Below are positions 1-64,000 of a DNA stretch of 64,000 bases, piece after piece. Origin of the DNA: Thermovibrio sp. GTDB taxonomy: Bacteria; Aquificota; Aquificia; Desulfurobacteriales; Desulfurobacteriaceae. The translations under genes and the position numbers were made by a program. Position 1 is the stretch's first letter, and every line of letters begins with the position of its first letter. Where the stretch lies: positions 1 to 64,000 of the forward strand of contig WFYG01000032.1 in assembly GCA_015490195.1 (NCBI GenBank), given 5' to 3'. Below the pieces are notes generated by a model. It worked only from the letters and a program-made list of their open reading frames with translations. It was not told the origin of the DNA and did not search any database.

Positions 1-677
1 CCGCCGAACCTCCTCTCCCTCTTAGAGAAATCCTCAAGGGCTCTTCTAAATTCCTCTTCTGTGAAGTCTGGCCAGAGGGTCTCTGTGAACCAGAGTTCTG
101 TATAGGCAGACTGCCACAGGAGGAAATTGGAGATACGGAGCTCTCCACTGGTCCTTATAAGGAGGTCAAGGTCGGGGAGCTCCGGAATATAGAGATAGTG
201 TCTGAACGTTTCCTGATCAATAGAGTCAAGACCTTCTCTTAAAATGGAGTTAACGGCATCAATAATTTCCTGACGGCCACCGTAGTTGACGGCAAAAACG
301 GCAGTCATTCCGGTACAGTGGGAAGTCTGTTCTTCCATCCAGGCAAATCCTTCCCGGAGGTAGTCGGGGAGCTCCCATAGCCTCCCCATTGCTCTAAACT
401 TAACGTTATTCTCAAGGAACAGATTGAGCTTGCTCCTTACATACTCATACATTAGTGAAAAGAGAAAGTTCACCTCTTCCTTTGGCCTTTTCCAGTTCTC
501 CGTAGAAAAGGCATATAGAGAAAGGTACTTAATTCCCAGGTTGCTGGCAGCGATAACTATTTTTTCTGTAGTCTCTGCTCCCTTTCTGTGGCCTTCTATT
601 CGGGGAAGTCCCTTTTTAACGGCCCAGCGGCCGTTACCGTCCATAATGATACCTACGTGGAGAGGCAGGTTCTCCAT
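1..677 (-). CDS. uppS: Undecaprenyl diphosphate synthase (UppS), 3' end cut by window edge
   Basis: Cis-prenyltransferase that condenses isopentenyl diphosphate onto farnesyl diphosphate to make the C55 lipid carrier for peptidoglycan and LPS. The translation (225 full codons) starts MENLPLHV and carries the family signature IIMDGNGRWA with the catalytic Asp at about residue 13, then later YAFSTENWKRP and NYGGRQEI, and RTSGELRISNF near the C-terminus. It reaches the usual RRFGG end of the family right at the window border, so only a few residues are probably missing. The ATG at 675-677 follows a GAGGGGG ribosome site. It lies 8 bases downstream of metF on the same strand and is probably cotranscribed with it. 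Confidence 0.95.
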   Translation of the reverse strand, partial: MENLPLHVGIIMDGNGRWAVKKGLPRIEGHRKGAETTEKIVIAASNLGIKYLSLYAFSTENWKRPKEEVNFLFSLMYEYVRSKLNLFLENNVKFRAMGRLWELPDYLREGFAWMEEQTSHCTGMTAVFAVNYGGRQEIIDAVNSILREGLDSIDQETFRHYLYIPELPDLDLLIRTSGELRISNFLLWQSAYTELWFTETLWPDFTEEEFRRALEDFSKRERRFG

Positions 678-685
678 TTCCCCCT

Positions 686-1573
686 CTAGAATTTAACAGA
701 GTAATCTCTGTGTTTTTTAAGGTAGTCTATGAAGTCGGCAAGCTCCCTGACCTTTCCAACGAGCATAAAGTGAATCCCCCCAGAAAACTCAAGACAAGCC
801 CTTGCAATGTTTAAAACGAATTCCCAACCGTAGCTGGCCGGATCTTTTGCAGTTTCAAGCCCCTTTACAAGGGAATCTGGAACTGAAGTAGGGTTAAGCT
901 TCTTCATAAAGTTCGCCATTTTGAGGCTTTTAATCGGAAGAAGCCCAATTATTGGAACAGCTCCCAGTGAATAAATGAAGCTACTTACCTCCTCTGCAAG
1001 CTTAACGTCGTAAATGGGCTGGGTCTGGATAAACCGGGCTCCGGCTTTTATTTTCTTTTCAAGCTTCCATGCCTGAAGGATTTCTGGCCCTGCAAATGGG
1101 TTGTAAACGGCACCTATAAAGAAGTTAACTTTTCCTTTCAGCTCTTTACCGTTTAAAAGTTTACCGGAGTTAAGCTGTGAGGCCAGCTCTATAAGCTGAA
1201 CGGAATCCAGGTCAAAGACAGGTTTTGCATCAGGCTGGTCTCCGAGAGTCGTAAAGTCTCCCGTCATAAGACAGACATTTTCAACTCCCAGAGCGTAGGC
1301 TCCAAGGAGTTCCGACTGGAGAGCTATTCTATTTCTATCCCTGCAGGTAAGCTGAAGAATGGGGTCGTAACCGGAGTCTTTCAAGAGCTTTGCCATAGGC
1401 AGAGGTGCCATCCTTACCATTGAACGCTGGCAGTCTGTAACGTTAAAGGCGTCAACTTTTCCCTTCAGGGGTTTTAAAGGTTCAACAACCGGCTTCCAGT
1501 CAGTTCCTCTTGGAGGTGCAACTTCGGCAGTAATAACAAACTTTCCCTTTAAAACCTTCTCCCTGAAAGTCAA
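686..1573 (-). CDS. metF: Methylenetetrahydrofolate reductase (MetF)
   Basis: FAD enzyme reducing 5,10-methylene-THF to 5-methyl-THF for methionine synthesis or a methyl branch of one-carbon metabolism. The 295-residue TIM-barrel protein shows the N-terminal TAEVAPPRGTD motif with the family's catalytic Glu, the CRDRNRIALQSELLGAYALG stretch and the LMTGD flavin/folate loop. The start is TTG at 1571-1573, directly after the metV stop, with GGAGGAG inside the last metV codons at ideal distance, so the two are translationally coupled. Pairing with metV is the arrangement of acetogen-type reductases, where MetV partners MetF, rather than the solitary E. coli form. Confidence 0.95.
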   Translation of the reverse strand: MTFREKVLKGKFVITAEVAPPRGTDWKPVVEPLKPLKGKVDAFNVTDCQRSMVRMAPLPMAKLLKDSGYDPILQLTCRDRNRIALQSELLGAYALGVENVCLMTGDFTTLGDQPDAKPVFDLDSVQLIELASQLNSGKLLNGKELKGKVNFFIGAVYNPFAGPEILQAWKLEKKIKAGARFIQTQPIYDVKLAEEVSSFIYSLGAVPIIGLLPIKSLKMANFMKKLNPTSVPDSLVKGLETAKDPASYGWEFVLNIARACLEFSGGIHFMLVGKVRELADFIDYLKKHRDYSVKF

Positions 1574-2224
1574 CTACTCCTCCAGAACCAGCTTTCTGGG
1601 ATAGACAGAGAGAGAGTAATCCTTGGGAGGAACCCTCTTCCGAAGTTTTTCTAGCTCTCCAATCTGTTCCATCCTCTGGGCTATCTTAAACCAGATACAG
1701 GGAAGATTTGGATCAACCTCGCACTTACCGGCAATTGCCCCACCACAGGGGCCATTAACCAAAGACTTAGGACATCTGGCAACGGGGCAAATTCCTCCGG
1801 TGTCTGAGATCACGCAGTCTCCACAGGCTATACAGTACTCCTCAAAGTAGCGGCCTTCCCTTTCGGCACCGATAAAGAGCGTTGTAACACCCGTCTTAAC
1901 TGGAATCGGTACGTTTTCAGCTATCAGCTGAGTTCCTGCCCCGCAGGCCAGGGAAAGAACGACATCTGCTGTCTCCTTTATCTCATTCAGGAGGCTCCTT
2001 GCCGAGTAGTCAAGCCTGTCAAGGACGCAGGTTCCTCCGGGGCTTTTAACCCCTACAACCTTAAAACCTTTTAGTTCAAGGTAGCCAGCAACACGATAGG
2101 CTTCTCGGAGGCCACCGTTTCTACACCTGGCAGACCCAAGCTGACAGCCAACGATAAAAATCTTCTCAAAACCGGAAAGAGAGTCAACAATTTCTTCCAG
2201 CGGCTTAAGCTTTACGGTAACCAA
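1574..2224 (-). CDS. metV: MetV-type partner of methylenetetrahydrofolate reductase
   Basis: Cysteine-rich MTHFR C-terminal-domain family protein (MetV), which in acetogens forms a complex with MetF and is thought to pass electrons to its flavin. The fold begins KLKPLEEIVDSLSGFEKIFIVGC. The C-terminal third has a cysteine cluster (EYCIACGDCV, GGICPVARCPKSLVNGPCGG, GKCEVDPNLPC) that fits metal or Fe-S binding. An ATG lies at 2236, but GGAGG overlaps it and is spaced 5 bases before TTG at 2222-2224, which also gives the family's normal N-terminus, so I use the TTG. It abuts metF with no gap. Confidence 0.88.
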   Translation of the reverse strand: MVTVKLKPLEEIVDSLSGFEKIFIVGCQLGSARCRNGGLREAYRVAGYLELKGFKVVGVKSPGGTCVLDRLDYSARSLLNEIKETADVVLSLACGAGTQLIAENVPIPVKTGVTTLFIGAEREGRYFEEYCIACGDCVISDTGGICPVARCPKSLVNGPCGGAIAGKCEVDPNLPCIWFKIAQRMEQIGELEKLRKRVPPKDYSLSVYPRKLVLEE

Positions 2225-2308
2225 AAGCTCCTCCATTAGAGCTTGAAAAACTGAAGTTTGAAGGAATTATTCTACTACAGTCAAATTAGCCCAGGCAGTC
2301 TAAATAAT

Positions 2309-3157
2309 TTACATATAAACCTTCACGCTGGCTGCCCGTTTGAGTTTATCAAGGTAGTTTTTGAGAGCTTTCTGAAACTCAATCATGTAAAGCTGTTCCT
2401 CTATTTTCTTCCTGTCACAGTGCCCTTTCTCTTCCGACTTCACATAGACTATGTAGAAACCGTCTGTCGTTCTAACAAGTTTGTAGGTTCCCGGCTTTAC
2501 ACTCCACACAGCCTTATCAAGAGGTTTTATAAGCATGCCTGGAGTTACCTTTCCTACGTGTCCTCCCTTAACCACCATTTCGTTATCTTCAGAAAACTCC
2601 TTTACAACCTTTTCAAACGGAACGCCGTTTGAGAGGAGCTCCATCGCCTTTTCGGCAACAGAACGGTTTTTTGTAAAGAGATAGTAGACGTTTCTCACAG
2701 GTTTTCCTTCTTCCTTACGACATATCAGATCAACTTTTCCCTGGGGGATTGTGATTTTAGACTTAACATCTCTGGCTATGAGTTTGGCTATAAGCAACTG
2801 CTCCTGAAGTTTTTCTTTTAAATCGTTCAGAGTAAGTCCTTCTCTTTTGAGTATCTCTTCAAGCTGCTTTTTATTCTTTATACCGTTACTCTTCATAAAC
2901 TGTTCCAGGGCAGCGTTAAGTTCACTATTGGTTACTTTTATACCTTCAGATTCTGCCTGAGTAATGAGAATCTCTCTTTCAATAAGCCGGTCTAACGCAA
3001 CTTTTAGGTTTGGAATTCCGTTTTGCCTGGCATAGTTTACAACTTCGCTGTAAAGAATAGGTTGACCGTTAACAACAGCAGCTATATAGTCAACAACCTT
3101 TGAGTATGCAGATACGGTAGTAAGAAAAAAGAAAAGTAAAAGTGCAAGAATTCGCAC
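2309..3157 (-). CDS. SurA-like periplasmic peptidyl-prolyl isomerase (parvulin family)
   Basis: Probable periplasmic chaperone for outer-membrane proteins. A hydrophobic signal peptide (RILALLLFFFLTTVSAYS) is followed by a SurA N-terminal domain (AAVVNGQPILYSEVVNYA, residues about 25-140) and one degenerate parvulin-like domain (VPFEKVVKEFSED, GGHVGKVTPGML, about 160-240). E. coli SurA has two parvulin domains, so this is a short form. A TTG at 3161-3163 touches the GGAGG site with no spacer, whereas GTG at 3155-3157 has a 6-base spacer, so the GTG start is preferred. It lies downstream of a second foldase gene on the same strand. Confidence 0.85.
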   Translation of the reverse strand: MRILALLLFFFLTTVSAYSKVVDYIAAVVNGQPILYSEVVNYARQNGIPNLKVALDRLIEREILITQAESEGIKVTNSELNAALEQFMKSNGIKNKKQLEEILKREGLTLNDLKEKLQEQLLIAKLIARDVKSKITIPQGKVDLICRKEEGKPVRNVYYLFTKNRSVAEKAMELLSNGVPFEKVVKEFSEDNEMVVKGGHVGKVTPGMLIKPLDKAVWSVKPGTYKLVRTTDGFYIVYVKSEEKGHCDRKKIEEQLYMIEFQKALKNYLDKLKRAASVKVYM

Positions 3158-3184
3158 TTTCAACCTCCCTATATATTCAGGTTA

Positions 3185-3209
3185 AGGAGCTCCCTTTTTG
3201 GGAACTCCT
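3185..3209 (-). other. Intercistronic hairpin built on a GGAGCTCC palindrome
   Basis: Two 10-base arms (3185-3194 and 3200-3209) flank a 5-base loop. Read on the minus strand they pair fully with one G:U wobble. The hairpin sits between two foldase genes of the same strand and has no following U-tract, so it may be an mRNA processing or stability element or a weak attenuator rather than a full terminator. One arm contains a perfect GGAGCTCC. Confidence 0.55.
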
Positions 3210-3221
3210 CCAAGGGTATAA

Positions 3222-3773
3222 CTACTTGGCGTAGATTTCAACTTTTGAGTGCTTCTCTATCTGAGATATGTACTTATCAACCGCTTTTCTAAATTCCTCT
3301 TGCTCCTTCTGACGCTTCAGACTCTGGATAATAAAAGGTTTCAGCTGGGCAAACGGAACGTATTTACCGTTGGCATCCCTAAAACGCTCCTTATTCCTCT
3401 CATAAAAGGCTTTAGCCTCTTCGTCTGTAACCTTCACCTGCTCCGGTTTAATATGTTTTCTGAGGAGTGCCTGAACCAGTATACGCTTCTTCATAAGCTC
3501 AATCTCTTTCCTTACTTTGGGGTCTTTATCAACTCCTTCTTTAAGAGCTTCCTGATAGAGGAGTTCCTCCTTCACCATGTTCTCAAGAAGCTGTTTTCTG
3601 AAGGTGGAATTGTTCTCCAGTGTTTTGTAGTTGGGAGGCAACGTTTCCATAACCTGTTTAAGGTCTTTCTCTGTAATGGTTTTCCCATTAACCTTTGCAA
3701 GAACCTTGTCAGCAGCAAAAGACGAGCCTGAAACAGAAAGTAAAACAACAAGTGCCAGTAGCGCTTTTCTCAA
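3222..3773 (-). CDS. SurA N-terminal-domain periplasmic foldase, no PPIase domain
   Basis: A 183-residue secreted protein with signal peptide RKALLALVVLLSVSGSSFAA, then KVLAKVNGKTITEKDLKQVM, the typical opening of SurA/PrsA/PpiD chaperones, and a long helical body (LENMVKEELLYQEALKEG). No parvulin catalytic domain follows, so a holdase role is more likely than isomerase activity; that is inference. The frame is open for another 50 codons upstream, but TTG at 3771-3773 has a GGAGG site about 5 bases ahead and gives a clean signal peptide at its N-terminus. It is the first gene of the minus-strand run and is divergent from yceD. Confidence 0.85.
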   Translation of the reverse strand: MRKALLALVVLLSVSGSSFAADKVLAKVNGKTITEKDLKQVMETLPPNYKTLENNSTFRKQLLENMVKEELLYQEALKEGVDKDPKVRKEIELMKKRILVQALLRKHIKPEQVKVTDEEAKAFYERNKERFRDANGKYVPFAQLKPFIIQSLKRQKEQEEFRKAVDKYISQIEKHSKVEIYAK

Positions 3774-3808
3774 TGTATCCTCCAGTAAATTAAAGTTTTT
3801 CCAGCCTA

Positions 3809-3837
3809 AAGTTAGTCTGGAGTCTGCGAGATTGCAA
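3809..3837 (-). promoter_or_regulatory. Possible promoter for the foldase/metVF operon
   Basis: In the 127-base divergent spacer 3774-3900, the minus strand has TTGCAA (3832-3837) 17 bases from TAACTT (3809-3814), a moderate -35/-10 match ahead of the foldase TTG start. The spacer also holds AT-rich stretches that could serve yceD on the plus strand. The match is weak and not unique. Confidence 0.3.
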
Positions 3838-3900
3838 AGAGAGGGGTTGAGCATAATTTTATGAAGCGATTTTTTCCTTAACTGATTGTAAGGTGGCAAG

Positions 3901-4413
3901 ATGAAGAGAAAGGTTAACCTCAACGAGATAACGGCAAAGGAACCGCTAAAGGTTAAGACAGAGATTCAGCCTTCGGTAATGAACCTGCCTGAAGAGGAGA
4001 TAAGCAAAGCGTCTCCCTTTAACTTAGAGGTTGAGATACAGAAAAAACCTGTAGGGTATCAAGTAAAAGGACACGTCAGCGGAGACGTAGAGCTAACGTG
4101 CAGCAGGTGCATGAAAAAGTTTACCCACCACGTAGAACAGGATTTTGACTACAAGCTGATGCCAACATCTGAAATCTCCGGCGGAGAGATAAAGGGAAGC
4201 GACCTTGATATAAAATTCTCCGACGAAACCGTTATTGACCTTGCAGAGGTTACGGAGGAACAGATACTTCTCAACCTTCCGGTAAAGCCGGTGTGTAGCG
4301 AAGAGTGTGAGGAAGTCCACTACAGAGAGTGGGAAGAGGATAGAGAGGAAAAGCAGATAGACAGAAGGTGGGAAAAGTTAAAAGAACTTCAAAATAAACT
4401 GAAAAAGGAGTAG
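3901..4413 (+). CDS. yceD: YceD/DUF177 family protein (23S rRNA accumulation)
   Basis: A 170-residue DUF177 protein, the family linked to large-subunit rRNA accumulation and almost always encoded just before rpmF, as here. The diagnostic core is [20 protein letters not shown], a CxxC pair, with a second Cys pair in [13 protein letters not shown] near residues 140-146; together these could bind zinc. The ATG at 3901 follows AAGGTGG. rpmF starts 4 bases after its stop, so the two are one transcript. Confidence 0.9.
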
Positions 4414-4417
4414 AGGT

Positions 4418-4597
4418 ATGGCAGTTCCAAAGAGAAAGGTATCAAGGACAAGAAGGGACAAGAGAAGAACACATTGGAAGGCCAAGAATCCGGCCATCTC
4501 TGTATGTCCCAACTGTCTCCAGCCAAAACTTCCCCACAGGGTGTGTAAACACTGCGGTTACTACAACGGTAGGACTGTTGTAGAGGTTGAAGAGTAG
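4418..4597 (+). CDS. rpmF: 50S ribosomal protein L32
   Basis: A 59-residue basic protein starting [17 protein letters not shown] and ending in a zinc ribbon (CPNC, then CKHC about 13 residues later), which is the L32 pattern in its zinc-binding form. The ATG at 4418 follows GGAG/GAGG. The stop TAG is immediately followed by the plsX ATG. The order yceD-rpmF-plsX-fabH is widely conserved in bacteria. Confidence 0.97.
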
Positions 4598-5602
4598 ATG
4601 AGGATAGTCCTTGACGCCATGGGGGGCGACTTTGCTCCCCACACTCCGGTTGTTGGAGCTGTTCAGGCGGCAAAGGAACTGGGAACGGAAATAGTTCTGG
4701 TCGGAGACAGGGAAAAGATAGAGAAAGAGCTCTCCCGGCTCTCCTACCCAAAAGAACTAATTGAGGTGGTCCACGCAGAGGACGCCGTTCCTATGGACGA
4801 ACAGCCTGCAAAGGCTTTAAGGAGGAAGAACTCCTCAATACACGTAGGACTGCGGCTTGTAAAGAGCGGCGAGGCAGACGCTTTTGTCAGCGCCGGCAAT
4901 ACCGGTGCAGTTATGGCAATTGCTCTGTTTACAGTAGGAAGGTTGAAAGGGGTGGAGAGGCCTGCAATATCTGCAATACTTCCCAACCTGAAAGGCCACA
5001 CCTTCCTCCTTGACGTTGGAGCAAACGTTGACTGTAAACCCCACCACTTTCTCCAGTTTGCCGTAATGGGAAGCGCCTACGCAAGGTATGTTCTTAAAGA
5101 AGAGAACCCAAGGGTAGGACTTTTAAACATCGGCGAAGAGGAAGGAAAAGGAAACGAACTGACAAAAGAGGCCTACAAAATTTTAAAAGAGGCGGGGAAA
5201 AAAGGTTTAAATTTCAAAGGAAACGCAGAAGGAAGGGATATCTATTTGGGAGACTTTGACGTTATCGTTTGCGACGGTTTCGTAGGAAACGTTGCTCTAA
5301 AGCTGAGTGAAAGTCTTGCAAAGATACTGGCGAAGATTTTAAAGGAAGAGATAGAGAAGCACTTCATCTCAAGGCTTGGAGCAATAACTCTGAAACCGGC
5401 AATAAAGGGCTTTAAAAAGAGGATAGACTACGCCGAGAGGGGGGGAGCTCCCCTTCTTGGAATAAAAGCTCCTGTTATAATTTCTCACGGGAGCTCCAAC
5501 GCAAAGGCCATAAAAAACGCCATTAAAACAGCAACCCAGTTTGTAGAGTCTGAACTCAACAGTCACATAGAGGAAGAGATACAAAAGTTTTCGGGTAGGT
5601 AA
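4598..5602 (+). CDS. plsX: Phosphate acyltransferase PlsX
   Basis: Makes acyl-phosphate from acyl-ACP for phospholipid synthesis. The 334-residue protein begins RIVLDAMGGDFAPHTPVVGA, the PlsX signature, with later SAGNTGAVMA and LLDVGANVDCKP. Length is normal. It starts directly after the rpmF stop and abuts fabH. Two GGAGCTCC palindromes (5444 and 5490) fall in its 3' part in different reading phases, encoding GAP and GSS. Confidence 0.97.
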   Translation: MRIVLDAMGGDFAPHTPVVGAVQAAKELGTEIVLVGDREKIEKELSRLSYPKELIEVVHAEDAVPMDEQPAKALRRKNSSIHVGLRLVKSGEADAFVSAGNTGAVMAIALFTVGRLKGVERPAISAILPNLKGHTFLLDVGANVDCKPHHFLQFAVMGSAYARYVLKEENPRVGLLNIGEEEGKGNELTKEAYKILKEAGKKGLNFKGNAEGRDIYLGDFDVIVCDGFVGNVALKLSESLAKILAKILKEEIEKHFISRLGAITLKPAIKGFKKRIDYAERGGAPLLGIKAPVIISHGSSNAKAIKNAIKTATQFVESELNSHIEEEIQKFSGR

Positions 5603-6547
5603 ATGGGTGTAAAAATCGTCTCTACAGGTTCTTACGTTCCAGACAGAGCCCTCACAAACTTTGATCTTGAGAAGATGGTTGAAACCTCCGATCAGTGGAT
5701 AACCACGAGAACGGGGATAAAGGAGAGGCGGATAAGCGAAGGAGAAACGACTTCCGACATGGCAGCCGAAGCAGCACTGAGGGCTCTTGAGGGGAAGGTC
5801 ACTCCTGAAGAGATAGACCTGATAGTTGTAGCCACTGCCACCCCCGACGCCTTCTTTCCGTCTACCGCCTGTAAAGTCCAGTCAAAGATAGAGAACAGGG
5901 GAGCTATGGCTTTTGACATATCGGCAGCCTGTACCGGATTCATATACGGACTCTACACGGTTGACTCAATAATGAGAAGTAAGGGGATTAAGAGAGCTCT
6001 CCTCATAGGAGCTGAGAGGTTTTCAAAAATACTCAACTGGAAGGACAGAACAACCTGCATACTTTTCGGAGACGGTGCAGGAGCAGTACTGATTGAAGAA
6101 AGCGATGAAGAGGGAATCTTAGGTTTTGATCTCGGAGCGGACGGGTCTTACGGGGAACTCCTGGTTGCCCCCTCTGTAGGCTCAAACGAAGAGCCTCCTC
6201 ACTACCTCAGGATGAAGGGAAACGAAGTATTTAAAATAGCCGTCAGAACCATGGTTGAATCGGCACAGAGGGTTTTAGAGAAAACGGGAGTTTCACCTGA
6301 AGAGATAGCCCTTCTCGTTCCCCATCAGGCAAACGTTAGAATAATAAACGCTGTAGCGGAAAGGTTGAAAATACCTAAGGAAAAGGTCTACGTTAACCTT
6401 GACAGGTACGGTAACACAAGTGCAGCCTCAATACCGATAGCCCTTGACGAAGCCTTAAGGAGCGGAAAGGTAAAGAGAGGAGACAAAGTCCTGATGGTTG
6501 CATTTGGCGGTGGATTCACCTGGGGTTCCTGTATAGTTGAGATATAA
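5603..6547 (+). CDS. fabH: 3-oxoacyl-ACP synthase III (FabH)
   Basis: Starts fatty acid synthesis by condensing acetyl-CoA with malonyl-ACP. The triad is visible: Cys in ISAACTGFIYG, His in LVPHQANVRI and Asn in YGNTSAASIP. The 314-residue length and the GVKIVSTGSYVPDRALTN opening are typical. Its ATG follows the plsX stop with no gap, and fabK follows 27 bases later. Confidence 0.97.
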   Translation: MGVKIVSTGSYVPDRALTNFDLEKMVETSDQWITTRTGIKERRISEGETTSDMAAEAALRALEGKVTPEEIDLIVVATATPDAFFPSTACKVQSKIENRGAMAFDISAACTGFIYGLYTVDSIMRSKGIKRALLIGAERFSKILNWKDRTTCILFGDGAGAVLIEESDEEGILGFDLGADGSYGELLVAPSVGSNEEPPHYLRMKGNEVFKIAVRTMVESAQRVLEKTGVSPEEIALLVPHQANVRIINAVAERLKIPKEKVYVNLDRYGNTSAASIPIALDEALRSGKVKRGDKVLMVAFGGGFTWGSCIVEI

Positions 6548-6574
6548 CAAGGTCTTTTATATCGTGGAGGGAGA

Positions 6575-7525
6575 ATGCTGAAGACAAGGGTATGTGAAAT
6601 ACTGGGAATTGAGTACCCAATTCTGCAGGGGGGGATGGCCTGGATAGCAGATGCAGAGCTGGCTGCGGCGGTTTCAAATGCAGGCGGGCTTGGAATAATA
6701 GCAGGAGGGAGCAGGAGTGCGGAGGAGCTCCGCCAGGAGATAAGGAAGTGCAAGGAACTCACAGACAAGCCCTTCGGCGTAAACGTAATGCTCATGATGC
6801 CCAACGCAGAGGAGATAATAAAGGTCTGCCTTGAGGAAGAGGTTCCCGTTGTAACGACGGGAGCGGGAAACCCGGGAAAGTACATACCTGCATTTAAGGA
6901 GAAAGGCATAAAAGTTATTCCCGTTGTTGCCAGCGACGCCCTCGCAAAGAGAATGGAGAGAATAGGAGTTGACGCTGTTGTGGCAGAGGGTATGGAAGCG
7001 GGAGGCCACATAGGTAAGCTGACAACTATGGCGCTTATTCCCTCAATAGTAAAGGCCGTCAAGATACCGGTAATAGCTGCCGGAGGTATAGCTCTAGGTG
7101 AACAGGCAGCAGCAGCTTTCGCTTTGGGAGCAGAAGGAGTTCAGGTTGGAACCCGATTCCTGGTAGCAAAAGAGTGTAACGTCCATCCAAAGTACAAGGA
7201 AAGAATTCTTAAAGCACGGTTCAACCAGGTTACAGTTACCGGAATAACCACGGGACACCCTGTAAGGCTCCTTGAGAACAAGTTAACAAGGAAGTTTGCA
7301 GAGCTTGAGTTTTCGGGAGCCTCCAAAGAGGAGCTGGAAGAACTCGGCAGAGGCAGGCTGAGGTTAGCAGCCGAGAAAGGGGACGTTGAGTGGGGCTCCG
7401 TAATGGCAGGTCAGGTAGTTGGCTACGTAAACAAAGAAGAGACAGCAGAAGAGATAGTTAAAGAAATAATGGAAGGAGCAGAAAGAACGCTGAAGAACCT
7501 GTGTAGTAAGTTTTTCAACTGTTAA
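6575..7525 (+). CDS. fabK: Enoyl-ACP reductase II (FabK), FMN-dependent
   Basis: Last reduction step of fatty acid elongation. The 316-residue protein is a nitronate monooxygenase/FabK-fold TIM barrel: EYPILQGGMAWIADAELAAAVSNAGGLG at the N-terminus, VVAEGMEAGGHIG, and the flavin-binding PVIAAGGIALGEQAAAAFALGAEGVQVGT. Placement between fabH and other lipid genes supports FabK over a generic nitronate oxidase. The ATG follows GGAGGGAGA. Confidence 0.93.
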   Translation: MLKTRVCEILGIEYPILQGGMAWIADAELAAAVSNAGGLGIIAGGSRSAEELRQEIRKCKELTDKPFGVNVMLMMPNAEEIIKVCLEEEVPVVTTGAGNPGKYIPAFKEKGIKVIPVVASDALAKRMERIGVDAVVAEGMEAGGHIGKLTTMALIPSIVKAVKIPVIAAGGIALGEQAAAAFALGAEGVQVGTRFLVAKECNVHPKYKERILKARFNQVTVTGITTGHPVRLLENKLTRKFAELEFSGASKEELEELGRGRLRLAAEKGDVEWGSVMAGQVVGYVNKEETAEEIVKEIMEGAERTLKNLCSKFFNC

Positions 7526-7534
7526 GAGGTAGGT

Positions 7535-8002
7535 ATGAAAGTAACCGAAGGTAAGCTGTTAGCCAAAGGTTTTAGGTTTGGAATCGTTGTAAGCAGGTTC
7601 AACTCGTTCATAACGGAGAGACTTCTTGATGGAGCCCTTGACTGTCTGAAGAGGCACGGCTGTAGAGAGGAAGACATAGAAATTGTATGGGTTCCAGGTT
7701 CCTTTGAAATACCCCTCGTCGCAAAGAAAATGGCAAAGAAGAGCTCCTACAACGCCGTTATAGCGCTGGGAGCAGTAATAAGGGGAGAGACACCCCACTT
7801 TGACTACGTTGCAGCAGAGGTTAGCAAAGGGATAGCTGCAGTTTCCCTTGAAACTGAAAAACCGGTGATATTTGGAGTTCTTACTACAGACACGGTAGAA
7901 CAGGCAATAGACAGGGCAGGAACAAAAGCCGGGAACAAGGGTTGGGAGGCTGCCCTCACGGCTATAGAGATGGTAAATCTACTAAAGGAGATGGAGGAGT
8001 GA
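7535..8002 (+). CDS. ribH: 6,7-dimethyl-8-ribityllumazine synthase
   Basis: Riboflavin pathway enzyme condensing 5-amino-6-ribitylamino-uracil with dihydroxybutanone phosphate. The 155-residue sequence has the expected [36 protein letters not shown] and [19 protein letters not shown] motifs, the last with the active-site His region. AGAGGT precedes the ATG. Its TGA overlaps the nusB ATG by one base, the common ribH-nusB pairing. Confidence 0.97.
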
Positions 8003-8445
8003 TGGGTAACCTCTCTAACCCGGAAAAAAAGAGAGCAAGGGAGCACGCCTACCTGATAGCCTACCAGACCGACGTATCCGGTTTTTCCCCTCAGGAGGTA
8101 GCAGAAACTTACTGGGAAGAGCTTGAGGAGGAGAGAGGGGAGGAAAAGAAAGAGGTAAAAGAGCTGGCTGAGAGACTCGTCTACGGAACCTTTAGAAACC
8201 TCCTTGAGGTAGACTCAGAGGTATCAAAACACCTGAAAAAGGGATGGGTAATAGATAGGCTTCTGCCTATGGACAGATCAATTCTCAGGGTGGCAACGTA
8301 CGAGCTCTTGAAAGAGGAGATATCACCTGCCGAAGCGGTAATAAACGACGCCGTAGAGCTTGCAAAAGAGTACGGTGAAGACGAAAAGTCGTACAAATTC
8401 ATAAACGCTATTCTTGACAAAGTAAAGAAAGATGCCGGAAAGTAG
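8002..8445 (+). CDS. nusB: Transcription antitermination factor NusB
   Basis: RNA-binding all-helical protein acting with NusE in rRNA antitermination. The 147-residue product opens EKKRAREHAYLIAYQTD and has the typical IDRLLPMDRSILRVATYELL and INDAVELAKEYGEDEKSYKFINAILDK. The frame is open upstream to 7942, but ATG at 8002, overlapping the ribH stop and following GGAGG, gives the family's normal length. The end overlaps lpxI by 14 bases. Confidence 0.95.
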   Translation: MGNLSNPEKKRAREHAYLIAYQTDVSGFSPQEVAETYWEELEEERGEEKKEVKELAERLVYGTFRNLLEVDSEVSKHLKKGWVIDRLLPMDRSILRVATYELLKEEISPAEAVINDAVELAKEYGEDEKSYKFINAILDKVKKDAGK

Positions 8446-9238
8446 TTTAGGCCTTCTGGCTGGAGGGGGAGAGCTCCCCCTTGAACTCCTCAAGTCGGCC
8501 ACTAAAAAGGGAAAAAGAGTAACAACGTTCGCTATTGAGGGAATAACCGACAGGCGAGTTGAGGAGCTCTCAGAGAGGGTTATCTGGATAAAACCGCTAA
8601 AACTTGGAAAGTTCCTTAAAGAACTGAAAAAGAGCAGCGTTAAAGAGATAGTTGTTCTTGGAAAAGTTGAACACAAAGAAGCCTTGAAGCTCAGGAACTT
8701 AGACCTTACGGCAGTTAAGATACTGGCAGGTCTGAGAGATTTCAAACCGGAGACCCTGATTAAGGGAGTCTTCAGAGAGATTGAGAAAGCAGGGATTAAG
8801 GTAATCTCTCCTGAAGAGTATCTGAAACACCTGTTAATCCCCCCCGGAACGGTACTAGGTACAAGTCCAGATGAAGAGACCCTGAGGGACATGCAGTTCG
8901 GAATGGAGATTGCCAGGAAGATAGCCGCAATGGACATAGGACAGACAGTAGTTGTAAAGAAGGGAACGGTTGTAGCCGTTGAAGGGGTGGAGGGAACGGA
9001 CAGATGTATAGAGAGAGGAGCAGAGCTCTCCTCTGGAGGATTCGTAGTATGTAAAGCGGCAAGACCTAATCAGGACATGAAAATAGACGTTCCAACCGTT
9101 GGAGAGAAAACAGTAGAACTCGTTAAGAGTTTAGGTGGAAAAGGTATAGCTGTAGAGGGAAACAGAACATATATTATTACTCCGGATAAAATAGAGGAGC
9201 TCTGCCGAAGGCAGAAACTCCCATTTTTAGCCCTATAA
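8432..9238 (+). CDS. lpxI: UDP-2,3-diacylglucosamine pyrophosphatase LpxI
   Basis: Lipid A pathway enzyme hydrolysing UDP-2,3-diacylglucosamine to lipid X, the LpxI alternative to LpxH. The 268-residue protein shows SLGLLAGGGELPLELLKSA at the N-terminus and, in the C-terminal catalytic domain, VVVKKGTVVAVEGVEGTD and VCKAARPNQDMKIDVPTVG, all DUF1009/LpxI features. It overlaps nusB, so it is the last gene of the yceD-lpxI run. It shows that the organism makes LPS. Confidence 0.93.
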   Translation: MPESSLGLLAGGGELPLELLKSATKKGKRVTTFAIEGITDRRVEELSERVIWIKPLKLGKFLKELKKSSVKEIVVLGKVEHKEALKLRNLDLTAVKILAGLRDFKPETLIKGVFREIEKAGIKVISPEEYLKHLLIPPGTVLGTSPDEETLRDMQFGMEIARKIAAMDIGQTVVVKKGTVVAVEGVEGTDRCIERGAELSSGGFVVCKAARPNQDMKIDVPTVGEKTVELVKSLGGKGIAVEGNRTYIITPDKIEELCRRQKLPFLAL

Positions 9239-9365
9239 TTATTAAGCCCTGCTTAAGCCCCACAAAAGCCGCTTTCTTATTCTTCTTGCTGTCTCTTTTT
9301 TTCATGCATAAGGATAAGCCTTACGCTACAGGTGTTTCAAGACCTAATAGTTTAAACTAATAGTT
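9239..9365 (+). other. Convergent spacer with small hairpin and tandem TTTAAAC repeat
   Basis: 127 bases between lpxI (plus) and the alcohol dehydrogenase (minus). A 6-base stem with 3-base loop (TTAAGC/GCTTAA, 9242-9256) follows lpxI. At 9346-9372 two near-identical 13/14-base units (AATAGTTTAAACT, AATAGTTTTAAACT) lie in tandem and run into the dehydrogenase stop. A pyrimidine-rich run lies between them. A bidirectional terminator role is plausible but unproven. Confidence 0.35.
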
Positions 9366-10490
9366 TTAAACTAAAGTTTCAAGAAGAGCCCTAACCTCCC
9401 TCTCTGTGGGTATTCTCGGAAGGTTTGCCATCAGAAACCTTTTCTCCATAACAAGAGAAACAAAAAGAGTTAGGTCTTCACTCTTAAAGCCGACGGCAGA
9501 AGCCTTATGAGGAATACCCAGAAAGGAAAGGAGCTCCCTTAATGCTCTAAAGAAACCCTCTGCTCCTCCGGAAATACCCAGGTAGTCTGCAAGCTCCTCA
9601 AAGTGCTCTTTAGCAGAAAGGCCGTAAAACTCAAGGACGGGAAGGAGAAATATACCGTTGGCAAGGCCGTGGGGAACTCTGTAGAGAACCCCCAAAACGT
9701 GGGCAAAGGTGTGGACAAGTCCGGCACCGGCGTCGGTTATGGCCATACCTCCCAGAAGACTGCCAAGCATCACCTTTTCCCTGGCAGCTATGTCTCTCGG
9801 GTTCCCAAAAGAGCGGGGAAGGTAGTTAAAGATGAGCTTAACAGCTTCAAGGGAGTGCAGTTTGCTTATGGGAGTAGCTCTCTTTGAGAGGAAAGACTCA
9901 ATAGCGTGTGTGAGGGCATCAACTCCCGTATTCGCCGTAACAGTCTGAGGCATTGAAAGCGTTAACTCCGGATCGTCTAGGGCTAGAACCGGAAAGAGAT
10001 AGTGGGAGATAAGGGGAGCTTTACGGAGTTTCTCCCTGTCTGTAAGAACAGCGTAAGGAGTTACCTCTGAACCGGAACCTGAAGTGGTTGGAACGGCAAC
10101 AACCGGAACGCCGGGGCGTTTAAAAGCCTCTGGAACGCCGATAAACTCCCTGATGTCTCCTTCGTTTGTCAGCATAACAGAGACCGTCTTGGCAACGTCT
10201 AAGGCACTTCCTCCACCGACGGCAACGATAAGGGTAGGTGAGAACCTCTTTACCTTCTCAAGGATCTTCAAAGCGTTCTCAATGGTAGGGTCTGGCTCAA
10301 CAGAGGAGAAGGTCAATACTTCCCCTGATATCTGTTCTGAAACGGCCTTCACGTAGCCGTGGGAGAGTGCAGAGGAACCGCAGATAACGGCAGTTCTTGA
10401 GGCATCAAGGTTTAAAAAGTTCAGTTCGTCTTTCAGCCTGGAGAGGGCTCTCCTTCCAAAAACAACCCTGGTCGGCATGTGGTGTCTCAT
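9366..10490 (-). CDS. Iron-containing alcohol dehydrogenase
   Basis: Group III metal-dependent NAD(P) alcohol dehydrogenase of 374 residues. It shows the N-terminal MPTRVVFGRRAL, the nucleotide motif VAVGGGSALDVAK, PTTSGSGSEVTPYAVLTD, and the metal ligands in TGVDALTHAIESF and in AHVLGVLYRVPHGLANG. The substrate cannot be told from sequence; the family includes butanol, propanediol and lactaldehyde reductases. The frame is open another 67 codons upstream, but that part would overlap reverse gyrase. ATG at 10488-10490 gives the family N-terminus. Confidence 0.88.
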   Translation of the reverse strand: MRHHMPTRVVFGRRALSRLKDELNFLNLDASRTAVICGSSALSHGYVKAVSEQISGEVLTFSSVEPDPTIENALKILEKVKRFSPTLIVAVGGGSALDVAKTVSVMLTNEGDIREFIGVPEAFKRPGVPVVAVPTTSGSGSEVTPYAVLTDREKLRKAPLISHYLFPVLALDDPELTLSMPQTVTANTGVDALTHAIESFLSKRATPISKLHSLEAVKLIFNYLPRSFGNPRDIAAREKVMLGSLLGGMAITDAGAGLVHTFAHVLGVLYRVPHGLANGIFLLPVLEFYGLSAKEHFEELADYLGISGGAEGFFRALRELLSFLGIPHKASAVGFKSEDLTLFVSLVMEKRFLMANLPRIPTEREVRALLETLV

Positions 10491-10554
10491 CACTCTTTCC
10501 CCCGTAATATGTTGTGCTACACTATCTCCAAGTCTAACAGAAAAAGAGGTGGAA

Positions 10555-13500
10555 ATGAAAATCGCAGAGTTCCATAGGATGTGTCCAAACTGCGGCAGGA
10601 TAATCTCAGACGAGAGACTGAAAAAGGGACTTCCCTGTGAAAAGTGTTTAAGTGAAGAGATTGAGTACAGCGAAAGGGTGGAAATTTGCAAGGCTTTAAG
10701 TGAAAGAGACAGCCTGAAAAGATTTGAGAAGATATGCCGTTTAGATGAGTTCGTTGAGGACTACACCCGGTTTTTCAAGGAGAAAACCGGTTTCTCACCC
10801 TGGAGCCTTCAGATAATGTGGGCGAAAAGGGTAGCACTGAAAAAGTCATTTACGATGATAGCCCCAACGGGAGTGGGAAAGACCACCTGGGGACTCGTAA
10901 CAAGCGCCTACTTAAAGGGAAAAGTTTACATACTTGTTCCAACAAAGCTCCTGGTTCTCCAGACAGTTGAGAGGCTAAAAAAACTGACCGACAAGAAAAT
11001 CGTTGCCTACACAGGAAAGAAGAAAGAGAAGGAGGAGATTGCCGGCGGAAACTACGACATTCTGGTAACGACAACCAATTTCCTCTACAGGAACTTTGAG
11101 ATTATTCCTAAACCTTTCAACTTCGTATTCGTTGACGATGTTGATTCCCTTCTTAAAAGTGCAAAAAACGTTGACAAAGTTATAGAGCTCTTAGGGTTTA
11201 CAGAGAAGGACGTTGAACTTGCAATGAGGGTTATTGACCTTAAGGCCAAACTTGCGAAACAGGGAGAGAACCCCGACAGGAAGTTGATAGAGAGGGTAAG
11301 GAAGTACGAGAAGTTCCTTGAAAAGAGGAGAAAAGAAATTGAGAACGTTCTGGTAGTCTCCTCGGCCACCTCTCAACCAAGGTCTAAAAGGGTAAAGCTC
11401 TTCAGGGAGCTCCTCGGGTTTGAAGTCGGAAAGTCTGCAACGGCACTGAGGAACGTTGAGGACGTGCTCATATACACAGACAAAGACTTCATTGAAGAGA
11501 CCGTTAAACTGATTAAAGAGTACGGAAAGGGAGTTTTCGTATTTGTCTCTGCAGACAGGGGAAAAGAGTTTGTTGATGTTGTCGTTGACAAACTCAACAG
11601 CAGCGGAATACCGGCAGTCTCCTACGAGGATTTCACACCTGAAAATCAGAAGAAGTTTGTAAAGGGAGAGCTGTGGGCTGCCGTTGGGATCTCAAGCTAC
11701 AGGAACCCTCTAGCAAGGGGAATAGACCTGCCGCAGGCCGTCAGGTATGCCGTTTTCATTGGCGTTCCCAAGATGGAGTTTAGCGCAAAACTCTCACTGG
11801 CTCCCGTTAAACTCTACGGAATACTGCTGGTTCTACGAGAGATATTTCCAGAAGAGGAACAGCCGAAGGTCATCTCTTACATCAGCTACTTAAAGAGGTA
11901 CCTAACGCTTAAGGAAGAAATCCTGGACAGGTACCCGAAGATAAAAGAGAAGTTGGAAGAGATAAAGGAATTCCTGGAAAAGCATCTCAACGACCCTGAG
12001 TTTCTAGAGAAGATAAAACAGTCTGAAACGGTTCTGCTGAAGGAAGAGGAAGGGGAGCTCTACCTGGTCGTGGGAGACGCCGCCGGCTACATACAGGCTT
12101 CAGGAAGAACCTCCAGGATGTTTGCAGGAGGACTTACAAAAGGCGTAAGCCTAATGTTTGTAGACGACCTGAAAGCTCTAAACTCTCTGAGAAAGCGGGT
12201 TCTGATATTCCTTGAAGATATCAACTTTAAAGTTCTGAACAGAGATAGAGGTAGAGAGCTGGCAGAGAGGTTTGGCTTTGAGCTGATAAAGGAAAAAGAC
12301 CTGAAAAAAATATTTGAAGTTGTAGACAAAGACAGGAAGAGAGTAAAAGAGATCTTAGAGGGAAAGATATCTACAGAGACAAAGAGCCTTGTTACAACCG
12401 CTTTAGTGATTGTTGAGTCTCCAAACAAAGCCAGAACGATAGCCAACTTTTTTGGAAGACCTGTAAGGAGAAGGGTAAACGACGTTGACGCCTACGAGAT
12501 AAACACAGGAAACAAGCTCCTTCTCCTTACTGCATCAAAGGGGCACGTCTTTGACATAACGGTGAGAGACGGCATCTGGGGAGTAAAAGAGGAAAGGGGT
12601 AGGTTCATTCCTGTTTACGACACGATAAAGTACTGTACATCATGTAACGAACAGACTACAGAACCCTACTGCACAAAGTGTGAAGGCAGGCCAGACGTTG
12701 ACAAAATAACGGTTGTTGAGGCGTTAAGGGAGCTGGGACTTGAGATAGACGAAGTTTACATAGCAAGCGACCCGGATACCGAAGGGGAGAAAATAGGCTG
12801 GGACGTTGGAACTGTAGTAAAACCTTATCAAATGAAAATGAAGAGGATGGAGTTCCACGAGGTAACAAAGTGGGCTTTTATGGAGGCGCTGGAAAACCCC
12901 AGGGATGTAGATGAAAACCTGGTAAAGGCACAGATAGTAAGGAGGGTAGCCGACAGGTGGGTAGGTTTCTCACTGAGCCAGCACCTCTGGAAGGTCTTCA
13001 AGAAGAACTGGCTCTCTGCAGGAAGGGTTCAGACGCCAGTTTTAGGCTGGGTGATAGAGAGGTATCGGGAGAGTAAAGAAAAAGTAGGTGTAATTACAGT
13101 TGAAACGGCGGCAGGAAAGTTCTCGTTTAAGGTAGAGAACGTAAAAAGGTTAAAGAAAATCGCCGCAGACAAACTGAAGTTAAAAGTTCTGAAGGTAGAG
13201 AAGGTGGAGAAAAACCCGAGGCCACCGTTTAACACCGGGGAGCTCCTTAAAGAGGCCTCCGACAGGCTCGGCCTCTCTGCAGAGAGAGTAATGGAAATAG
13301 CTCAGGATCTCTTTGAGAGCGGTTTTATAACCTACCACAGAACAGACTCAACGAGGGTGTCTACCGCGGGAATGGGAGTTGCAAAGGAGTACATCTCTGA
13401 AAGATTTGGAGCTGAATTTGTAAAGTTGAGGCCGTGGGGAGAGGGAGGAGCTCATGAGTGTATAAGGCCTACAAGACCTCTTGATGTTGATGCCCTCAGA

Positions 13501-14139
13501 ACGCTGGTCTCCGTATCTGGAGCAACGGCAAGAATGACAAAAGACCACTTCAGGGTTTACGACCTGATATTCAGGAGGTTTATGGCGTCTCAGATGGTAC
13601 CTGTAGAGGTTAAGAAAGTGGAAGTTGAGCTGAAACTTCTTCCTGAAGAGCTAACTACAGAAGAGGAGTTTATAACGACGATCGTTAAAGACGGCTGGAA
13701 CCTGATCTGGCCCCTTGAAACGGAGGAGCTCCCATTTGAGCCAAAAGAGGGAGAGAGCTACTACTTTGAAGTTGAGTCTGTTACAAGGAGAACAGTTCCT
13801 AAAGTATTTCCCTACACGCAGGGAGAGCTCGTTGAGGAAATGAGAAAAAGAGGAATCGGAAGGCCTTCAACCTACGCAAAGATAGTTCAGACCCTCCTTG
13901 ACAGGTATTACGTTGTAGAAAGGGGTAGGTTCCTCTATCCTACAAAGCTGGGAATAGAGGTTTACAATTACCTATCACAGAACTTCCCTGAATATACCTC
14001 CGAAGAGTTCACCAGAAAACTGGAAAAGCTGATGGATATGGTAGAAAGAGGTGAAGCAGACTACCAGAAGATAATAAAAGAGCTAAAACCGGTTTTGAAA
14101 TTCGCGAAAATTGACCCAAAACAGGTTGTAGGGGAGTAA
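10555..14139 (+). CDS. rgy: Reverse gyrase
   Basis: Introduces positive supercoils; the hallmark enzyme of hyperthermophiles and extreme thermophiles. The 1194-residue single chain has an N-terminal zinc finger (CPNC at 10-13, CEKC), a helicase-like half with Walker A APTGVGKTT (about 103-111) and a VDDVDSLL Walker B, and a topoisomerase IA half from about residue 615 (LVIVESPNKARTIANFF, DPDTEGEKIGWDV). A second zinc finger lies at about 694-708 and the active-site Tyr927 in GFITYHRTDST. Both halves are intact. The start ATG 10555 follows GAGGTGGAA; the upstream in-frame ATG at 10477 would overlap the divergent dehydrogenase. Confidence 0.97.
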   Translation: MKIAEFHRMCPNCGRIISDERLKKGLPCEKCLSEEIEYSERVEICKALSERDSLKRFEKICRLDEFVEDYTRFFKEKTGFSPWSLQIMWAKRVALKKSFTMIAPTGVGKTTWGLVTSAYLKGKVYILVPTKLLVLQTVERLKKLTDKKIVAYTGKKKEKEEIAGGNYDILVTTTNFLYRNFEIIPKPFNFVFVDDVDSLLKSAKNVDKVIELLGFTEKDVELAMRVIDLKAKLAKQGENPDRKLIERVRKYEKFLEKRRKEIENVLVVSSATSQPRSKRVKLFRELLGFEVGKSATALRNVEDVLIYTDKDFIEETVKLIKEYGKGVFVFVSADRGKEFVDVVVDKLNSSGIPAVSYEDFTPENQKKFVKGELWAAVGISSYRNPLARGIDLPQAVRYAVFIGVPKMEFSAKLSLAPVKLYGILLVLREIFPEEEQPKVISYISYLKRYLTLKEEILDRYPKIKEKLEEIKEFLEKHLNDPEFLEKIKQSETVLLKEEEGELYLVVGDAAGYIQASGRTSRMFAGGLTKGVSLMFVDDLKALNSLRKRVLIFLEDINFKVLNRDRGRELAERFGFELIKEKDLKKIFEVVDKDRKRVKEILEGKISTETKSLVTTALVIVESPNKARTIANFFGRPVRRRVNDVDAYEINTGNKLLLLTASKGHVFDITVRDGIWGVKEERGRFIPVYDTIKYCTSCNEQTTEPYCTKCEGRPDVDKITVVEALRELGLEIDEVYIASDPDTEGEKIGWDVGTVVKPYQMKMKRMEFHEVTKWAFMEALENPRDVDENLVKAQIVRRVADRWVGFSLSQHLWKVFKKNWLSAGRVQTPVLGWVIERYRESKEKVGVITVETAAGKFSFKVENVKRLKKIAADKLKLKVLKVEKVEKNPRPPFNTGELLKEASDRLGLSAERVMEIAQDLFESGFITYHRTDSTRVSTAGMGVAKEYISERFGAEFVKLRPWGEGGAHECIRPTRPLDVDALRTLVSVSGATARMTKDHFRVYDLIFRRFMASQMVPVEVKKVEVELKLLPEELTTEEEFITTIVKDGWNLIWPLETEELPFEPKEGESYYFEVESVTRRTVPKVFPYTQGELVEEMRKRGIGRPSTYAKIVQTLLDRYYVVERGRFLYPTKLGIEVYNYLSQNFPEYTSEEFTRKLEKLMDMVERGEADYQKIIKELKPVLKFAKIDPKQVVGE

Positions 14140-14144
14140 CGGTT

Positions 14145-14164
14145 GACGGCCTGTAACGGCCGTC
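14145..14164 (+). terminator. Hairpin between convergent reverse gyrase and truB
   Basis: Perfect 7-base GC-rich stem GACGGCC/GGCCGTC (14145-14151 and 14158-14164) with a 6-base loop, followed on the plus strand by TTTAAC. It sits 5 bases after the reverse gyrase stop and touches the truB stop, so it could act on both transcripts. The T-tract is short. Confidence 0.55.
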
Positions 14165-14165
14165 T

Positions 14166-15038
14166 TTAACTTACTGAGATAACCTTTTCCGGCTTTAAAA
14201 CTTCACCGTTTGACCTGCCGACTCCCAGGAATTCTCCCCTTAAAGAGAGAACGGAGTAAAGACCCGGTGGAAGAGGTTTAGGTATCAGAGCACCATTTTT
14301 GAAGAGTTTTTCCTCTCTCTCCAAGAGCTCCACAACCGGAAAACCTAAAACCTCATAGGGCGGTTTTAGGAAAGGTTCAACACCTCTTTCCTTCAGCACA
14401 TCTAAAGGAACCGATTCGTCTTCACAGATGTTTCCCACACATACCCTGCGGAGCTCCTCAACAACAGCACTACAGCCTAAAGCCTCCCCGATATCGTGAA
14501 CTAAAGACCTGATGTAGGTACCTGAAGAACAGTGAACCAAAAGTTCAAAAGTAGGGGAAGAGAAAGAGAGAAGCTTCAGCGAATAGACGGTAACTTTTCG
14601 GGGAGGGAGCTCCACCTTTTTCCCCTCTCTTGCAAGCTGATAAGCTCTCTTTCCTTTAACCCTGATGGCAGAGTAGGGAGGAGGATACTGGGTGATCTCA
14701 CCGGTAAAACGGGGTAGAACTAAAAGGAATTCCCCTTCTGAAACCTCGCGACACTCAACAGAGGAGAGCTTCCCGTCAACATCATAAGTAGGAGAATAAA
14801 GACCAAACCTTCCCTTAACCCTGTAAATCTTATCCCTCTGCAGAAGGTAATTAGAGAGGCGGGTAGCCTTTCCCACAGCCAGAATAAGGACTCCTGTAGC
14901 AAGAGGGTCAAGGGTCCCTGTATGTCCCACCTTCTCCCTCTTCCCCAAGAGTCGCCTGACTTTAGAAACGACGTCGTGTGAAGTTAAACCTTTAGGTTTA
15001 TCAACTACGATAAAACCGGAGCTTCTACTTCTCACCAT
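14166..15038 (-). CDS. truB: tRNA pseudouridine-55 synthase TruB
   Basis: Converts U55 of tRNA to pseudouridine. The 290-residue protein has GFIVVDKPKGLTSHDVVSKV and the catalytic Asp in VGHTGTLDPLATGVLILAVG, then RVKGKRAYQLAREGK and HCSSGTYIRSLVHDIGEALG, with a C-terminal extension of PUA type. The start overlaps the end of the upstream secretin gene by 14 bases, so it is the last cistron of the secretion operon. Confidence 0.96.
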   Translation of the reverse strand: MVRSRSSGFIVVDKPKGLTSHDVVSKVRRLLGKREKVGHTGTLDPLATGVLILAVGKATRLSNYLLQRDKIYRVKGRFGLYSPTYDVDGKLSSVECREVSEGEFLLVLPRFTGEITQYPPPYSAIRVKGKRAYQLAREGKKVELPPRKVTVYSLKLLSFSSPTFELLVHCSSGTYIRSLVHDIGEALGCSAVVEELRRVCVGNICEDESVPLDVLKERGVEPFLKPPYEVLGFPVVELLEREEKLFKNGALIPKPLPPGLYSVLSLRGEFLGVGRSNGEVLKPEKVISVS

Positions 15039-16977
15039 TTGAGTTCACAATAAAAGGAGTTATAAATACAATCATTTCCTGTTTAGATACTGTAGTCTGA
15101 GAATTCTTAAACAGCCAGCCGAGAAGAGGAATCCTTGAAAGAACAGGCACACCAGAAACAGATCTATTCTTATCTTTTTCGTAAATACCGCCAATAACAA
15201 TAGTATCACCGTTATGAACAAGAACCTTTGACTTAACATTTCTTGTGTTAATAGCAGGCTCACCGTTACCTGTAATGGCAACGTAGTCGTAGTTTGGAGA
15301 ATCTTTGTGAAGCTCAAGGTCAAGAAGAATATTATTGTCTGAAGTTATGTGAGGTTTCACCTTAAGAATTAGAGAAGCCTTTTTAAAGTTAATACTGTAA
15401 GTAGTTGCACCACCGGCTGCTACAGTCGCCTCCCTGTAAGGTATCTCAATTCCCTGCTCAATAGTGGCTTCCTGATTGTCAAGAGTCAGGACTTTAGGAG
15501 AGGAAATAACCTGAGCTTCTCCGTCTATTTCAAGAGCTTTCAGAGCAAGTTCTACCCTCAAAGTCTGGGAACTGTTCAAAATACCAAGAGCAAGGGTTGA
15601 GTTCATAACAGGTATATTGGAGTAGTTCATGTAAGTATCTGGACTTATAAGAGGAGAGTAGTTATTGGTGTTAAACCCGTAACTACCCGTTACGTAGCTG
15701 GAAGAGGCCGGATTACCAAAGTGATTATAGCCGCTGATATACCACGTAAAGCCCAGATCCTTTTCAGCCTTAGAACTGAGCTGGACAATTTTTGCTTTAA
15801 CCAGAACCTGCTTCCTTGGTTTATCAATACTTTTTATTAAACGGAGAATTTCACTGTAGTGAGTTGGAGTTACTTTTAACAGGAGAGAGTTGGTCTGCTT
15901 GTTTACAGTTATCTTCTCCCTCTCCGACTTACCAAGCAATTTAGTTATGTCTTTAACAAGGTCAGCTGCGTTAACGTAGTTAATCGGAACAATGTAGTCG
16001 TTAACGGGCTCCAGCTTCTGTTCCTTAAGGATCTTAGATTTTGGAAGTATCCGTATGTAGTCGGGAGTTTCTATGTACGTAAGAGAAAGCGGTTCCAGAA
16101 CAGCCTTAAGAGCCTCTTTCCAGGGAACGGGATTCTTGAAGTCTACGTTAACTTTTCCTCTAACTTCAGGATCAAAGACCACATTAACACCAGCAACAGA
16201 TGCTATAGCTCTAACTACAGACTTTACGTCGGCATTTGTAAAGTGGAGAGCAACCTTCGGCCCCTGAACACTTACAGAAGAGGCAGAAGACCGATTTCTG
16301 TTTTTAGAAGCCATCAATTTAACAAAGATCTGGTTCCCTTTGGGTAAAACTTCAACGGCCAGAACAGAAGGAGAAAGAGAGAGAGTTATAACTCCCCCTT
16401 TTTTCGTGTTTGATAAACGGGCTGAGGTAACATAAAAGGCAGATATGCGCTGCCTTGAAGGTTCCAATCTAATGCCGGGAATCTGAAGGATTAACCTGTT
16501 ACCCACCTTTTCAAAAGTGGGTTTAACAGGAACAGGAAAGTCAATAACTATCTCCTCTCCAGAGAGGGTTTTCAGGGAGTTAAACTCAGGATTGACAAAG
16601 CCTCCTTCCAGAATCTTTAGTTTTACTGCGCTTCCTCTCCGGGAGAGCTTTAAAACACCAGGTTTGTAGAGGTCAACAACCAACTTTGAACTCTTATCTT
16701 CCGGCAAGAGTTCTGCCTGTTTAACGAAATTCCCCCGCTTTCCAACAAGATACGGACGTTCTATCTGACAGTTGTTAAGATCTACAACTATCTCCTTACC
16801 CTTTTTAACTACAGGGGATACAGAACAGTCTCCGCTCTTAACAAGAGTTATTTCCAGATAGCTCCGATTTATATCACCTGCCGACTTGGAAGAGTAGAGA
16901 AAGTCAATACTTTTCAACTGCCCTGAATAGGAAGTTGACGAGAGTAGAAGAACCAGAGGCAACGCCTTCTTCAACAT
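15025..16977 (-). CDS. pilQ: Type IV pilus secretin PilQ
   Basis: Outer-membrane secretin pore. A signal peptide (LKKALPLVLLLSSTSYSG) is followed by AMIN-like beta domains (about 30-230), a secretin N-domain (LHFTNADVKSVVRAIASVAG, about 250), a repeat region (VNYVNAADL-like), and the C-terminal secretin domain with SSPKVLTLDNQEATIEQG and the PVLSRIPLLGWLFKN signature near residue 610. At 650 residues it has normal PilQ size. ATG follows GGAGGGATAAAATA. It ends the pilM-N-O-P-Q order and is the second secretin in the operon; gspD lies 6 kb upstream. Confidence 0.93.
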   Translation of the reverse strand: MLKKALPLVLLLSSTSYSGQLKSIDFLYSSKSAGDINRSYLEITLVKSGDCSVSPVVKKGKEIVVDLNNCQIERPYLVGKRGNFVKQAELLPEDKSSKLVVDLYKPGVLKLSRRGSAVKLKILEGGFVNPEFNSLKTLSGEEIVIDFPVPVKPTFEKVGNRLILQIPGIRLEPSRQRISAFYVTSARLSNTKKGGVITLSLSPSVLAVEVLPKGNQIFVKLMASKNRNRSSASSVSVQGPKVALHFTNADVKSVVRAIASVAGVNVVFDPEVRGKVNVDFKNPVPWKEALKAVLEPLSLTYIETPDYIRILPKSKILKEQKLEPVNDYIVPINYVNAADLVKDITKLLGKSEREKITVNKQTNSLLLKVTPTHYSEILRLIKSIDKPRKQVLVKAKIVQLSSKAEKDLGFTWYISGYNHFGNPASSSYVTGSYGFNTNNYSPLISPDTYMNYSNIPVMNSTLALGILNSSQTLRVELALKALEIDGEAQVISSPKVLTLDNQEATIEQGIEIPYREATVAAGGATTYSINFKKASLILKVKPHITSDNNILLDLELHKDSPNYDYVAITGNGEPAINTRNVKSKVLVHNGDTIVIGGIYEKDKNRSVSGVPVLSRIPLLGWLFKNSQTTVSKQEMIVFITPFIVNSNGEK

Positions 16978-16981
16978 TATT

Positions 16982-17404
16982 TTATCCCTCCAGATTCACT
17001 TTTACTGTTCTGTAAACTTTTCTGAGTTTGCCGTTTTTGTAAACAAAGCGAACAATAACAACTTTTTCAGGAGTTATCTTTACTATCTTTTCTGCAAGAC
17101 TTACAGCATCACCGGCTTTAAGCATGTAGGTCTCTCCTGTTTCAGGGTCAAGAACCACCAGTATGTATCCGTTCTTACCACTTATTACCCCCTGAATACT
17201 CAGCTGGTCTAACGGCTTAGGAATTGCCGGTCTAAACAGGCGAACCTCTTTCTTCTCTCTGGCAAGCTGTTCTTTGAGTTTTCTTAATTTCTCAAGTCTT
17301 TTTTCCCGCAGTTTAATCGGATTAACAAAGGGATCCACCCACTCTGCTCCCAAGGCAGAAACACTAAAAAACCAGAAAAGGAGGAAAAGTGTTAACAACC
17401 TCAT
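16982..17404 (-). CDS. pilP: Pilus assembly lipoprotein-like protein PilP
   Basis: A 140-residue protein with a signal peptide (RLLTLFLLFWFFSVSALGA) followed by WVDPFVNP and a charged helix, then a beta domain with LSIQGVISGKNGYILVVLDPETG, which matches the PilP/GspC HR-domain pattern connecting inner-membrane PilNO to the PilQ secretin. No lipobox Cys is present, unlike many PilP proteins. It lies between pilO and pilQ with gaps of 2 and 4 bases. Confidence 0.85.
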   Translation of the reverse strand: MRLLTLFLLFWFFSVSALGAEWVDPFVNPIKLREKRLEKLRKLKEQLAREKKEVRLFRPAIPKPLDQLSIQGVISGKNGYILVVLDPETGETYMLKAGDAVSLAEKIVKITPEKVVIVRFVYKNGKLRKVYRTVKVNLEG

Positions 17405-17406
17405 TT

Positions 17407-18009
17407 CTACTCCGTTAAAGTAAAGGCTTTTATCTTTAAGTCGGCTTCTATAGTAGCTCCCTTAGGAGCTTCCAATTTCCGAATAGTCGTCTTCGACACA
17501 GGATTCAAGGACTTAATTTTTATATCGCCAAAGTTAATAATTCTGTTGGCCTTTGACAGACGTTCACACCACTTAATAAATCCTGTATAAGTTCCAAACA
17601 GCTCAACCTTGTACGGATATTCCACGTAGTACTTATGTCTTTTTACGGCTTCCCTCTTTATGAGTTTTATGGACATGCCACTGTCTGCGTCTGTTATAGA
17701 CCTGAGAATCTGACTGACTTCCTCCCTACCTGTAGGTAGTTTACTTTCAATTTCCTGAATTTGCTTTCGTAGCTCTTCAAGTTCTCTAGAGAGCAGAGAT
17801 CTTCTCTTCTCAACTACCCTGAGTCTATTAACAGTAAGTGTAAGAGTTTCAATTTCTCTCCTCTTTCTGTTTAGTTCTTCTTTAAGAGGAGCTATTTTGA
17901 AGTAGTAAATAAGAGCAAAAAGAATGACTCCAAACAGAACAATGGCAATCCACTTTTGCCAGCGAGGTGTATGTATCCAGCGTTCATAAAGACTAACGAG
18001 CTGTTCCAT
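17407..18009 (-). CDS. pilO: Type IV pilus inner-membrane protein PilO
   Basis: A 200-residue bitopic protein: a short cytoplasmic N-terminus, one TM helix (WIAIVLFGVILFALIYYF, about 20-37), a coiled coil (about 40-95), and a small periplasmic ferredoxin-like domain with YYVEYPYKVELFGTYTGFIKW. It pairs with PilN as alignment-complex subunits. The start overlaps pilN by 17 bases. Confidence 0.88.
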   Translation of the reverse strand: MEQLVSLYERWIHTPRWQKWIAIVLFGVILFALIYYFKIAPLKEELNRKRREIETLTLTVNRLRVVEKRRSLLSRELEELRKQIQEIESKLPTGREEVSQILRSITDADSGMSIKLIKREAVKRHKYYVEYPYKVELFGTYTGFIKWCERLSKANRIINFGDIKIKSLNPVSKTTIRKLEAPKGATIEADLKIKAFTLTE

Positions 18010-18556
18010 TCTTCAGCTCCACACCAAAATTAAATTTATAATAGACAACTCTAAAGTTGAGCTTGCGGTTTTCGTAGACTTTCCTTTCTGTTTCACGGAA
18101 GAGAACCTTTCCAAGTTTCTCCTCAGAGGTTTTAAGAAACTCCGGGAAACTCTTTATTCTAAGCGTTCCACCTTTAACAGTCAGTTGTCTTCCAGAGTAA
18201 GTTAGCGAGTCAAGCCACATATTTTTAACGTTTTCTGGATTGGCAAAGAAGTATAGGAACTGAGGAACTTTTCTGTTTTTATCAAGCATTGAAACTATTT
18301 CAAGTTTCTTCTGAAGCTCTTCCCTTGTGGCTATGAGTTCTTTCTCGCTCTGTTGAATCTGGTGAAGCTGGCGTATCTCCCTTTTCAAGGTTTGTATTTT
18401 ACTTTGAGCTACCTTTAACTGGTAGGTTGCTGTGGAGTAACAGAAGTAGCTGAAAAAGAAGACAACTACAAGGACAACAAAGAGGAACATTAAATCGGGT
18501 TTTACGTACTTTGAGTAGACTGACTCTCTGTACTCTGCGAAGTTAAATCTTAGCAT
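17993..18556 (-). CDS. pilN: Type IV pilus inner-membrane protein PilN
   Basis: Bitopic assembly protein of 187 residues with the conserved cytoplasmic N-terminal motif LRFNFAEYRES, which binds PilM in studied systems, a TM helix (LMFLFVVLVVVFFFSYFCY) and a coiled-coil/periplasmic part. ATG at 18554-18556 is chosen over GTG at 18565 because AAGGG is correctly spaced and the N-terminus fits PilN. It overlaps pilM by 14 bases. Confidence 0.87.
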   Translation of the reverse strand: MLRFNFAEYRESVYSKYVKPDLMFLFVVLVVVFFFSYFCYSTATYQLKVAQSKIQTLKREIRQLHQIQQSEKELIATREELQKKLEIVSMLDKNRKVPQFLYFFANPENVKNMWLDSLTYSGRQLTVKGGTLRIKSFPEFLKTSEEKLGKVLFRETERKVYENRKLNFRVVYYKFNFGVELKNGTAR

Positions 18557-19589
18557 CTTTGTCACCCTTATATCTGATACTTAATCCTGAAGCAACGGCG
18601 TACTCTTCGTTGCCAAAAATCCCGGAAAATCCAAGTGGATCTCCTCTGTTTACCTCAAGACCCGAAAGTTCTCCGAGGAAATCTACAATACCTTTCAGTT
18701 TTGCTGAACCTCCGTAAAGGTAGATAGCTTCAACTTCAAGGTTGAATCTGTCTTTAAAGTTGTCTATAGTCCACATAATTTCGGTTGCTATTTTCCGTAA
18801 AACTTTTTTGATAACATTAAAAGCCTCATCGTAAGTAATGTCTTTTACCTGTTCACCTCTTTTTAGAAGTTCAACATCTTGAGAACTTAACATAAACTCT
18901 CTCTGCAGATGTTCGTTTATTGCCTGCCCTCCAAGCTCCACGTTTCTTGTTATGTAGGGATAACCTCCAAAAGAGACGATAACTTTCGTAAAAGAAGCCC
19001 CTATGTCAACAAGACAGACCGGAGACACTGTTTTACCAGGGTTGTTCAGGTAGAACTGGTTGTTTATAGCAGCCGGTTCTATGTCTATCACTACCGGCCT
19101 GAGCCCTGCCTGTTTCGCGATTTTGGTTCTGATGTCAAGGAAGTCTTTCCTTACCGCTGCAACCGCTATGTCTACAGTTCCTTTCTCTATAGAAATGGGT
19201 AAAACTTTGTAGTCTATGTTGACCTGTGCAAATTCTTCAGGACTTATAATGCTTTTCATGTAGTCAATAACTGCTTCTTCCGGGTCTTTTGAGGAAGGGA
19301 TGCTTATAACGCTGTAAAAACAGGCAGAGAGAGGAACGTGAATTATGACATCTTTGTCTTTTACAGAAAGTTCGTTGTAGAGTTCTTTTATAGAGTTAAT
19401 CAGCTCAAATTCGTCAACCAGTTCGGTACCTGCAAATACCTGTTCCCTGTATTCTTTTTTCCCGTAGATTTTTACTTTGTACTTACCACCTTTCCGTTGA
19501 GATTGAACAAGTTTTAGAGAGTAGGAACCTATATCAAGAGCAGGAACAAGGTAGTCTGAGCCCTTGAAGAACTTTATTAACCACTCCAT
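18543..19589 (-). CDS. pilM: Actin-like pilus assembly ATPase PilM
   Basis: Cytoplasmic actin-fold protein of 348 residues that docks PilN to the assembly ATPase. It has the phosphate-1 motif LVPALDIGSYSLKLVQ, VCLVDIGASFTKVIVSFGG and IYLYGGSAKLKGIVDFLGE. It follows gspF after 19 bases, and its ATG follows GGGGAAGGG. The presence of PilM suggests that the gspC-F genes upstream share parts with a pilus-type apparatus. Confidence 0.93.
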   Translation of the reverse strand: MEWLIKFFKGSDYLVPALDIGSYSLKLVQSQRKGGKYKVKIYGKKEYREQVFAGTELVDEFELINSIKELYNELSVKDKDVIIHVPLSACFYSVISIPSSKDPEEAVIDYMKSIISPEEFAQVNIDYKVLPISIEKGTVDIAVAAVRKDFLDIRTKIAKQAGLRPVVIDIEPAAINNQFYLNNPGKTVSPVCLVDIGASFTKVIVSFGGYPYITRNVELGGQAINEHLQREFMLSSQDVELLKRGEQVKDITYDEAFNVIKKVLRKIATEIMWTIDNFKDRFNLEVEAIYLYGGSAKLKGIVDFLGELSGLEVNRGDPLGFSGIFGNEEYAVASGLSIRYKGDKDAKI

Positions 19590-19608
19590 TTAACCCTTCC
19601 CCGTGTTT

Positions 19609-20817
19609 TTAAAAAGCTTTTATAGTACTGATGCTCAAAATGGGCAGCAGCAGGGCATAAACAACAAATCCCACAACAATTCCTACTATAAGCATAGTAA
19701 CAGGCTCTAAAAGGGAAGTCAAGTTCTTTAATTTAAAGTTCAACTCGTTTTCCAGAAATCTTGCAATTCTCAAGCTCATATCGGAAAGGTTGCCGGAGCT
19801 TTCCCCGGCCTTTATCAGCTGAACAACAACTCCCGGAATCTCTTCAATTTCATTAAGGAGGGAGTGGAGGGGAGCTCCCCTTTCAAACTCAGGAAGCATC
19901 TGAAGCAGTTTTTCTTTTATCGGCAAGTTAACTACCGTTTCAGTAGCCGTTCTAAATGCCTCAATTGCTGGTATTCCAGCAGAAAGAAGGTCGCCAAAGG
20001 TTGTGAAGAACTTCACCAGCTCTCCGTAGATGAAGAGTTTACCTACAAGGGGAATTTTAAGTTTCAGAGCGTCCAACTCTCTTTTTCTTTCTCTTGAAAG
20101 GTAAACGAGCAGCAAAAGTAGCGTGATTAAAAGAAAAAGGAGAAGAAGATAGTGGTTCAATATGAAAGAGCTGGTTGAGAGGAGGAGTTTTGTTGAAAAG
20201 GGGAGCTCCAGTTTAACAGTTGTGTATATGGCCTTCACCTTTGGAATAACAGTAACCAACATAAACACCACTACCCCGAAAGCAACTGTCAGGAGAACAG
20301 ACGGGTATATAAGAGTTTGCAGGACTTTTCCCTTTATGCTCTCCCTTCTCTCTAAAAGCTCTGCAGCCATAACGAGATTTTTGGAAAGGAGGGCAGAACG
20401 CTCCCCCGAGGAGACAAGTGCCAGAACAACACTGTCTTTAACTCCTGCTCTCTTGAGGGCTTCTGTAAATGAGAGACCATCTTTCAGGCTGTCAACCACC
20501 TTTTTGTAGAAAAGTTTCAGGTGCTCTTTCTCTTCTCCCTCTGTAAAAGAGTTTACTGCATCAACTATGGGAATTCCCGATTCAAGAAGCGTTGCAAGGG
20601 TTCTGAAGAAGAGAGTTAACTCTGAGGGGGTGGGGGCTCTCCTGAAAAACCGGAAGAGGAAACTCTCCCTCTCTTCGCTCTTTTCCTCTGTAATCTCAAG
20701 AGGATAAATACCCCTACTTTTGAGAAGGGAATAGGCACTGGTTCTTGAGGGAGCCTCCACTATTCCCTTAACTTCTCTGCCGTTACTGTCAACAGCCTTG
20801 TAGGAGAATACAGCCAT
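19609..20817 (-). CDS. gspF: Inner-membrane platform protein GspF/PilC
   Basis: Polytopic platform of type II secretion/type IV pili, 402 residues, with the two tandem GspF domains: N-terminal AVFSYKAVDSNGREVKGIVEA, first domain LTLFFRTLATLLESGIPIVDAVNSF (about 70) and second LVKFFTTFGDLLSAGIPAIEAF (about 270), plus TM helices near 170-195, 220-240 and 375-400. Sequence alone does not separate GspF from PilC; position after gspE favours GspF, while pilM next to it fits PilC. Its ATG overlaps the gspE stop by one base. Confidence 0.9.
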   Translation of the reverse strand: MAVFSYKAVDSNGREVKGIVEAPSRTSAYSLLKSRGIYPLEITEEKSEERESFLFRFFRRAPTPSELTLFFRTLATLLESGIPIVDAVNSFTEGEEKEHLKLFYKKVVDSLKDGLSFTEALKRAGVKDSVVLALVSSGERSALLSKNLVMAAELLERRESIKGKVLQTLIYPSVLLTVAFGVVVFMLVTVIPKVKAIYTTVKLELPFSTKLLLSTSSFILNHYLLLLFLLITLLLLLVYLSRERKRELDALKLKIPLVGKLFIYGELVKFFTTFGDLLSAGIPAIEAFRTATETVVNLPIKEKLLQMLPEFERGAPLHSLLNEIEEIPGVVVQLIKAGESSGNLSDMSLRIARFLENELNFKLKNLTSLLEPVTMLIVGIVVGFVVYALLLPILSISTIKAF

Positions 20818-22421
20818 TACCCTCTCGTAACTCTAAGGACTTCTTCGGGAGTTGTTATACCCATCTTCACCTTCTGGGCACCGTCCATTCTAAGGGTTTT
20901 CATACCTCTGTTTACTGCAACTTCTTTTATCTCGTCGCTGTCGCGACCTTCAAGGATGAAACGCTTTATCTCTTTATCAACCACAAGTATTTCGTAGATG
21001 GCCGTTCTCCCCGAGTAGCCGGTACCCATACAGTGCTCACACCCTTTTCCCCTGAAAAATTTTCCGGTGTAGTCTGTTATTCCAAGGTCTTTAAGCTCCT
21101 GTTGAGTTGGAGTATAGGGTTCTCTGCAGTAAGGACAGATTTTTCTTACAAGCCTCTGGGCTACAACTCCAACAACAGACGAGGCAACAAGGAAAGACTC
21201 AATTCCCATGTCTACAAGCCTTGTTACGGAAGAGGGAGCATCGTTTGTGTGGAGGGTTGAGAAAACAAGGTGACCAGTTAGAGCAGCCTGTATTGCTATC
21301 TCTGCAGTTTCCCTATCCCTTATCTCTCCAACCATTATTACATCGGGATCCTGACGGAGTATGCTCCTTAAGGCACTGGCAAAAGTCAGGCCTATTTCCG
21401 GTTTTACCTGAACCTGGGAGATGCCGTTTAGCTGATACTCTACAGGATCTTCTACGGTTATGATGTTGATTTCCTCCCTGTTTATCTCTGAAAGGGAAGC
21501 GTAGAGGGTTGTCGTTTTACCGGAGCCTGTGGGACCTGTAACAAGGAGTATTCCGTGGGGAGTTTTTATGAGGTTTGAGAAGAGCTCGTAGTCTTCAGGG
21601 AGAAGACCAAGCTCTCTGGTTGAGTAGAGAATGCTCTCTTTTGATAGGAGCCTGAGAACGACCCGCTCTCCGAAATAGGTAGGAAGGGTAGATACCCTGA
21701 TGTCTATCTCCTTTCCTCCGAGGCGCACCATTATACGGCCATCCTGGGGAAGGCGTTTTTCGGCTATGTCTAAGCTGGCCATTATTTTCAGTCTTGAGAT
21801 GACGGAAGGGATTTTTGAGGAGGGGAGCTCCCTCACCGTCTTTAAAACTCCGTCAACTCTGAGTCTTACCCTCATTCTGTCTCTGAACGGCTCAAAGTGG
21901 ACGTCGCTGGCCTTTACCCTTACCGCCAGCGTCAGAATTTCATTTATAAACTGAACCGCCGGAGCCTCATCCTCTACAGTGAGAAGGTCTTCCCCGTAGC
22001 TCTCCTGAAGGGGAGAGTCTTCGGTAGAGAGTTCAGAGGAGGAGAAGAAGCTGTTTACCTCGTCGTAGGGAACGACCAGTGGTTTTACAGGTTTTGAGAA
22101 AAACCACTCAAGTTTTTTCAGCCCCTCGTAGTTAAACGGGTTGTCAGTTGCCACGGTAATACTGTTTTCGTCCTCTGAAATTGGAATGAGGCGCTCTTTC
22201 TTTAGTATCTGCTCGGGGACTTTCTGAAGGAGTTCCCCGCTAACGGGGGGGAGCTCCCTGCTGAACTCAAATCCGCTACTTCTGAAGAGCTCTTCAACCT
22301 CAGGCAGGTTCCACTTAAGAATACCAGAAACCTGTTTGAAAGAGGAAAACTCCCTGTCGGGTAAAAGACCTGCCGACTTAAGCTTCTCAATAAACTCCCT
22401 TTCAGTTAAGGTTCTTAACAT
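20817..22421 (-). CDS. gspE: Secretion/pilus assembly ATPase GspE/PilB
   Basis: Hexameric ATPase, 534 residues. It has an N1E/MshEN-type N-terminal domain (about 1-130), then VKASDVHFEPF, Walker A VTGPTGSGKTTTLY (about 295), the Asp box ITVEDPVEYQL, Walker B with DPDVIMVGEIRDRETAEIA and the His box STLHTNDA. A zinc tetracysteine follows (CPYC and CEHC, about 430-465), diagnostic of assembly ATPases rather than PilT retraction ATPases. It overlaps gspD by 20 bases. No pilT-like gene is in the window. Confidence 0.93.
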   Translation of the reverse strand: MLRTLTEREFIEKLKSAGLLPDREFSSFKQVSGILKWNLPEVEELFRSSGFEFSRELPPVSGELLQKVPEQILKKERLIPISEDENSITVATDNPFNYEGLKKLEWFFSKPVKPLVVPYDEVNSFFSSSELSTEDSPLQESYGEDLLTVEDEAPAVQFINEILTLAVRVKASDVHFEPFRDRMRVRLRVDGVLKTVRELPSSKIPSVISRLKIMASLDIAEKRLPQDGRIMVRLGGKEIDIRVSTLPTYFGERVVLRLLSKESILYSTRELGLLPEDYELFSNLIKTPHGILLVTGPTGSGKTTTLYASLSEINREEINIITVEDPVEYQLNGISQVQVKPEIGLTFASALRSILRQDPDVIMVGEIRDRETAEIAIQAALTGHLVFSTLHTNDAPSSVTRLVDMGIESFLVASSVVGVVAQRLVRKICPYCREPYTPTQQELKDLGITDYTGKFFRGKGCEHCMGTGYSGRTAIYEILVVDKEIKRFILEGRDSDEIKEVAVNRGMKTLRMDGAQKVKMGITTPEEVLRVTRG

Positions 22422-24306
22422 TAAAGTTTATCTCCTGATTAAGTTCAAACTTCCCGAAACCTTTAATATCGGAAAATATTCCCTTTCTTGACTGCTGAAT
22501 ACTCTTTATGTTTGAGATGTAGGCCTTAACCTTGCTGGCGGTAAGTGCATTCTCCTCCTGAAGGTTCCTGACGACGTGGGGAGTGATAAAGACAAGGAGG
22601 TTTGTCTTCTCTATCTGATGTCCGGTCTTCTTAAAGAGGTTTCCTATAACAGGAATGTTCCCGAGAACGGGAACTTTCTCAATTGTCGTAAGTTTTTTAC
22701 TCTTTATAAGACCACCTATAACAAGAGTTTGACCGTCTTGAACATCAACGGTTGTCCTCGCCTCCCTCTTTGAGGTTATCGGAGCGGTTTGGTCAGCGTT
22801 AGCGTAACCGACAACGTCTTCAACTTTTTCATAAACCTTCAGTCTTACCTCTCCAGAAGAGGTAATATGGGGAGTAATCTTAAGAACAATACCCACATCT
22901 TTGTAGTCGTAAGAGATAACCGGGTTGTTATTGGCGTCGTACTTTATGCCGGTTGAGTAGGGAATAACCTTTGAGATATTTATCTCTGCCTCTTCGTTAT
23001 CAAGCGTCAGTATTTGAGGTGTAGCTATAACGTTTACTCCACCCTCTTTAGCGTAGGCGTTAAGGAGAAGACCTATGTCTGGCACCCCATCTCTCCACTT
23101 TGCAATACCGAGAAGAAGACCCGGAGAGGCAGAAGGATAACCGGGCTGAAGAGGAAGGTTTCCGTAAAGGCTTCCTCCGAAAGGAACGTAGTTTCCACGG
23201 GAGAGGAACTTCCACTCAACCCCCATCTGGAGGAGTTTATCCATAGACATCTCCACTATCTGAACCTCAACAAAAACCTGAGGTCTTTTTACGTCTATAC
23301 TGCTTATTACGTCTTTAACGACAGAGAAGTCTTGAGGAGAAGCGAGAACTATCAGAGAGTTACTCCCCTTATCTGCAACGACCTTTACAGGTCCCGTCAG
23401 ACCGTACTTTTTACCATTTACCCCTTTAAACAGGTTTTCAAGGACTTTCGCCGTATCTGCAGCAAAAGCGTACTTGAGCCTTACTATGTGAATGTTCCCG
23501 GTTTTTACAGAGACAGGAGTATCTATGTGAGGAATTAGCGTCTTTACTCTCTCTATAACAGAAGGAGTTCCAACGAGGTAGACTGTATTAGTCCTCTCGT
23601 CAACGGCGAAGTGGTAGTAGTCCCTTCCGGGAATGGGTACTGTTCTGGCTATGTCAAAAGCGAAACCTTTATCAAGCACTGAAGAGAGAACTTTCACAGC
23701 CTCTTTTGCATCGGCGTGTTTCAGGGTAAAGGTGGCTATCTGAAGTTTAACGGGAGTTCTGTCAAGTCGGTTCAGTATAACCATAAGGCGGTGGAGGTTC
23801 TTCTCTTTATCTGTTACAACTATGGCGTTTGTATCCCTCACAAAGCTTACCCTTCCTATCTCTGAGAGCATGTTTCGAACAAGTCCTTGAAGGTTCAGAA
23901 CGTTGAGGTGTCGCGGCAGGAAAACGTAAGTAAGTACCCGGTCTCCTCCGTCAAGTCTACCTCTGGCTACAGTAGTTGATTCACGGGCTATCTGTCTGTT
24001 TCTAACTATCTTAACGTAATTCCCGTAGTCAACTACCTGATATCCAAGCTCATCTAAGGCGGCAACGTACAGGTTGAAGAGCTCCTTCTTAGGTATGGGT
24101 TTCGGGGAGATTATTGTTATTTTTCCCCGCAAAGTAGGAGGAACGATTATGTCTTTCCCCACTGCATTACTAACAACCTTCGTGAAGTCTTTAATGTCTA
24201 CGTCTTCAAAGTTTACCTGAACTGCCCCCGGTTCCTGAGAGTAAGCAAGCGGAGGAGAAAAGAGCATCAGAGAGAGGAGAGATGCCGATATCAATTTTCT
24301 AACCAT
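22402..24306 (-). CDS. gspD: Type II secretion system secretin GspD
   Basis: Outer-membrane secretin of 634 residues with signal peptide (ISASLLSLMLFSPPLAYS), N0 domain (VQVNFEDVDIKDFTKVVSNA, about 30-105), N1-N3 repeats (VRNMLSEIGRVSFVRDTNAIVV, IATFTLKHADAKEAVKVLSS, IVRLKYAFAADTAKVLENLF) and the secretin domain ending with VPVLGNIPVIGNLFKKTG. The N0-N3 order and the gspC/gspE neighbours mark it as GspD, distinct from the AMIN-bearing pilQ downstream. ATG follows AGGAGAGG. Confidence 0.93.
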   Translation of the reverse strand: MVRKLISASLLSLMLFSPPLAYSQEPGAVQVNFEDVDIKDFTKVVSNAVGKDIIVPPTLRGKITIISPKPIPKKELFNLYVAALDELGYQVVDYGNYVKIVRNRQIARESTTVARGRLDGGDRVLTYVFLPRHLNVLNLQGLVRNMLSEIGRVSFVRDTNAIVVTDKEKNLHRLMVILNRLDRTPVKLQIATFTLKHADAKEAVKVLSSVLDKGFAFDIARTVPIPGRDYYHFAVDERTNTVYLVGTPSVIERVKTLIPHIDTPVSVKTGNIHIVRLKYAFAADTAKVLENLFKGVNGKKYGLTGPVKVVADKGSNSLIVLASPQDFSVVKDVISSIDVKRPQVFVEVQIVEMSMDKLLQMGVEWKFLSRGNYVPFGGSLYGNLPLQPGYPSASPGLLLGIAKWRDGVPDIGLLLNAYAKEGGVNVIATPQILTLDNEEAEINISKVIPYSTGIKYDANNNPVISYDYKDVGIVLKITPHITSSGEVRLKVYEKVEDVVGYANADQTAPITSKREARTTVDVQDGQTLVIGGLIKSKKLTTIEKVPVLGNIPVIGNLFKKTGHQIEKTNLLVFITPHVVRNLQEENALTASKVKAYISNIKSIQQSRKGIFSDIKGFGKFELNQEINFNVKNLN

Positions 24307-24317
24307 TTTAACCTCTC

Positions 24318-25112
24318 CTATTCAAGTTCATAATGAAGTTTTACTTTCTTTCCTTTTCTTAAAACAGTAATGGTTATTGAGTCGGCTGTTTTAAGCTGTT
24401 CAAAGGCAGAGAACGAATCTTCCGGTGTACGTATTCTAATACCGTTAATTGACAGGATTACGTCTCCCGGGTAAATTCCAAGCTTGTATATAAAGCTTCT
24501 TGGGCTTACGTAAGTTACTTTTAGGCCAGAGGGGTTGCTAATAGGAACTATGTTTATGTAGTGGAGGAAGTCACCTGAGGATATCTGGTTTATTATTTCA
24601 CTACGTTTTATTGTATAAAAACCAGCTGTTTCCCCTGCAGATTCTGAAGGATTAACTCCAACTTTTTTTAGGGTTTTTAAAACAAGAACAACCTCTTTTG
24701 AACCTTTAGAGAAAACCACTCTGTCTGGATAGATTCTAGTGAGTTTGTACCCTTGAATTTTCTGTCCAACTGAAAGAATTATGGTTTTGTTTCCCTTCTC
24801 AAGTATTGCAATACTGTGTTTACAGTTACTGCAAACGACAGTTCCTTTAAGGGAATATTCTCCCAGAGAAAAGGTCTCTTCCATTACGGGAACGGAGATT
24901 TTTGGAATGGAGGATTTCGGCCTAAAAAAACCCTCTCTGGCCACCATAAAGTCGGTGGTGTAGGAGGAAAGGGAACAGCCAGAGGGTTTAATATTGAGAG
25001 GGAGCTCCCGGGGAAACCGAAGAGCAACCGCCGACGAGATGAGGTAGGCCAGTGAAAAGGCCAGAAAAGAGACTGAAAGGAGTTCCAGGTAGTTAAGAAG
25101 TTTCTGCTGCAT
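24318..25112 (-). CDS. gspC: Type II secretion inner-membrane protein GspC with PDZ domain
   Basis: Links the inner-membrane platform to the secretin. The 264-residue protein has one TM helix (LLSVSFLAFSLAYLISSAVAL, about 12-32), an HR domain (YSLKGTVVCSNCKHSIAILE, about 85-150) and a C-terminal PDZ domain (YVSPRSFIYKLGIYPGDVIL, about 205-264). Its start overlaps the end of the CCA-enzyme gene by 20 bases, so the secretion genes share that transcript. Confidence 0.88.
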   Translation of the reverse strand: MQQKLLNYLELLSVSFLAFSLAYLISSAVALRFPRELPLNIKPSGCSLSSYTTDFMVAREGFFRPKSSIPKISVPVMEETFSLGEYSLKGTVVCSNCKHSIAILEKGNKTIILSVGQKIQGYKLTRIYPDRVVFSKGSKEVVLVLKTLKKVGVNPSESAGETAGFYTIKRSEIINQISSGDFLHYINIVPISNPSGLKVTYVSPRSFIYKLGIYPGDVILSINGIRIRTPEDSFSAFEQLKTADSITITVLRKGKKVKLHYELE

Positions 25113-27717
25113 TAACGAGCTCCTTGAGGGCTTTCAGCTGCTCCCCTCTGTCTTCTTTCGGGAGCTTTCCGTCTATTATTGCGTATTTTATCGTATTAAG
25201 ATACTCTTTAAAGCGAGGACCCGGCCTGAGGCCGAGACTTTTTAGGTCTTCACCGGAAACGAGAGGTTTAATAAACCTCCACTCTTTCATATAGTTAAGA
25301 ATTCTCCCTTCCTGTTCTGGAAGAACTGCCGCAAGGAGCAGAAGGAACTCGTCGTCTTTTTTCTCAAGGACTCTGTAAACCTCGCTAGGGAGCGAGGAGT
25401 TTAAAAGAGCTCCCACTGTACGGTGGAGCTCCTTCAGGTAACTTATGATCCTTCCGGCCTCTTTCTCTGGAAACGAGAGTTTTTTCAGGTACTCTTTCAC
25501 CCGGTTAAGAGGCTCTCGGTAAAAGAGAACTCCAAAGTAAACAAGGTGATAGTCTGTTTCATTGCCTGGGAAGGTCAGTTTATGCCAGTTAACCAGCTTT
25601 CTGACCCTCTCAAAGAGGTCTTTCTTCTGGCGGTTCCAGTGAAGACCGGGGAAGAGTTCTTTCAGGATTCCGTACCTGTCAAGTTTCAGAAGAACCCTTA
25701 AGGGGTTTTCTTCAAGCATTATCTGTTTAAGCTCGTGGTAAATCCTCTGACCCTCAACTGTTTTAAAGAGTTTCCTTTCAACGGCCATTTTGAGAAGCCT
25801 CTCTGTGTGGTGGCCAAGGTCAAACCGGTAGCGGGTGGCAAAACGGAGGGCTCTTAAAATTCTGGTTGGGTCTTCAACAAAAGAGAGAGAGTGGAGGACC
25901 CTGATTTTCCGGTCTTTCATATCTTTTAGGCCTCCAAAGAAGTCTATGAGACGGCCAAACTCAGAACTGTTTATCTTAACGGCCAATGTATTAATGGTGA
26001 AGTCTCTACGGAAGAGGTCTTTCTTAAGTGGAGCCATGTCAACTTCAGGGAAGGCGCCGGGAGCTCTGTAAACCTCTGTTCTGGCAGAGGCCATGTCTAT
26101 ACGGGTTCCGTCTGAAAAGATGACGGTTGCCGTTTTGAAACGGTCAAAGGTGTGAACTTTTGCCCCAAGCTCTTTAGCAACCTTCTTTGCAAAGAGGGTG
26201 GCGTCTCCCTCCACAACGATGTCTATGTCGTAGTTCCTTCTGCCAAGAACGAGGTCTCTTACAAAGCCGCCAACTATGTAGGCGTTAAGGTTCTCTCTAT
26301 CGGCAATCTCTCCAATTTTCTTTACCAGGTTGTAGAGGTTTTCGGGGAGAGCTCCCTTTAAAAGCTCAGAAACGTTCCTGAAGTGGGGAGAGGAAGAGAA
26401 GCGCTTCCTGTAAAAGCTCGTAATCTCTGAAAGCTCCTTCCGATAAACGTTTAACAGGAGGTCTGTTCTCGTTATCACTCCAACAGGTTTTCCGTTTTCA
26501 ACAACCGGAACAAAACTCTGGTGCCTCTCAACGATAATCTCTTCTACTTCGTTTAAGGGAGAATCTGGAGAGACGGTCAGGAAGTCCCTCTCCATAACTT
26601 CCGAAACCCTCTCCTTTTCAAGACCCATGTAGAGAGCTCTGTCAAGGAGAGCCCTGTTGACAACACCCACCAGACGGCCACTTTCGTCAACAACCGGAGC
26701 TGCGTTTATGCTGTTTCTCATAAGTATCAGCCTGGCAGAGGAGACGGTCTCTTCAGAAGAAACCGTTATGGGAGGAGACGTCATAACGTCTCTTGCTCTC
26801 TTTAAAGGCTCAATAACTTCTGTCAGAACCGACCTGAGCTCCTCAAGAACCTCAAAAACGGTTCTCCCTTTAACGGAAGCGGAAGCAGCTTCAGGGTGGC
26901 CACCACCTCCAAACCGCTCGGCAACCTTGGAGACGTTAACTTTTGAGCTCTGAGAACGTCCTATCAGAAATGTTGTTCCCTGTATCTCAACAACTCCAAA
27001 GAGCGCCGGAAGGCCGGTTATCTCAAGGAGTCTGCTGATGAGGTGGGAAACTTCTCCCACGTAAGTATCAAACCGACCGTAGGTTACGCCAACAAGGTTT
27101 CCGTTAACCTCAAGGGGTTTCAAGTTGTCCTTAAAAACCTTCAGTATGTCAATCTCTCTGTCGGTTAACCCGGCAGGAAGGTAACGGCGGACGAAAGAGA
27201 GGCTGGCTCCCACTCCCATAAGGTAGGCAGCAGCGAGGAAGTCTAAAGGGGTTGTTGAAGGGTAAGTAAACGAACCTGTATCCGTATAGATGCCGAGAAG
27301 GAGAACGGAAGCTTCGTAGGGAGAAGGGACTACTCCCTTTCCTTTAAGCAGGAGAGAGACTATTGCCGAAGTTGAACCTGCCTCTTTGTAGTGGACTTCT
27401 GCAGGTAGGTCAAACTCCCGGGAGTGGTGGTCAAAGACAACGATTTCTGTCTTCTCTGTAACTCTGGAGCGAACGGTTTCAGGTATCCTCTCAAGGGAAT
27501 CGGTATCTGCAACAATGAGTTTGTCTATCTGACCGGAAAAAGAACTTTCCTCGGTGTACTCTAAAACGTCGGGGTTCTCTTTCAGGAGACGGACAACGTC
27601 TGAGCCTTTTGTATCGGGAAGAACCACTTCGGCGTCGGGGTAGAGCTTTTTCAGACCGACAACTGCTCCAAGGGCGTCTAAGTCCATATTTCTGTGGGTT
27701 GTTATGACTGTTTTCAT
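25093..27717 (-). CDS. DHH-CBS-tRNA nucleotidyltransferase fusion (A-adding/CCA enzyme type)
   Basis: An 874-residue three-part protein. The N-terminal DHH/DHHA1 phosphoesterase (about 1-300) has HRNMDLDALGA, VFDHHSREFD and RFGGGGHPEAAS. Two CBS domains follow (about 305-430). The class II poly(A) polymerase/CCA-adding head (about 475-610) has YIVGGFVRDLVLGRRNYDID and the DFTINTLAV motif, followed by a helical RNA-binding tail. This architecture is known in Aquifex and Deinococcus relatives, where the tRNA 3' end may be built by separate CC- and A-adding enzymes; which activity this copy has is not visible here. It is the first gene of the gsp/pil operon and is divergent from folP. Confidence 0.9.
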   Translation of the reverse strand: MKTVITTHRNMDLDALGAVVGLKKLYPDAEVVLPDTKGSDVVRLLKENPDVLEYTEESSFSGQIDKLIVADTDSLERIPETVRSRVTEKTEIVVFDHHSREFDLPAEVHYKEAGSTSAIVSLLLKGKGVVPSPYEASVLLLGIYTDTGSFTYPSTTPLDFLAAAYLMGVGASLSFVRRYLPAGLTDREIDILKVFKDNLKPLEVNGNLVGVTYGRFDTYVGEVSHLISRLLEITGLPALFGVVEIQGTTFLIGRSQSSKVNVSKVAERFGGGGHPEAASASVKGRTVFEVLEELRSVLTEVIEPLKRARDVMTSPPITVSSEETVSSARLILMRNSINAAPVVDESGRLVGVVNRALLDRALYMGLEKERVSEVMERDFLTVSPDSPLNEVEEIIVERHQSFVPVVENGKPVGVITRTDLLLNVYRKELSEITSFYRKRFSSSPHFRNVSELLKGALPENLYNLVKKIGEIADRENLNAYIVGGFVRDLVLGRRNYDIDIVVEGDATLFAKKVAKELGAKVHTFDRFKTATVIFSDGTRIDMASARTEVYRAPGAFPEVDMAPLKKDLFRRDFTINTLAVKINSSEFGRLIDFFGGLKDMKDRKIRVLHSLSFVEDPTRILRALRFATRYRFDLGHHTERLLKMAVERKLFKTVEGQRIYHELKQIMLEENPLRVLLKLDRYGILKELFPGLHWNRQKKDLFERVRKLVNWHKLTFPGNETDYHLVYFGVLFYREPLNRVKEYLKKLSFPEKEAGRIISYLKELHRTVGALLNSSLPSEVYRVLEKKDDEFLLLLAAVLPEQEGRILNYMKEWRFIKPLVSGEDLKSLGLRPGPRFKEYLNTIKYAIIDGKLPKEDRGEQLKALKELVNAAETS

Positions 27718-27731
27718 AGGACTCCCGAAAG

Positions 27732-27755
27732 TATAATTTCTGACACTATTAGTGT
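27732..27755. promoter_or_regulatory. Divergent promoter with 13-base palindrome between CCA enzyme and folP
   Basis: The 53-base spacer has TATAAT on the plus strand (27732-27737), overlapping TATACT on the minus strand (27730-27735), so both directions have good -10 boxes. Next to them lies a perfect palindrome ACACTA-T-TAGTGT (27743-27755), well placed to act as an operator on one or both genes. No good -35 box is seen in either direction. Confidence 0.4.
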
Positions 27756-27770
27756 ATCCGGAGATAAAAA

Positions 27771-28979
27771 GTGAAGGTAAGGTTAAAAGAGATTAAAAAC
27801 AAGAGGGAGCTCTCACTCTACCTAAAAAGGTTAGGAAATACACCGCAGGGGATAAAAATACTGAGCCAGAAGGGGAAAACCTATCTCTTTGAGATAGAGG
27901 GAATAGACACGAGGGGGGCAAACATACTGAAGCAGGATGCAATATCTGTTGGGGGAGACTGTGCCGTTCCAAGGAGTGTGTCGGCCTTCAAGCCGGGGAA
28001 GTGGACGGTTCTCCTGATGGTAAATGAGAGGGAGCTGAAGAGGCTTACAGAGAAGCTGAAAGCCCAACCCTACGGTCTGAAACAGGTAGGGGAGGAGTTA
28101 ATGAAAGCATTTGAAAACTATCAGAAAGAGGAGTTTTCCATAGCTTACAGGGAAAGGGAGCTCCCCCTTAAAAAACCTGTAGTTATGGGAATCCTGAACG
28201 TTACGCCGGACTCCTTTTCAGACGGCGGGAAGTTTAACAGGGTTGATGCGGCAGTTAGGCGGTGTGAGGAGATGTTAAACGAAGGGGCAAAGATTATTGA
28301 TATTGGAGGAGAATCCACCCGCCCAGGTTCAGAACCGGTTCCCGTAGAGGAGGAGCTGAGAAGAGTTATCCCCATAATTGAAGAGATAAGAAAACAGTTA
28401 GGGAACGATTTTTTTATCTCTGCTGATACATACAAGAGCAGGGTTGCAGAAGAAGCTTTAAAGGCAGGAGCGGACATAATTAACGACATAAGCGGCTTCA
28501 GGTTTGACGGGAGAATGGCAGAGGTTGTTGCACAGTTTAAGTGCCCCGCCGTTGTGATGCACATAAAGGGAACACCGAAAAACATGCAGGAAAACCCATA
28601 CTACGAAGACGTAATGGGCGAGATACTGAACTACTTCCAGGAAGTATTTAAAAGGGCTGAAGAGAAGGGAGTTGAAAGAGAACAGCTGATAGTTGACCCG
28701 GGAATAGGTTTCGGGAAAAGGCTCGTTGATAACCTTTGCATTTTAAAGAACTTAAGGGAGCTGAAGATTTTAGGAAGACCGATTCTGATTGGAGCTTCAA
28801 GGAAGAGCTTTATAGGGAAGATTACAGGGGTTGAAGTTCCAGAAAAGAGGCTCGCAGGGAGCATATCGGCCGCCGTTGTTGGGGTTATGAACGGAGCAAG
28901 TATTGTCAGAGTCCACGACGTGAAGGAGACCGTTGAGGCTTTGGAGCTCCTTTCCGCCGTTGAGGAGGTAGAGTGTTAG
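27771..28979 (+). CDS. folP: Dihydropteroate synthase (FolP) with long N-terminal extension
   Basis: Folate pathway enzyme joining p-aminobenzoate to dihydropterin diphosphate. The DHPS barrel occupies about residues 135-402 with VVMGILNVTPDSFSDGG, IIDIGGESTRPGSEPVP, DIINDISGFRFD and PILIGASRKSFIGKITG. About 135 residues precede it (REIKNKRELSLYLKRLG and onward), an extension seen in several deep-branching and archaeal-like DHPS forms, role unknown to me. Start GTG 27771 follows CGGAGA. Its stop overlaps the cdaA start. Confidence 0.95.
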   Translation: MKVRLKEIKNKRELSLYLKRLGNTPQGIKILSQKGKTYLFEIEGIDTRGANILKQDAISVGGDCAVPRSVSAFKPGKWTVLLMVNERELKRLTEKLKAQPYGLKQVGEELMKAFENYQKEEFSIAYRERELPLKKPVVMGILNVTPDSFSDGGKFNRVDAAVRRCEEMLNEGAKIIDIGGESTRPGSEPVPVEEELRRVIPIIEEIRKQLGNDFFISADTYKSRVAEEALKAGADIINDISGFRFDGRMAEVVAQFKCPAVVMHIKGTPKNMQENPYYEDVMGEILNYFQEVFKRAEEKGVEREQLIVDPGIGFGKRLVDNLCILKNLRELKILGRPILIGASRKSFIGKITGVEVPEKRLAGSISAAVVGVMNGASIVRVHDVKETVEALELLSAVEEVEC

Positions 28980-29785
28980 AGTTCCTGCCAAACATAAGCC
29001 TGTGGGATGTTATAGACATCCTAACAGTAGCGGCAATAATCTACTGGATACTCAAGTACCTTTCTCAAACAAGGGCAGTTCAGGTTCTCTTAGGACTTCT
29101 GCTCTTTCTGATACTTGGAGTTGTGGCCAAAGCTCTCCATCTATATACTCTCTCTTTCTTGTTTAACAGCCTCATAACGGTAGGAACTTTCGGGCTGATA
29201 GTTATATTCCAGCCGGAAATCAGGAGAATGCTGGCACGGCTGGGAGAGCAGAAGTTCGGAATATTTACTTCTGAAGAGGAGGCAGAACGGGTAATAGAGG
29301 AGATAGTGAGGGCAGCTGCCGTGATGTCTGAAGACAGAATAGGAGCCCTCATCGTGATAGAAAGAGAAATAGACCTTGACAACTACACAGAAGCAGGAAC
29401 AGTAGTTGACGGAAAGGTGAGCAAGGAGCTCCTCATAACGATCTTCTGGCCGGGAACCCCGCTCCACGACGGGGCAACTATAATAAGGAAAAACAGAGTC
29501 TATAAAGCAGGTGTCTTCCTCCCCCTATCTCTAAACCAGAACCTTCCTCAGACCGTAGGAACCAGACACAGAGCGGCAATAGGAATAACCGAAGAGACTG
29601 ACGCTGTAGCTGTTGTGGTTTCAGAGGAGACCGGAGCGGTTTCTGTCTCCTATTCGGGAAGGCTGATAAAAAACCTTGACCCTCAAAAGCTGAAAAAGGT
29701 TCTAAAAGGACTCCTGATTAAAACTCCCGAAAAGAAGGGAAAGTTTTCTCTTCTCAAGAGGAAGAGAGATGAAGAATGTGTATAA
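28973..29785 (+). CDS. cdaA: Membrane diadenylate cyclase CdaA
   Basis: Synthesises cyclic di-AMP from two ATP. The 270-residue protein has N-terminal TM helices (about 10-90; VIDILTVAAIIYWILKYL, VLLGLLLFLILGVVA, SLITVGTFGLIVIF) and a DAC domain with the catalytic signatures PLHDGATII and GTRHRAAIG. Both DGA and RHR motifs are intact, so it should be active. GTG at 28973 overlaps the folP stop. It is followed by cdaR and glmM, the conserved order of c-di-AMP loci in Firmicutes. Confidence 0.95.
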   Translation: MLEFLPNISLWDVIDILTVAAIIYWILKYLSQTRAVQVLLGLLLFLILGVVAKALHLYTLSFLFNSLITVGTFGLIVIFQPEIRRMLARLGEQKFGIFTSEEEAERVIEEIVRAAAVMSEDRIGALIVIEREIDLDNYTEAGTVVDGKVSKELLITIFWPGTPLHDGATIIRKNRVYKAGVFLPLSLNQNLPQTVGTRHRAAIGITEETDAVAVVVSEETGAVSVSYSGRLIKNLDPQKLKKVLKGLLIKTPEKKGKFSLLKRKRDEECV

Positions 29786-30470
29786 ACTGATTATAGACAA
29801 CATTCACTACAAACTACTGGCACTGGTATTTGCCGTTCTTCTATGGTTTCTGGCAACAAATAAGGAGACAACAGAAGCGGTAATAACCATAAACTATGTA
29901 CCTGTAAGTCCTGGAGATTACCAGGTGGTTGACTACACACCTAAGAAGTTAAGGATAAAGGTTGAAGGTTACAGAAGAGAGATAATCCAGCTAAAAGAAG
30001 AGGGAAAAGTTAGAATTATTCTTCCCCCAGCTCCTGCTGAAGAAAACGGTTGGTTTACATTCAAAATAAAGAAAGAGATGGTTAAACTTCCTTTTACAAC
30101 TCTTAAGCTTAAAAGCGTTGAACCAAAAAGAATAAAGGTAAAGCTGGAAAAGCTGATTAGAAAAGCTGTTCCGGTAAAAGCAGAACTGATAGGGCTGAAG
30201 AAAGGAGTTTCCGTAAAAGTTATTCCAAATTACGCTGTTGTCTCCCTTCCGGAGGAGCTGTCAGGTGCGGTGATTTCCGTAAAAACGGAGAGCATTGACG
30301 TTTCAGACGTTAAAATCCCGGCCGTTTTAGAGGCAAAACTCAGATCTAACTATAGGGTAGAACCTAACAGAGTAGAAATCACCTTGGAGGCAGGAAATGA
30401 AGGTAAAGAGAAAACTGTTCGGAACAGATGGAATCAGAGGAGTGGCAAACAGGTATCCACTAACCCCTGA
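29769..30470 (+). CDS. cdaR: YbbR-family c-di-AMP cyclase regulator CdaR
   Basis: A 233-residue protein with one N-terminal TM helix (YKLLALVFAVLLWFLATNKE, about 14-33) and two YbbR repeats outside the membrane (about 35-115 and 120-200). CdaR binds and modulates CdaA in studied bacteria. It overlaps cdaA by 17 bases. At the other end the frame runs 74 bases into glmM, adding a polar tail (about 24 residues) that no YbbR domain needs. Confidence 0.9.
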   Translation: MKNVYKLIIDNIHYKLLALVFAVLLWFLATNKETTEAVITINYVPVSPGDYQVVDYTPKKLRIKVEGYRREIIQLKEEGKVRIILPPAPAEENGWFTFKIKKEMVKLPFTTLKLKSVEPKRIKVKLEKLIRKAVPVKAELIGLKKGVSVKVIPNYAVVSLPEELSGAVISVKTESIDVSDVKIPAVLEAKLRSNYRVEPNRVEITLEAGNEGKEKTVRNRWNQRSGKQVSTNP

Positions 30471-31743
30471 GATGGTTCAGAAAATAGGGCTTGCATACGG
30501 AACTTACCTGAACGCAAAGTTCCCGGAAAAAAAACATACAGTTATTGTAGGAAAAGATACAAGGCTCTCATCAGACATGATTAAGTCTGCTTTTATAAGC
30601 GGTTTAACGGCCACAGGAGTTGACGTTATTGACGTGGGAGTTGTTCCAACCCCTGCAATTTCATTCTTTGTTGACAAGGGAGACTTCTCTGGTGGAGTGA
30701 TGGTTTCGGCATCGCACAACCCGTACGAGTATAACGGTTTAAAGTTTTTCAACCAGGAGGGAGAAAAGTTCTCTGAGGCTGAAGAAGGAGGGCTGGAGTT
30801 GGTGATCTTCAACAAGTACGAGCTCCCAAGGGCAAACTCTAACGAGATAGGAAGGGTTTTTGACGGTTACAACCTGATTGAGATGTACAAGAAACATCTT
30901 GAGTCTACCGGAAGGTATTTAGCAGGGTTGAAAATTGGAATAGACTGTGCCAACGGAGCAACGTTCCAGATAGCTCCAGACGTTTTCAACGCCCTTGGGG
31001 CAAAAGTATTTACTTTTAACGCAGAGCCAGACGGGAAGAACATAAACGAAAGATGCGGAGCTCTCCATCCGGAGTTTATAGCCCAGAAGGTGAGGGAGCT
31101 CCACCTCCACATGGGATTCGCCTACGACGGAGACGGGGACAGATGTATAGCCGTAGATGAAGAGGGAAACGTAATAGACGGAGACAAACTGATTGCCATT
31201 CTGGCAGCACACTTCAGCGACAGGTCAAAAGAGGTTGTTGCAACAGTTATGAGTAACTTAGGGCTTGAGAAGTTTCTTAAAGGTATGGGAATGAATCTAC
31301 ACAGAACTCCCGTTGGAGACAGGTACGTAGCAGAGAAGATGAGGGAGGTAGGGGCAGTAGTTGGAGGTGAGCAGTCTGGCCACATAATAGTGAGGGAGTT
31401 TGGGAAGACCGGAGACGGGATACTGACCTCTGTTCTCATAGCTTCAATTGTAAAGTCTTTGAAAAAGCCGATGAGTGAAATTTTCAAAGGGATAGAAACA
31501 TTCCCGCAAAAGCTTGAGAACGTCAGAGTTAAAGAGAAACCGCCTCTTGAGAGTTTAGAGAATCTTCAGAGGACGAAAAAAGAGGTTGAGAGGGAGCTCT
31601 CTGGCAGAGGAAGAATAGTTATCAGGTATTCGGGAACAGAGCCCTTACTGAGGATAATGGTTGAGGCTGAATCTGAAGAGTTGATAGACAGAGTTATTGG
31701 GAAGATACTTCAGGCCGTTAGAGAGGATAGAATAGTGGAATAA
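30397..31743 (+). CDS. glmM: Phosphoglucosamine mutase GlmM
   Basis: Interconverts glucosamine 6- and 1-phosphate for UDP-GlcNAc. The 448-residue protein begins RKLFGTDGIRGVANRYPLTP, has the phosphoserine loop VMVSASHNPYEYNG (Ser about 102), the metal loop AYDGDGDRCIAVD, the sugar loop VGGEQSGHIIV and the C-terminal RYSGTEPLLRIM. The ATG follows GGAGGCAGGAA inside the 3' part of cdaR. GlmM is bound and inhibited by CdaA in Firmicutes, so co-expression is meaningful. glmS lies elsewhere in this window (60583-62412). Confidence 0.97.
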   Translation: MKVKRKLFGTDGIRGVANRYPLTPEMVQKIGLAYGTYLNAKFPEKKHTVIVGKDTRLSSDMIKSAFISGLTATGVDVIDVGVVPTPAISFFVDKGDFSGGVMVSASHNPYEYNGLKFFNQEGEKFSEAEEGGLELVIFNKYELPRANSNEIGRVFDGYNLIEMYKKHLESTGRYLAGLKIGIDCANGATFQIAPDVFNALGAKVFTFNAEPDGKNINERCGALHPEFIAQKVRELHLHMGFAYDGDGDRCIAVDEEGNVIDGDKLIAILAAHFSDRSKEVVATVMSNLGLEKFLKGMGMNLHRTPVGDRYVAEKMREVGAVVGGEQSGHIIVREFGKTGDGILTSVLIASIVKSLKKPMSEIFKGIETFPQKLENVRVKEKPPLESLENLQRTKKEVERELSGRGRIVIRYSGTEPLLRIMVEAESEELIDRVIGKILQAVREDRIVE

Positions 31744-31761
31744 AACAAAAGGAGGATAAAG

Positions 31762-33642
31762 ATGAAGCAGCTTCTAACCGCCATTTTGACTGTTCTGTTC
31801 CTTATTACACCCACTCTAGCTAAAGAGAAGAACTACGGGGCTGTAATTCTATATGACAGGTGCTCTGTTAAGTTCTTCCCAGATGGAAGGAAAATCTGGA
31901 AGGAAGAGAAGGCAGTAAAGATAACTGGAAAAAGGGGAATTCAGGACTTTGGAGAGATAGTTATTCCCTTTTCAACGGAACACCAGAAGTTAAAGATTCT
32001 CTACGCCTACACAATAACTCCAGATGGAAAGATCCTAAAACCCGGGAAAAGGGCAATAAATACCGTTTACCCGCCGTTTGTTTCAGAGGCCCCAATCTAC
32101 TCAGACCTTAAGTACAGAACAATTTCAATGCCGGGGGTGAGGGTAGGTTCTGTAATCAAATACGCTTACGTGTTGAAAACGGTTAAACCCTACATGAAAA
32201 ACCAGTTCTGGGAAACAAACTATCTGCAGGACGAGTATCCGATTAAGGAGGCCTCCTTTAAGGCGCTAATACCTGAAGGGAAGTACTTTAAATACAAAAC
32301 CTATAACATGAGTGAGAAGGAGTCTGAGCCGTTAGAAAGAAGAGTCGGGAAGTTTGTGGAGCTTTCCTGGATGGTGAAAGACGTTCCGCCGATAGTTAAG
32401 GAGCCGAACATGCCTCCCATGGAGGAGGTTTCAAAGAGAGTTGCAATAACCTCTCTAAAGAGCTGGCAGGAAGTTGCAAAGTGGTATTCAGACCTTGCTA
32501 AAGAGGCCGTTAAGCCAGACAAGTTTGTAAGAGAAATCACCCTAAAAGTTGTTAAAGGCAAAAAGACAGAGGAAGAAAAAATAAGGGCTATCTATAACTT
32601 CGTTGCACAGAACATAAGATACGTTGGAATGGAATTTGGAATAAACGGATATAAACCCCACAGGGCTTCGGAAATTCTCAGAAACAGGTATGGAGACTGC
32701 AAAGACCACGCAACACTGTTGATTGCTATGTTGAAAGTTATAGGCGTTAAGGGATATCCGGTTCTCATTCCGACCCTCAGTAGGCCAAACATGGATCCCG
32801 AAATGCCGATGCCTACGGCCTTTAACCACGAGATAGCGGCAATAAAGTGGAAAGGTAAGTGGTTCTTTATGGACACAACCTCCGACTTTGTTCCCTTTGG
32901 TTATCTGCCTCCAAGCGACCAGGGAAGAAGAGTTCTGATTGTTGACGTTGAGAAGGAGAGAGGGACAGTTGGCAAAACGCCTGTATTTCCTCCAGATGCT
33001 AACGTTGAAGGATTCAGCGGTAAGTTCACTCTTAAGCCGTTTGGAAGCTTAGAAGGTAAGTTTAAGTTTGACTACACAGGAATTTACGGAGTTATAGAGA
33101 GGGCAAGGCTTACGGGAGCTCCCTCCGAACAGATAAAAAGACACGTTGAGGAGCTAGCCGCAAAAGTCTCCCCCGGGTTTGACGTTGAAAGGTATGAGAT
33201 TTCAAACTACAGGAACTTAAACGAGAAAGACGTATGGGTGAAGATTGAGGGAGAGGACAGAAACTACGGGACAATAACTTCCCACTACCTACTTGCAAAG
33301 TTTCCAACTCCAGACTATAGCAGACTCGTCAGTTTAGTTGCGGCAAAGAGCAGGAAGTATCCATACGTTGTTGGCTATAAGATGGAAAAGGTTTCAGATG
33401 TAAAGCTGGAGCTCCCCAAAGGTTATGTCCTATATCTGAAGCCTGAAAACTACAGTTTCAAAAACAGAGTTGGTAGCTTCTCAATAAAGTGGGAAGTTAA
33501 GGGAAGGGAGCTCCACTTCCACTCACAGATGGTTCTCAACAAGAGCGTAATTCCCGTTAACGAGTATCAGGATTTAAGGGAGCTCTTCAACACAATAGTT
33601 AAAACACTGAGAAACCAGATAGTTGTACTGAAAAAGGAGTAA
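31762..33642 (+). CDS. Secreted DUF3857/transglutaminase-like protein
   Basis: A 626-residue exported protein: signal peptide (KQLLTAILTVLFLITPTLA), an N-terminal DUF3857 domain (about 30-230), then a transglutaminase-core domain with the triad Cys in NRYGDCKDHATLLIAML (about 313), His in AFNHEIAAI and Asp in FMDTTSDF. A C-terminal beta-rich region follows. Such proteins may act as proteases or peptidoglycan- or protein-crosslinking enzymes; the substrate is not known. AAAGGAGG precedes the ATG. It lies 18 bases after glmM, which hints at an envelope role. Confidence 0.87.
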   Translation: MKQLLTAILTVLFLITPTLAKEKNYGAVILYDRCSVKFFPDGRKIWKEEKAVKITGKRGIQDFGEIVIPFSTEHQKLKILYAYTITPDGKILKPGKRAINTVYPPFVSEAPIYSDLKYRTISMPGVRVGSVIKYAYVLKTVKPYMKNQFWETNYLQDEYPIKEASFKALIPEGKYFKYKTYNMSEKESEPLERRVGKFVELSWMVKDVPPIVKEPNMPPMEEVSKRVAITSLKSWQEVAKWYSDLAKEAVKPDKFVREITLKVVKGKKTEEEKIRAIYNFVAQNIRYVGMEFGINGYKPHRASEILRNRYGDCKDHATLLIAMLKVIGVKGYPVLIPTLSRPNMDPEMPMPTAFNHEIAAIKWKGKWFFMDTTSDFVPFGYLPPSDQGRRVLIVDVEKERGTVGKTPVFPPDANVEGFSGKFTLKPFGSLEGKFKFDYTGIYGVIERARLTGAPSEQIKRHVEELAAKVSPGFDVERYEISNYRNLNEKDVWVKIEGEDRNYGTITSHYLLAKFPTPDYSRLVSLVAAKSRKYPYVVGYKMEKVSDVKLELPKGYVLYLKPENYSFKNRVGSFSIKWEVKGRELHFHSQMVLNKSVIPVNEYQDLRELFNTIVKTLRNQIVVLKKE

Positions 33643-33645
33643 TAA

Positions 33646-34536
33646 TTGAGCGGGCACCATCACCATCACGTTAGCGGCAGGAACCTGTTTATAACTGTAA
33701 TTCTGAATATCATCATCACACTCTCGCAGATTGTAGGGGGAGTATTTTCAGGCTCCTTAGCACTTCTAAGCGACGCTATGCACAATTTCAGCGACGTTCT
33801 GGCACTTCTGATAGCCTATGTAGCCAACCGACTTGCAGAAAAGCCCAGAACGAAGGAATACACGTTTGGGCTGAAAAGAGCTGAAATATTAGCTGCCCTA
33901 TTTAACTCACTTATTCTTGTAGGCATTGGAATATTCCTGATAGTGGAAGCAGCTCATAAACTATTCCACCCCGAACCAATAGAATCCTCATGGGTAATAT
34001 GGCTTGGAATTCTCAGCATCGTCCTGAACACTGCAAGCGTCCTTCTCATTAAAGAGGACTCTCACGAAAACATAAATATAAAGGCCGCATACCTGCACTT
34101 ACTTACAGACGTAATGACATCTGTAGCTGTAGTAATTGGCGGTATCTTAATGGCATTCTGGAAGGTTTACTGGGTTGACCCACTAATTTCTATACTGATA
34201 GCACTATATCTGATGAAATCTGCCGTCTCTTTAGCAAAAGAATCAGCAACTATCCTGATGCAGTTTGCTCCTCAGAGTGTTGACATAGACAAAATAGTTC
34301 ATTTAATAGAAAGCGAACCAGAAATAGACAACGTTCACCACATTCATATATGGCAGCTTGACGACAAAAACGTATTTTTTGAAGCACATGTTGACTTTAA
34401 AGATGATTTACCTCTATCAAAGTGCATGAAAATCTTAGATAAATTGGAAGAGAAACTGCAAAAATCAGGCATTTCTCACGTAACGCTCCAGTGTGAATAC
34501 CAGAGAAACGATAGCAAGGAGAAAGTAATACCCTAA
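33646..34536 (+). CDS. Cation diffusion facilitator metal/H+ antiporter (CzcD/ZnT type)
   Basis: Inner-membrane exporter of Zn2+, Co2+ or similar ions, 296 residues, six TM helices. Metal site motifs are SLALLSDAMHNFSDVLALL in TM2 and HLLTDVMTSVAVVIGG in TM5, and the cytoplasmic C-terminal domain has DNVHHIHIWQLDD. The N-terminus carries five consecutive His (SGHHHHHVSG), likely a metal-binding tail. Start TTG 33646 follows AAGGAG with a 6-base spacer across the previous stop. The gene lacks any GGAGCTCC and by eye uses more A/T-ending codons than its neighbours, so it could be a later arrival. Confidence 0.93.
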   Translation: MSGHHHHHVSGRNLFITVILNIIITLSQIVGGVFSGSLALLSDAMHNFSDVLALLIAYVANRLAEKPRTKEYTFGLKRAEILAALFNSLILVGIGIFLIVEAAHKLFHPEPIESSWVIWLGILSIVLNTASVLLIKEDSHENINIKAAYLHLLTDVMTSVAVVIGGILMAFWKVYWVDPLISILIALYLMKSAVSLAKESATILMQFAPQSVDIDKIVHLIESEPEIDNVHHIHIWQLDDKNVFFEAHVDFKDDLPLSKCMKILDKLEEKLQKSGISHVTLQCEYQRNDSKEKVIP

Positions 34537-34559
34537 TCTTCCTAAAAGGAGGAAAGCGG

Positions 34560-34796
34560 TTGGAAGAGATGGACTTTGTTAAGAAGATTGTTGATGAAGT
34601 TGAGCAGATACCGGGAGTTAAAAGGGTTGAGGTCGTTCCCGTATGCGAGATATACATAGACGCCTGTTTAAAAGTGGTTGCAGAGAGCAAAGATATTAAG
34701 AGAACGGTTGCAGACAAAATTATTGAAATAGCCGGAAGTTTTGAAGAGCGGTTAGGACACAGGCCGGAAATCTACTGGGATTTAGAGGTTGAGTAG
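34560..34796 (+). CDS. Conserved-looking small protein of unknown function
   Basis: A 78-residue acidic protein with no recognised domain. It has two predicted helices around DIKRTVADKIIEIAGSFEERLG and the strand-like segment VKRVEVVPVCEIYIDACLKVV with two Cys. The alternating pattern could be a small ferredoxin-like fold. TTG at 34560 has an AGGAGG 8 bases before it, better than the ATG at 34569. Its stop overlaps the tsaD GTG, so it is translated with tsaD. I do not recognise the family. Confidence 0.7.
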   Translation: MEEMDFVKKIVDEVEQIPGVKRVEVVPVCEIYIDACLKVVAESKDIKRTVADKIIEIAGSFEERLGHRPEIYWDLEVE

Positions 34797-35785
34797 TGAT
34801 AGTAGTTGGAATAGATACCTCCTGCGACGATACGTCTGTTGCCGTTTACGACGGGCACGGAAACAGGGTTTTAAGCAACATCGTTTCATCCCAGTATGAG
34901 TTCCACCAACCCTTTGGAGGGGTTGTTCCGGAAGTTGCAGCAAGGAAACATGCGGAGAACATAGACGTTGTATTTGAAGAGGCCCTAAGAGTTGCAGGAA
35001 TCGGTGTAGAGGATATCCGGCTTGTGGCGGTTACCAGAGCTCCCGGCCTACTCCCCGCCCTTTTAGTGGGGCTCACGTTTGGGAAGGGAGTTGCGTTCTG
35101 GAAGGAGATTTCTTTTAAGGGAGTTCATCACATAGAGGCCCATCTGCTCTCTCCGTTCATAGGGAGTGAGCCGGAATACCCGTTTTTAGGGCTGGTTGTA
35201 AGCGGAGGTCACACGCTAATAGTTCTGGCAGAGGAGTTCGGGAAGTACAGAGTAATCGGTAAAACGCTGGATGACGCAGTTGGAGAGGCTTACGACAAGG
35301 TGGCGAAAATGCTGAACCTCGGATATCCGGGAGGGCCCGTAATAGACAGGATTTACAGGGAGTTTGAGGGGGAGTATTTGGAGCTCCCAAAACCCAGGGT
35401 AAAGGGCTTCAACTACAGCTTCAGCGGAATTAAGACGGCAGTAAGAAGGCTGATTGAGAAGGGCTACCCGCCAGAGCAGGTTGCAGCCTCATTTCAGAAG
35501 ACGGCCGTTGAGTATCTGATTGGAAAGCTGAAAAAGGCTCTGAAAGAAACGGGAGTTAAGAGGATTGCCGTTTCTGGAGGAGTTTCTGCAAACAGCCTTC
35601 TGAGGGAGAAGCTGAAAGAGATTGAAGAGCAGGGATACAAGGTTTATCTGCCAAAGATGGAGTTTACGTCAGACAACGGAGCGATGGTAGCCTACGTTGG
35701 ATATAGGCGGTTTCTGTTGGAAGGTGGAGATTCTTTAGAGGTGGGAGCTCTCCCCAGGATGTCTTTAGAGGAGGTGAGCACCTGA
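34796..35785 (+). CDS. tsaD: tRNA N6-threonylcarbamoyladenosine transferase TsaD
   Basis: Catalytic subunit forming t6A at tRNA position 37. The 329-residue ASKHA protein begins VVGIDTSCDDTSVAVYD and has VVPEVAARKHAENID, the metal motif HIEAHLLSPF, LVVSGGHTLIV, AYDKVAKMLNLGYPGGPVID and the C-terminal TSDNGAMVAYVG. GTG start overlaps the upstream stop. Its own TGA is overlapped by the likely CTG start of the next gene. Confidence 0.97.
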   Translation: MIVVGIDTSCDDTSVAVYDGHGNRVLSNIVSSQYEFHQPFGGVVPEVAARKHAENIDVVFEEALRVAGIGVEDIRLVAVTRAPGLLPALLVGLTFGKGVAFWKEISFKGVHHIEAHLLSPFIGSEPEYPFLGLVVSGGHTLIVLAEEFGKYRVIGKTLDDAVGEAYDKVAKMLNLGYPGGPVIDRIYREFEGEYLELPKPRVKGFNYSFSGIKTAVRRLIEKGYPPEQVAASFQKTAVEYLIGKLKKALKETGVKRIAVSGGVSANSLLREKLKEIEEQGYKVYLPKMEFTSDNGAMVAYVGYRRFLLEGGDSLEVGALPRMSLEEVST

Positions 35786-36207
35786 AGGGAAGTTACGGTC
35801 TGGTATTCCGTTTAAAGGAAGACCTAACTGTAAAAGTTAGAAGCGGCAGGGTTTTCAGTCTGCAGAAAGGTGTTTACTGTTACTGTGGCTCTGCGATGGG
35901 AAGCTTTGAAAAGAGAGTTTTAAGACACTTGAAAAGGGAGAAGAAACGCCACTGGCACATTGATTTCATAACAACAGACAGACGGTTTGAACCTGTTGAG
36001 GTGTGGGTATTCAGAGATAAGGAATTTGAATGTAAACTGGCAGAGAGTTTAAAGGGAAACGAGTCGGTTTCAGGTTTTGGAGCAACAGACTGCAGTTGCA
36101 AGAGCCATCTCTTCAGGTTGAAGAGTTTAGAATCTGAAAGGGAAAAGGCGAGAGAACTGGGAGCAGAGATAATAAGTGCAGGAGAGGTGCTTAAAAGATG
36201 GAAGTGA
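35782..36207 (+). CDS. DUF123 family protein (GIY-YIG-related), probable CTG start
   Basis: A 141-residue protein. The N-terminal part GSYGLVFRLKEDLTVKVR, then KGVYCYCGSAMGSFEKRVLRHL, and RHWHIDFITTDRRFEPVEVW are the DUF123 core, a domain related to GIY-YIG nucleases and in archaea often fused to endonuclease III. The conserved start lies 38 codons before the first ATG (35896). No ATG, GTG or TTG is available in frame near it. CTG at 35782-35784 has GGAGGTGA 7 bases ahead and overlaps the tsaD stop as CTGA, so a CTG start is likely. Ends overlapping trpD by 10 bases. Confidence 0.8.
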   Translation: MKGSYGLVFRLKEDLTVKVRSGRVFSLQKGVYCYCGSAMGSFEKRVLRHLKREKKRHWHIDFITTDRRFEPVEVWVFRDKEFECKLAESLKGNESVSGFGATDCSCKSHLFRLKSLESEREKARELGAEIISAGEVLKRWK

Positions 36208-37229
36208 GAAAGGTTCTAAACAGGCTGGTTGAGAAGGAGAATCTGAGTAGAGAGGAGACTTACAGGCTCTTCAGTTCAATTATGGAAGGGGAGCTTACAG
36301 ACGTTCAGATAGCCGGAATTCTTGTAGCCCTAAGGTGTAAAGGGGAAACTGTTGAGGAAATAACAGGGGCAACAGAGGTTCTGAGGGAGAGGAGCAGGAA
36401 GGTTCCCTTAAGCGAAGAGCTGAAAAGGAGGGTTGTTGATACCTGCGGAACTGGAGGTGATTTAAAGGGAACGTTCAACATATCAACAACGGTTGCCTTA
36501 GTCGTAGCCTCTTGCGGAGTTCCCGTTGCAAAGCACGGAAACAGGTCTGTTTCAAGCAGGTGCGGAAGTGCAGATATTTTAGAGAGTTTCGGAGTGAAAA
36601 TAGACCTTGAGCCGGAGCAGGTTGCAAGGTGTATTGAGGAGCTGGGATTCGGTTTCATGTTTGCTCCAAAGTTCCACCCTGCAATGGCTACAGTTGTAAG
36701 ACCGAGGAAAGAGCTTGGGATAAGGACGATTTTCAACGTTCTGGGGCCTATGACAAACCCGGCCGGAGCTGTTCGCCAGCTGATGGGAGTTTACGACGAA
36801 AAGCTCACAGAGAAGCTGGCCGAAGTTCTCCTGAAGCTTGGAACAGAGAGGGCTTTTATCGTTCACGGTAAAGACGGAACAGATGAGATAACGATAAGCG
36901 AGGCAACGAAAATAACGGAGATAAAGGACGGAGAGATAAAGAGTTACATTGTGGCACCTGAGGACTTTGGACTACAGAGAGCTCCCTTCTCAGAAATCAA
37001 GGGGGAAGAGACTTTAGAGGAAAACAGAGAAATTGTAAGGAGGATTCTAACGGGAGAGGAAAAGGGGGCAAAGAGGGACGTTGTGGCTCTGAACGCAGGT
37101 TTTGCCCTCGTTGCAGGTGGAAAGGTTGAAAAGATTGAAGACGGAATAGAAATGGCCGTTAAGGCAATGGAGGAGGGGAGACCCTACGAGCTCCTGTGTA
37201 AACTGGTCAAGTTGACAAACGAGCTGTAG
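36198..37229 (+). CDS. trpD: Anthranilate phosphoribosyltransferase TrpD
   Basis: Second step of tryptophan synthesis. The 343-residue protein has VVDTCGTGGDLKGTFNIST (PRPP loop), AKHGNRSVSSRCGSADILE, FMFAPKFHPAM and GIRTIFNVLGPMTNPAG. No other trp gene is nearby, so the pathway is scattered in this genome. The ATG overlaps the DUF123 gene. Confidence 0.96.
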   Translation: MEVRKVLNRLVEKENLSREETYRLFSSIMEGELTDVQIAGILVALRCKGETVEEITGATEVLRERSRKVPLSEELKRRVVDTCGTGGDLKGTFNISTTVALVVASCGVPVAKHGNRSVSSRCGSADILESFGVKIDLEPEQVARCIEELGFGFMFAPKFHPAMATVVRPRKELGIRTIFNVLGPMTNPAGAVRQLMGVYDEKLTEKLAEVLLKLGTERAFIVHGKDGTDEITISEATKITEIKDGEIKSYIVAPEDFGLQRAPFSEIKGEETLEENREIVRRILTGEEKGAKRDVVALNAGFALVAGGKVEKIEDGIEMAVKAMEEGRPYELLCKLVKLTNEL

Positions 37230-37265
37230 CAGATAGTTTTTCTCAAAAACCGATAAGGAGAAAAG

Positions 37266-38714
37266 ATGTTCGGCTTTTTCAGGAAGAAGAAGGGTTTAGA
37301 GGAGGAGCTCAAAGAGAACCCGAACCAGCCGGAGAAGTGGCTAAAGCTGGCAGAGGAGAACGAGAGGAGAGCTCCCGAGGCAGTAGCCAACGCCCTCATC
37401 TACAGTGGTGGAGAGCTCGTAGAGGAAGCGGCTAAGATAGTAAGGAACCTTGCAATATACAGAGAGTTTGAACCCTACACAGAGAAGTTAGAGAAGGAGC
37501 TCGGAAAGGACTACGCCTCTTTCTTTAAAGGGCTGATTGAAGAGTATAAAGGGAACTTACAGAAAGCCAGGAATCTCTACGACGTTGCAAGGAACAGCCA
37601 GAACGAAAAGCTCTCATTCCTTGCCAACTACCACATAGCAAACCTCTACATAAAGGAGGAGCTCTACGACCTTGCACTGAAAGCCCTGAAAGAGGTTGAG
37701 GAGAAAGTTCCGGAGAACTACAAACTTGAGTTTACAGTCAAAAAAAGGGAAGTTGAGGAGAAGTTAGGTCTAACAGGGTCAAAGATTCTAAAGAGCTTCA
37801 AGGAAGGGCTGAAGAAGACAAGAGATGCCTTGGGGCTTTCAGACTTTGCAGGGAGAAAGGTTGACGAAAGCCTGTTTGAGGAGCTTGAGGAGAGGTTAAT
37901 CCTTGCAGACGTTGGGGTTAACACAACGCTGGAGCTAATAGAGTATTTGAGGAACGAGGCAAAGAAGAGGAAGATAAAGAGCTCAGACCAGCTCCTTGAG
38001 ATTCTGAAGGAGAGGCTGAAGGAGCTCCTCAGGCAGTGCAGCGGAGAGCTGAATTTAACAGAAAAGCCATCTGTGATTTTGGTTCTGGGCATAAACGGAG
38101 TTGGAAAGACAACAACCATAGGGAAGCTGGCGAAACAGCTGAAAGATTCTGGCCTTTCAGTAGTTCTGGCTGCGGCAGATACGTTCAGGGCTGCGGCAAT
38201 TGAACAGCTTGAGGTGTGGGCAGAAAGAGCAGGAGTCCGGATAGTTAAGGCTCAGGAGGGAACCGACCCGGCCGCAGTTGTGTTTGACGCCATTCAGAGC
38301 ATAAAGGCAAAGAGAGAGGACGTTCTGATTGTTGACACGGCAGGAAGGCTCCACAACAAAGAGAGGCTGATGAAGGAAATCCACAAGATAAAGAAGGTTA
38401 TCGGAAGGGAGTTTCCTGGCCAGCCGGCAGAAATTCTCTTAGTTTTAGACGCAAACACAGGCCAGAACGCCATCTCTCAGGCAAAGGCCTTTAAGGAGAT
38501 TACAGACGTTACAGGAATAGCCCTTACAAAGCTTGACGGAACGGCAAAGGGTGGAATTGTCGTTGCAATCTGCCACGACCTGAAGATACCCATAAAGCTG
38601 GTTGGAATAGGGGAAAGAATAGAGGACTTAAGGAAGTTTGACCCGGAGGAGTTCATAGAGGCGCTCTTCTCAGAAGAAAAGAGGAATGAAGAAGAGGAAA
38701 AAGAAAATAACTAA
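37266..38714 (+). CDS. ftsY: Signal recognition particle receptor FtsY with TPR-like N-terminal region
   Basis: SRP receptor GTPase, 482 residues. The C-terminal NG domain (about 170-470) has the G1 loop LGINGVGKTTTIGKLA, AAADTFRAAAIEQLEVWAE, VDTAGRLHNKERLMKEI and LTKLDGTAKGGIV. The N-terminal 160 residues are not the usual acidic A domain but helical pairs such as NQPEKWLKLAEENERRAPEA and FLANYHIANLYIKEELYDLA, resembling tetratricopeptide repeats. ATG follows AAGGAGAAAAG. Confidence 0.95.
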   Translation: MFGFFRKKKGLEEELKENPNQPEKWLKLAEENERRAPEAVANALIYSGGELVEEAAKIVRNLAIYREFEPYTEKLEKELGKDYASFFKGLIEEYKGNLQKARNLYDVARNSQNEKLSFLANYHIANLYIKEELYDLALKALKEVEEKVPENYKLEFTVKKREVEEKLGLTGSKILKSFKEGLKKTRDALGLSDFAGRKVDESLFEELEERLILADVGVNTTLELIEYLRNEAKKRKIKSSDQLLEILKERLKELLRQCSGELNLTEKPSVILVLGINGVGKTTTIGKLAKQLKDSGLSVVLAAADTFRAAAIEQLEVWAERAGVRIVKAQEGTDPAAVVFDAIQSIKAKREDVLIVDTAGRLHNKERLMKEIHKIKKVIGREFPGQPAEILLVLDANTGQNAISQAKAFKEITDVTGIALTKLDGTAKGGIVVAICHDLKIPIKLVGIGERIEDLRKFDPEEFIEALFSEEKRNEEEEKENN

Positions 38715-38731
38715 TTCGGTTAGCTATCTGT

Positions 38732-38935
38732 TTAGTGTTCCATTGGGGTTTCCCCTCCCTCCCCTTTTGCCTTTAGGTAGGGGCAGCCGGGATTAAGACA
38801 GGTTTCCACCTCCGTACCGTTTACGAGCTTAACAGAGACGGGAGCTCCACAGTGCGGACAGAAACGGTCAACGAAGACGAAGAGATCCGGGTAGTCAAAG
38901 AGAGCGAGCTTTTTAATGTTGAATTTTCCCCTCAC
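38732..38935 (-). CDS. Small zinc-ribbon protein
   Basis: A 67-residue protein whose centre, FCPHCGAPVSVKLVNGTEV then TCLNPGCPYLKAKG, is a four-Cys zinc ribbon like the C-terminal zinc fingers of topoisomerase I. The rest has no known domain. GGGGAGG precedes the ATG. It stands alone on the minus strand with its own promoter (39046-39074). DNA or RNA binding is a guess from the ribbon type. Confidence 0.72.
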   Translation of the reverse strand: MRGKFNIKKLALFDYPDLFVFVDRFCPHCGAPVSVKLVNGTEVETCLNPGCPYLKAKGEGGETPMEH

Positions 38936-39045
38936 TTCTACCTCCCCTTATTTATAAAGTTTAATCATTCTTTATTCTACAATCGGAATAGGTCAAAATA
39001 TGTCTCATAAATTATAAATTTCTTATTTAGTTTCTATACCCAGGA

Positions 39046-39074
39046 ATGATAAACAACTTTTCGCAAATTATCAA
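39046..39074 (-). promoter_or_regulatory. Sigma-70 type promoter ahead of the zinc-ribbon gene
   Basis: On the minus strand TTGATA (39069-39074) and TATCAT (39046-39051) are separated by exactly 17 bases, each matching five of six consensus positions. Transcription would run through a 100-base AT-rich leader (38936-39040) to the zinc-ribbon gene. That leader holds no other gene that I can see. Confidence 0.6.
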
Positions 39075-39080
39075 TCCCAG

Positions 39081-40274
39081 TTACTCTCCCTTTAGGATTT
39101 CCCTGGGTTCAAAGGAGAGAGCTCTTACTGCTGGATAAATCCCAGAGAGAAGACCTATGAGGAAAGAGAGTAAGAAGGAGAAAAGTCCTTCCTTAAAAGG
39201 AAGATAGACAGGCCAGTGGGCCAGGTAGGAGATGAGGAAAACTATAAAAACTGCAAGGACAACGCCAACAGAAGCGCCTGTAAGGGAGAGAAGTGCCGAC
39301 TCAAGGAGGAACTGAAGGAAAATGGCAGAGCGGGGAGCTCCAAAAGTCCTCCTTACGCCAATCTCAACGAGCCTTTCATAAACAGAGAGCGTCATAACAG
39401 CCAGGATTCCGAGAGCTCCCACTCCAAAGGAGATAACAGAAACGATTATGGAGAGTTTCGTAAATATCTCCATCGCCTGTTTCTGAGTATTGACTAAGTC
39501 GGCATAGGAGTTGACAGAGAAGTCTTTCTTACCGTGCCGTTTAAGGAGGAGAGAGTAGACCTCCTCTTTAGCGGCCTTAAAGGATTTAGGGGAGACGGGA
39601 AGAACGTAGATACCGTCTATGTAGTTAACGTTTGAGATCCTCTTAACGGCAGAGGTTATTGGAATGTAGATCCTGTCGTCAAGGTTCTCTCCGCTCAGGT
39701 CTGTTCCTATCTTCTCCATAACCCCAACGATACGGTAGGGAGCGTTAAAGAGGTAGATTGTCTTCCCAACCGGGCAGGTTTTACCGTAGAGTTTTCTGGC
39801 AACGTCATAACCTAAAATGGCAACCTGAGAGATGTTCTTTACGTCTGAATCAGTCAGAAATCGGCCGCAGAGGAGCGAGTGGCCGGAGATTTTCAGGTAA
39901 TCAGGAGAAACTCCTCTAACAGAGGCAGAGATAGACTTTCCTCCGTAGTGGACATTCGGGGAAACCTTTTTAAAAGGAGAAACTGCTGAAACATCTGGGC
40001 ATTTCTCTTTTATAGCCTCTGCATCGTCTAAAGTTAGAGTTGGATAGAAAGAGAGCTGAATCGTTCTCCCTCCGAGGTTTTTAACCTCTCCGGGAAGGAC
40101 TACGAGAACGTAAGAGCCCATTTTTCCTATTACCCTTTCAACTTTTAGCTTCATAGCGTTTGTTATTCCCAGCATAAGTGTAAGAACGAAAACGCCGATT
40201 GAAACGCCAATAAGGGAGAGGAGAAACCTCTTCTTGTTCTCTCTGGCGTAGGCAAGGAGAGCTCCCACCATCAC
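39081..40274 (-). CDS. MacB/LolC-like ABC transporter permease
   Basis: A 397-residue permease with MacB architecture: one N-terminal TM helix (FLLSLIGVSIGVFVLTLMLG), a large periplasmic MacB_PCD domain (about 50-260), and three C-terminal FtsX-domain helices with SVYERLVEIGVRRTFGAPRSA in the cytoplasmic loop. Such transporters move substrates within or from the periplasm by mechanotransmission. Start overlaps the end of the next permease gene by 4 bases. Confidence 0.9.
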   Translation of the reverse strand: MMVGALLAYARENKKRFLLSLIGVSIGVFVLTLMLGITNAMKLKVERVIGKMGSYVLVVLPGEVKNLGGRTIQLSFYPTLTLDDAEAIKEKCPDVSAVSPFKKVSPNVHYGGKSISASVRGVSPDYLKISGHSLLCGRFLTDSDVKNISQVAILGYDVARKLYGKTCPVGKTIYLFNAPYRIVGVMEKIGTDLSGENLDDRIYIPITSAVKRISNVNYIDGIYVLPVSPKSFKAAKEEVYSLLLKRHGKKDFSVNSYADLVNTQKQAMEIFTKLSIIVSVISFGVGALGILAVMTLSVYERLVEIGVRRTFGAPRSAIFLQFLLESALLSLTGASVGVVLAVFIVFLISYLAHWPVYLPFKEGLFSFLLSFLIGLLSGIYPAVRALSFEPREILKGE

Positions 40275-41461
40275 GCCTTCCTCCGAAGGGCTGAAACAGG
40301 TTCAAAGGAAGAGGCCTTCCTTGCTGGGAAATAAACGGCAAAGAGGCAGACTCCAAGGGTAAAGAGATTGGCAAGCAGAAAGGCCTCAACCGGGTAGACA
40401 ACAGGAATGTTTAAAAGGGGCAGTACAAATTTAATGGCAAAGTAGCCTAAAACGTTTCCCAGGAAAGAGGCAAGTAGCGAAATAACAATGGCCTCGTAGA
40501 GAAACCGCTTCAGTATTTCTCTTTTTGTGGCGCCGAGAGCTCTCCTTAAACCTATCTCCCATTGGCGAACGTAGATGTTTATGTAAAAGATTGAAGAAAG
40601 AACGAATCCTCCAACAACTAAGGCTGTTGTTGAGGCAATTCCCAGGAAAAAGGCAAGGGTTGCAGAGAGCATGGAGAGGAACTTCTTAACAACAACGGGA
40701 GTGATTATCATAAACTCGTCGGGCTTGTGGTGTTTCAGGAGTATCTGCCGGGTCTCCTTAACTATCTGGTTATACTCTGCCATGTTGAAAACTCTGAAGC
40801 GGATTATACTGATGTGGCCGTAGGTCTTCTCCACGAGCCTGTCAAAAACCGGAAAAGGAATGAAAACCCTGTCGTCTAAATTGTGTCCGTTAGGGGTTTT
40901 CCCTTTCTTGGCGTAGAGGCCGACGACTTTAAAAGGAACCTTACCTATAAGGATGATTTTCCCGATGGGGCTCTCACCAGGCCAGAAGAAGTCAGCTACG
41001 TCGTGGCCTACAATAGCAACTTTCCTGAGGTCTTTAAAGTCTGAATCTGTAAACCCTCTTCCCGCTTCAATCCTGTAGTTCCAGGAGAGAAGCCAGTTTT
41101 CGCCTACGCCGAAAACCGTTGTGAACTTAGAGGTTGATATGTCTGAAATTGTCATCGGTTTAACAACGCCGTAGGTGAGGGCAAAAATTCCCTCAAGTTT
41201 CCCGATTTCTCTAACGTCTTCAAGCGTAAGGTTCAGGAAACCGCTCCGGGGTCCTTTCTTTATTGAACCTGATACGATAAGAACGGAGTCTGGGCCCAAT
41301 TTCTCTATTACCCTGTTTGCAAGGAGGGAGCTCCCCTCAATCGCCGCAACGATAAGAACCAAAGAGACGACTCCAAAGAGAACCCCGAGAAGGGCAAAGA
41401 GCGTTCTCAGCTTATTGTGAAGGAGAGAGAGGAAAAGGTCTTTTAAGAAGAATCCTCTCAT
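40271..41461 (-). CDS. MacB/LolC-like ABC transporter permease (second subunit)
   Basis: A 396-residue paralogue of the neighbouring permease with the same layout: TM helix (LFALLGVLFGVVSLVLIVAAI), periplasmic domain and three C-terminal helices with YVRQWEIGLRRALGATKREI. The two differ enough to suggest a heterodimer driven by the single ATPase upstream. Start overlaps the ATPase stop by 4 bases. Confidence 0.9.
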   Translation of the reverse strand: MRGFFLKDLFLSLLHNKLRTLFALLGVLFGVVSLVLIVAAIEGSSLLANRVIEKLGPDSVLIVSGSIKKGPRSGFLNLTLEDVREIGKLEGIFALTYGVVKPMTISDISTSKFTTVFGVGENWLLSWNYRIEAGRGFTDSDFKDLRKVAIVGHDVADFFWPGESPIGKIILIGKVPFKVVGLYAKKGKTPNGHNLDDRVFIPFPVFDRLVEKTYGHISIIRFRVFNMAEYNQIVKETRQILLKHHKPDEFMIITPVVVKKFLSMLSATLAFFLGIASTTALVVGGFVLSSIFYINIYVRQWEIGLRRALGATKREILKRFLYEAIVISLLASFLGNVLGYFAIKFVLPLLNIPVVYPVEAFLLANLFTLGVCLFAVYFPARKASSFEPVSALRRKA

Positions 41462-42147
41462 TCAACAACCCTTCCGTCTCGTATCTTAACGATTCTCTGA
41501 GCGTGTTTTGCAATCTCCATATCGTGGGTAACGACGATAACCGTTTTCCCTTCAGAGTGGAGCTCCTTAAATATCTTCATAACTTCACAGCTTGATTCAC
41601 TGTCAAGCTGGCCTGTAGGTTCGTCTGCAAGGATTACTTCGGGGGAGTTGATGAGAGCTCTGGCTATGGCTGTTCTCTGTTTCTGACCTCCTGAGAGCTC
41701 CTCGGGTTTAAAGTGAAGCCTCTCTCTAAGGCCAAGGCGGGTTAAAAGTTCAACGGCTTTCTGCTGAGGAGATTTATCGGCAAACCGCTTCTTCCTTTCA
41801 CTCTTTGGAAGGTATGAAACCGGAAGGAGAACGTTGTCAAGAACCGTTAAGTAGGGAATCAGGTAAAAGGCCTGAAAGACAAAACCGATGTATTCTGCAC
41901 GGAGTTTAGAGACTTCGTTGTCTGGCAGTTTCAGAACGTTTTTCCCGTCTAAGTAGTACTCTCCTGAGGTTGGCCTGTCTAAACAGCCCAAAATGTACAT
42001 AAGGGTTGACTTACCGGAACCTGAGGGGCCTACAATGGAGACAAACTCTCCTCTCTCAACTGTAAGGTCTATCCCTTTAAGAATTTCTACTTCAAGGTCT
42101 CCCTGACGGTAAACCTTTCTGATGTTCTTAAGCTCAATCAGAGCCAC
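41458..42147 (-). CDS. MacB/LolD-type ABC transporter ATPase
   Basis: A 229-residue nucleotide-binding subunit with Walker A VGPSGSGKSTLMYILG, a Q-loop in FVFQAFYLIPYLTVLDNV, signature LSGGQKQRTAIARALI and Walker B VILADEPTGQLD, plus the H-loop VTHDMEIA. GTG at 42145-42147, with GGAG 7 bases ahead, is preferred to TTG at 42165. It overlaps msrB by 14 bases and serves the two permeases that follow. Confidence 0.93.
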   Translation of the reverse strand: MALIELKNIRKVYRQGDLEVEILKGIDLTVERGEFVSIVGPSGSGKSTLMYILGCLDRPTSGEYYLDGKNVLKLPDNEVSKLRAEYIGFVFQAFYLIPYLTVLDNVLLPVSYLPKSERKKRFADKSPQQKAVELLTRLGLRERLHFKPEELSGGQKQRTAIARALINSPEVILADEPTGQLDSESSCEVMKIFKELHSEGKTVIVVTHDMEIAKHAQRIVKIRDGRVVE

Positions 42148-42526
42148 TTTTACTCTCCGGAACAAAGTCTATAGCTGCGGAATTTATGCAGTAGCGAATG
42201 TTCTTTGGAGTGTACCCCTCTCCGAAGAAAACGTGGCCTAAGTGGGCTCCGCACCGAGAGCAGACAACCTCTATACGGTCGTCGGGGAACTCCTCAGGAA
42301 CCTCCTTAACGGCTCCGGGAATGGCCTCGTCAAATGAAGGCCAGCCAGAGTAAGAGAGGAACTTGGCAGAGCTCTTAAACAGCGGCTGACGGCACAGTTT
42401 ACAGACGTAAACGCCGTTTTCAAAATGGTTCCAGTATTTGTTGTTAAAAGGGGGCTCTGTTCCCTTTCTGAAGATTACCCACTTCTCAAAGTCTGTCAGG
42501 TGGCTGTCGTCAAACCTCTTTTTCAA
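42134..42526 (-). CDS. msrB: Methionine-R-sulfoxide reductase MsrB
   Basis: Repairs oxidised methionine. A 130-residue single-domain MsrB with zinc cysteines in VCKLCRQPLF and VCSRCGAHLGHVF, the substrate region SYSGWPSFDEAI and the catalytic Cys in RYCINSAAIDFVP. Start TTG 42524-42526 is 6 bases from GGAGG, whereas TTG 42532 touches it. It overlaps moaE. A thermophile anaerobe with stand-alone MsrB probably meets some oxygen stress; that is inference. Confidence 0.95.
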   Translation of the reverse strand: MKKRFDDSHLTDFEKWVIFRKGTEPPFNNKYWNHFENGVYVCKLCRQPLFKSSAKFLSYSGWPSFDEAIPGAVKEVPEEFPDDRIEVVCSRCGAHLGHVFFGEGYTPKNIRYCINSAAIDFVPESKSGSD

Positions 42527-42866
42527 GAACAACCTCCTTTTTTATCCGTGAGATGAGTTCCTCAAAGGCGGGAAGGACGTCTGAACGGTAGCGACCTGCA
42601 ACTGCGACAATCATTATGTCGTCTCCAACTTTCAGTTTACCTAAGTTGAGCCACACCTCAACGGCCTCTATCCCCTCTCGGGATTCAATTTCTGAGATTA
42701 ACTGCTTCAGTTTCTCCTCGTCATAAGAAAGCTCCATCCCCAAAACTCTCTCGCCAGAACGGGAACTCCCCCTTACAACCCCATTGTGAACCAGAACCAT
42801 ACCCAGGTTTTCAGGGTTTGAACGCCTCTTTACCCTCTCAACAATCTCATCTAAAGACGGCCTCAT
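42510..42866 (-). CDS. moaE: Molybdopterin synthase catalytic subunit-like protein MoaE
   Basis: A 118-residue MoaE-family protein with GMVLVHNGVVRGSSRSG, VEVWLNLGKLKVGDDIMIVAVAG and RYRSDVLPAFEELISRIKKE. MoaE transfers sulfur from MoaD to precursor Z. It is shorter than E. coli MoaE (about 150 residues), matching short forms found elsewhere. It overlaps mobA by 20 bases and msrB by 17. No moaD is adjacent. Confidence 0.85.
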   Translation of the reverse strand: MRPSLDEIVERVKRRSNPENLGMVLVHNGVVRGSSRSGERVLGMELSYDEEKLKQLISEIESREGIEAVEVWLNLGKLKVGDDIMIVAVAGRYRSDVLPAFEELISRIKKEVVLEKEV

Positions 42867-43425
42867 AGTAGTCCTCCGGTCTGTTTACGTTAATCAGGGA
42901 ATCTTCCCTGTAGTCAAAGGGTCTGTATATGGAAAAGGGAACTTCTCTTGAGTTAAGGAGTGAGTGGAGTTCCCCAAGCCTGTGTCTTCCAGACTTTAAA
43001 AACTTCTCAACTGTTAAGATGTGGTCCTTCAGAAGGAGAGTAAAGAGGGAGTGAGTTCTTCTACTGTCAGAAAGAACAGCAGGGGGAATCTGACGGGAAA
43101 AGTGGAAAAGAACCTCCTTTCTAACAAGAGGAGTGTCTCCCGGAAGTATTAGAACTTTTCTATAAGTGGCCTCTTTAAGAGCTGTGTAGATGCCGCAGAC
43201 CGGAGAGTAGGTGTTAAAGGGTTCTGGAACAACCTTGAGGTTTCTATAACGGCCGATTAAGTGGAAGAAAGAGAGAGGGTTTTTCGTTACCAACAGGACT
43301 TCAGGAAAATCTGTAAGACGGTCAAGAGTGTTCTCTACAAGGAGTTTACCTCTAAAGGGAACAGAGAGTTTGTTTCGGCCGAAGCGGGAGCTCCTCCCGC
43401 CGGCCATAACGGCCACGGTTATCAG
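42847..43425 (-). CDS. mobA: Molybdenum cofactor guanylyltransferase MobA, possible CTG start
   Basis: Attaches GMP to molybdopterin. The 192-residue nucleotidyltransferase has [40 protein letters not shown] and [18 protein letters not shown] at 43414-43416 is 15 bases from GGAGG, too far. CTG at 43423-43425 lies 6 bases after GGAGG and overlaps the moaC/mogA stop as CTGA, giving the family N-terminus [10 protein letters not shown] therefore use the CTG, with GTG 43416 as the alternative. Confidence 0.85.
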
Positions 43426-44333
43426 TGGCCACCTCCCTGAGCCATTTTAAGGGCGTGTTTAAAGAGGGGAGCAAAAGTCCTCAGGTTCTGTTCAACTCCC
43501 CTGGAAGAGCCGGGAAAGTTGATAAGAATACAGTTAGGAGAGAGTATTCCCGCCTTTCCGCGGGACATAATAGCTTTTGGAGTAAACCTGACCCCTAAAA
43601 CGTGCATAGCTTCAGAGAAACCTGTCATCTCCTTCTCAAAGAGCTCCTCAGAGGCCTCGGGGGTAACGTCTCTGGGGCTAAAACCTGTTCCTCCGGTTGT
43701 AACGATAACGTTTGCTCCCTGCTCCTTAAACTTAAGAACGGCCTCTTTTATCTTCTCCTTATCGTCTGGAACAACCGTGTAGCCGATAACCTCGGCGCCA
43801 AACTCCTCCAAAATCTCCTTTGCCAACGGGCCGCTCTTATCTTCCCGCTTGCCGGCAGCTGTTGAGTCTGAAACAGTTATAACGGCGGCCTTAAGGCCTG
43901 AAAGGTCTTCTGCCCAGTCAGACTTCCCTCCGCTCTTGGAGACTAATTTCACCTCCTCAATAACCATATTCTTATCAAAGGCCTTACACATATCGTAGAC
44001 GTTAAGGAGAGCCGTTAAAACGGCGTTCATCGCCTCCACCTCGTAGCCTGTCCGCCAGATTCCCCGAACCTCCGCCTCAACCTCTATGTAGTCTTCCCCT
44101 GCACGGGTCTTAACCTCTATGTGGTCTATGGGAATAGGGTGGCAGAAGGGCATGAGATCTGCTGTTTTCTTGGCTCCCATTACCCCAGCAACCTGAGAGA
44201 CTGAAAGAACGTCTCCCTTTGGAATCTCTCCGTTTAGAATCATCTTTACAGTTTTTGGGGAAAGCCTGATTCTCCCAACGGCTCTAGCAGTTCTGAGGGT
44301 ATCAAACTTTGTGGAAACGTCTACGGTTCTCAA
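43422..44333 (-). CDS. MoaC-MogA/MoaB fusion, molybdopterin biosynthesis
   Basis: A 303-residue bifunctional protein. The N-terminal MoaC (about 1-150) has [29 protein letters not shown] and [20 protein letters not shown]. The C-terminal MogA/MoaB domain (about 155-303) has [37 protein letters not shown] and [14 protein letters not shown]. It joins an early step (cyclic pyranopterin phosphate formation) to a late one (molybdopterin adenylylation). TTG start at 44331-44333 is 5 bases from AAGGAGG. It is first in the moaCB-mobA-moaE run. Confidence 0.93.
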
Positions 44334-44399
44334 GGCAACCTCCTTGAAAGGAATGGAAGGAACAGGTTTAATTGTATCAATCTGACCGGAGGGAAAAGG

Positions 44400-45072
44400 T
44401 TGGACGTCGTAAAAGTGGTAACAGGAGTGGCAGCCCTACTCTCTTTTGCAGGTGGAGTGCTGAGAAGAAAAGAGCTGCTGGGACTCTCTGCACTGACCGT
44501 TTTGGGAGTTCTTGCTTACAGAACCAAACTGTTTGGCTACCCGCCAATCTTTGACGGGTTTGACACGATAGTTCTCTTCTCTGCGGTATTTGGAGTAACG
44601 GCTTTACTCTCAAAGGCCGACCTGAGGCTGGCAGGAGTTGCGGCGGGAGCTCTCCTTTTAGGCACTCTATTTCTGCCGACAGAGGTTAAGTCCATTCCCC
44701 CTATCATCAGAACACCTCTCTTCTTCGTCCATGTTGGGAGCGCTCTAATCTCCTACGCCGTTTTCCTGAGCTGTTCGGTAATAGCCCTTTTCAGCAAAAA
44801 AGCAGAGGTTATAAAACCGTTCAGGTGGGGATTTTTCCTCTTTACGGTTTCGCTGTTTTTCGGAGCTCTCTGGGCTTTTTTAGCGTGGGGAGAGGTCTTT
44901 ATGCTTGACCCCAAATCAATATTCTCGGTGGGCTTCTGGCTGTTTACCGCATTTGTTTTCCACTCAGTTTACGACGAGAAACTGAAGGGTGTCTCAAGGT
45001 GGCTTGTCATCTTTAGCGGAATTCTGGTTCTCTTCCTCTTTTTAGGGGTTAACTTCCTGTTTGGAGGAACCC

Positions 45073-45083
<11 letters not shown>
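44400..45083 (+). CDS. CcsA/HemX-like cytochrome c assembly membrane protein
   Basis: A 227-residue protein with about eight TM helices. The segment [21 protein letters not shown] and the later [20 protein letters not shown], a WWD-like periplasmic loop, fit the CcmC/CcsA heme-handling family. TTG start follows GGAGGG by 6 bases. With the next gene it resembles a reduced System II cytochrome c assembly pair (CcsA-ResB), though the conserved loop is not fully canonical. Confidence 0.8.
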
Positions 45084-47874
<2,791 letters not shown>

Positions 47875-47965
47875 ATCATTTTCTCAAAAATAAAAATCAT
47901 TAACATTTTTCCTGAAAACCTAATTTAAAATAAGAACTTGAATTAAGAATAAAGGGGGAAGTACT

Positions 47966-48307
47966 ATGAGCAAACTTGACGAGAAGATTGCTCTCTACAA
48001 GGAAACGGCAAAAAAGCTGAAATTGAATCTCAGCGATGAGTTAATTGAAGCCGTTACAAGAGGACTAGGACCTTCAATCTACAACAGGGATTCTGAAACA
48101 GTAGCCTGCTCCGATAAATCAGAACTTGAAAGATTAAGGGAAAACTTCCTTAAGAAAAAACTGGGATTAAAAGAACCAGATGAAGTTTTAGACAGAGCAA
48201 TAGAAGAAGTCTGCCACGAACTTAAAGAACTCAACAGGAAGTACAGAGCACTTTTTTACGCGCTCCTTGCAAAGAAGTTTAAGAAGGAGAACGTCTACCT
48301 TAAGTAA
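47966..48307 (+). CDS. DUF2853 family protein
   Basis: A 113-residue all-helical soluble protein with the family pattern SKLDEKIALYKETAKKL, EAVTRGLGPSIYNRDSETVA, ACSDKSELERLRENFLKKKL and NRKYRALFYALLAKKF. The function of DUF2853 is unknown to me. GGGGGAAG precedes the ATG. It opens a short plus-strand cluster of accessory-looking genes and lies 3 bases before the HEPN gene. Confidence 0.82.
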   Translation: MSKLDEKIALYKETAKKLKLNLSDELIEAVTRGLGPSIYNRDSETVACSDKSELERLRENFLKKKLGLKEPDEVLDRAIEEVCHELKELNRKYRALFYALLAKKFKKENVYLK

Positions 48308-48310
48308 GAA

Positions 48311-48721
48311 ATGCACCGGCTAAACCGGAACTTCTTGAAAAAGGCAAAGAGAAGGCTGGAAACGGCAAGGCTGGCGTTTACTATGGGGTACGTTTGCTCC
48401 TCCTGTTCAAACTGTTACTACGCCCTTTTCAATCTTATGCAGTCTGTCGTTGGGGAACCTCCGGACGGGAGCTGGAGCCACGGCGGGCTGCCTAAAGCCT
48501 TTACAAAAGTAGTTTACAAGAATCGCATTCTATCTAAAGATGAAATTAAAGGTATAGTTAAGACATGTGAACAACTGTATGCTCTAAGGAAACTTGCGGA
48601 CTACTATGATACGATTCTAGAATCGTCTGAAGAAGAGAAAGGAAAGGTTAAAAATTACACGATTAAAGTTGAGAGACTGCTAAATCTGATAGAGGAAGCT
48701 TACAGTGAACTGGAAGTCTAA
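48311..48721 (+). CDS. HEPN-domain protein (putative toxin-like partner)
   Basis: A 136-residue helical protein of the HEPN superfamily: LKKAKRRLETARLAFTMGY, a cysteine-rich turn SSCSNCYYALFNLMQSV and the core motif YALRKLADYYD, matching the RxxADY version seen in HEPN proteins paired with small nucleotidyltransferases. Many such proteins are RNase toxins neutralised by the partner. The start ATG lacks a well-placed ribosome site. It overlaps the next gene by 17 bases. Confidence 0.75.
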   Translation: MHRLNRNFLKKAKRRLETARLAFTMGYVCSSCSNCYYALFNLMQSVVGEPPDGSWSHGGLPKAFTKVVYKNRILSKDEIKGIVKTCEQLYALRKLADYYDTILESSEEEKGKVKNYTIKVERLLNLIEEAYSELEV

Positions 48722-49118
48722 GAGAGTAACCAGTTTAGGTGAAAAGTTCCTTTCAAAGCTCAAAAACAGAACCCGGTACATAGACGAAGTCTTAAAAATC
48801 AAGATATTTCCGGTCTCAGTATCTGGAAAAGAAGACATTGATGTTTTAATTAAATTCATAGCTTGTCGGCCTCTATCTGTAAATCTAATGGAGAAGATTG
48901 CAGAAGCAGTTTCTGAGGCAAAGTGGGAAGTCTTTGAAGAATCCGGAGAACTGCCTGCCGTTGAGTGGGAGATAAAAAGAGTAAACAGAAGCTCCCAACC
49001 TCGCTGGAAAATCCAAAAGTATAGAATAAGTTCCAGGAGGAAGAAGAGAATTCATATGCGCCGGAGCGGGAAAGCCGTTCTAAGGTCTGAAAGTTTATCC
49101 CTCTTCCGAAAACCCTAA
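48705..49118 (+). CDS. Putative MNT-like nucleotidyltransferase, divergent, paired with HEPN protein
   Basis: A 137-residue protein with RYIDEVLKIKIFPVSVSGKE followed by DIDVLIKF, which looks like the second metal motif (DIDxLV) of minimal nucleotidyltransferases; the usual GSxxxG motif before it is absent or eroded. The last 45 residues are strongly basic (SSRRKKRIHMRRSGK). GTG start at 48705 overlaps the HEPN gene. Position and motif suggest the antitoxin side of a HEPN/MNT pair, but the missing Gly-Ser means enzymatic activity is doubtful. It meets the minus-strand permease gene end to end. Confidence 0.55.
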   Translation: MNWKSKRVTSLGEKFLSKLKNRTRYIDEVLKIKIFPVSVSGKEDIDVLIKFIACRPLSVNLMEKIAEAVSEAKWEVFEESGELPAVEWEIKRVNRSSQPRWKIQKYRISSRRKKRIHMRRSGKAVLRSESLSLFRKP

Positions 49119-50206
49119 ATTCGGCGAACCATGAAATAGTTACCGAGGGCAAAGAGAGCTCCCCCCTGCAGCGTAAGTGCGACTATGTCTGAGGTAAGTT
49201 CTTTTAGAGGAACCCCCTTTATAGCTATGGCGAGAGCTCCGTCTATGTAGTACTTGAGGGGTGAGAGGACTGAGAGCCACTGGAGGAGTTTAGGCATAGC
49301 CTCAATGGGAGTCCAGTTTCCAGAGAGGTAGAGGATGGGAATCAAAATGAGAATTGTTAGCTGAGAGACCTGAAGCATGTTCTCAGAGAGGGAAGCGATA
49401 AACATAGAGAGACCGGAAGCTGTAAAAACGTAAAGGAGAGTTAGAAAGAGGAAGTCCAACTCACTCCCCTTGAAGGGAACAGAGACGACCCTCTCAATTG
49501 TGAAGAAAAGGGCAAAAGCCGAAAAAGAGAGAACTATAAGCCCCATAGCAACAGACTTTGCAACCATAAAAACTATGTTCGGGAGAGGAGAAATCGTAAG
49601 CATCTCTATGTTTCCTCTCTCTTTCTCAAGAACGACGGCAGCGGCAGGGAGAAGAAGGAGAAACAGAGTTATAACCGTCATAAGCTCTGAGTAGGCCATA
49701 AAGAGCTTACTTGAACAGTTCTGGTTAAAGTAAACCCTTGGAACAACCTTTATAGGAGGCCTAAAGAAGTTCCCGGTTATGAAGTTGTAAATTATCTGCG
49801 TAGCGTACGCGGAAAAGAGGTAGCTTGAGGAAACCTCCGCTCCGTTCACTATAAGAGCTATCTCCGTTTTATCTCCCCGTTTTAGATTTTTCTCAAACTT
49901 AAAGGGGATTCTGATAACTCCAACGGCTTCATCTTTAAGGAGAACTCTTTCCACGTCTCTGTCTGAGAGGAGGTAGCCTTTAAACTGGAAGTAGGGAAGA
50001 GGAAACCGGGAAAGGAGCTCCCTTGAGGAATAGGAAAGATCGTAGTCTTCTGCGTAGAAAGGGGCGTTTTTAAGGGTAAGGTCTATACCGGTAGAGGCAA
50101 GATAGATGTCTAAAGTAAAGGCGTAAACGGCAAAGAGAAGAAGCCCTCTGTTTCGGAAAAACTGAACTATCTCTTTGTAAAAAAGCGTAAAGAAGCTGAA
50201 ACTCAT
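49115..50206 (-). CDS. ABC-2 type transporter permease (YbhR/YhhJ-like)
   Basis: A 363-residue permease with an N-terminal TM helix (GLLLFAVYAFTLDIYLA), a large periplasmic segment (about 45-170) and five C-terminal helices with LPAAAVVLEKERGNIEMLTIS and the GNWTPIEAMPKLLQWLSVLSP loop of the YhhJ/YbhR family. Last gene of the efflux operon. Overlaps the other permease by 4 bases. Confidence 0.9.
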   Translation of the reverse strand: MSFSFFTLFYKEIVQFFRNRGLLLFAVYAFTLDIYLASTGIDLTLKNAPFYAEDYDLSYSSRELLSRFPLPYFQFKGYLLSDRDVERVLLKDEAVGVIRIPFKFEKNLKRGDKTEIALIVNGAEVSSSYLFSAYATQIIYNFITGNFFRPPIKVVPRVYFNQNCSSKLFMAYSELMTVITLFLLLLPAAAVVLEKERGNIEMLTISPLPNIVFMVAKSVAMGLIVLSFSAFALFFTIERVVSVPFKGSELDFLFLTLLYVFTASGLSMFIASLSENMLQVSQLTILILIPILYLSGNWTPIEAMPKLLQWLSVLSPLKYYIDGALAIAIKGVPLKELTSDIVALTLQGGALFALGNYFMVRRI

Positions 50207-51318
50207 CTCTCCCTCTTTTTAAAGAGCAGGTAGTTAAGTCCGAAAAGGAGCGTAAAGAAGGCTAAAAGAGTCAGAAGGTCTGGAACAAGGTAGCTAAAAG
50301 GAGCAGCCTTAAAGTAGATGTTCTTCAGGAGTCTCATGTAGTAAAAGGTGGGAATAAGGTGAGAAACGATCAACGCCTCCCTTCCCATAGAGGAGATTGG
50401 GGTTAGATAACCGGTGTAGAGGATAGAGGGAACTACTGTGAGGATAACCGTTCCTATAAACGCTGCAGCCTGTGAGGAGAAGAAGACAGAGAGAAGAAGG
50501 CCGAAAGCCGTTGAAACCGCAGTAAACATCAGGGAACTGAAGACGAGAAGCAGAAGACTCCCTTTCAAGGGAACCTGAAAGAGGAAGAGGAGAATAGAGA
50601 GCAGAACGGCAAGATTAAAGATTGAAACGATAAAACCAGAAAGGAGTTTTCCGGTAAGGTATTCAAACTTACCGATTGACGACACGTAGACGTTGTAGAT
50701 GGATCCCGACTCTTTTTCTTTAACTATCAGGAGAGCTGAGAAGACAGCAGGAGCTATGGCAAGGACAACTGCAAGAGTTCCAACAGCTACAACGTAGTCT
50801 TGGTTGAGGGACTCGTTGAACCAGTACCTGGGTTCAACCGAAACGGGGAGCTCCACCCCCCTCCTCTTTGCAATCTTCAGGTTTTCCAGTGAGACAATTG
50901 CGTTAACATAGTTCTTTATAACCTCGGCTCTGTAGGGGAAAGTTCCGTCTACAAGAAGCTGAAAGGCAGCGTGCCCCTTTTTAAACTCCTTCTCAAAGTT
51001 GAAAGGAAAGACGAGAGCTCCCCTAACGTCTCCAAAGGTTAAGGCTCTGTCAAGCTCTCTCTCTGAGGAGAAGTAATGCTTCACGTAAAAGTACTCGCCG
51101 TTTGACGTGAGTTTTGAGACAACCTCCCTTGAGAGGTAGGATTTGCTGAAGTCAAGAACTCCGAGGGGAACGTGTTTAATCTCAAGTTTCAGACCGTACC
51201 CGAAAACCAGCATCATAGAGAGGGGAACGGCAAAAACAGTAATAAGCGATATCCTGTCCCTGAGAAGCTCTTTAATCTCCTTCTTAACTACAGATAGAAT
51301 TCTCTTCAGGCTAAACAT
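50203..51318 (-). CDS. ABC-2 type transporter permease (YbhS-like)
   Basis: A 371-residue permease of the same family as its neighbour: VKKEIKELLRDRISLITVFA at the N-terminus, a periplasmic domain and five C-terminal helices including ALLIVKEKESGSIYNVYVSS and LIVSHLIPTFYYMRLLKNIY. ATG 51316-51318 is used; the frame is open 7 codons further. It overlaps the ATPase gene by 8 bases. Two unlike permeases plus a double ATPase mirror E. coli ybhFSR. Confidence 0.9.
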   Translation of the reverse strand: MFSLKRILSVVKKEIKELLRDRISLITVFAVPLSMMLVFGYGLKLEIKHVPLGVLDFSKSYLSREVVSKLTSNGEYFYVKHYFSSERELDRALTFGDVRGALVFPFNFEKEFKKGHAAFQLLVDGTFPYRAEVIKNYVNAIVSLENLKIAKRRGVELPVSVEPRYWFNESLNQDYVVAVGTLAVVLAIAPAVFSALLIVKEKESGSIYNVYVSSIGKFEYLTGKLLSGFIVSIFNLAVLLSILLFLFQVPLKGSLLLLVFSSLMFTAVSTAFGLLLSVFFSSQAAAFIGTVILTVVPSILYTGYLTPISSMGREALIVSHLIPTFYYMRLLKNIYFKAAPFSYLVPDLLTLLAFFTLLFGLNYLLFKKRER

Positions 51319-53167
51319 TTTCAAGCACCCTGAACACAAACACGTCTTCCATGGTTATTCGGGAAGGTTTTAAGGCTCTGAAGGGAACGCCAAGCTCTCT
51401 GAGAAGGTTTTCGGTCACAGGCTCTTTTGAGTAAACCTTTACTTTCCTGCCGAAAAGTGCCGTTTTAAACCCTCTCTCTTTGAGGAACTCCTCTGTCTCA
51501 AAGGGTGAGTCGGTATAGATGAGGTAGGCGTTTCCGAGGGTTTCTCTGAGCTCTTCTTTTAAACGGCGGGGAGCTCCTACAGCAACGGCCTTCCCTCTGT
51601 TCATAAGGAGAACTCTGTCGCAGTATTCGGCCTCGTCCATGTAGTGGGTGGTTACAAGAACGGTAACTCCGAACTCCTTTGAGAGCTCCCTTATAACCTG
51701 CCAGAAAACGTCCCTTTCCACAGGGTCAACGCCTGAGGTGGGCTCGTCTAAAAAGAGAATCGGTGGGGAGTGGAGGAGAGCTGAAAGGAGGGCAACCCGC
51801 TGTTTTATGCCTAAAGGTAGTTCTGAAACCAGAAGATTGAGAAATCGATTAAGCTCAAAAATGGGTGCAACTTGAAAAACAATTGATCTAACGGTATTTT
51901 GGGAAATTCCGTAAACGTTCCCCCAGTAGATTAAATTCTCAAAGACGGTAAGGTCGTGGTAAAGGGAGAACTTTTGAGAGGTGTAACCTATAAGCTTTTT
52001 CACATCTCTACCTACAGGTTTTCCTGCAACGAGAATTCTCCCAGAAGTGGGCCTGTAGAGTCCGAGAATCGTTTTTATCAGCGTGGTTTTACCTGCACCG
52101 TTGGGGCCTAAAAGACCGAAAATCTCTCCCCGTTTTACTCTAAAGGAAACGCCGTCAACTGCCGTAAAGTTTCCAAACTTTTTAACTACCCTGTCAACTA
52201 CAACGGCCTCTTCGGGAACGGAGACTGCAGGCTTGAAGAGGGGAGGGAGCTCCACCCTTCTAAGACCCACCCTTTCAACAAAGAGGTCTTCAAGATCAGG
52301 GTCAACCGGTTCTGCAGAGAAACCCAACCTCTCCTGAAGGGCTTTGAAGTCAGAGAGCTTATTCTGTGGAACAACAACTCTTACAATGTCCCCTTTCAGC
52401 CTGGGAGTGTTCGTTATCTTCCAGAGTTCCCTGTAAACCTTGTATATCTCTTTAGCTTTAACGACAAAAACGGGAGAGGTAGTGCTTACAACCTCATCGT
52501 AAGAGCCGGAGACTATTGACTTTCCGCTCTTCATCAAAAGGAGCTCCGTTCCCCTTTCGGCCTCGTCCATGTATGAGGTTGAGAGGAGAACTGTCTGTCC
52601 TTCTCTGTTAAAGGAGTAGAGGAGCCTCCATATCTCCCGACGGGAAACAGGGTCAACTCCTGTTGTGGGTTCGTCTAAAACCAGGAGCTCCGGTTTATGA
52701 ATGAGGATACAGCACAGAGAGAGCTTCTGCATCATTCCGCCGGAGAGCTTTCCGGCAGGGCGGTCTCTGAACTCCCACAAACCTGTGGTTTTTAAGAGGA
52801 GCTCCTTTCTCCTCTCCCTCTCTTTTCTGTTAACGCCGTAGAGGTCTGCAAAGAAATCAACGTTCTCTTCCACAGAGAGCTTTTTGTAGAGGTTCTGCCC
52901 CAAACCCTGAGGCATGAAGGATATCTTCTCCTTTACAGGCTCAAAGGCTCTATCGTCGTTGGGGTCAACGCCAAAAGTTAGAAGTCTGCCGGAGTCGTAC
53001 CTTAAAACTCCGCAGACGGCCTTAAAGGTAGAGGACTTACCGGCTCCGTCGGGACCTATAAAGATGTAGATGTCTCCGCTGTCAACCGTAAAGGAGAGGC
53101 CATCTACAGCGACAGTTTTCCCCTTTCTGTAGGTTATCCTCAGGTTTTCACACTCAACAGGTCTCAT
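51311..53167 (-). CDS. Double-NBD ABC transporter ATPase (YbhF-like)
   Basis: A 618-residue chain with two complete ATP-binding domains. Domain 1 (about 1-235) has Walker A IGPDGAGKSSTF, signature LSGGMMQKLSL and Walker B LLVLDEPTTGVDP. Domain 2 (about 305-540) has LGPNGAGKTTLIK, a weaker signature SELPLGIKQRVALLSA and LFLDEPTSGVDP. The domain 2 signature departs from LSGGQ, so the two sites may be unequal. It energises the two permeases downstream. Overlaps the adaptor gene by 4 bases. Confidence 0.93.
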   Translation of the reverse strand: MRPVECENLRITYRKGKTVAVDGLSFTVDSGDIYIFIGPDGAGKSSTFKAVCGVLRYDSGRLLTFGVDPNDDRAFEPVKEKISFMPQGLGQNLYKKLSVEENVDFFADLYGVNRKERERRKELLLKTTGLWEFRDRPAGKLSGGMMQKLSLCCILIHKPELLVLDEPTTGVDPVSRREIWRLLYSFNREGQTVLLSTSYMDEAERGTELLLMKSGKSIVSGSYDEVVSTTSPVFVVKAKEIYKVYRELWKITNTPRLKGDIVRVVVPQNKLSDFKALQERLGFSAEPVDPDLEDLFVERVGLRRVELPPLFKPAVSVPEEAVVVDRVVKKFGNFTAVDGVSFRVKRGEIFGLLGPNGAGKTTLIKTILGLYRPTSGRILVAGKPVGRDVKKLIGYTSQKFSLYHDLTVFENLIYWGNVYGISQNTVRSIVFQVAPIFELNRFLNLLVSELPLGIKQRVALLSALLHSPPILFLDEPTSGVDPVERDVFWQVIRELSKEFGVTVLVTTHYMDEAEYCDRVLLMNRGKAVAVGAPRRLKEELRETLGNAYLIYTDSPFETEEFLKERGFKTALFGRKVKVYSKEPVTENLLRELGVPFRALKPSRITMEDVFVFRVLENV

Positions 53168-54336
53168 CTCTCCCCTAACGGAATGTAGCAGTCTGCCGGC
53201 ATTCCCGGCTTTAAAACGTGGTTGGGGTTCTCAAGAAGCTTTAGTTTGACTTTAAAGACCTCTTTAACTCTCTCCTCTTTCGTCTGGACCTCTTTAGGCG
53301 TAAACTCTGCCTGTGAAGCGATAAAAATGACAACGACAGGAAATTTCTTGCCGGGGTATGCGTCAACCGTTACGTAACCTTTCTGACCAAGGTGGATAAG
53401 GCCAACTTTCGGTTCAGGTATGTAACCTTCAAAGTAGAGGTTATCAAGGTTGTAAAGGGTAAAGAGCTTCTGTCCGGGAGCAACAACCTCTCCGGGCTCA
53501 ACCAGCTTCTCTGTAACAGTTCCCGCAATCGGAGAGGTTATCTTGAGGTTGTTAAGAACCGCCTTAACTCTATCAACAACGGCTTTTGAGGCAGTCGCTC
53601 TACTCCTGTAGGCCGCCACCTCTTTCTCCTTGGCTTTAACGGTGCTCTCAAGTGCTTTAACCTCCCTCTCCAAAGAGAGAACTTCCTTTTTTCTGTTCTC
53701 TGAAAGGACTACCTCTTTTTTAGCTGCTGAAAGGCGGGAGCGGGCGGCTTTCAGAGCATCTTCAGCGGCGGTAAGGTCGGCCCTCGCAACCTGGTAGGCC
53801 AGTTCAACCTGGTCAAACTGGCTCTCAGAAATTACTCTCCGCCGGTACAGTTTCTCATACCTTACGTAGTCTCTGAGTGCCTTTCTGTACGCCGCTTTCG
53901 CCTTCTCAACGGCAGCCTGTGCTGAAAGGAGCTGTGCTTCAGCCGCTTTTACTCTGTCTTTAGCAGTCCCAATTCCAAGGTTTACCGCCCTTTTAAGTTC
54001 AGAGAGTTTAAACCTGAGAGCGGCAAGTTTTTCCCTATAGTAGGAGAGTTCCTCCTCCTTTGCATTCAGAGCGGCAAGTGATGCTCTGTAGCTGGCTTCC
54101 ACCTGATTCAGCTCTGCCTTTACCTCCTTTGAGTCAAGAAGGGCTAAGAGCTCCCCCTTTTTTACGCTGTCTCCTTCGTCATGGTAAACGGCAACTACCT
54201 TTCCTCCGTACTTTGTTCCAACATCGTACTGGTCTCCCTCTATTCGGCCGTTAAGGTAGATGGTGTTCTCTCCCTTCTGGTTAAAACAGCCGGGAAAAAG
54301 GAGAAGGAGAGATATCAAAAGGTAAAAAGCTCTCAT
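53164..54336 (-). CDS. HlyD-family periplasmic adaptor lipoprotein (YbhG-like)
   Basis: A 390-residue membrane fusion protein. The N-terminus has a lipobox ending LLLFPGC (Cys17), so it is probably anchored by lipid. Then come a split lipoyl domain (GGKVVAVYHDEGDSVKKGEL and ITSPIAGTVTEKLVEPGEVV), a long coiled-coil hairpin (about 75-260) and a beta-barrel region. It connects the ABC pump to TolC. Overlaps tolC and the ATPase gene by 4 bases each. Confidence 0.92.
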   Translation of the reverse strand: MRAFYLLISLLLLFPGCFNQKGENTIYLNGRIEGDQYDVGTKYGGKVVAVYHDEGDSVKKGELLALLDSKEVKAELNQVEASYRASLAALNAKEEELSYYREKLAALRFKLSELKRAVNLGIGTAKDRVKAAEAQLLSAQAAVEKAKAAYRKALRDYVRYEKLYRRRVISESQFDQVELAYQVARADLTAAEDALKAARSRLSAAKKEVVLSENRKKEVLSLEREVKALESTVKAKEKEVAAYRSRATASKAVVDRVKAVLNNLKITSPIAGTVTEKLVEPGEVVAPGQKLFTLYNLDNLYFEGYIPEPKVGLIHLGQKGYVTVDAYPGKKFPVVVIFIASQAEFTPKEVQTKEERVKEVFKVKLKLLENPNHVLKPGMPADCYIPLGER

Positions 54337-55622
54337 CTCTCACCTCGTAAAAGTGGCTTGCCTACGGCAAACTCAAGTTCAGAAAGGGCGATGTTGTAGT
54401 CGGCAAGTGCAGCGTTCAGTGCGCTTCTTGCAGAGTAGAGATAAGCAAGTGCGTCAACAACTTCAGTTGAGGTTCCCACGTGCTCTCTGTAGCGTTCTTC
54501 AGAGTCTCTTAGGAGTTCCTTAGCCTCTTTCACCTGAGCTCTGGCGGTTTTTATCCTTGCCGCAGCAGACTTCAGTTTTGTATAGGCAGAAATAACCTGT
54601 AGCCTTACCTTCTCTTTAACGTCTTTCAGCGACACCTCAGCCTTCCTTCTCTCCTCTCTGGCCTTCTCAAGCCGGAGGAACCGTCTTCCTCTTTCAAAGA
54701 GAGGGAAGGAGAGAGTTACGGAAACAGTAGTGGAGGAGTAAGTGTCTCCCGGGTACTGGTCTGTCTTCTGGTAGCCGAGGTTTAAAAGCAGTTTCGGAGA
54801 AAAGGCAGAAGCCGAGAGCTTTACTCCCTCGGCGGCAGCTTTCTTAACCATACTAGCGTACCAGATCAGAGGGCGGCAGGAGTAGGCGGTTTTAAGGAGA
54901 GAATCAAGAGAGAGTTTAACCGGCCTGTAGGTAAGGTGGGCTTTTGGTTTGAAGGGGAGCTCCGGAACCCCCACGTCGGTTTTAAGCTTTTCAAGGGCTA
55001 CTGTGTAGAGAGACTTTGCCGATGCCACTTTCTCCTCAGCATCTCTCAGCTTAACTTCCGCTTCCAGAAGGTCGCGCCGTGGAACTATACCTTCGTCAAA
55101 GAAGGCTTTAACGTCTTCGTAGTGCTTCTTAGCAGCCGCGTAGTAAGCTTTCGCAGTATCTACTGCTGCTCTTGCTTTCAGAAGGTTGAAGTAGTCTTTC
55201 TTTACTGTAAAAACGACTCTGTTAACGGTCTCTTTAAAGAGGTAGTAAGTTGCCTTTTTCTCTTTCTCCCGTAACTTCACAGAGTAGGTTATCTCTCCAC
55301 CGGTAAAGAGGGGCTGAGAGAGGTTCACTCCAAAATGGTAGTAACTCCTGTTAAAAAGTGAAAAAGAGGCAGGTGGCAAACCTGGTAGTCCAAAGGAGTA
55401 AGAGGGAACCTCTGTCAGATTGGTCTTCCTGTAGAAGAGGTCAACTTTCGGAAAGTAGCTTGATACGGCCTCCCTGTAGAGAAGGTCTGAGATTTTGTAG
55501 TCAATCTTTGATTTCTGTATCTCTTTTGAGTTTTTAAGGGCAACAGCTATAAGTTTTTGAAGTTCTCCTGCCTTAAGTTTTGCCGGCAGAAGGATGAGTA
55601 AAACCAGAACCAGAGCTCTCAT
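54333..55622 (-). CDS. tolC: TolC-family outer-membrane efflux protein
   Basis: A 429-residue outer-membrane channel with signal peptide (ALVLVLLILLPAKLKAG) and the two-fold TolC repeat: VNLSQPLFTGGEITYSVKLR, long helices with AAAKKHYEDVKAFFDEGIVP, and the second half VSVTLSFPLFERGRRFLRLE. ATG follows GGAGGAGAGAG and lies 50 bases inside the 3' end of emrB. It is the only channel in this operon, so both the MFS and ABC pumps presumably use it. Confidence 0.93.
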   Translation of the reverse strand: MRALVLVLLILLPAKLKAGELQKLIAVALKNSKEIQKSKIDYKISDLLYREAVSSYFPKVDLFYRKTNLTEVPSYSFGLPGLPPASFSLFNRSYYHFGVNLSQPLFTGGEITYSVKLREKEKKATYYLFKETVNRVVFTVKKDYFNLLKARAAVDTAKAYYAAAKKHYEDVKAFFDEGIVPRRDLLEAEVKLRDAEEKVASAKSLYTVALEKLKTDVGVPELPFKPKAHLTYRPVKLSLDSLLKTAYSCRPLIWYASMVKKAAAEGVKLSASAFSPKLLLNLGYQKTDQYPGDTYSSTTVSVTLSFPLFERGRRFLRLEKAREERRKAEVSLKDVKEKVRLQVISAYTKLKSAAARIKTARAQVKEAKELLRDSEERYREHVGTSTEVVDALAYLYSARSALNAALADYNIALSELEFAVGKPLLRGER

Positions 55623-57135
55623 CTCTCTCCTCCAGTAAAAAAGCGGGAATAAGAGTTAAAACGCCGCAGATAGTTGCAAAAAAGAATGCATCGGCAAAGG
55701 AGTGCCAGAAGGCGTGCTGTGAGAAAAGCTGAGCCAGCAGAGCGTGGGCAGTCTGAGTGGCCGTTTGGGGAGGTTCAGACCTGAAGTAGTGGAAGAAATT
55801 TCCGGCTCTCCTCAGGAACTCTACAACCTGAGGGGAAGAGGAAGAGACTCTCTCTGTTAAACGGACAAAGTGAACCTGTTGAGAAGAGAGGAGAATGTAA
55901 GTTGAAACGGCTGTTCCAACGCTTCCTCCTACGAGTCTCATAAGGTTTTGGATAGAGGAGGCCTGACGAAGGAGCTCCCCCTTAAAACTTCCCAAAGAGA
56001 TCTGAGAGAGTGCGGGAAAGAAGAACCCCATTCCTATTCCCCACGGCATAAGGTAGGCAACTATCTCTATTTTAGACATCTCAAGGTCAAGTTTCTGCTG
56101 GAGGTGGGTACCTATGATAAAGATCAGAGTTCCAAGAATGATAGAAATTTTTTTAGTTATGACCTTTCTGTCTATGAGAATACCGGCAACCATACTGAAA
56201 ATTCCCGTTCCCATAGAAGGCCAGAAGAGTATCTCTCCTGCCGTTATAGTGGGGAAACCTCTCAGTTTCTCAAGGTAGAGGGGAAGGAGGAAGTAAGAGG
56301 CGTAAACTCCCATACCGAAAACGGTAAGGGAGAAGACAGGGTAGCGAAAGAAGGGGTACTTAAAGAGAGAGAGGTTTAAGAGAGGATGTTCTGTTCTAAG
56401 TTCATGGATAAGAAAAGCGATAAAAGAGACGGCTGAAAGGTAGAGGAAGGAAACAGATTTTACGGAATTCCACCCCCAACTGTTCCCTTTGGAGAGAACA
56501 ACGATAAGGGAGATAAGGGAAGTTGCAAGAAGAAGAAGACCTAAAAAGTCAAGAGGTTTTTCTTCTCTGTGGAGGTGTCTGTCGTCTTCCATAAGAACTG
56601 TTAGAAGGTAAATGACAAGTACTCCGGGAAGGAGATTTACGTAGAATATCCAGCGCCAGTTGAGGTGTTCCGTAATGTACCCTCCAAGCGTGGGGCCTAA
56701 AGAGGGGCCAAATGTAGCGCCGAGGGCGAACATTCCCATTGCTACCCCTCTTTTCTCAGGAGGAAAGAGTTCAAAGAGGAGGGTCATCGTCATAGGAACG
56801 GCTATCCCCTCTCCAACTCCCTGAAGAGTCCTTGCAAGAATCATTACGTCAAGGTTTGACGCAAGACCGCAGAGAGCACTCATTCCGGTAAAGAGGGCAG
56901 TTCCAAGAAGATAGGTGTTCCTGTGTCCTAACTTTCCTCCAAGCCACCCTACAACAGGCATTGCAACGGCAGAGGCTACCATGTAGGCTATTATTACCCA
57001 CTGTATATCGTCGGGCTCTGCGTCAAAAGCGCTCATCATGTGGGGAAGTGCGATGTCAACAATGGTTGTATCAAGAAGGGTCATGAACATACCGGCAACG
57101 ATAAGAACCCCTAAGAAGTAAGTTCTAAGCGTCAT
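55573..57135 (-). CDS. emrB: DHA2-family MFS multidrug exporter (EmrB-like)
   Basis: A 520-residue proton antiporter with 14 predicted TM helices, TM1 motif FMTLLDTTIVDIALPHMM, motif A GWLGGKLGHRNTYLLG and motif C-like FALGATFGPSLGPTLGGYI. ATG 57133-57135 follows GGAAGG; the upstream part of the frame overlaps emrA and looks untranslated. The last 16 codons overlap tolC and give a polar tail. It works with the EmrA adaptor just upstream. Confidence 0.93.
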   Translation of the reverse strand: MTLRTYFLGVLIVAGMFMTLLDTTIVDIALPHMMSAFDAEPDDIQWVIIAYMVASAVAMPVVGWLGGKLGHRNTYLLGTALFTGMSALCGLASNLDVMILARTLQGVGEGIAVPMTMTLLFELFPPEKRGVAMGMFALGATFGPSLGPTLGGYITEHLNWRWIFYVNLLPGVLVIYLLTVLMEDDRHLHREEKPLDFLGLLLLATSLISLIVVLSKGNSWGWNSVKSVSFLYLSAVSFIAFLIHELRTEHPLLNLSLFKYPFFRYPVFSLTVFGMGVYASYFLLPLYLEKLRGFPTITAGEILFWPSMGTGIFSMVAGILIDRKVITKKISIILGTLIFIIGTHLQQKLDLEMSKIEIVAYLMPWGIGMGFFFPALSQISLGSFKGELLRQASSIQNLMRLVGGSVGTAVSTYILLSSQQVHFVRLTERVSSSSPQVVEFLRRAGNFFHYFRSEPPQTATQTAHALLAQLFSQHAFWHSFADAFFFATICGVLTLIPAFLLEERDESSGSGFTHPSAGKT

Positions 57136-58397
57136 TCTTCCTTCCTTATCTTTACAACGGCGTTTGTGCCGGGTTTTATGCACGAGAGGGGCACGCCTTT
57201 GAGCTTTATCTTTACAGGGACTCTCTGAGTTACCTTTGTGTACTCTCCTTGAGACGTGTCTCGTGGAATGAGGGCAAAGACGGAACCGGCAGACTTGCCT
57301 ACCCGGTAGACCTTTCCTTCAAAGGTTTTACCGCAAACTTCAAGTTCAACTTCGGCAGAGCTCCCCACCTTCACGTATGGAATCTTATCCTCGTCTATCC
57401 AGGCAAGAACGTAAAACGTTCCAGGGTTGTAAAGCGAGTAAACTGTGAGACCAGGAGAAACAAAGTCTCCAGTTTCTCGCCATTTCTTGGCAATAAATCC
57501 GGTTACAGGAGAGCGGACAAGAGTGTGAGAAATAAGTATTTTGACCTTCTCTTTCTTCTCTTCAAGAGATTTAATCCTGTCTGAAAGACTCTTTATTGAA
57601 TGGCGGAGTTCCTCTAACTGTTTAAGCTTTGCCTCTGCAGAAATAACCCCTTCTCTAAGTTCCCCTATTCTCTTCTCTGAGGCGAGAAGCCTACTTTTCA
57701 GGGCAAGAACTTTAAACCTTAAAGCCTGTGCTTCCTTTAGGTTCTCTCTGGCAGCGATGTAAGCAGAGAGATCTCTCTCGTACTCAGCCTTTGACGAAAA
57801 GTAGACAGCCTTAACGTCTTCAAACTGCTGGAGGGAGATTATCCGCTTCTCGTAGAGCTTCCTGTAGCGGTTAAACCGGTGCTCCATCCTTTCGGCGTTT
57901 ACTTTGGCGGCCTCAAGAGCAGCTTTAGCAGCCTTAAAGGAGGCAAGAGCTTTAGAAACAGAAGTCTTATAGGTCGTTTCCGCCTCCTTCAACTGCTCCC
58001 TTAAGGCTGAAACGTCGTTTACAGCTGCAGAGAACCTAAACTGAGCTGTTCGCAGTGTAGCCGGGAGTTGCCTCTTCAGTCTGGAGAGCCTCGTTTCAAG
58101 CTCCCTCTTCCTAGCTTTCAGTGAGAGGATCTGAAACTGGAGAGAGGAGAGCTCCCTCTTCATGGTAGAATCGTCAATCTTAAAGAGAGGTTCCCCCTTT
58201 TTAACCGGCTGAAACTCCTGCTTGTAGAGTTTAACGATGTAACCGGAAACGTCTTCAGGGGACACGTTTACAATGTCTGCCTTCTGAAAGGCGTTGTCAG
58301 TTATTACGTAAAGGTACCTCTCGTAGAGGAAGTAGAGAAACCAGACGGTAATGGCTAAGATAGCCAGAGCTCCCAGAACAGCAACAGCCCGTTTCAA
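57132..58397 (-). CDS. emrA: EmrA-like membrane fusion protein
   Basis: A 421-residue HlyD-family adaptor anchored by one N-terminal TM helix (AVLGALAILAITVWFLYFLY), with lipoyl halves (VSPEDVSGYIVKLYKQEFQ and LVRSPVTGFIAKKWRETGDF), a very long coiled-coil hairpin (about 80-290) and a C-terminal barrel. It differs from the other adaptor in this operon by its TM anchor instead of a lipobox. Overlaps tetR and emrB by 4 bases each. Confidence 0.92.
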   Translation of the reverse strand: MKRAVAVLGALAILAITVWFLYFLYERYLYVITDNAFQKADIVNVSPEDVSGYIVKLYKQEFQPVKKGEPLFKIDDSTMKRELSSLQFQILSLKARKRELETRLSRLKRQLPATLRTAQFRFSAAVNDVSALREQLKEAETTYKTSVSKALASFKAAKAALEAAKVNAERMEHRFNRYRKLYEKRIISLQQFEDVKAVYFSSKAEYERDLSAYIAARENLKEAQALRFKVLALKSRLLASEKRIGELREGVISAEAKLKQLEELRHSIKSLSDRIKSLEEKKEKVKILISHTLVRSPVTGFIAKKWRETGDFVSPGLTVYSLYNPGTFYVLAWIDEDKIPYVKVGSSAEVELEVCGKTFEGKVYRVGKSAGSVFALIPRDTSQGEYTKVTQRVPVKIKLKGVPLSCIKPGTNAVVKIRKEE

Positions 58398-58957
58398 TGG
58401 CTACCCCCAGAAAGAAAACGGACAAGAGTTTCAATAAAAGAGTCTATCTCTTCAGGAGATAGCTCCTTCCCCTGAAAAATCTCCTCAGAAACAAAAAAAC
58501 CAAAAAGAGCCGCTCCAAATACCCTTACTTTCTCCCTCAACTCAGAACACGAAGATGAGGAAAAAACAGAAGAAAAGACCTCAAGCAGAAGATATTCAAA
58601 AGTTTCAACAAAATGGCTATAAACCTCTCTGGCCTCTTCAGCAAGGCCTGTAATTTCCGAGAGTAGAATCTTTAAAAACTCCTTTTTCTCTTTAAGGGAT
58701 AGAAAAATCTTCCTGCCTACTTCAGCAAGAACCTCGCTACCAGAACCCTCAGGAATTGATATAGACCTGAGGTCAGGAATCACAGAGAAGTTAATAAGAA
58801 CCTCTCTAAAAAGCTCCTTCTTATTACCAAAAAGTCTGAAAAGCGTTACTTCAGACACCCCGGCCAGTCGGGCAATCTCTCTGGTAGTAGCTCCCGTGTA
58901 ACCGCGCTTTGAAAAACAGTCGTAAGCAGCCTGAAGAATCTTCTCCTTAGCCTTCAA
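58394..58957 (-). CDS. TetR/AcrR family repressor of the efflux operon
   Basis: A 187-residue regulator with an N-terminal helix-turn-helix (REIARLAGVSEVTLFRLFGN, about 24-43) and a variable ligand-binding C-terminus. It is the first gene of the operon, overlaps emrA and sits behind a perfect palindrome (58976-58987), so autoregulation and control of the pumps are likely. TTG start at 58955-58957 follows AGAGG by 6 bases. Confidence 0.9.
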   Translation of the reverse strand: MKAKEKILQAAYDCFSKRGYTGATTREIARLAGVSEVTLFRLFGNKKELFREVLINFSVIPDLRSISIPEGSGSEVLAEVGRKIFLSLKEKKEFLKILLSEITGLAEEAREVYSHFVETFEYLLLEVFSSVFSSSSCSELREKVRVFGAALFGFFVSEEIFQGKELSPEEIDSFIETLVRFLSGGSH

Positions 58958-58975
58958 GCAGAACCTCTGTTAATA

Positions 58976-58987
58976 GTAAGTACTTAC
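58976..58987. promoter_or_regulatory. Perfect 12-base palindrome, likely TetR operator
   Basis: GTAAGTACTTAC is a perfect palindrome placed just downstream of the promoter at 59002-59031 and 18 bases before the tetR start. The sequence continues as CTTACTTAC, so the TTAC unit is repeated. The 8-mer CTTACTTA also occurs at 59649-59656 before the second tetR. Confidence 0.6.
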
Positions 58988-59001
58988 TTACATCTTTAAC
59001 T

Positions 59002-59031
59002 ATTCTAAAACAGAGAAGAACAGTAAATCAA
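59002..59031 (-). promoter_or_regulatory. Promoter of the tetR-emrAB-tolC-ABC operon
   Basis: On the minus strand TTGATT (59026-59031) and TAGAAT (59002-59007) are spaced 18 bases apart. The expected start site is near 58995, so the palindrome at 58976-58987 covers the first transcribed bases, a good repressor position. Confidence 0.55.
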
Positions 59032-59059
59032 CACTCAATAGCTAAAAAGTAACAGGCTG

Positions 59060-59626
59060 TTAGTTCTTCAGAATTCCCTCCTCTACCATTGTTATAATAG
59101 TTTTCTTTATGTCTTCAGAATTAAGATTGATAAAACCTTTAACAGATGCGTAAAGAATATTTTTGAGAGCTCCAGAAATTAAAAGTATCACAGCCTTAGG
59201 ATTAAGCTCCCTGAACTCTTCTCTCTCTATACCTTCTTTAATAATCACAGACAACTTATTTACGTATCTGTTGTACCACTCCGACAGATTTAACCTCTCC
59301 TCGTTCGGAATAACAAGGCTTCCCACTTCCCTCATAAAGAGCTCAAAGAATTGCTTTTCATCATCAAAGAAGTCAATAACAGTACTTATGTAAGCCTCAA
59401 GAGCTTCCCTTGGATTTTTATCTTTTATGGATTTACTTACTCTTCTCTCCAGCTCCCGCAGTTTTGTTCTTATAACTTCTGCATAAAGGTCTTCTTTACT
59501 GTCATAAAAACGGTAAATAGTTCCCACAGAAACCCCTGCAGCTTCCGCAATCTGATAGACCTTCGTGTCGTAGTAACCTTTTTCAGAAAAAATTCTCTCT
59601 GCAGCTTCAAGAATTCTCTCTTTCAT
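59060..59626 (-). CDS. TetR/AcrR family transcriptional regulator (second)
   Basis: A 188-residue regulator with HTH YQIAEAAGVSVGTIYRFYDS (about 25-44) and a C-terminal domain different from its neighbour's. GGGGGGAAAGG precedes the ATG. It lies 102 bases upstream of the first tetR on the same strand. It may share or modulate control of the efflux operon, since both leaders contain CTTACTTA. By eye it is more AT-rich than most genes here. Confidence 0.9.
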   Translation of the reverse strand: MKERILEAAERIFSEKGYYDTKVYQIAEAAGVSVGTIYRFYDSKEDLYAEVIRTKLRELERRVSKSIKDKNPREALEAYISTVIDFFDDEKQFFELFMREVGSLVIPNEERLNLSEWYNRYVNKLSVIIKEGIEREEFRELNPKAVILLISGALKNILYASVKGFINLNSEDIKKTIITMVEEGILKN

Positions 59627-59644
59627 CCTTTCCCCCCGGATGTA

Positions 59645-59664
59645 GTTGCTTACTTAAAATTATA
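59645..59664 (-). promoter_or_regulatory. Possible -10 box and operator half-site before second tetR
   Basis: The 95-base spacer 59627-59721 has TATAAT on the minus strand (59659-59664), followed downstream by TAAGTAAG (59649-59656), the complement of the CTTACTTA found at the other tetR. No convincing -35 box is seen. The rest of the spacer, up to the purU stop, is AT-rich with nothing else recognisable. Confidence 0.4.
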
Positions 59665-59721
59665 TACTTAATTTACAAACGCGATTAATTGGAAAGGTTT
59701 TTATTTGATTAACTTTCAATT

Positions 59722-60573
59722 TTACTCAAAAATAACAGTTTTATTATCATATACTAGAATCTTGTTCTCTAAATGCCACTTTACTGCTCTTGAAAGAACG
59801 ACTTTCTCCAGATCCCTCCCTTTTCTTATCATGTCTTCTACGCTATCTCTGTGGCTAACGCGAACAACGTCCTGCTCAATTATTGGTCCCTGGTCAAGCT
59901 CCTCGGTAACGTAGTGGCTGGTCGCTCCTATAATCTTCACTCCCCGCTGGTAAGCCCTGTGGTAGGGCTTAGCCCCAACAAAGGCGGGAAGGAAGGAGTG
60001 GTGGATGTTGATTATTCTGTTCCTGAAGCGGTTTACAAACCTATCGCTCAGTATCTGCATGTAGCGGGCAAGAACTACAAGATCTATCCCTTCCCTCTCT
60101 AAAAGCTCTATCTCCTTCTCCTCAACAGAGGGTTTATTTTCCCTGTTCTTGGGAAAGTGGTAGAAGGGGATGCCGAACATCTCAACTACCGGTTTAAGGT
60201 CTGTATGGTTGCTTATAACGAGTTTGAGGTTCCCGGGGAGCTCCCCTGCCTTAAACCGGTAGAGAAGGTCGTAGAGACAGTGGTCGTAACGGGAGACAAA
60301 AATGGCTACGTTTTTCACTTCCGAACTGAAATGAAATTGATAATCCATACTGAACTTCTCGGCTATAGGTTTAAAAGCCTCTTCTATCTTATCTTTAGGA
60401 AGTAAGAAATCGTTAAGATCCCACTCAATTCTCATAAAGAAAGTAGAGCTCTGAGAATCTATGTGCTGGTCGGCGTGAAGGATGTTTCCTCCATTTTTCG
60501 CTATAAACCCGGTTATCTCTGCCAGTATTCCCTTCCGGTCGGGACAGGAAATCAATAAAATAGCAGTTTCCAT
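59722..60573 (-). CDS. purU: Formyltetrahydrofolate deformylase PurU
   Basis: Hydrolyses 10-formyl-THF to formate and THF, balancing one-carbon pools. The 283-residue protein has an N-terminal ACT domain (LLISCPDRKGILAEITGFI, HADQHIDSQSSTFFMRIEW) and a formyltransferase-fold catalytic domain with LVISNHTDLKPVVEMFGIP, IINIHHSFLPAFVGAKPYH and ATSHYVTEELDQGPIIEQD. It follows glmS after 9 bases. In a metVF-bearing organism it could release formate from the folate pool. Confidence 0.95.
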   Translation of the reverse strand: METAILLISCPDRKGILAEITGFIAKNGGNILHADQHIDSQSSTFFMRIEWDLNDFLLPKDKIEEAFKPIAEKFSMDYQFHFSSEVKNVAIFVSRYDHCLYDLLYRFKAGELPGNLKLVISNHTDLKPVVEMFGIPFYHFPKNRENKPSVEEKEIELLEREGIDLVVLARYMQILSDRFVNRFRNRIINIHHSFLPAFVGAKPYHRAYQRGVKIIGATSHYVTEELDQGPIIEQDVVRVSHRDSVEDMIRKGRDLEKVVLSRAVKWHLENKILVYDNKTVIFE

Positions 60574-60582
60574 CTACCTCCC

Positions 60583-62412
60583 CTACTCTACCGTAACGCT
60601 CTTTGCCAGGTTTCTCGGCTGGTCAACATCATAACCCAGAAAGTCAGCAATATAATAAGCAAAAAGTTGAAGAGGAACAATATTAACAAGGGGAGAGAGG
60701 TACTCGTCCGCTTCAGGAACCTCCAGAGTATATTCGGCAAGCTCTTTTACTTTTTTAACATCTGGATTGGTTACGGCAATAACTCTCCCCTTTCTGGCCT
60801 TTACCTCCTCTATGTTGGAAATAACTTTGTCAAGGACTTTCCCTTTAGTTGCAACAACTATAACCGGAACGTTCTCATCTATCAGAGCAATAGGTCCGTG
60901 CTTCATCTCTCCGGCAGGGTAGCCTTCTGCGTGAATGTAGGATATCTCCTTTAGCTTGAGAGCTCCCTCAAGGGCTATAGGGTAGTTCACGTTTCTTCCA
61001 AGGTACAGAGCGTCCTTTGATCTGTAAAATTCCAAAGCAGTGTTTTTTATTGTAGCCTTTTCTTTCTCAAGTTTGAGGAGGGTCTCTACTTTTGAGGATA
61101 CCTCTAGGAGCTCCTTCAGGTAGCGTTCTACCCTCTCCTCACTGAGTGTTTTTCTGCTACGGGAAAGCCACAGAGCAAAGAGGAAGAGTGCCGTTAACTG
61201 GGTTGTAAAGGCCTTTGTTGAAGCAACGCTGATTTCGGGACCGGCATAGGTGTAAACGACAGCGTCTGCCTCTCTGGTTGCCGTTGATCCAATAACATTA
61301 CACACTGTAAGGAGTTTCGCTCCCCTGCTCTTTGCCAGCCTCATGGCAGCAAGGGTATCGGCAGTCTCCCCCGACTGGGTTATTGAGATTACAAGGGTTT
61401 TCCCGTCAACGATAGGCTCCCTGTAGCGGTACTCAGAGGCATAGTCAACTTCTGTTGGAATCCCTGCAAGGTTCTCAAAGTAGAACTTCGTTATGAGGCC
61501 GGCATGGTAAGAGGTCCCGCAGGCAACAATCTGTATTCTGTTAAAGGAGTCTGGAGATATCCCTTTAAGTTCAGTCTCTCCATGAAACCAGTTCAGGTTA
61601 CCGCTTATCGTGTCTGCAATGGCTCTGGGCTGTTCGTAGATTTCTTTTAACATGAAGTGTTTATAGCCGGCCTTCTCAGCTTGAGAGAGAGACCAGGGAA
61701 TTACAGTTACTCTCTTTTCAATCCTCTCTCCGTCGTAGTTGAAGACAGAAACTCCGTCAGACTTAACGGTAGCAACTTCAAAGTCGTCAAGGAATATAAC
61801 TCTATTCGTATAGGAGAGAAATGCCGGAACGTCCGAAGCCACAAAGTTCTCTCCTTCACCCAAGCCTATAACTAAAGGACTGTCCTTCCTTGCAACGAAT
61901 ATGGTGTCTGGCTGGTAAAGTGTAATAACTGCAAGTGCGTAGGAACCGTGAAGTCTCCTAACCGCTTTAAGGAAAGCTTCAAAGAAAGTAGAAGAGTTCT
62001 TGAGCTCTTCCTCTATAAGGTGAACAACGACTTCCGTGTCGGTCTGGGACGTAAATTTGTGTCCCTTACCCTGGAGCTCCCGCCGGAGCTCCGAATAGTT
62101 CTCTATTATTCCGTTGTGAACCAAAGCTATCTTTTCGGCACAGTCAACGTGGGGGTGGGCGTTAACGTCGTCGGGCTTTCCGTGAGTTGCCCACCTAGTG
62201 TGTCCTATTCCTAGGTTTGAAAATATTGGCAATTTGTGAAGCTCTATCTCAAGGTTCCTTATCTTTCCCTGCTTTTTGTAAACACAGATCTTCTCATCTA
62301 CAATTAGAGCAATACCGGCAGAGTCGTAACCTCTGTACTCAAGCCTCTTTAAACCGTCAACAACTATATCTTTAGCGTTGTCTTTCCCTACGTAACCAAC
62401 AATTCCGCACAT
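60583..62412 (-). CDS. glmS: Glutamine-fructose-6-phosphate aminotransferase GlmS
   Basis: Makes glucosamine 6-phosphate for cell-wall precursors. The 609-residue protein has an N-terminal class II amidotransferase domain starting CGIVGYVG, with nucleophile Cys2 and GIGHTRWATHGKP, and two SIS sugar-isomerase domains (IVACGTSYHAGLITKFYFE, ISITQSGETADTLAAMRLAK, C-terminal DQPRNLAKSVTVE). ATG follows GGGGG. No glmS ribozyme was recognised in the 67-base spacer before it. GGAGCTCC occurs twice 12 bases apart here (62073 and 62085). Confidence 0.97.
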   Translation of the reverse strand: MCGIVGYVGKDNAKDIVVDGLKRLEYRGYDSAGIALIVDEKICVYKKQGKIRNLEIELHKLPIFSNLGIGHTRWATHGKPDDVNAHPHVDCAEKIALVHNGIIENYSELRRELQGKGHKFTSQTDTEVVVHLIEEELKNSSTFFEAFLKAVRRLHGSYALAVITLYQPDTIFVARKDSPLVIGLGEGENFVASDVPAFLSYTNRVIFLDDFEVATVKSDGVSVFNYDGERIEKRVTVIPWSLSQAEKAGYKHFMLKEIYEQPRAIADTISGNLNWFHGETELKGISPDSFNRIQIVACGTSYHAGLITKFYFENLAGIPTEVDYASEYRYREPIVDGKTLVISITQSGETADTLAAMRLAKSRGAKLLTVCNVIGSTATREADAVVYTYAGPEISVASTKAFTTQLTALFLFALWLSRSRKTLSEERVERYLKELLEVSSKVETLLKLEKEKATIKNTALEFYRSKDALYLGRNVNYPIALEGALKLKEISYIHAEGYPAGEMKHGPIALIDENVPVIVVATKGKVLDKVISNIEEVKARKGRVIAVTNPDVKKVKELAEYTLEVPEADEYLSPLVNIVPLQLFAYYIADFLGYDVDQPRNLAKSVTVE

Positions 62413-62445
62413 GAAACCCCCTTCGGCACTAAGAGTTTTATTTTT

Positions 62446-62461
62446 GTTATGTAAGTATAAC
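62446..62461. promoter_or_regulatory. Divergent promoter region of glmS and mnmE
   Basis: The 67-base spacer contains the inverted repeat GTTAT-6-ATAAC (62446-62450 and 62457-62461). Its arms supply a TATACT -10 box toward glmS (62455-62460) and a TATAAC -10 box toward mnmE (62456-62461). -35 boxes are unclear. Confidence 0.4.
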
Positions 62462-62479
62462 AGGCCAGAGGAGAGGAAA

Positions 62480-63880
62480 ATGAAAGACCTGCTGCGCGAA
62501 GATACGATAGCAGCTATAGGAACTCCAATAGGGAAGGGAGCTATAGGGATTGTGAGAATCTCAGGGAAAGAGGCTCTGCCGATTCTGAAGAGCCTTTTTA
62601 GGAGAAAGAGCGGAAAGGAAACGAAAGAGTTTGAAGAGAGGAAGATGTACTACGGAGTTGTCGTTGATAGGTTTGGAGAGCCGATAGACGAAGTACTTGC
62701 AGTTTACATGAAGGCACCAAGGAGTTTTACAGGTGAGGATGTAGTTGAGATCCACAGCCACGGTGGAATTGTTGTAGTCAGGCAGATTCTAAGGGAGGTT
62801 CTGTCACTGGGAGCAAGGCTTGCAGAACCCGGTGAGTTCACGATGAGGGCTTTTTTGAACGGGAAAATAGACCTGACTCAGGCTGAAGCTATAAACCAGC
62901 TCATTGAGGCAAAGAGTGAGCTCTCTGCAAAGGTGGCACTCAGGCAGCTTGAGGGATCTCTCTCCAGAAAGATAAGGGAGCTCCGTGATTTTATCCTTGA
63001 GACCAAGGCCTACATTGAGGCAGCAGTTGACTTTCCCGAAGAGGAGGTAGAGATAATTGAGAGCGGCAAAGTAAAGGAAAGGCTGCTGGAGGCCGTTGGC
63101 AGGATAGAGGAAGTCATTAAAACTTACAGGGAAGGAAGGCTGATAAGAGAAGGGATAAAAGTGGCAATTGTGGGAAAGCCAAACGTTGGTAAGTCATCAC
63201 TCCTTAACGCACTGCTGCAGGAAGAGAGGGCAATAGTTACAGAGATTCCGGGAACGACAAGGGACGTAATAGAGGAGACAGTAACCTTTAAGGGGCTACC
63301 GTTAAGGCTGATTGACACAGCAGGAATCAGACAGGCGGAAGACAGAGTAGAGAGGATAGGTATTGAGAAGAGTTTAGAGAAGCTTAAAGAGGCTGATGTA
63401 GTTCTGTTCCTTATAGACGGCTCAGAAGGTTTTACAGAAGAAGACGGGGAGATTCTGGAGAGAATAGAAGAGAAGAAAAAGGTAATTTTAGTTATAAACA
63501 AGGCAGACTTAGAACTCAAGTTCCGATGTAGAGACGCAAAGGAGTTGAGGCTAGAAAGGTGTGTGGAGATAAGTGCGAAGAAGGGAGAGGGTATAGAGAA
63601 ACTGGCAGAGCTCATAACAGAACTGGTAATGCTTGAGCCTGAAACGGTTCTAGGCGGAGACGAGGTTGTTATTACCTCTGAAAGGCACAAGGAGCTTCTT
63701 GAAAGGGCAGAGGAGAGTCTTAAAAGAGCTTTAAAAACTCTTGAAAGTGGAGTAGAATCTCCCGAGTTTCTATCAATGGACATAGACGACGCTCTCGGAG
63801 CACTTGGAGAGATTGTGGGAGAAGTAACCACGGAGGACATGTACGACATAATCTTCTCACGGTTCTGCATAGGAAAGTAG
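62480..63880 (+). CDS. mnmE: tRNA modification GTPase MnmE
   Basis: With MnmG it makes 5-carboxymethylaminomethyl-uridine at the tRNA wobble position. The 466-residue protein has an N-terminal tetrahydrofolate-binding domain (DTIAAIGTPIGKGAIGIVRI), EIHSHGGIVVVRQIL, GEFTMRAFLNGKIDLTQAEA, then the G domain with GKPNVGKSSLLNALL, the TTRD switch, DTAGIR and NKAD, and the farnesyl-like C-terminal FCIGK. ATG 62480 follows GGAGAGG; the 23 codons before it in frame look untranslated. Confidence 0.97.
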   Translation: MKDLLREDTIAAIGTPIGKGAIGIVRISGKEALPILKSLFRRKSGKETKEFEERKMYYGVVVDRFGEPIDEVLAVYMKAPRSFTGEDVVEIHSHGGIVVVRQILREVLSLGARLAEPGEFTMRAFLNGKIDLTQAEAINQLIEAKSELSAKVALRQLEGSLSRKIRELRDFILETKAYIEAAVDFPEEEVEIIESGKVKERLLEAVGRIEEVIKTYREGRLIREGIKVAIVGKPNVGKSSLLNALLQEERAIVTEIPGTTRDVIEETVTFKGLPLRLIDTAGIRQAEDRVERIGIEKSLEKLKEADVVLFLIDGSEGFTEEDGEILERIEEKKKVILVINKADLELKFRCRDAKELRLERCVEISAKKGEGIEKLAELITELVMLEPETVLGGDEVVITSERHKELLERAEESLKRALKTLESGVESPEFLSMDIDDALGALGEIVGEVTTEDMYDIIFSRFCIGK

Positions 63881-63882
63881 GT

Positions 63883-64000
63883 ATGGAGAAGAGTAACAGG
63901 ATACAGGTAATAGTTGTTAAGGATAACCTAGCAAACTACAGGAGATTCAGCGTTTCAAAGAGAGCTCTGGTCTCGTTAGTTACCATCTTCAGCATCTTCA
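63883..64000 (+). CDS. N-terminus of a membrane-anchored protein, possibly M23 peptidase, cut by window edge
   Basis: Thirty-nine codons are visible: EKSNRIQVIVVKDNLANYR, then RFSVSKRALVSLVTIFSIF as the start of a TM helix. A short polar head with a strand and a basic stretch before the helix is common in M23/LysM murein hydrolases, but the catalytic part is outside the window. The ATG lies 2 bases after the mnmE stop, with AGGAAAG ahead, so it is cotranscribed. Confidence 0.6.
   Translation, partial: MEKSNRIQVIVVKDNLANYRRFSVSKRALVSLVTIFSIF

Follow-up and report, generated by a model that had tools for sequence, protein, structure and literature searches.

Which codon opens the DUF123 gene that follows tsaD? 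Its first in-frame ATG lies at codon 39 of a conserved reading frame, and the original prediction placed the start at a CTG that overlaps the tsaD stop codon. The window, i.e. the whole stretch of DNA analysed here, spans 64 kb from the beginning of contig C32 in a draft genome (G000) of 1.68 Mb in 46 contigs; other G numbers denote the genomes compared with it.

Locus and candidate start codons

At the locus, a cation-efflux gene, a small ORF, tsaD, the DUF123 gene, trpD and an ORF from 37266 follow each other. The latter looks like ftsY when its translation is read. The features relevant to the start are:

34796..35785, + strand: tsaD (tRNA threonylcarbamoyladenosine transferase), TIGR03723 equivalog, 381.9 bits
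35770..35777, + strand: Shine-Dalgarno (SD) sequence GGAGGTGA of the DUF123 gene, 8-base complement to the same-genus 16S tail
35782..35784, + strand: CTG, putative start codon of the DUF123 gene, aligned with ATG/TTG of orthologues
35782..35785, + strand: CTGA stop/start overlap of tsaD and DUF123, suggestive of translational coupling
35782..36207, + strand: DUF123/COG1833 GIY-YIG-type nuclease gene, 141 aa from the CTG, PF01986
35896..35898, + strand: first in-frame ATG of DUF123 (codon 39), rejected as start, anti-SD duplex -2.6 kcal/mol
36198..37229, + strand: trpD, overlapping the DUF123 3' end, TIGR01245, 440.7 bits

The last tsaD codons GAG GAG GTG AGC ACC TGA (35768-35785) contain both the SD sequence and the overlapping CTG. 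The tsaD stop codon TGA occupies 35783-35785, as expected from the proposed CTGA overlap, and the DUF123 stop codon (36205-36207) is in frame with the CTG. Upstream of the CTG, the DUF123 frame is open for 25 codons as far as a TAG at 35704-35706. These 25 codons include no ATG, GTG, TTG, ATA, ATT or ATC. The statement that no in-frame ATG, GTG or TTG lies between the upstream stop (35704) and the ATG at 35896 was confirmed in the sequence. Judged from the DNA, it is very likely that the DUF123 gene starts at CTG 35782.

Coding constraint upstream of the first ATG

The DUF123 protein matches the PF01986 profile with 99.1 bits (cut-off 25). It was compared with 32 orthologues, whose identity to the window protein amounts to 40-88% within the family and to ~32-42% for archaeal and other bacterial sequences. 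Numbered from the CTG, the residues G3, Y5, Y32, Y34, G36, S37 and A38 are invariant and precede the ATG at 35896. The conserved N-terminus upstream of this ATG, from which the original prediction had set out, is thus borne out by G3 and Y5, and an N-terminus of shorter length was found in none of the 32 sequences. The invariant positions of the alignment comprise G3/Y5, Y32/Y34/G36 (GIY and YIG boxes), R45, E83 and C104/C106/H109. An AlphaFold2 model built from the orthologue alignment (mean pLDDT 93.6) predicts beta strands at residues 3-11, 15-18, 24-27 and 30-38, all of them upstream of the ATG.

As judged from substitution patterns, codons 2-38 are under purifying selection. Their dN/dS values between G000 and G002, G005 and G004 are 0.06, 0.18 and 0.21, respectively; in the comparison with G003, where synonymous sites are saturated, pN/pS is ~0.17. 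The two other frames of the same DNA display no such constraint. Upstream of the CTG, 9 of 12 (G002), 7 of 8 (G003) and 8 of 9 (G005) differences are located at third positions of tsaD codons. Downstream of it, 10 of 14 (G002) and 21 of 35 (G003) are located at third positions of DUF123 codons, and G005 has five differences only. This means that the third-position changes switch frame at the CTG, which indicates that the DUF123 frame is translated from this codon or from a position beside it.

A decaying DUF123 pseudogene whose start was lost by mutation would be in agreement with the inefficiency of CTG as a start codon (PMC11497404). It is very improbable in view of the low dN/dS and the invariant residues, which are intact across diverged CTG-bearing species. 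Slightly less credible still is translation of a 103-aa protein from the ATG at 35896, the first canonical in-frame start, with only incidental conservation upstream: seven invariant residues and four beta strands would be lost, the DNA before the ATG is under amino-acid constraint, and pairing of this ATG with the anti-SD (-2.6 kcal/mol) belongs to the weakest 5% of starts.

The protein itself probably is a DNA-cutting enzyme, as suggested by its family. Proteins of COG1833 have been predicted to be GIY-YIG nucleases; they carry a His/Cys-rich tail and may take part in base-excision repair (PMC1564403). The DUF123 protein shares with them the Pfam family, the GIY/YIG boxes and the His/Cys-rich C-terminal cluster; it differs in its start codon and in the tsaD-trpD setting, and in nothing else. 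A Foldseek search of the model against the PDB returned no match at E <= 0.001, with the GIY-YIG protein Slx1 in the top 20 without significance. A phmmer search against the PDB found no relative, an Rfam search no match, and a literature search on DUF123 function nothing useful.

The start codon in relatives and its history

The CTG with GGAGGT upstream is present in five assemblies of one genus (G000, G001, G002, G003 and G005). An alignment of orthologues had been proposed as a check on the CTG. It revealed ATG (G013, G020) or TTG (G004, a sister species of the same genus, and G006) at exactly this codon. Archaeal orthologues likewise carry ATG or TTG here, and their proteins begin with MKGTY or LKGTY. 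These starts, the invariance of the N-terminus and the recurrence of the CTG in five assemblies support the original prediction.

A different situation was observed in G008 (L021) and G018 (L017), where the usual DUF123 start codon is a TTA that overlaps the TAA stop of tsaD. In G018, no ATG, GTG or TTG was found upstream of the TTA. In both genomes an ATT located 7 nt after GGAGG, at about codon -7, may be the start instead.

The open frame that extends into tsaD over 25 codons and the strong SD inside tsaD would also suit a -1 frameshift shortly before tsaD ends, yielding a TsaD-DUF123 fusion. This is as hard to credit as a start at 35896. Inspection by eye revealed no slippery heptamer in 35707-35785, the DUF123 frame is closed by stops immediately upstream of the ATG in G013 and of the TTG in G004, and several further genomes of the family lack a tsaD-like reading frame in front of DUF123. 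Least probable of all is that sequencing or assembly turned a TTG or ATG into CTG, as a draft of 46 contigs might suggest; the same CTG in five assemblies that differ elsewhere in tsaD refutes this in effect.

Accepting the CTG as start codon, its history can be traced. In a tsaD nucleotide tree the five CTG genomes are joined with full support, followed by G004 and then by G006. As simplest history, this points to one TTG-to-CTG change on the branch to the five-assembly clade, i.e. a single T-to-C exchange in the ancestor of the five assemblies. In tsaD, this base occupies the third position of a codon near the stop, so that the exchange may have left the TsaD sequence unchanged. Before DUF123, the SD sequence is GAGGAAGT in G004 vs. 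GAGGAGGT in all CTG genomes. A stronger SD offsetting a weaker start in the CTG clade would fit, and as a single event this is suggestive only. An argument for selection of the CTG from its conserved C was rejected: among the comparable tsaD codons ending in C, 15 of 34 are conserved to the same degree across four species, and the conservation is therefore not significant. By itself, conservation of the CTG is weak evidence of selection.

Ribosome binding at the CTG

The anti-SD sequence was taken from the 16S 3' tail of G004 (L046, same genus), which reads ...GGATCACCTCCTTTT. As claimed originally, GGAGGTGA at 35770-35777 pairs with it over all 8 bases. The 7-base spacing stated along with this match is correct for a distance measured from GGAGG; the last base of GGAGGTGA is separated from the CTG by 4 nt. 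For comparison, 472 reliable starts were used whose first canonical start codon aligns with that of G013 (332 ATG, 78 TTG and 62 GTG). The duplex at the DUF123 CTG (-18.0 kcal/mol) is stronger than those at all 472 starts, which average ~-9 kcal/mol (median of the 332 ATG ~-9.5), and no duplex of this strength was found at the sampled random in-gene positions. The 7 nt from GGAGG to the CTG lie in the common range, which peaks at 4-7 nt among the reliable starts. Part of the motif is due to tsaD, because the same bases encode Glu-Glu-Val of TsaD. A hairpin sequestering the start was rejected (z -1.11); neither G002 nor G005 preserves its AGGU/ACCU stem.

Two candidate adaptations to CUG were also rejected. 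The initiator tRNA looks ordinary, with the C1-A72 mismatch and the GGG/CCC anticodon stem customary in tRNA-fMet, and so does IF3, which aligns nearly full length with solved IF3 structures. Consequently, IF3 should disfavour the CTG start.

Taking these data together, we infer the following mechanism for DUF123 expression. Ribosomes finishing tsaD would halt at the TGA that overlaps the CTG. Either a 30S subunit or the ribosome that terminates would be positioned at the CTG by the strong SD in the last tsaD codons, and tRNA-fMet would pair with this codon despite the first-position mismatch. Translation from CTG 35782 with fMet would yield a protein of 141 aa, M-KGSYGLVF.... The strong SD and the overlap probably offset part of the poor efficiency of CUG. 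The output of DUF123 would probably be low and tied to tsaD translation; that a low output is tolerable for a nuclease is speculation. We regard the explanation as a whole, comprising CTG start, coupling, strong SD, low output and a single TTG-to-CTG change, as highly probable.

Comparison with known rare start codons

CUG accounts for 0.024% of bacterial start codons, and its output in E. coli is ~0.86% of that of AUG (PMC11497404). Of ancestral starts, 2 of 61,358 AUG, 1 of 5,080 GUG and 1 of 2,468 UUG were switched to CUG (PMC5622118). As in the rare CUG-initiated bacterial genes, the CUG of DUF123 would be read by fMet-tRNA. In contrast to them, DUF123 allows ancestral state and switch branch to be shown, along with the recurrence of the codon across five assemblies, and its SD is exceptionally strong and shared with the upstream gene. 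The starts of infC (AUU/AUC) and Streptomyces sigR (GTC) are repressed by IF3 (PMC5472188). They are non-canonical, too, and sigR is also part of a translationally coupled operon, whereas the CTG of DUF123 is not family-wide but confined to one clade, with ATG/TTG elsewhere. Because its relatives use ATG/TTG, a regulatory role is less supported for DUF123 than for infC. The DUF123 CTG can be considered a well-supported, if modest, case of a phenomenon known to be rare, and it is probably functional.

Other non-canonical starts in the genome and the family

A screen for conservation extending 5' of the first canonical start was performed with 1.06 Mb of G000 (63% of the genome) against 1.6 Mb of G013 as single comparator. 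ORF hits were overlap-filtered against shadow frames. Among ~970 genes evaluated, DUF123 has the only unambiguous CTG start. Further non-canonical starts emerged for infC (ATC), pdxA (ATT), an 876-codon ORF (ATA) and mobA; the orthologue starts of mobA and infC were judged from coordinates or matched patterns. In-frame CTGA overlaps were found in 11 genes, ten of which were inspected. Seven of the ten read CTGATG with an ordinary ATG start, and in q7733 a TTG equipped with an SD precedes the overlap at a short distance. DUF123 and mobA remain as candidates for a start at CTGA.

The mobA-like gene is located in the window as follows:

42847..43425, - strand: mobA-like gene, start at CTG (43425-43423) or at ATA in the next codon; GGAGGTGGCCACTGATA motif, comparison with G013

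In its start region (43436-43420, minus strand), the gene overlaps with the stop codon of a moaB/mog-like gene. Precisely at the beginning of mobA, GGAGGTGGCCACTGATA or a closely similar sequence recurs in 12 genomes belonging to four genera. The CTG is 6 nt and the ATA 9 nt away from GGAGG; both are invariant, and both fit alike as start. Among the His codons of G000, 83% are CAC, and among its Ile codons 44% are ATA. G000, unlike G013, also has a GTG three codons downstream of the CTG, which could serve as well, at an unfavourable distance from the SD.

The pdxA locus is located on C28 of G000 (minus strand, about 17371-18352; L194; orthologues L187-L208). In all 19 genomes whose N-terminus was read (20 loci, seven genera), ATT, ATA or ATC is found at the expected start, and never ATG, GTG or TTG. 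Mostly, this codon follows a GGAGG-like SD by a few bases. By its sequence, pdxA is a case of a family-wide conserved non-canonical start like infC, and it would join infC and sigR as a gene with a non-ATG/GTG/TTG start throughout the family. A literature search on AUU-started pdxA yielded nothing useful. The pdxA start is a stronger lead than the DUF123 CTG and merits its own study.

The 876-codon ORF (q5713; C18 of G000, minus strand, 14035-16663) encodes a signal-peptide-like N-terminus (IRKRAVWLTALLVLL). In G000 as well as in G013, its apparent start is an ATA preceded by CGGAGGGGAGCC.

Two frames conserved across a TGA were observed as well. On C21 of G000 (minus strand, 8873-9215 and upstream), an in-frame TGA is kept in G000 and G013, ELCIGDGFCKIVCPQDAFL[TGA]GINCSS...; the ferredoxin-type protein encoded there is a candidate selenoprotein. 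On C19 (plus strand, about 33282-34209), conservation of the frame continues past a TGA in G000 as in G013, FFIGVAGG[TGA]QGLDKLSRREIEK, and a GGDEF-type domain comes next. Readthrough, Sec or two genes with a TTA/TTG start may be considered here.

Implications

Gene callers normally accept ATG, GTG and TTG only. Therefore, DUF123 would probably lose 38 residues in annotation, and with them its GIY-YIG boxes, or be missed. With TTG present in sister and outgroup alike, it is one of the few CUG switches that can be assigned to a branch. It is conceivable, though rather unlikely, that infC, pdxA, mobA, the 876-codon ORF and DUF123 form a gene set of the Desulfurobacteriaceae under deliberately weak, IF3-sensitive starts, which would mostly overlap the preceding gene and be combined with strong SD sequences. 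If so, their output would follow the IF3 level and the translation of the upstream gene. Together with pdxA, infC, mobA and the ATA-started ORF, DUF123 makes non-canonical starts in this thermophile family worth a systematic look.
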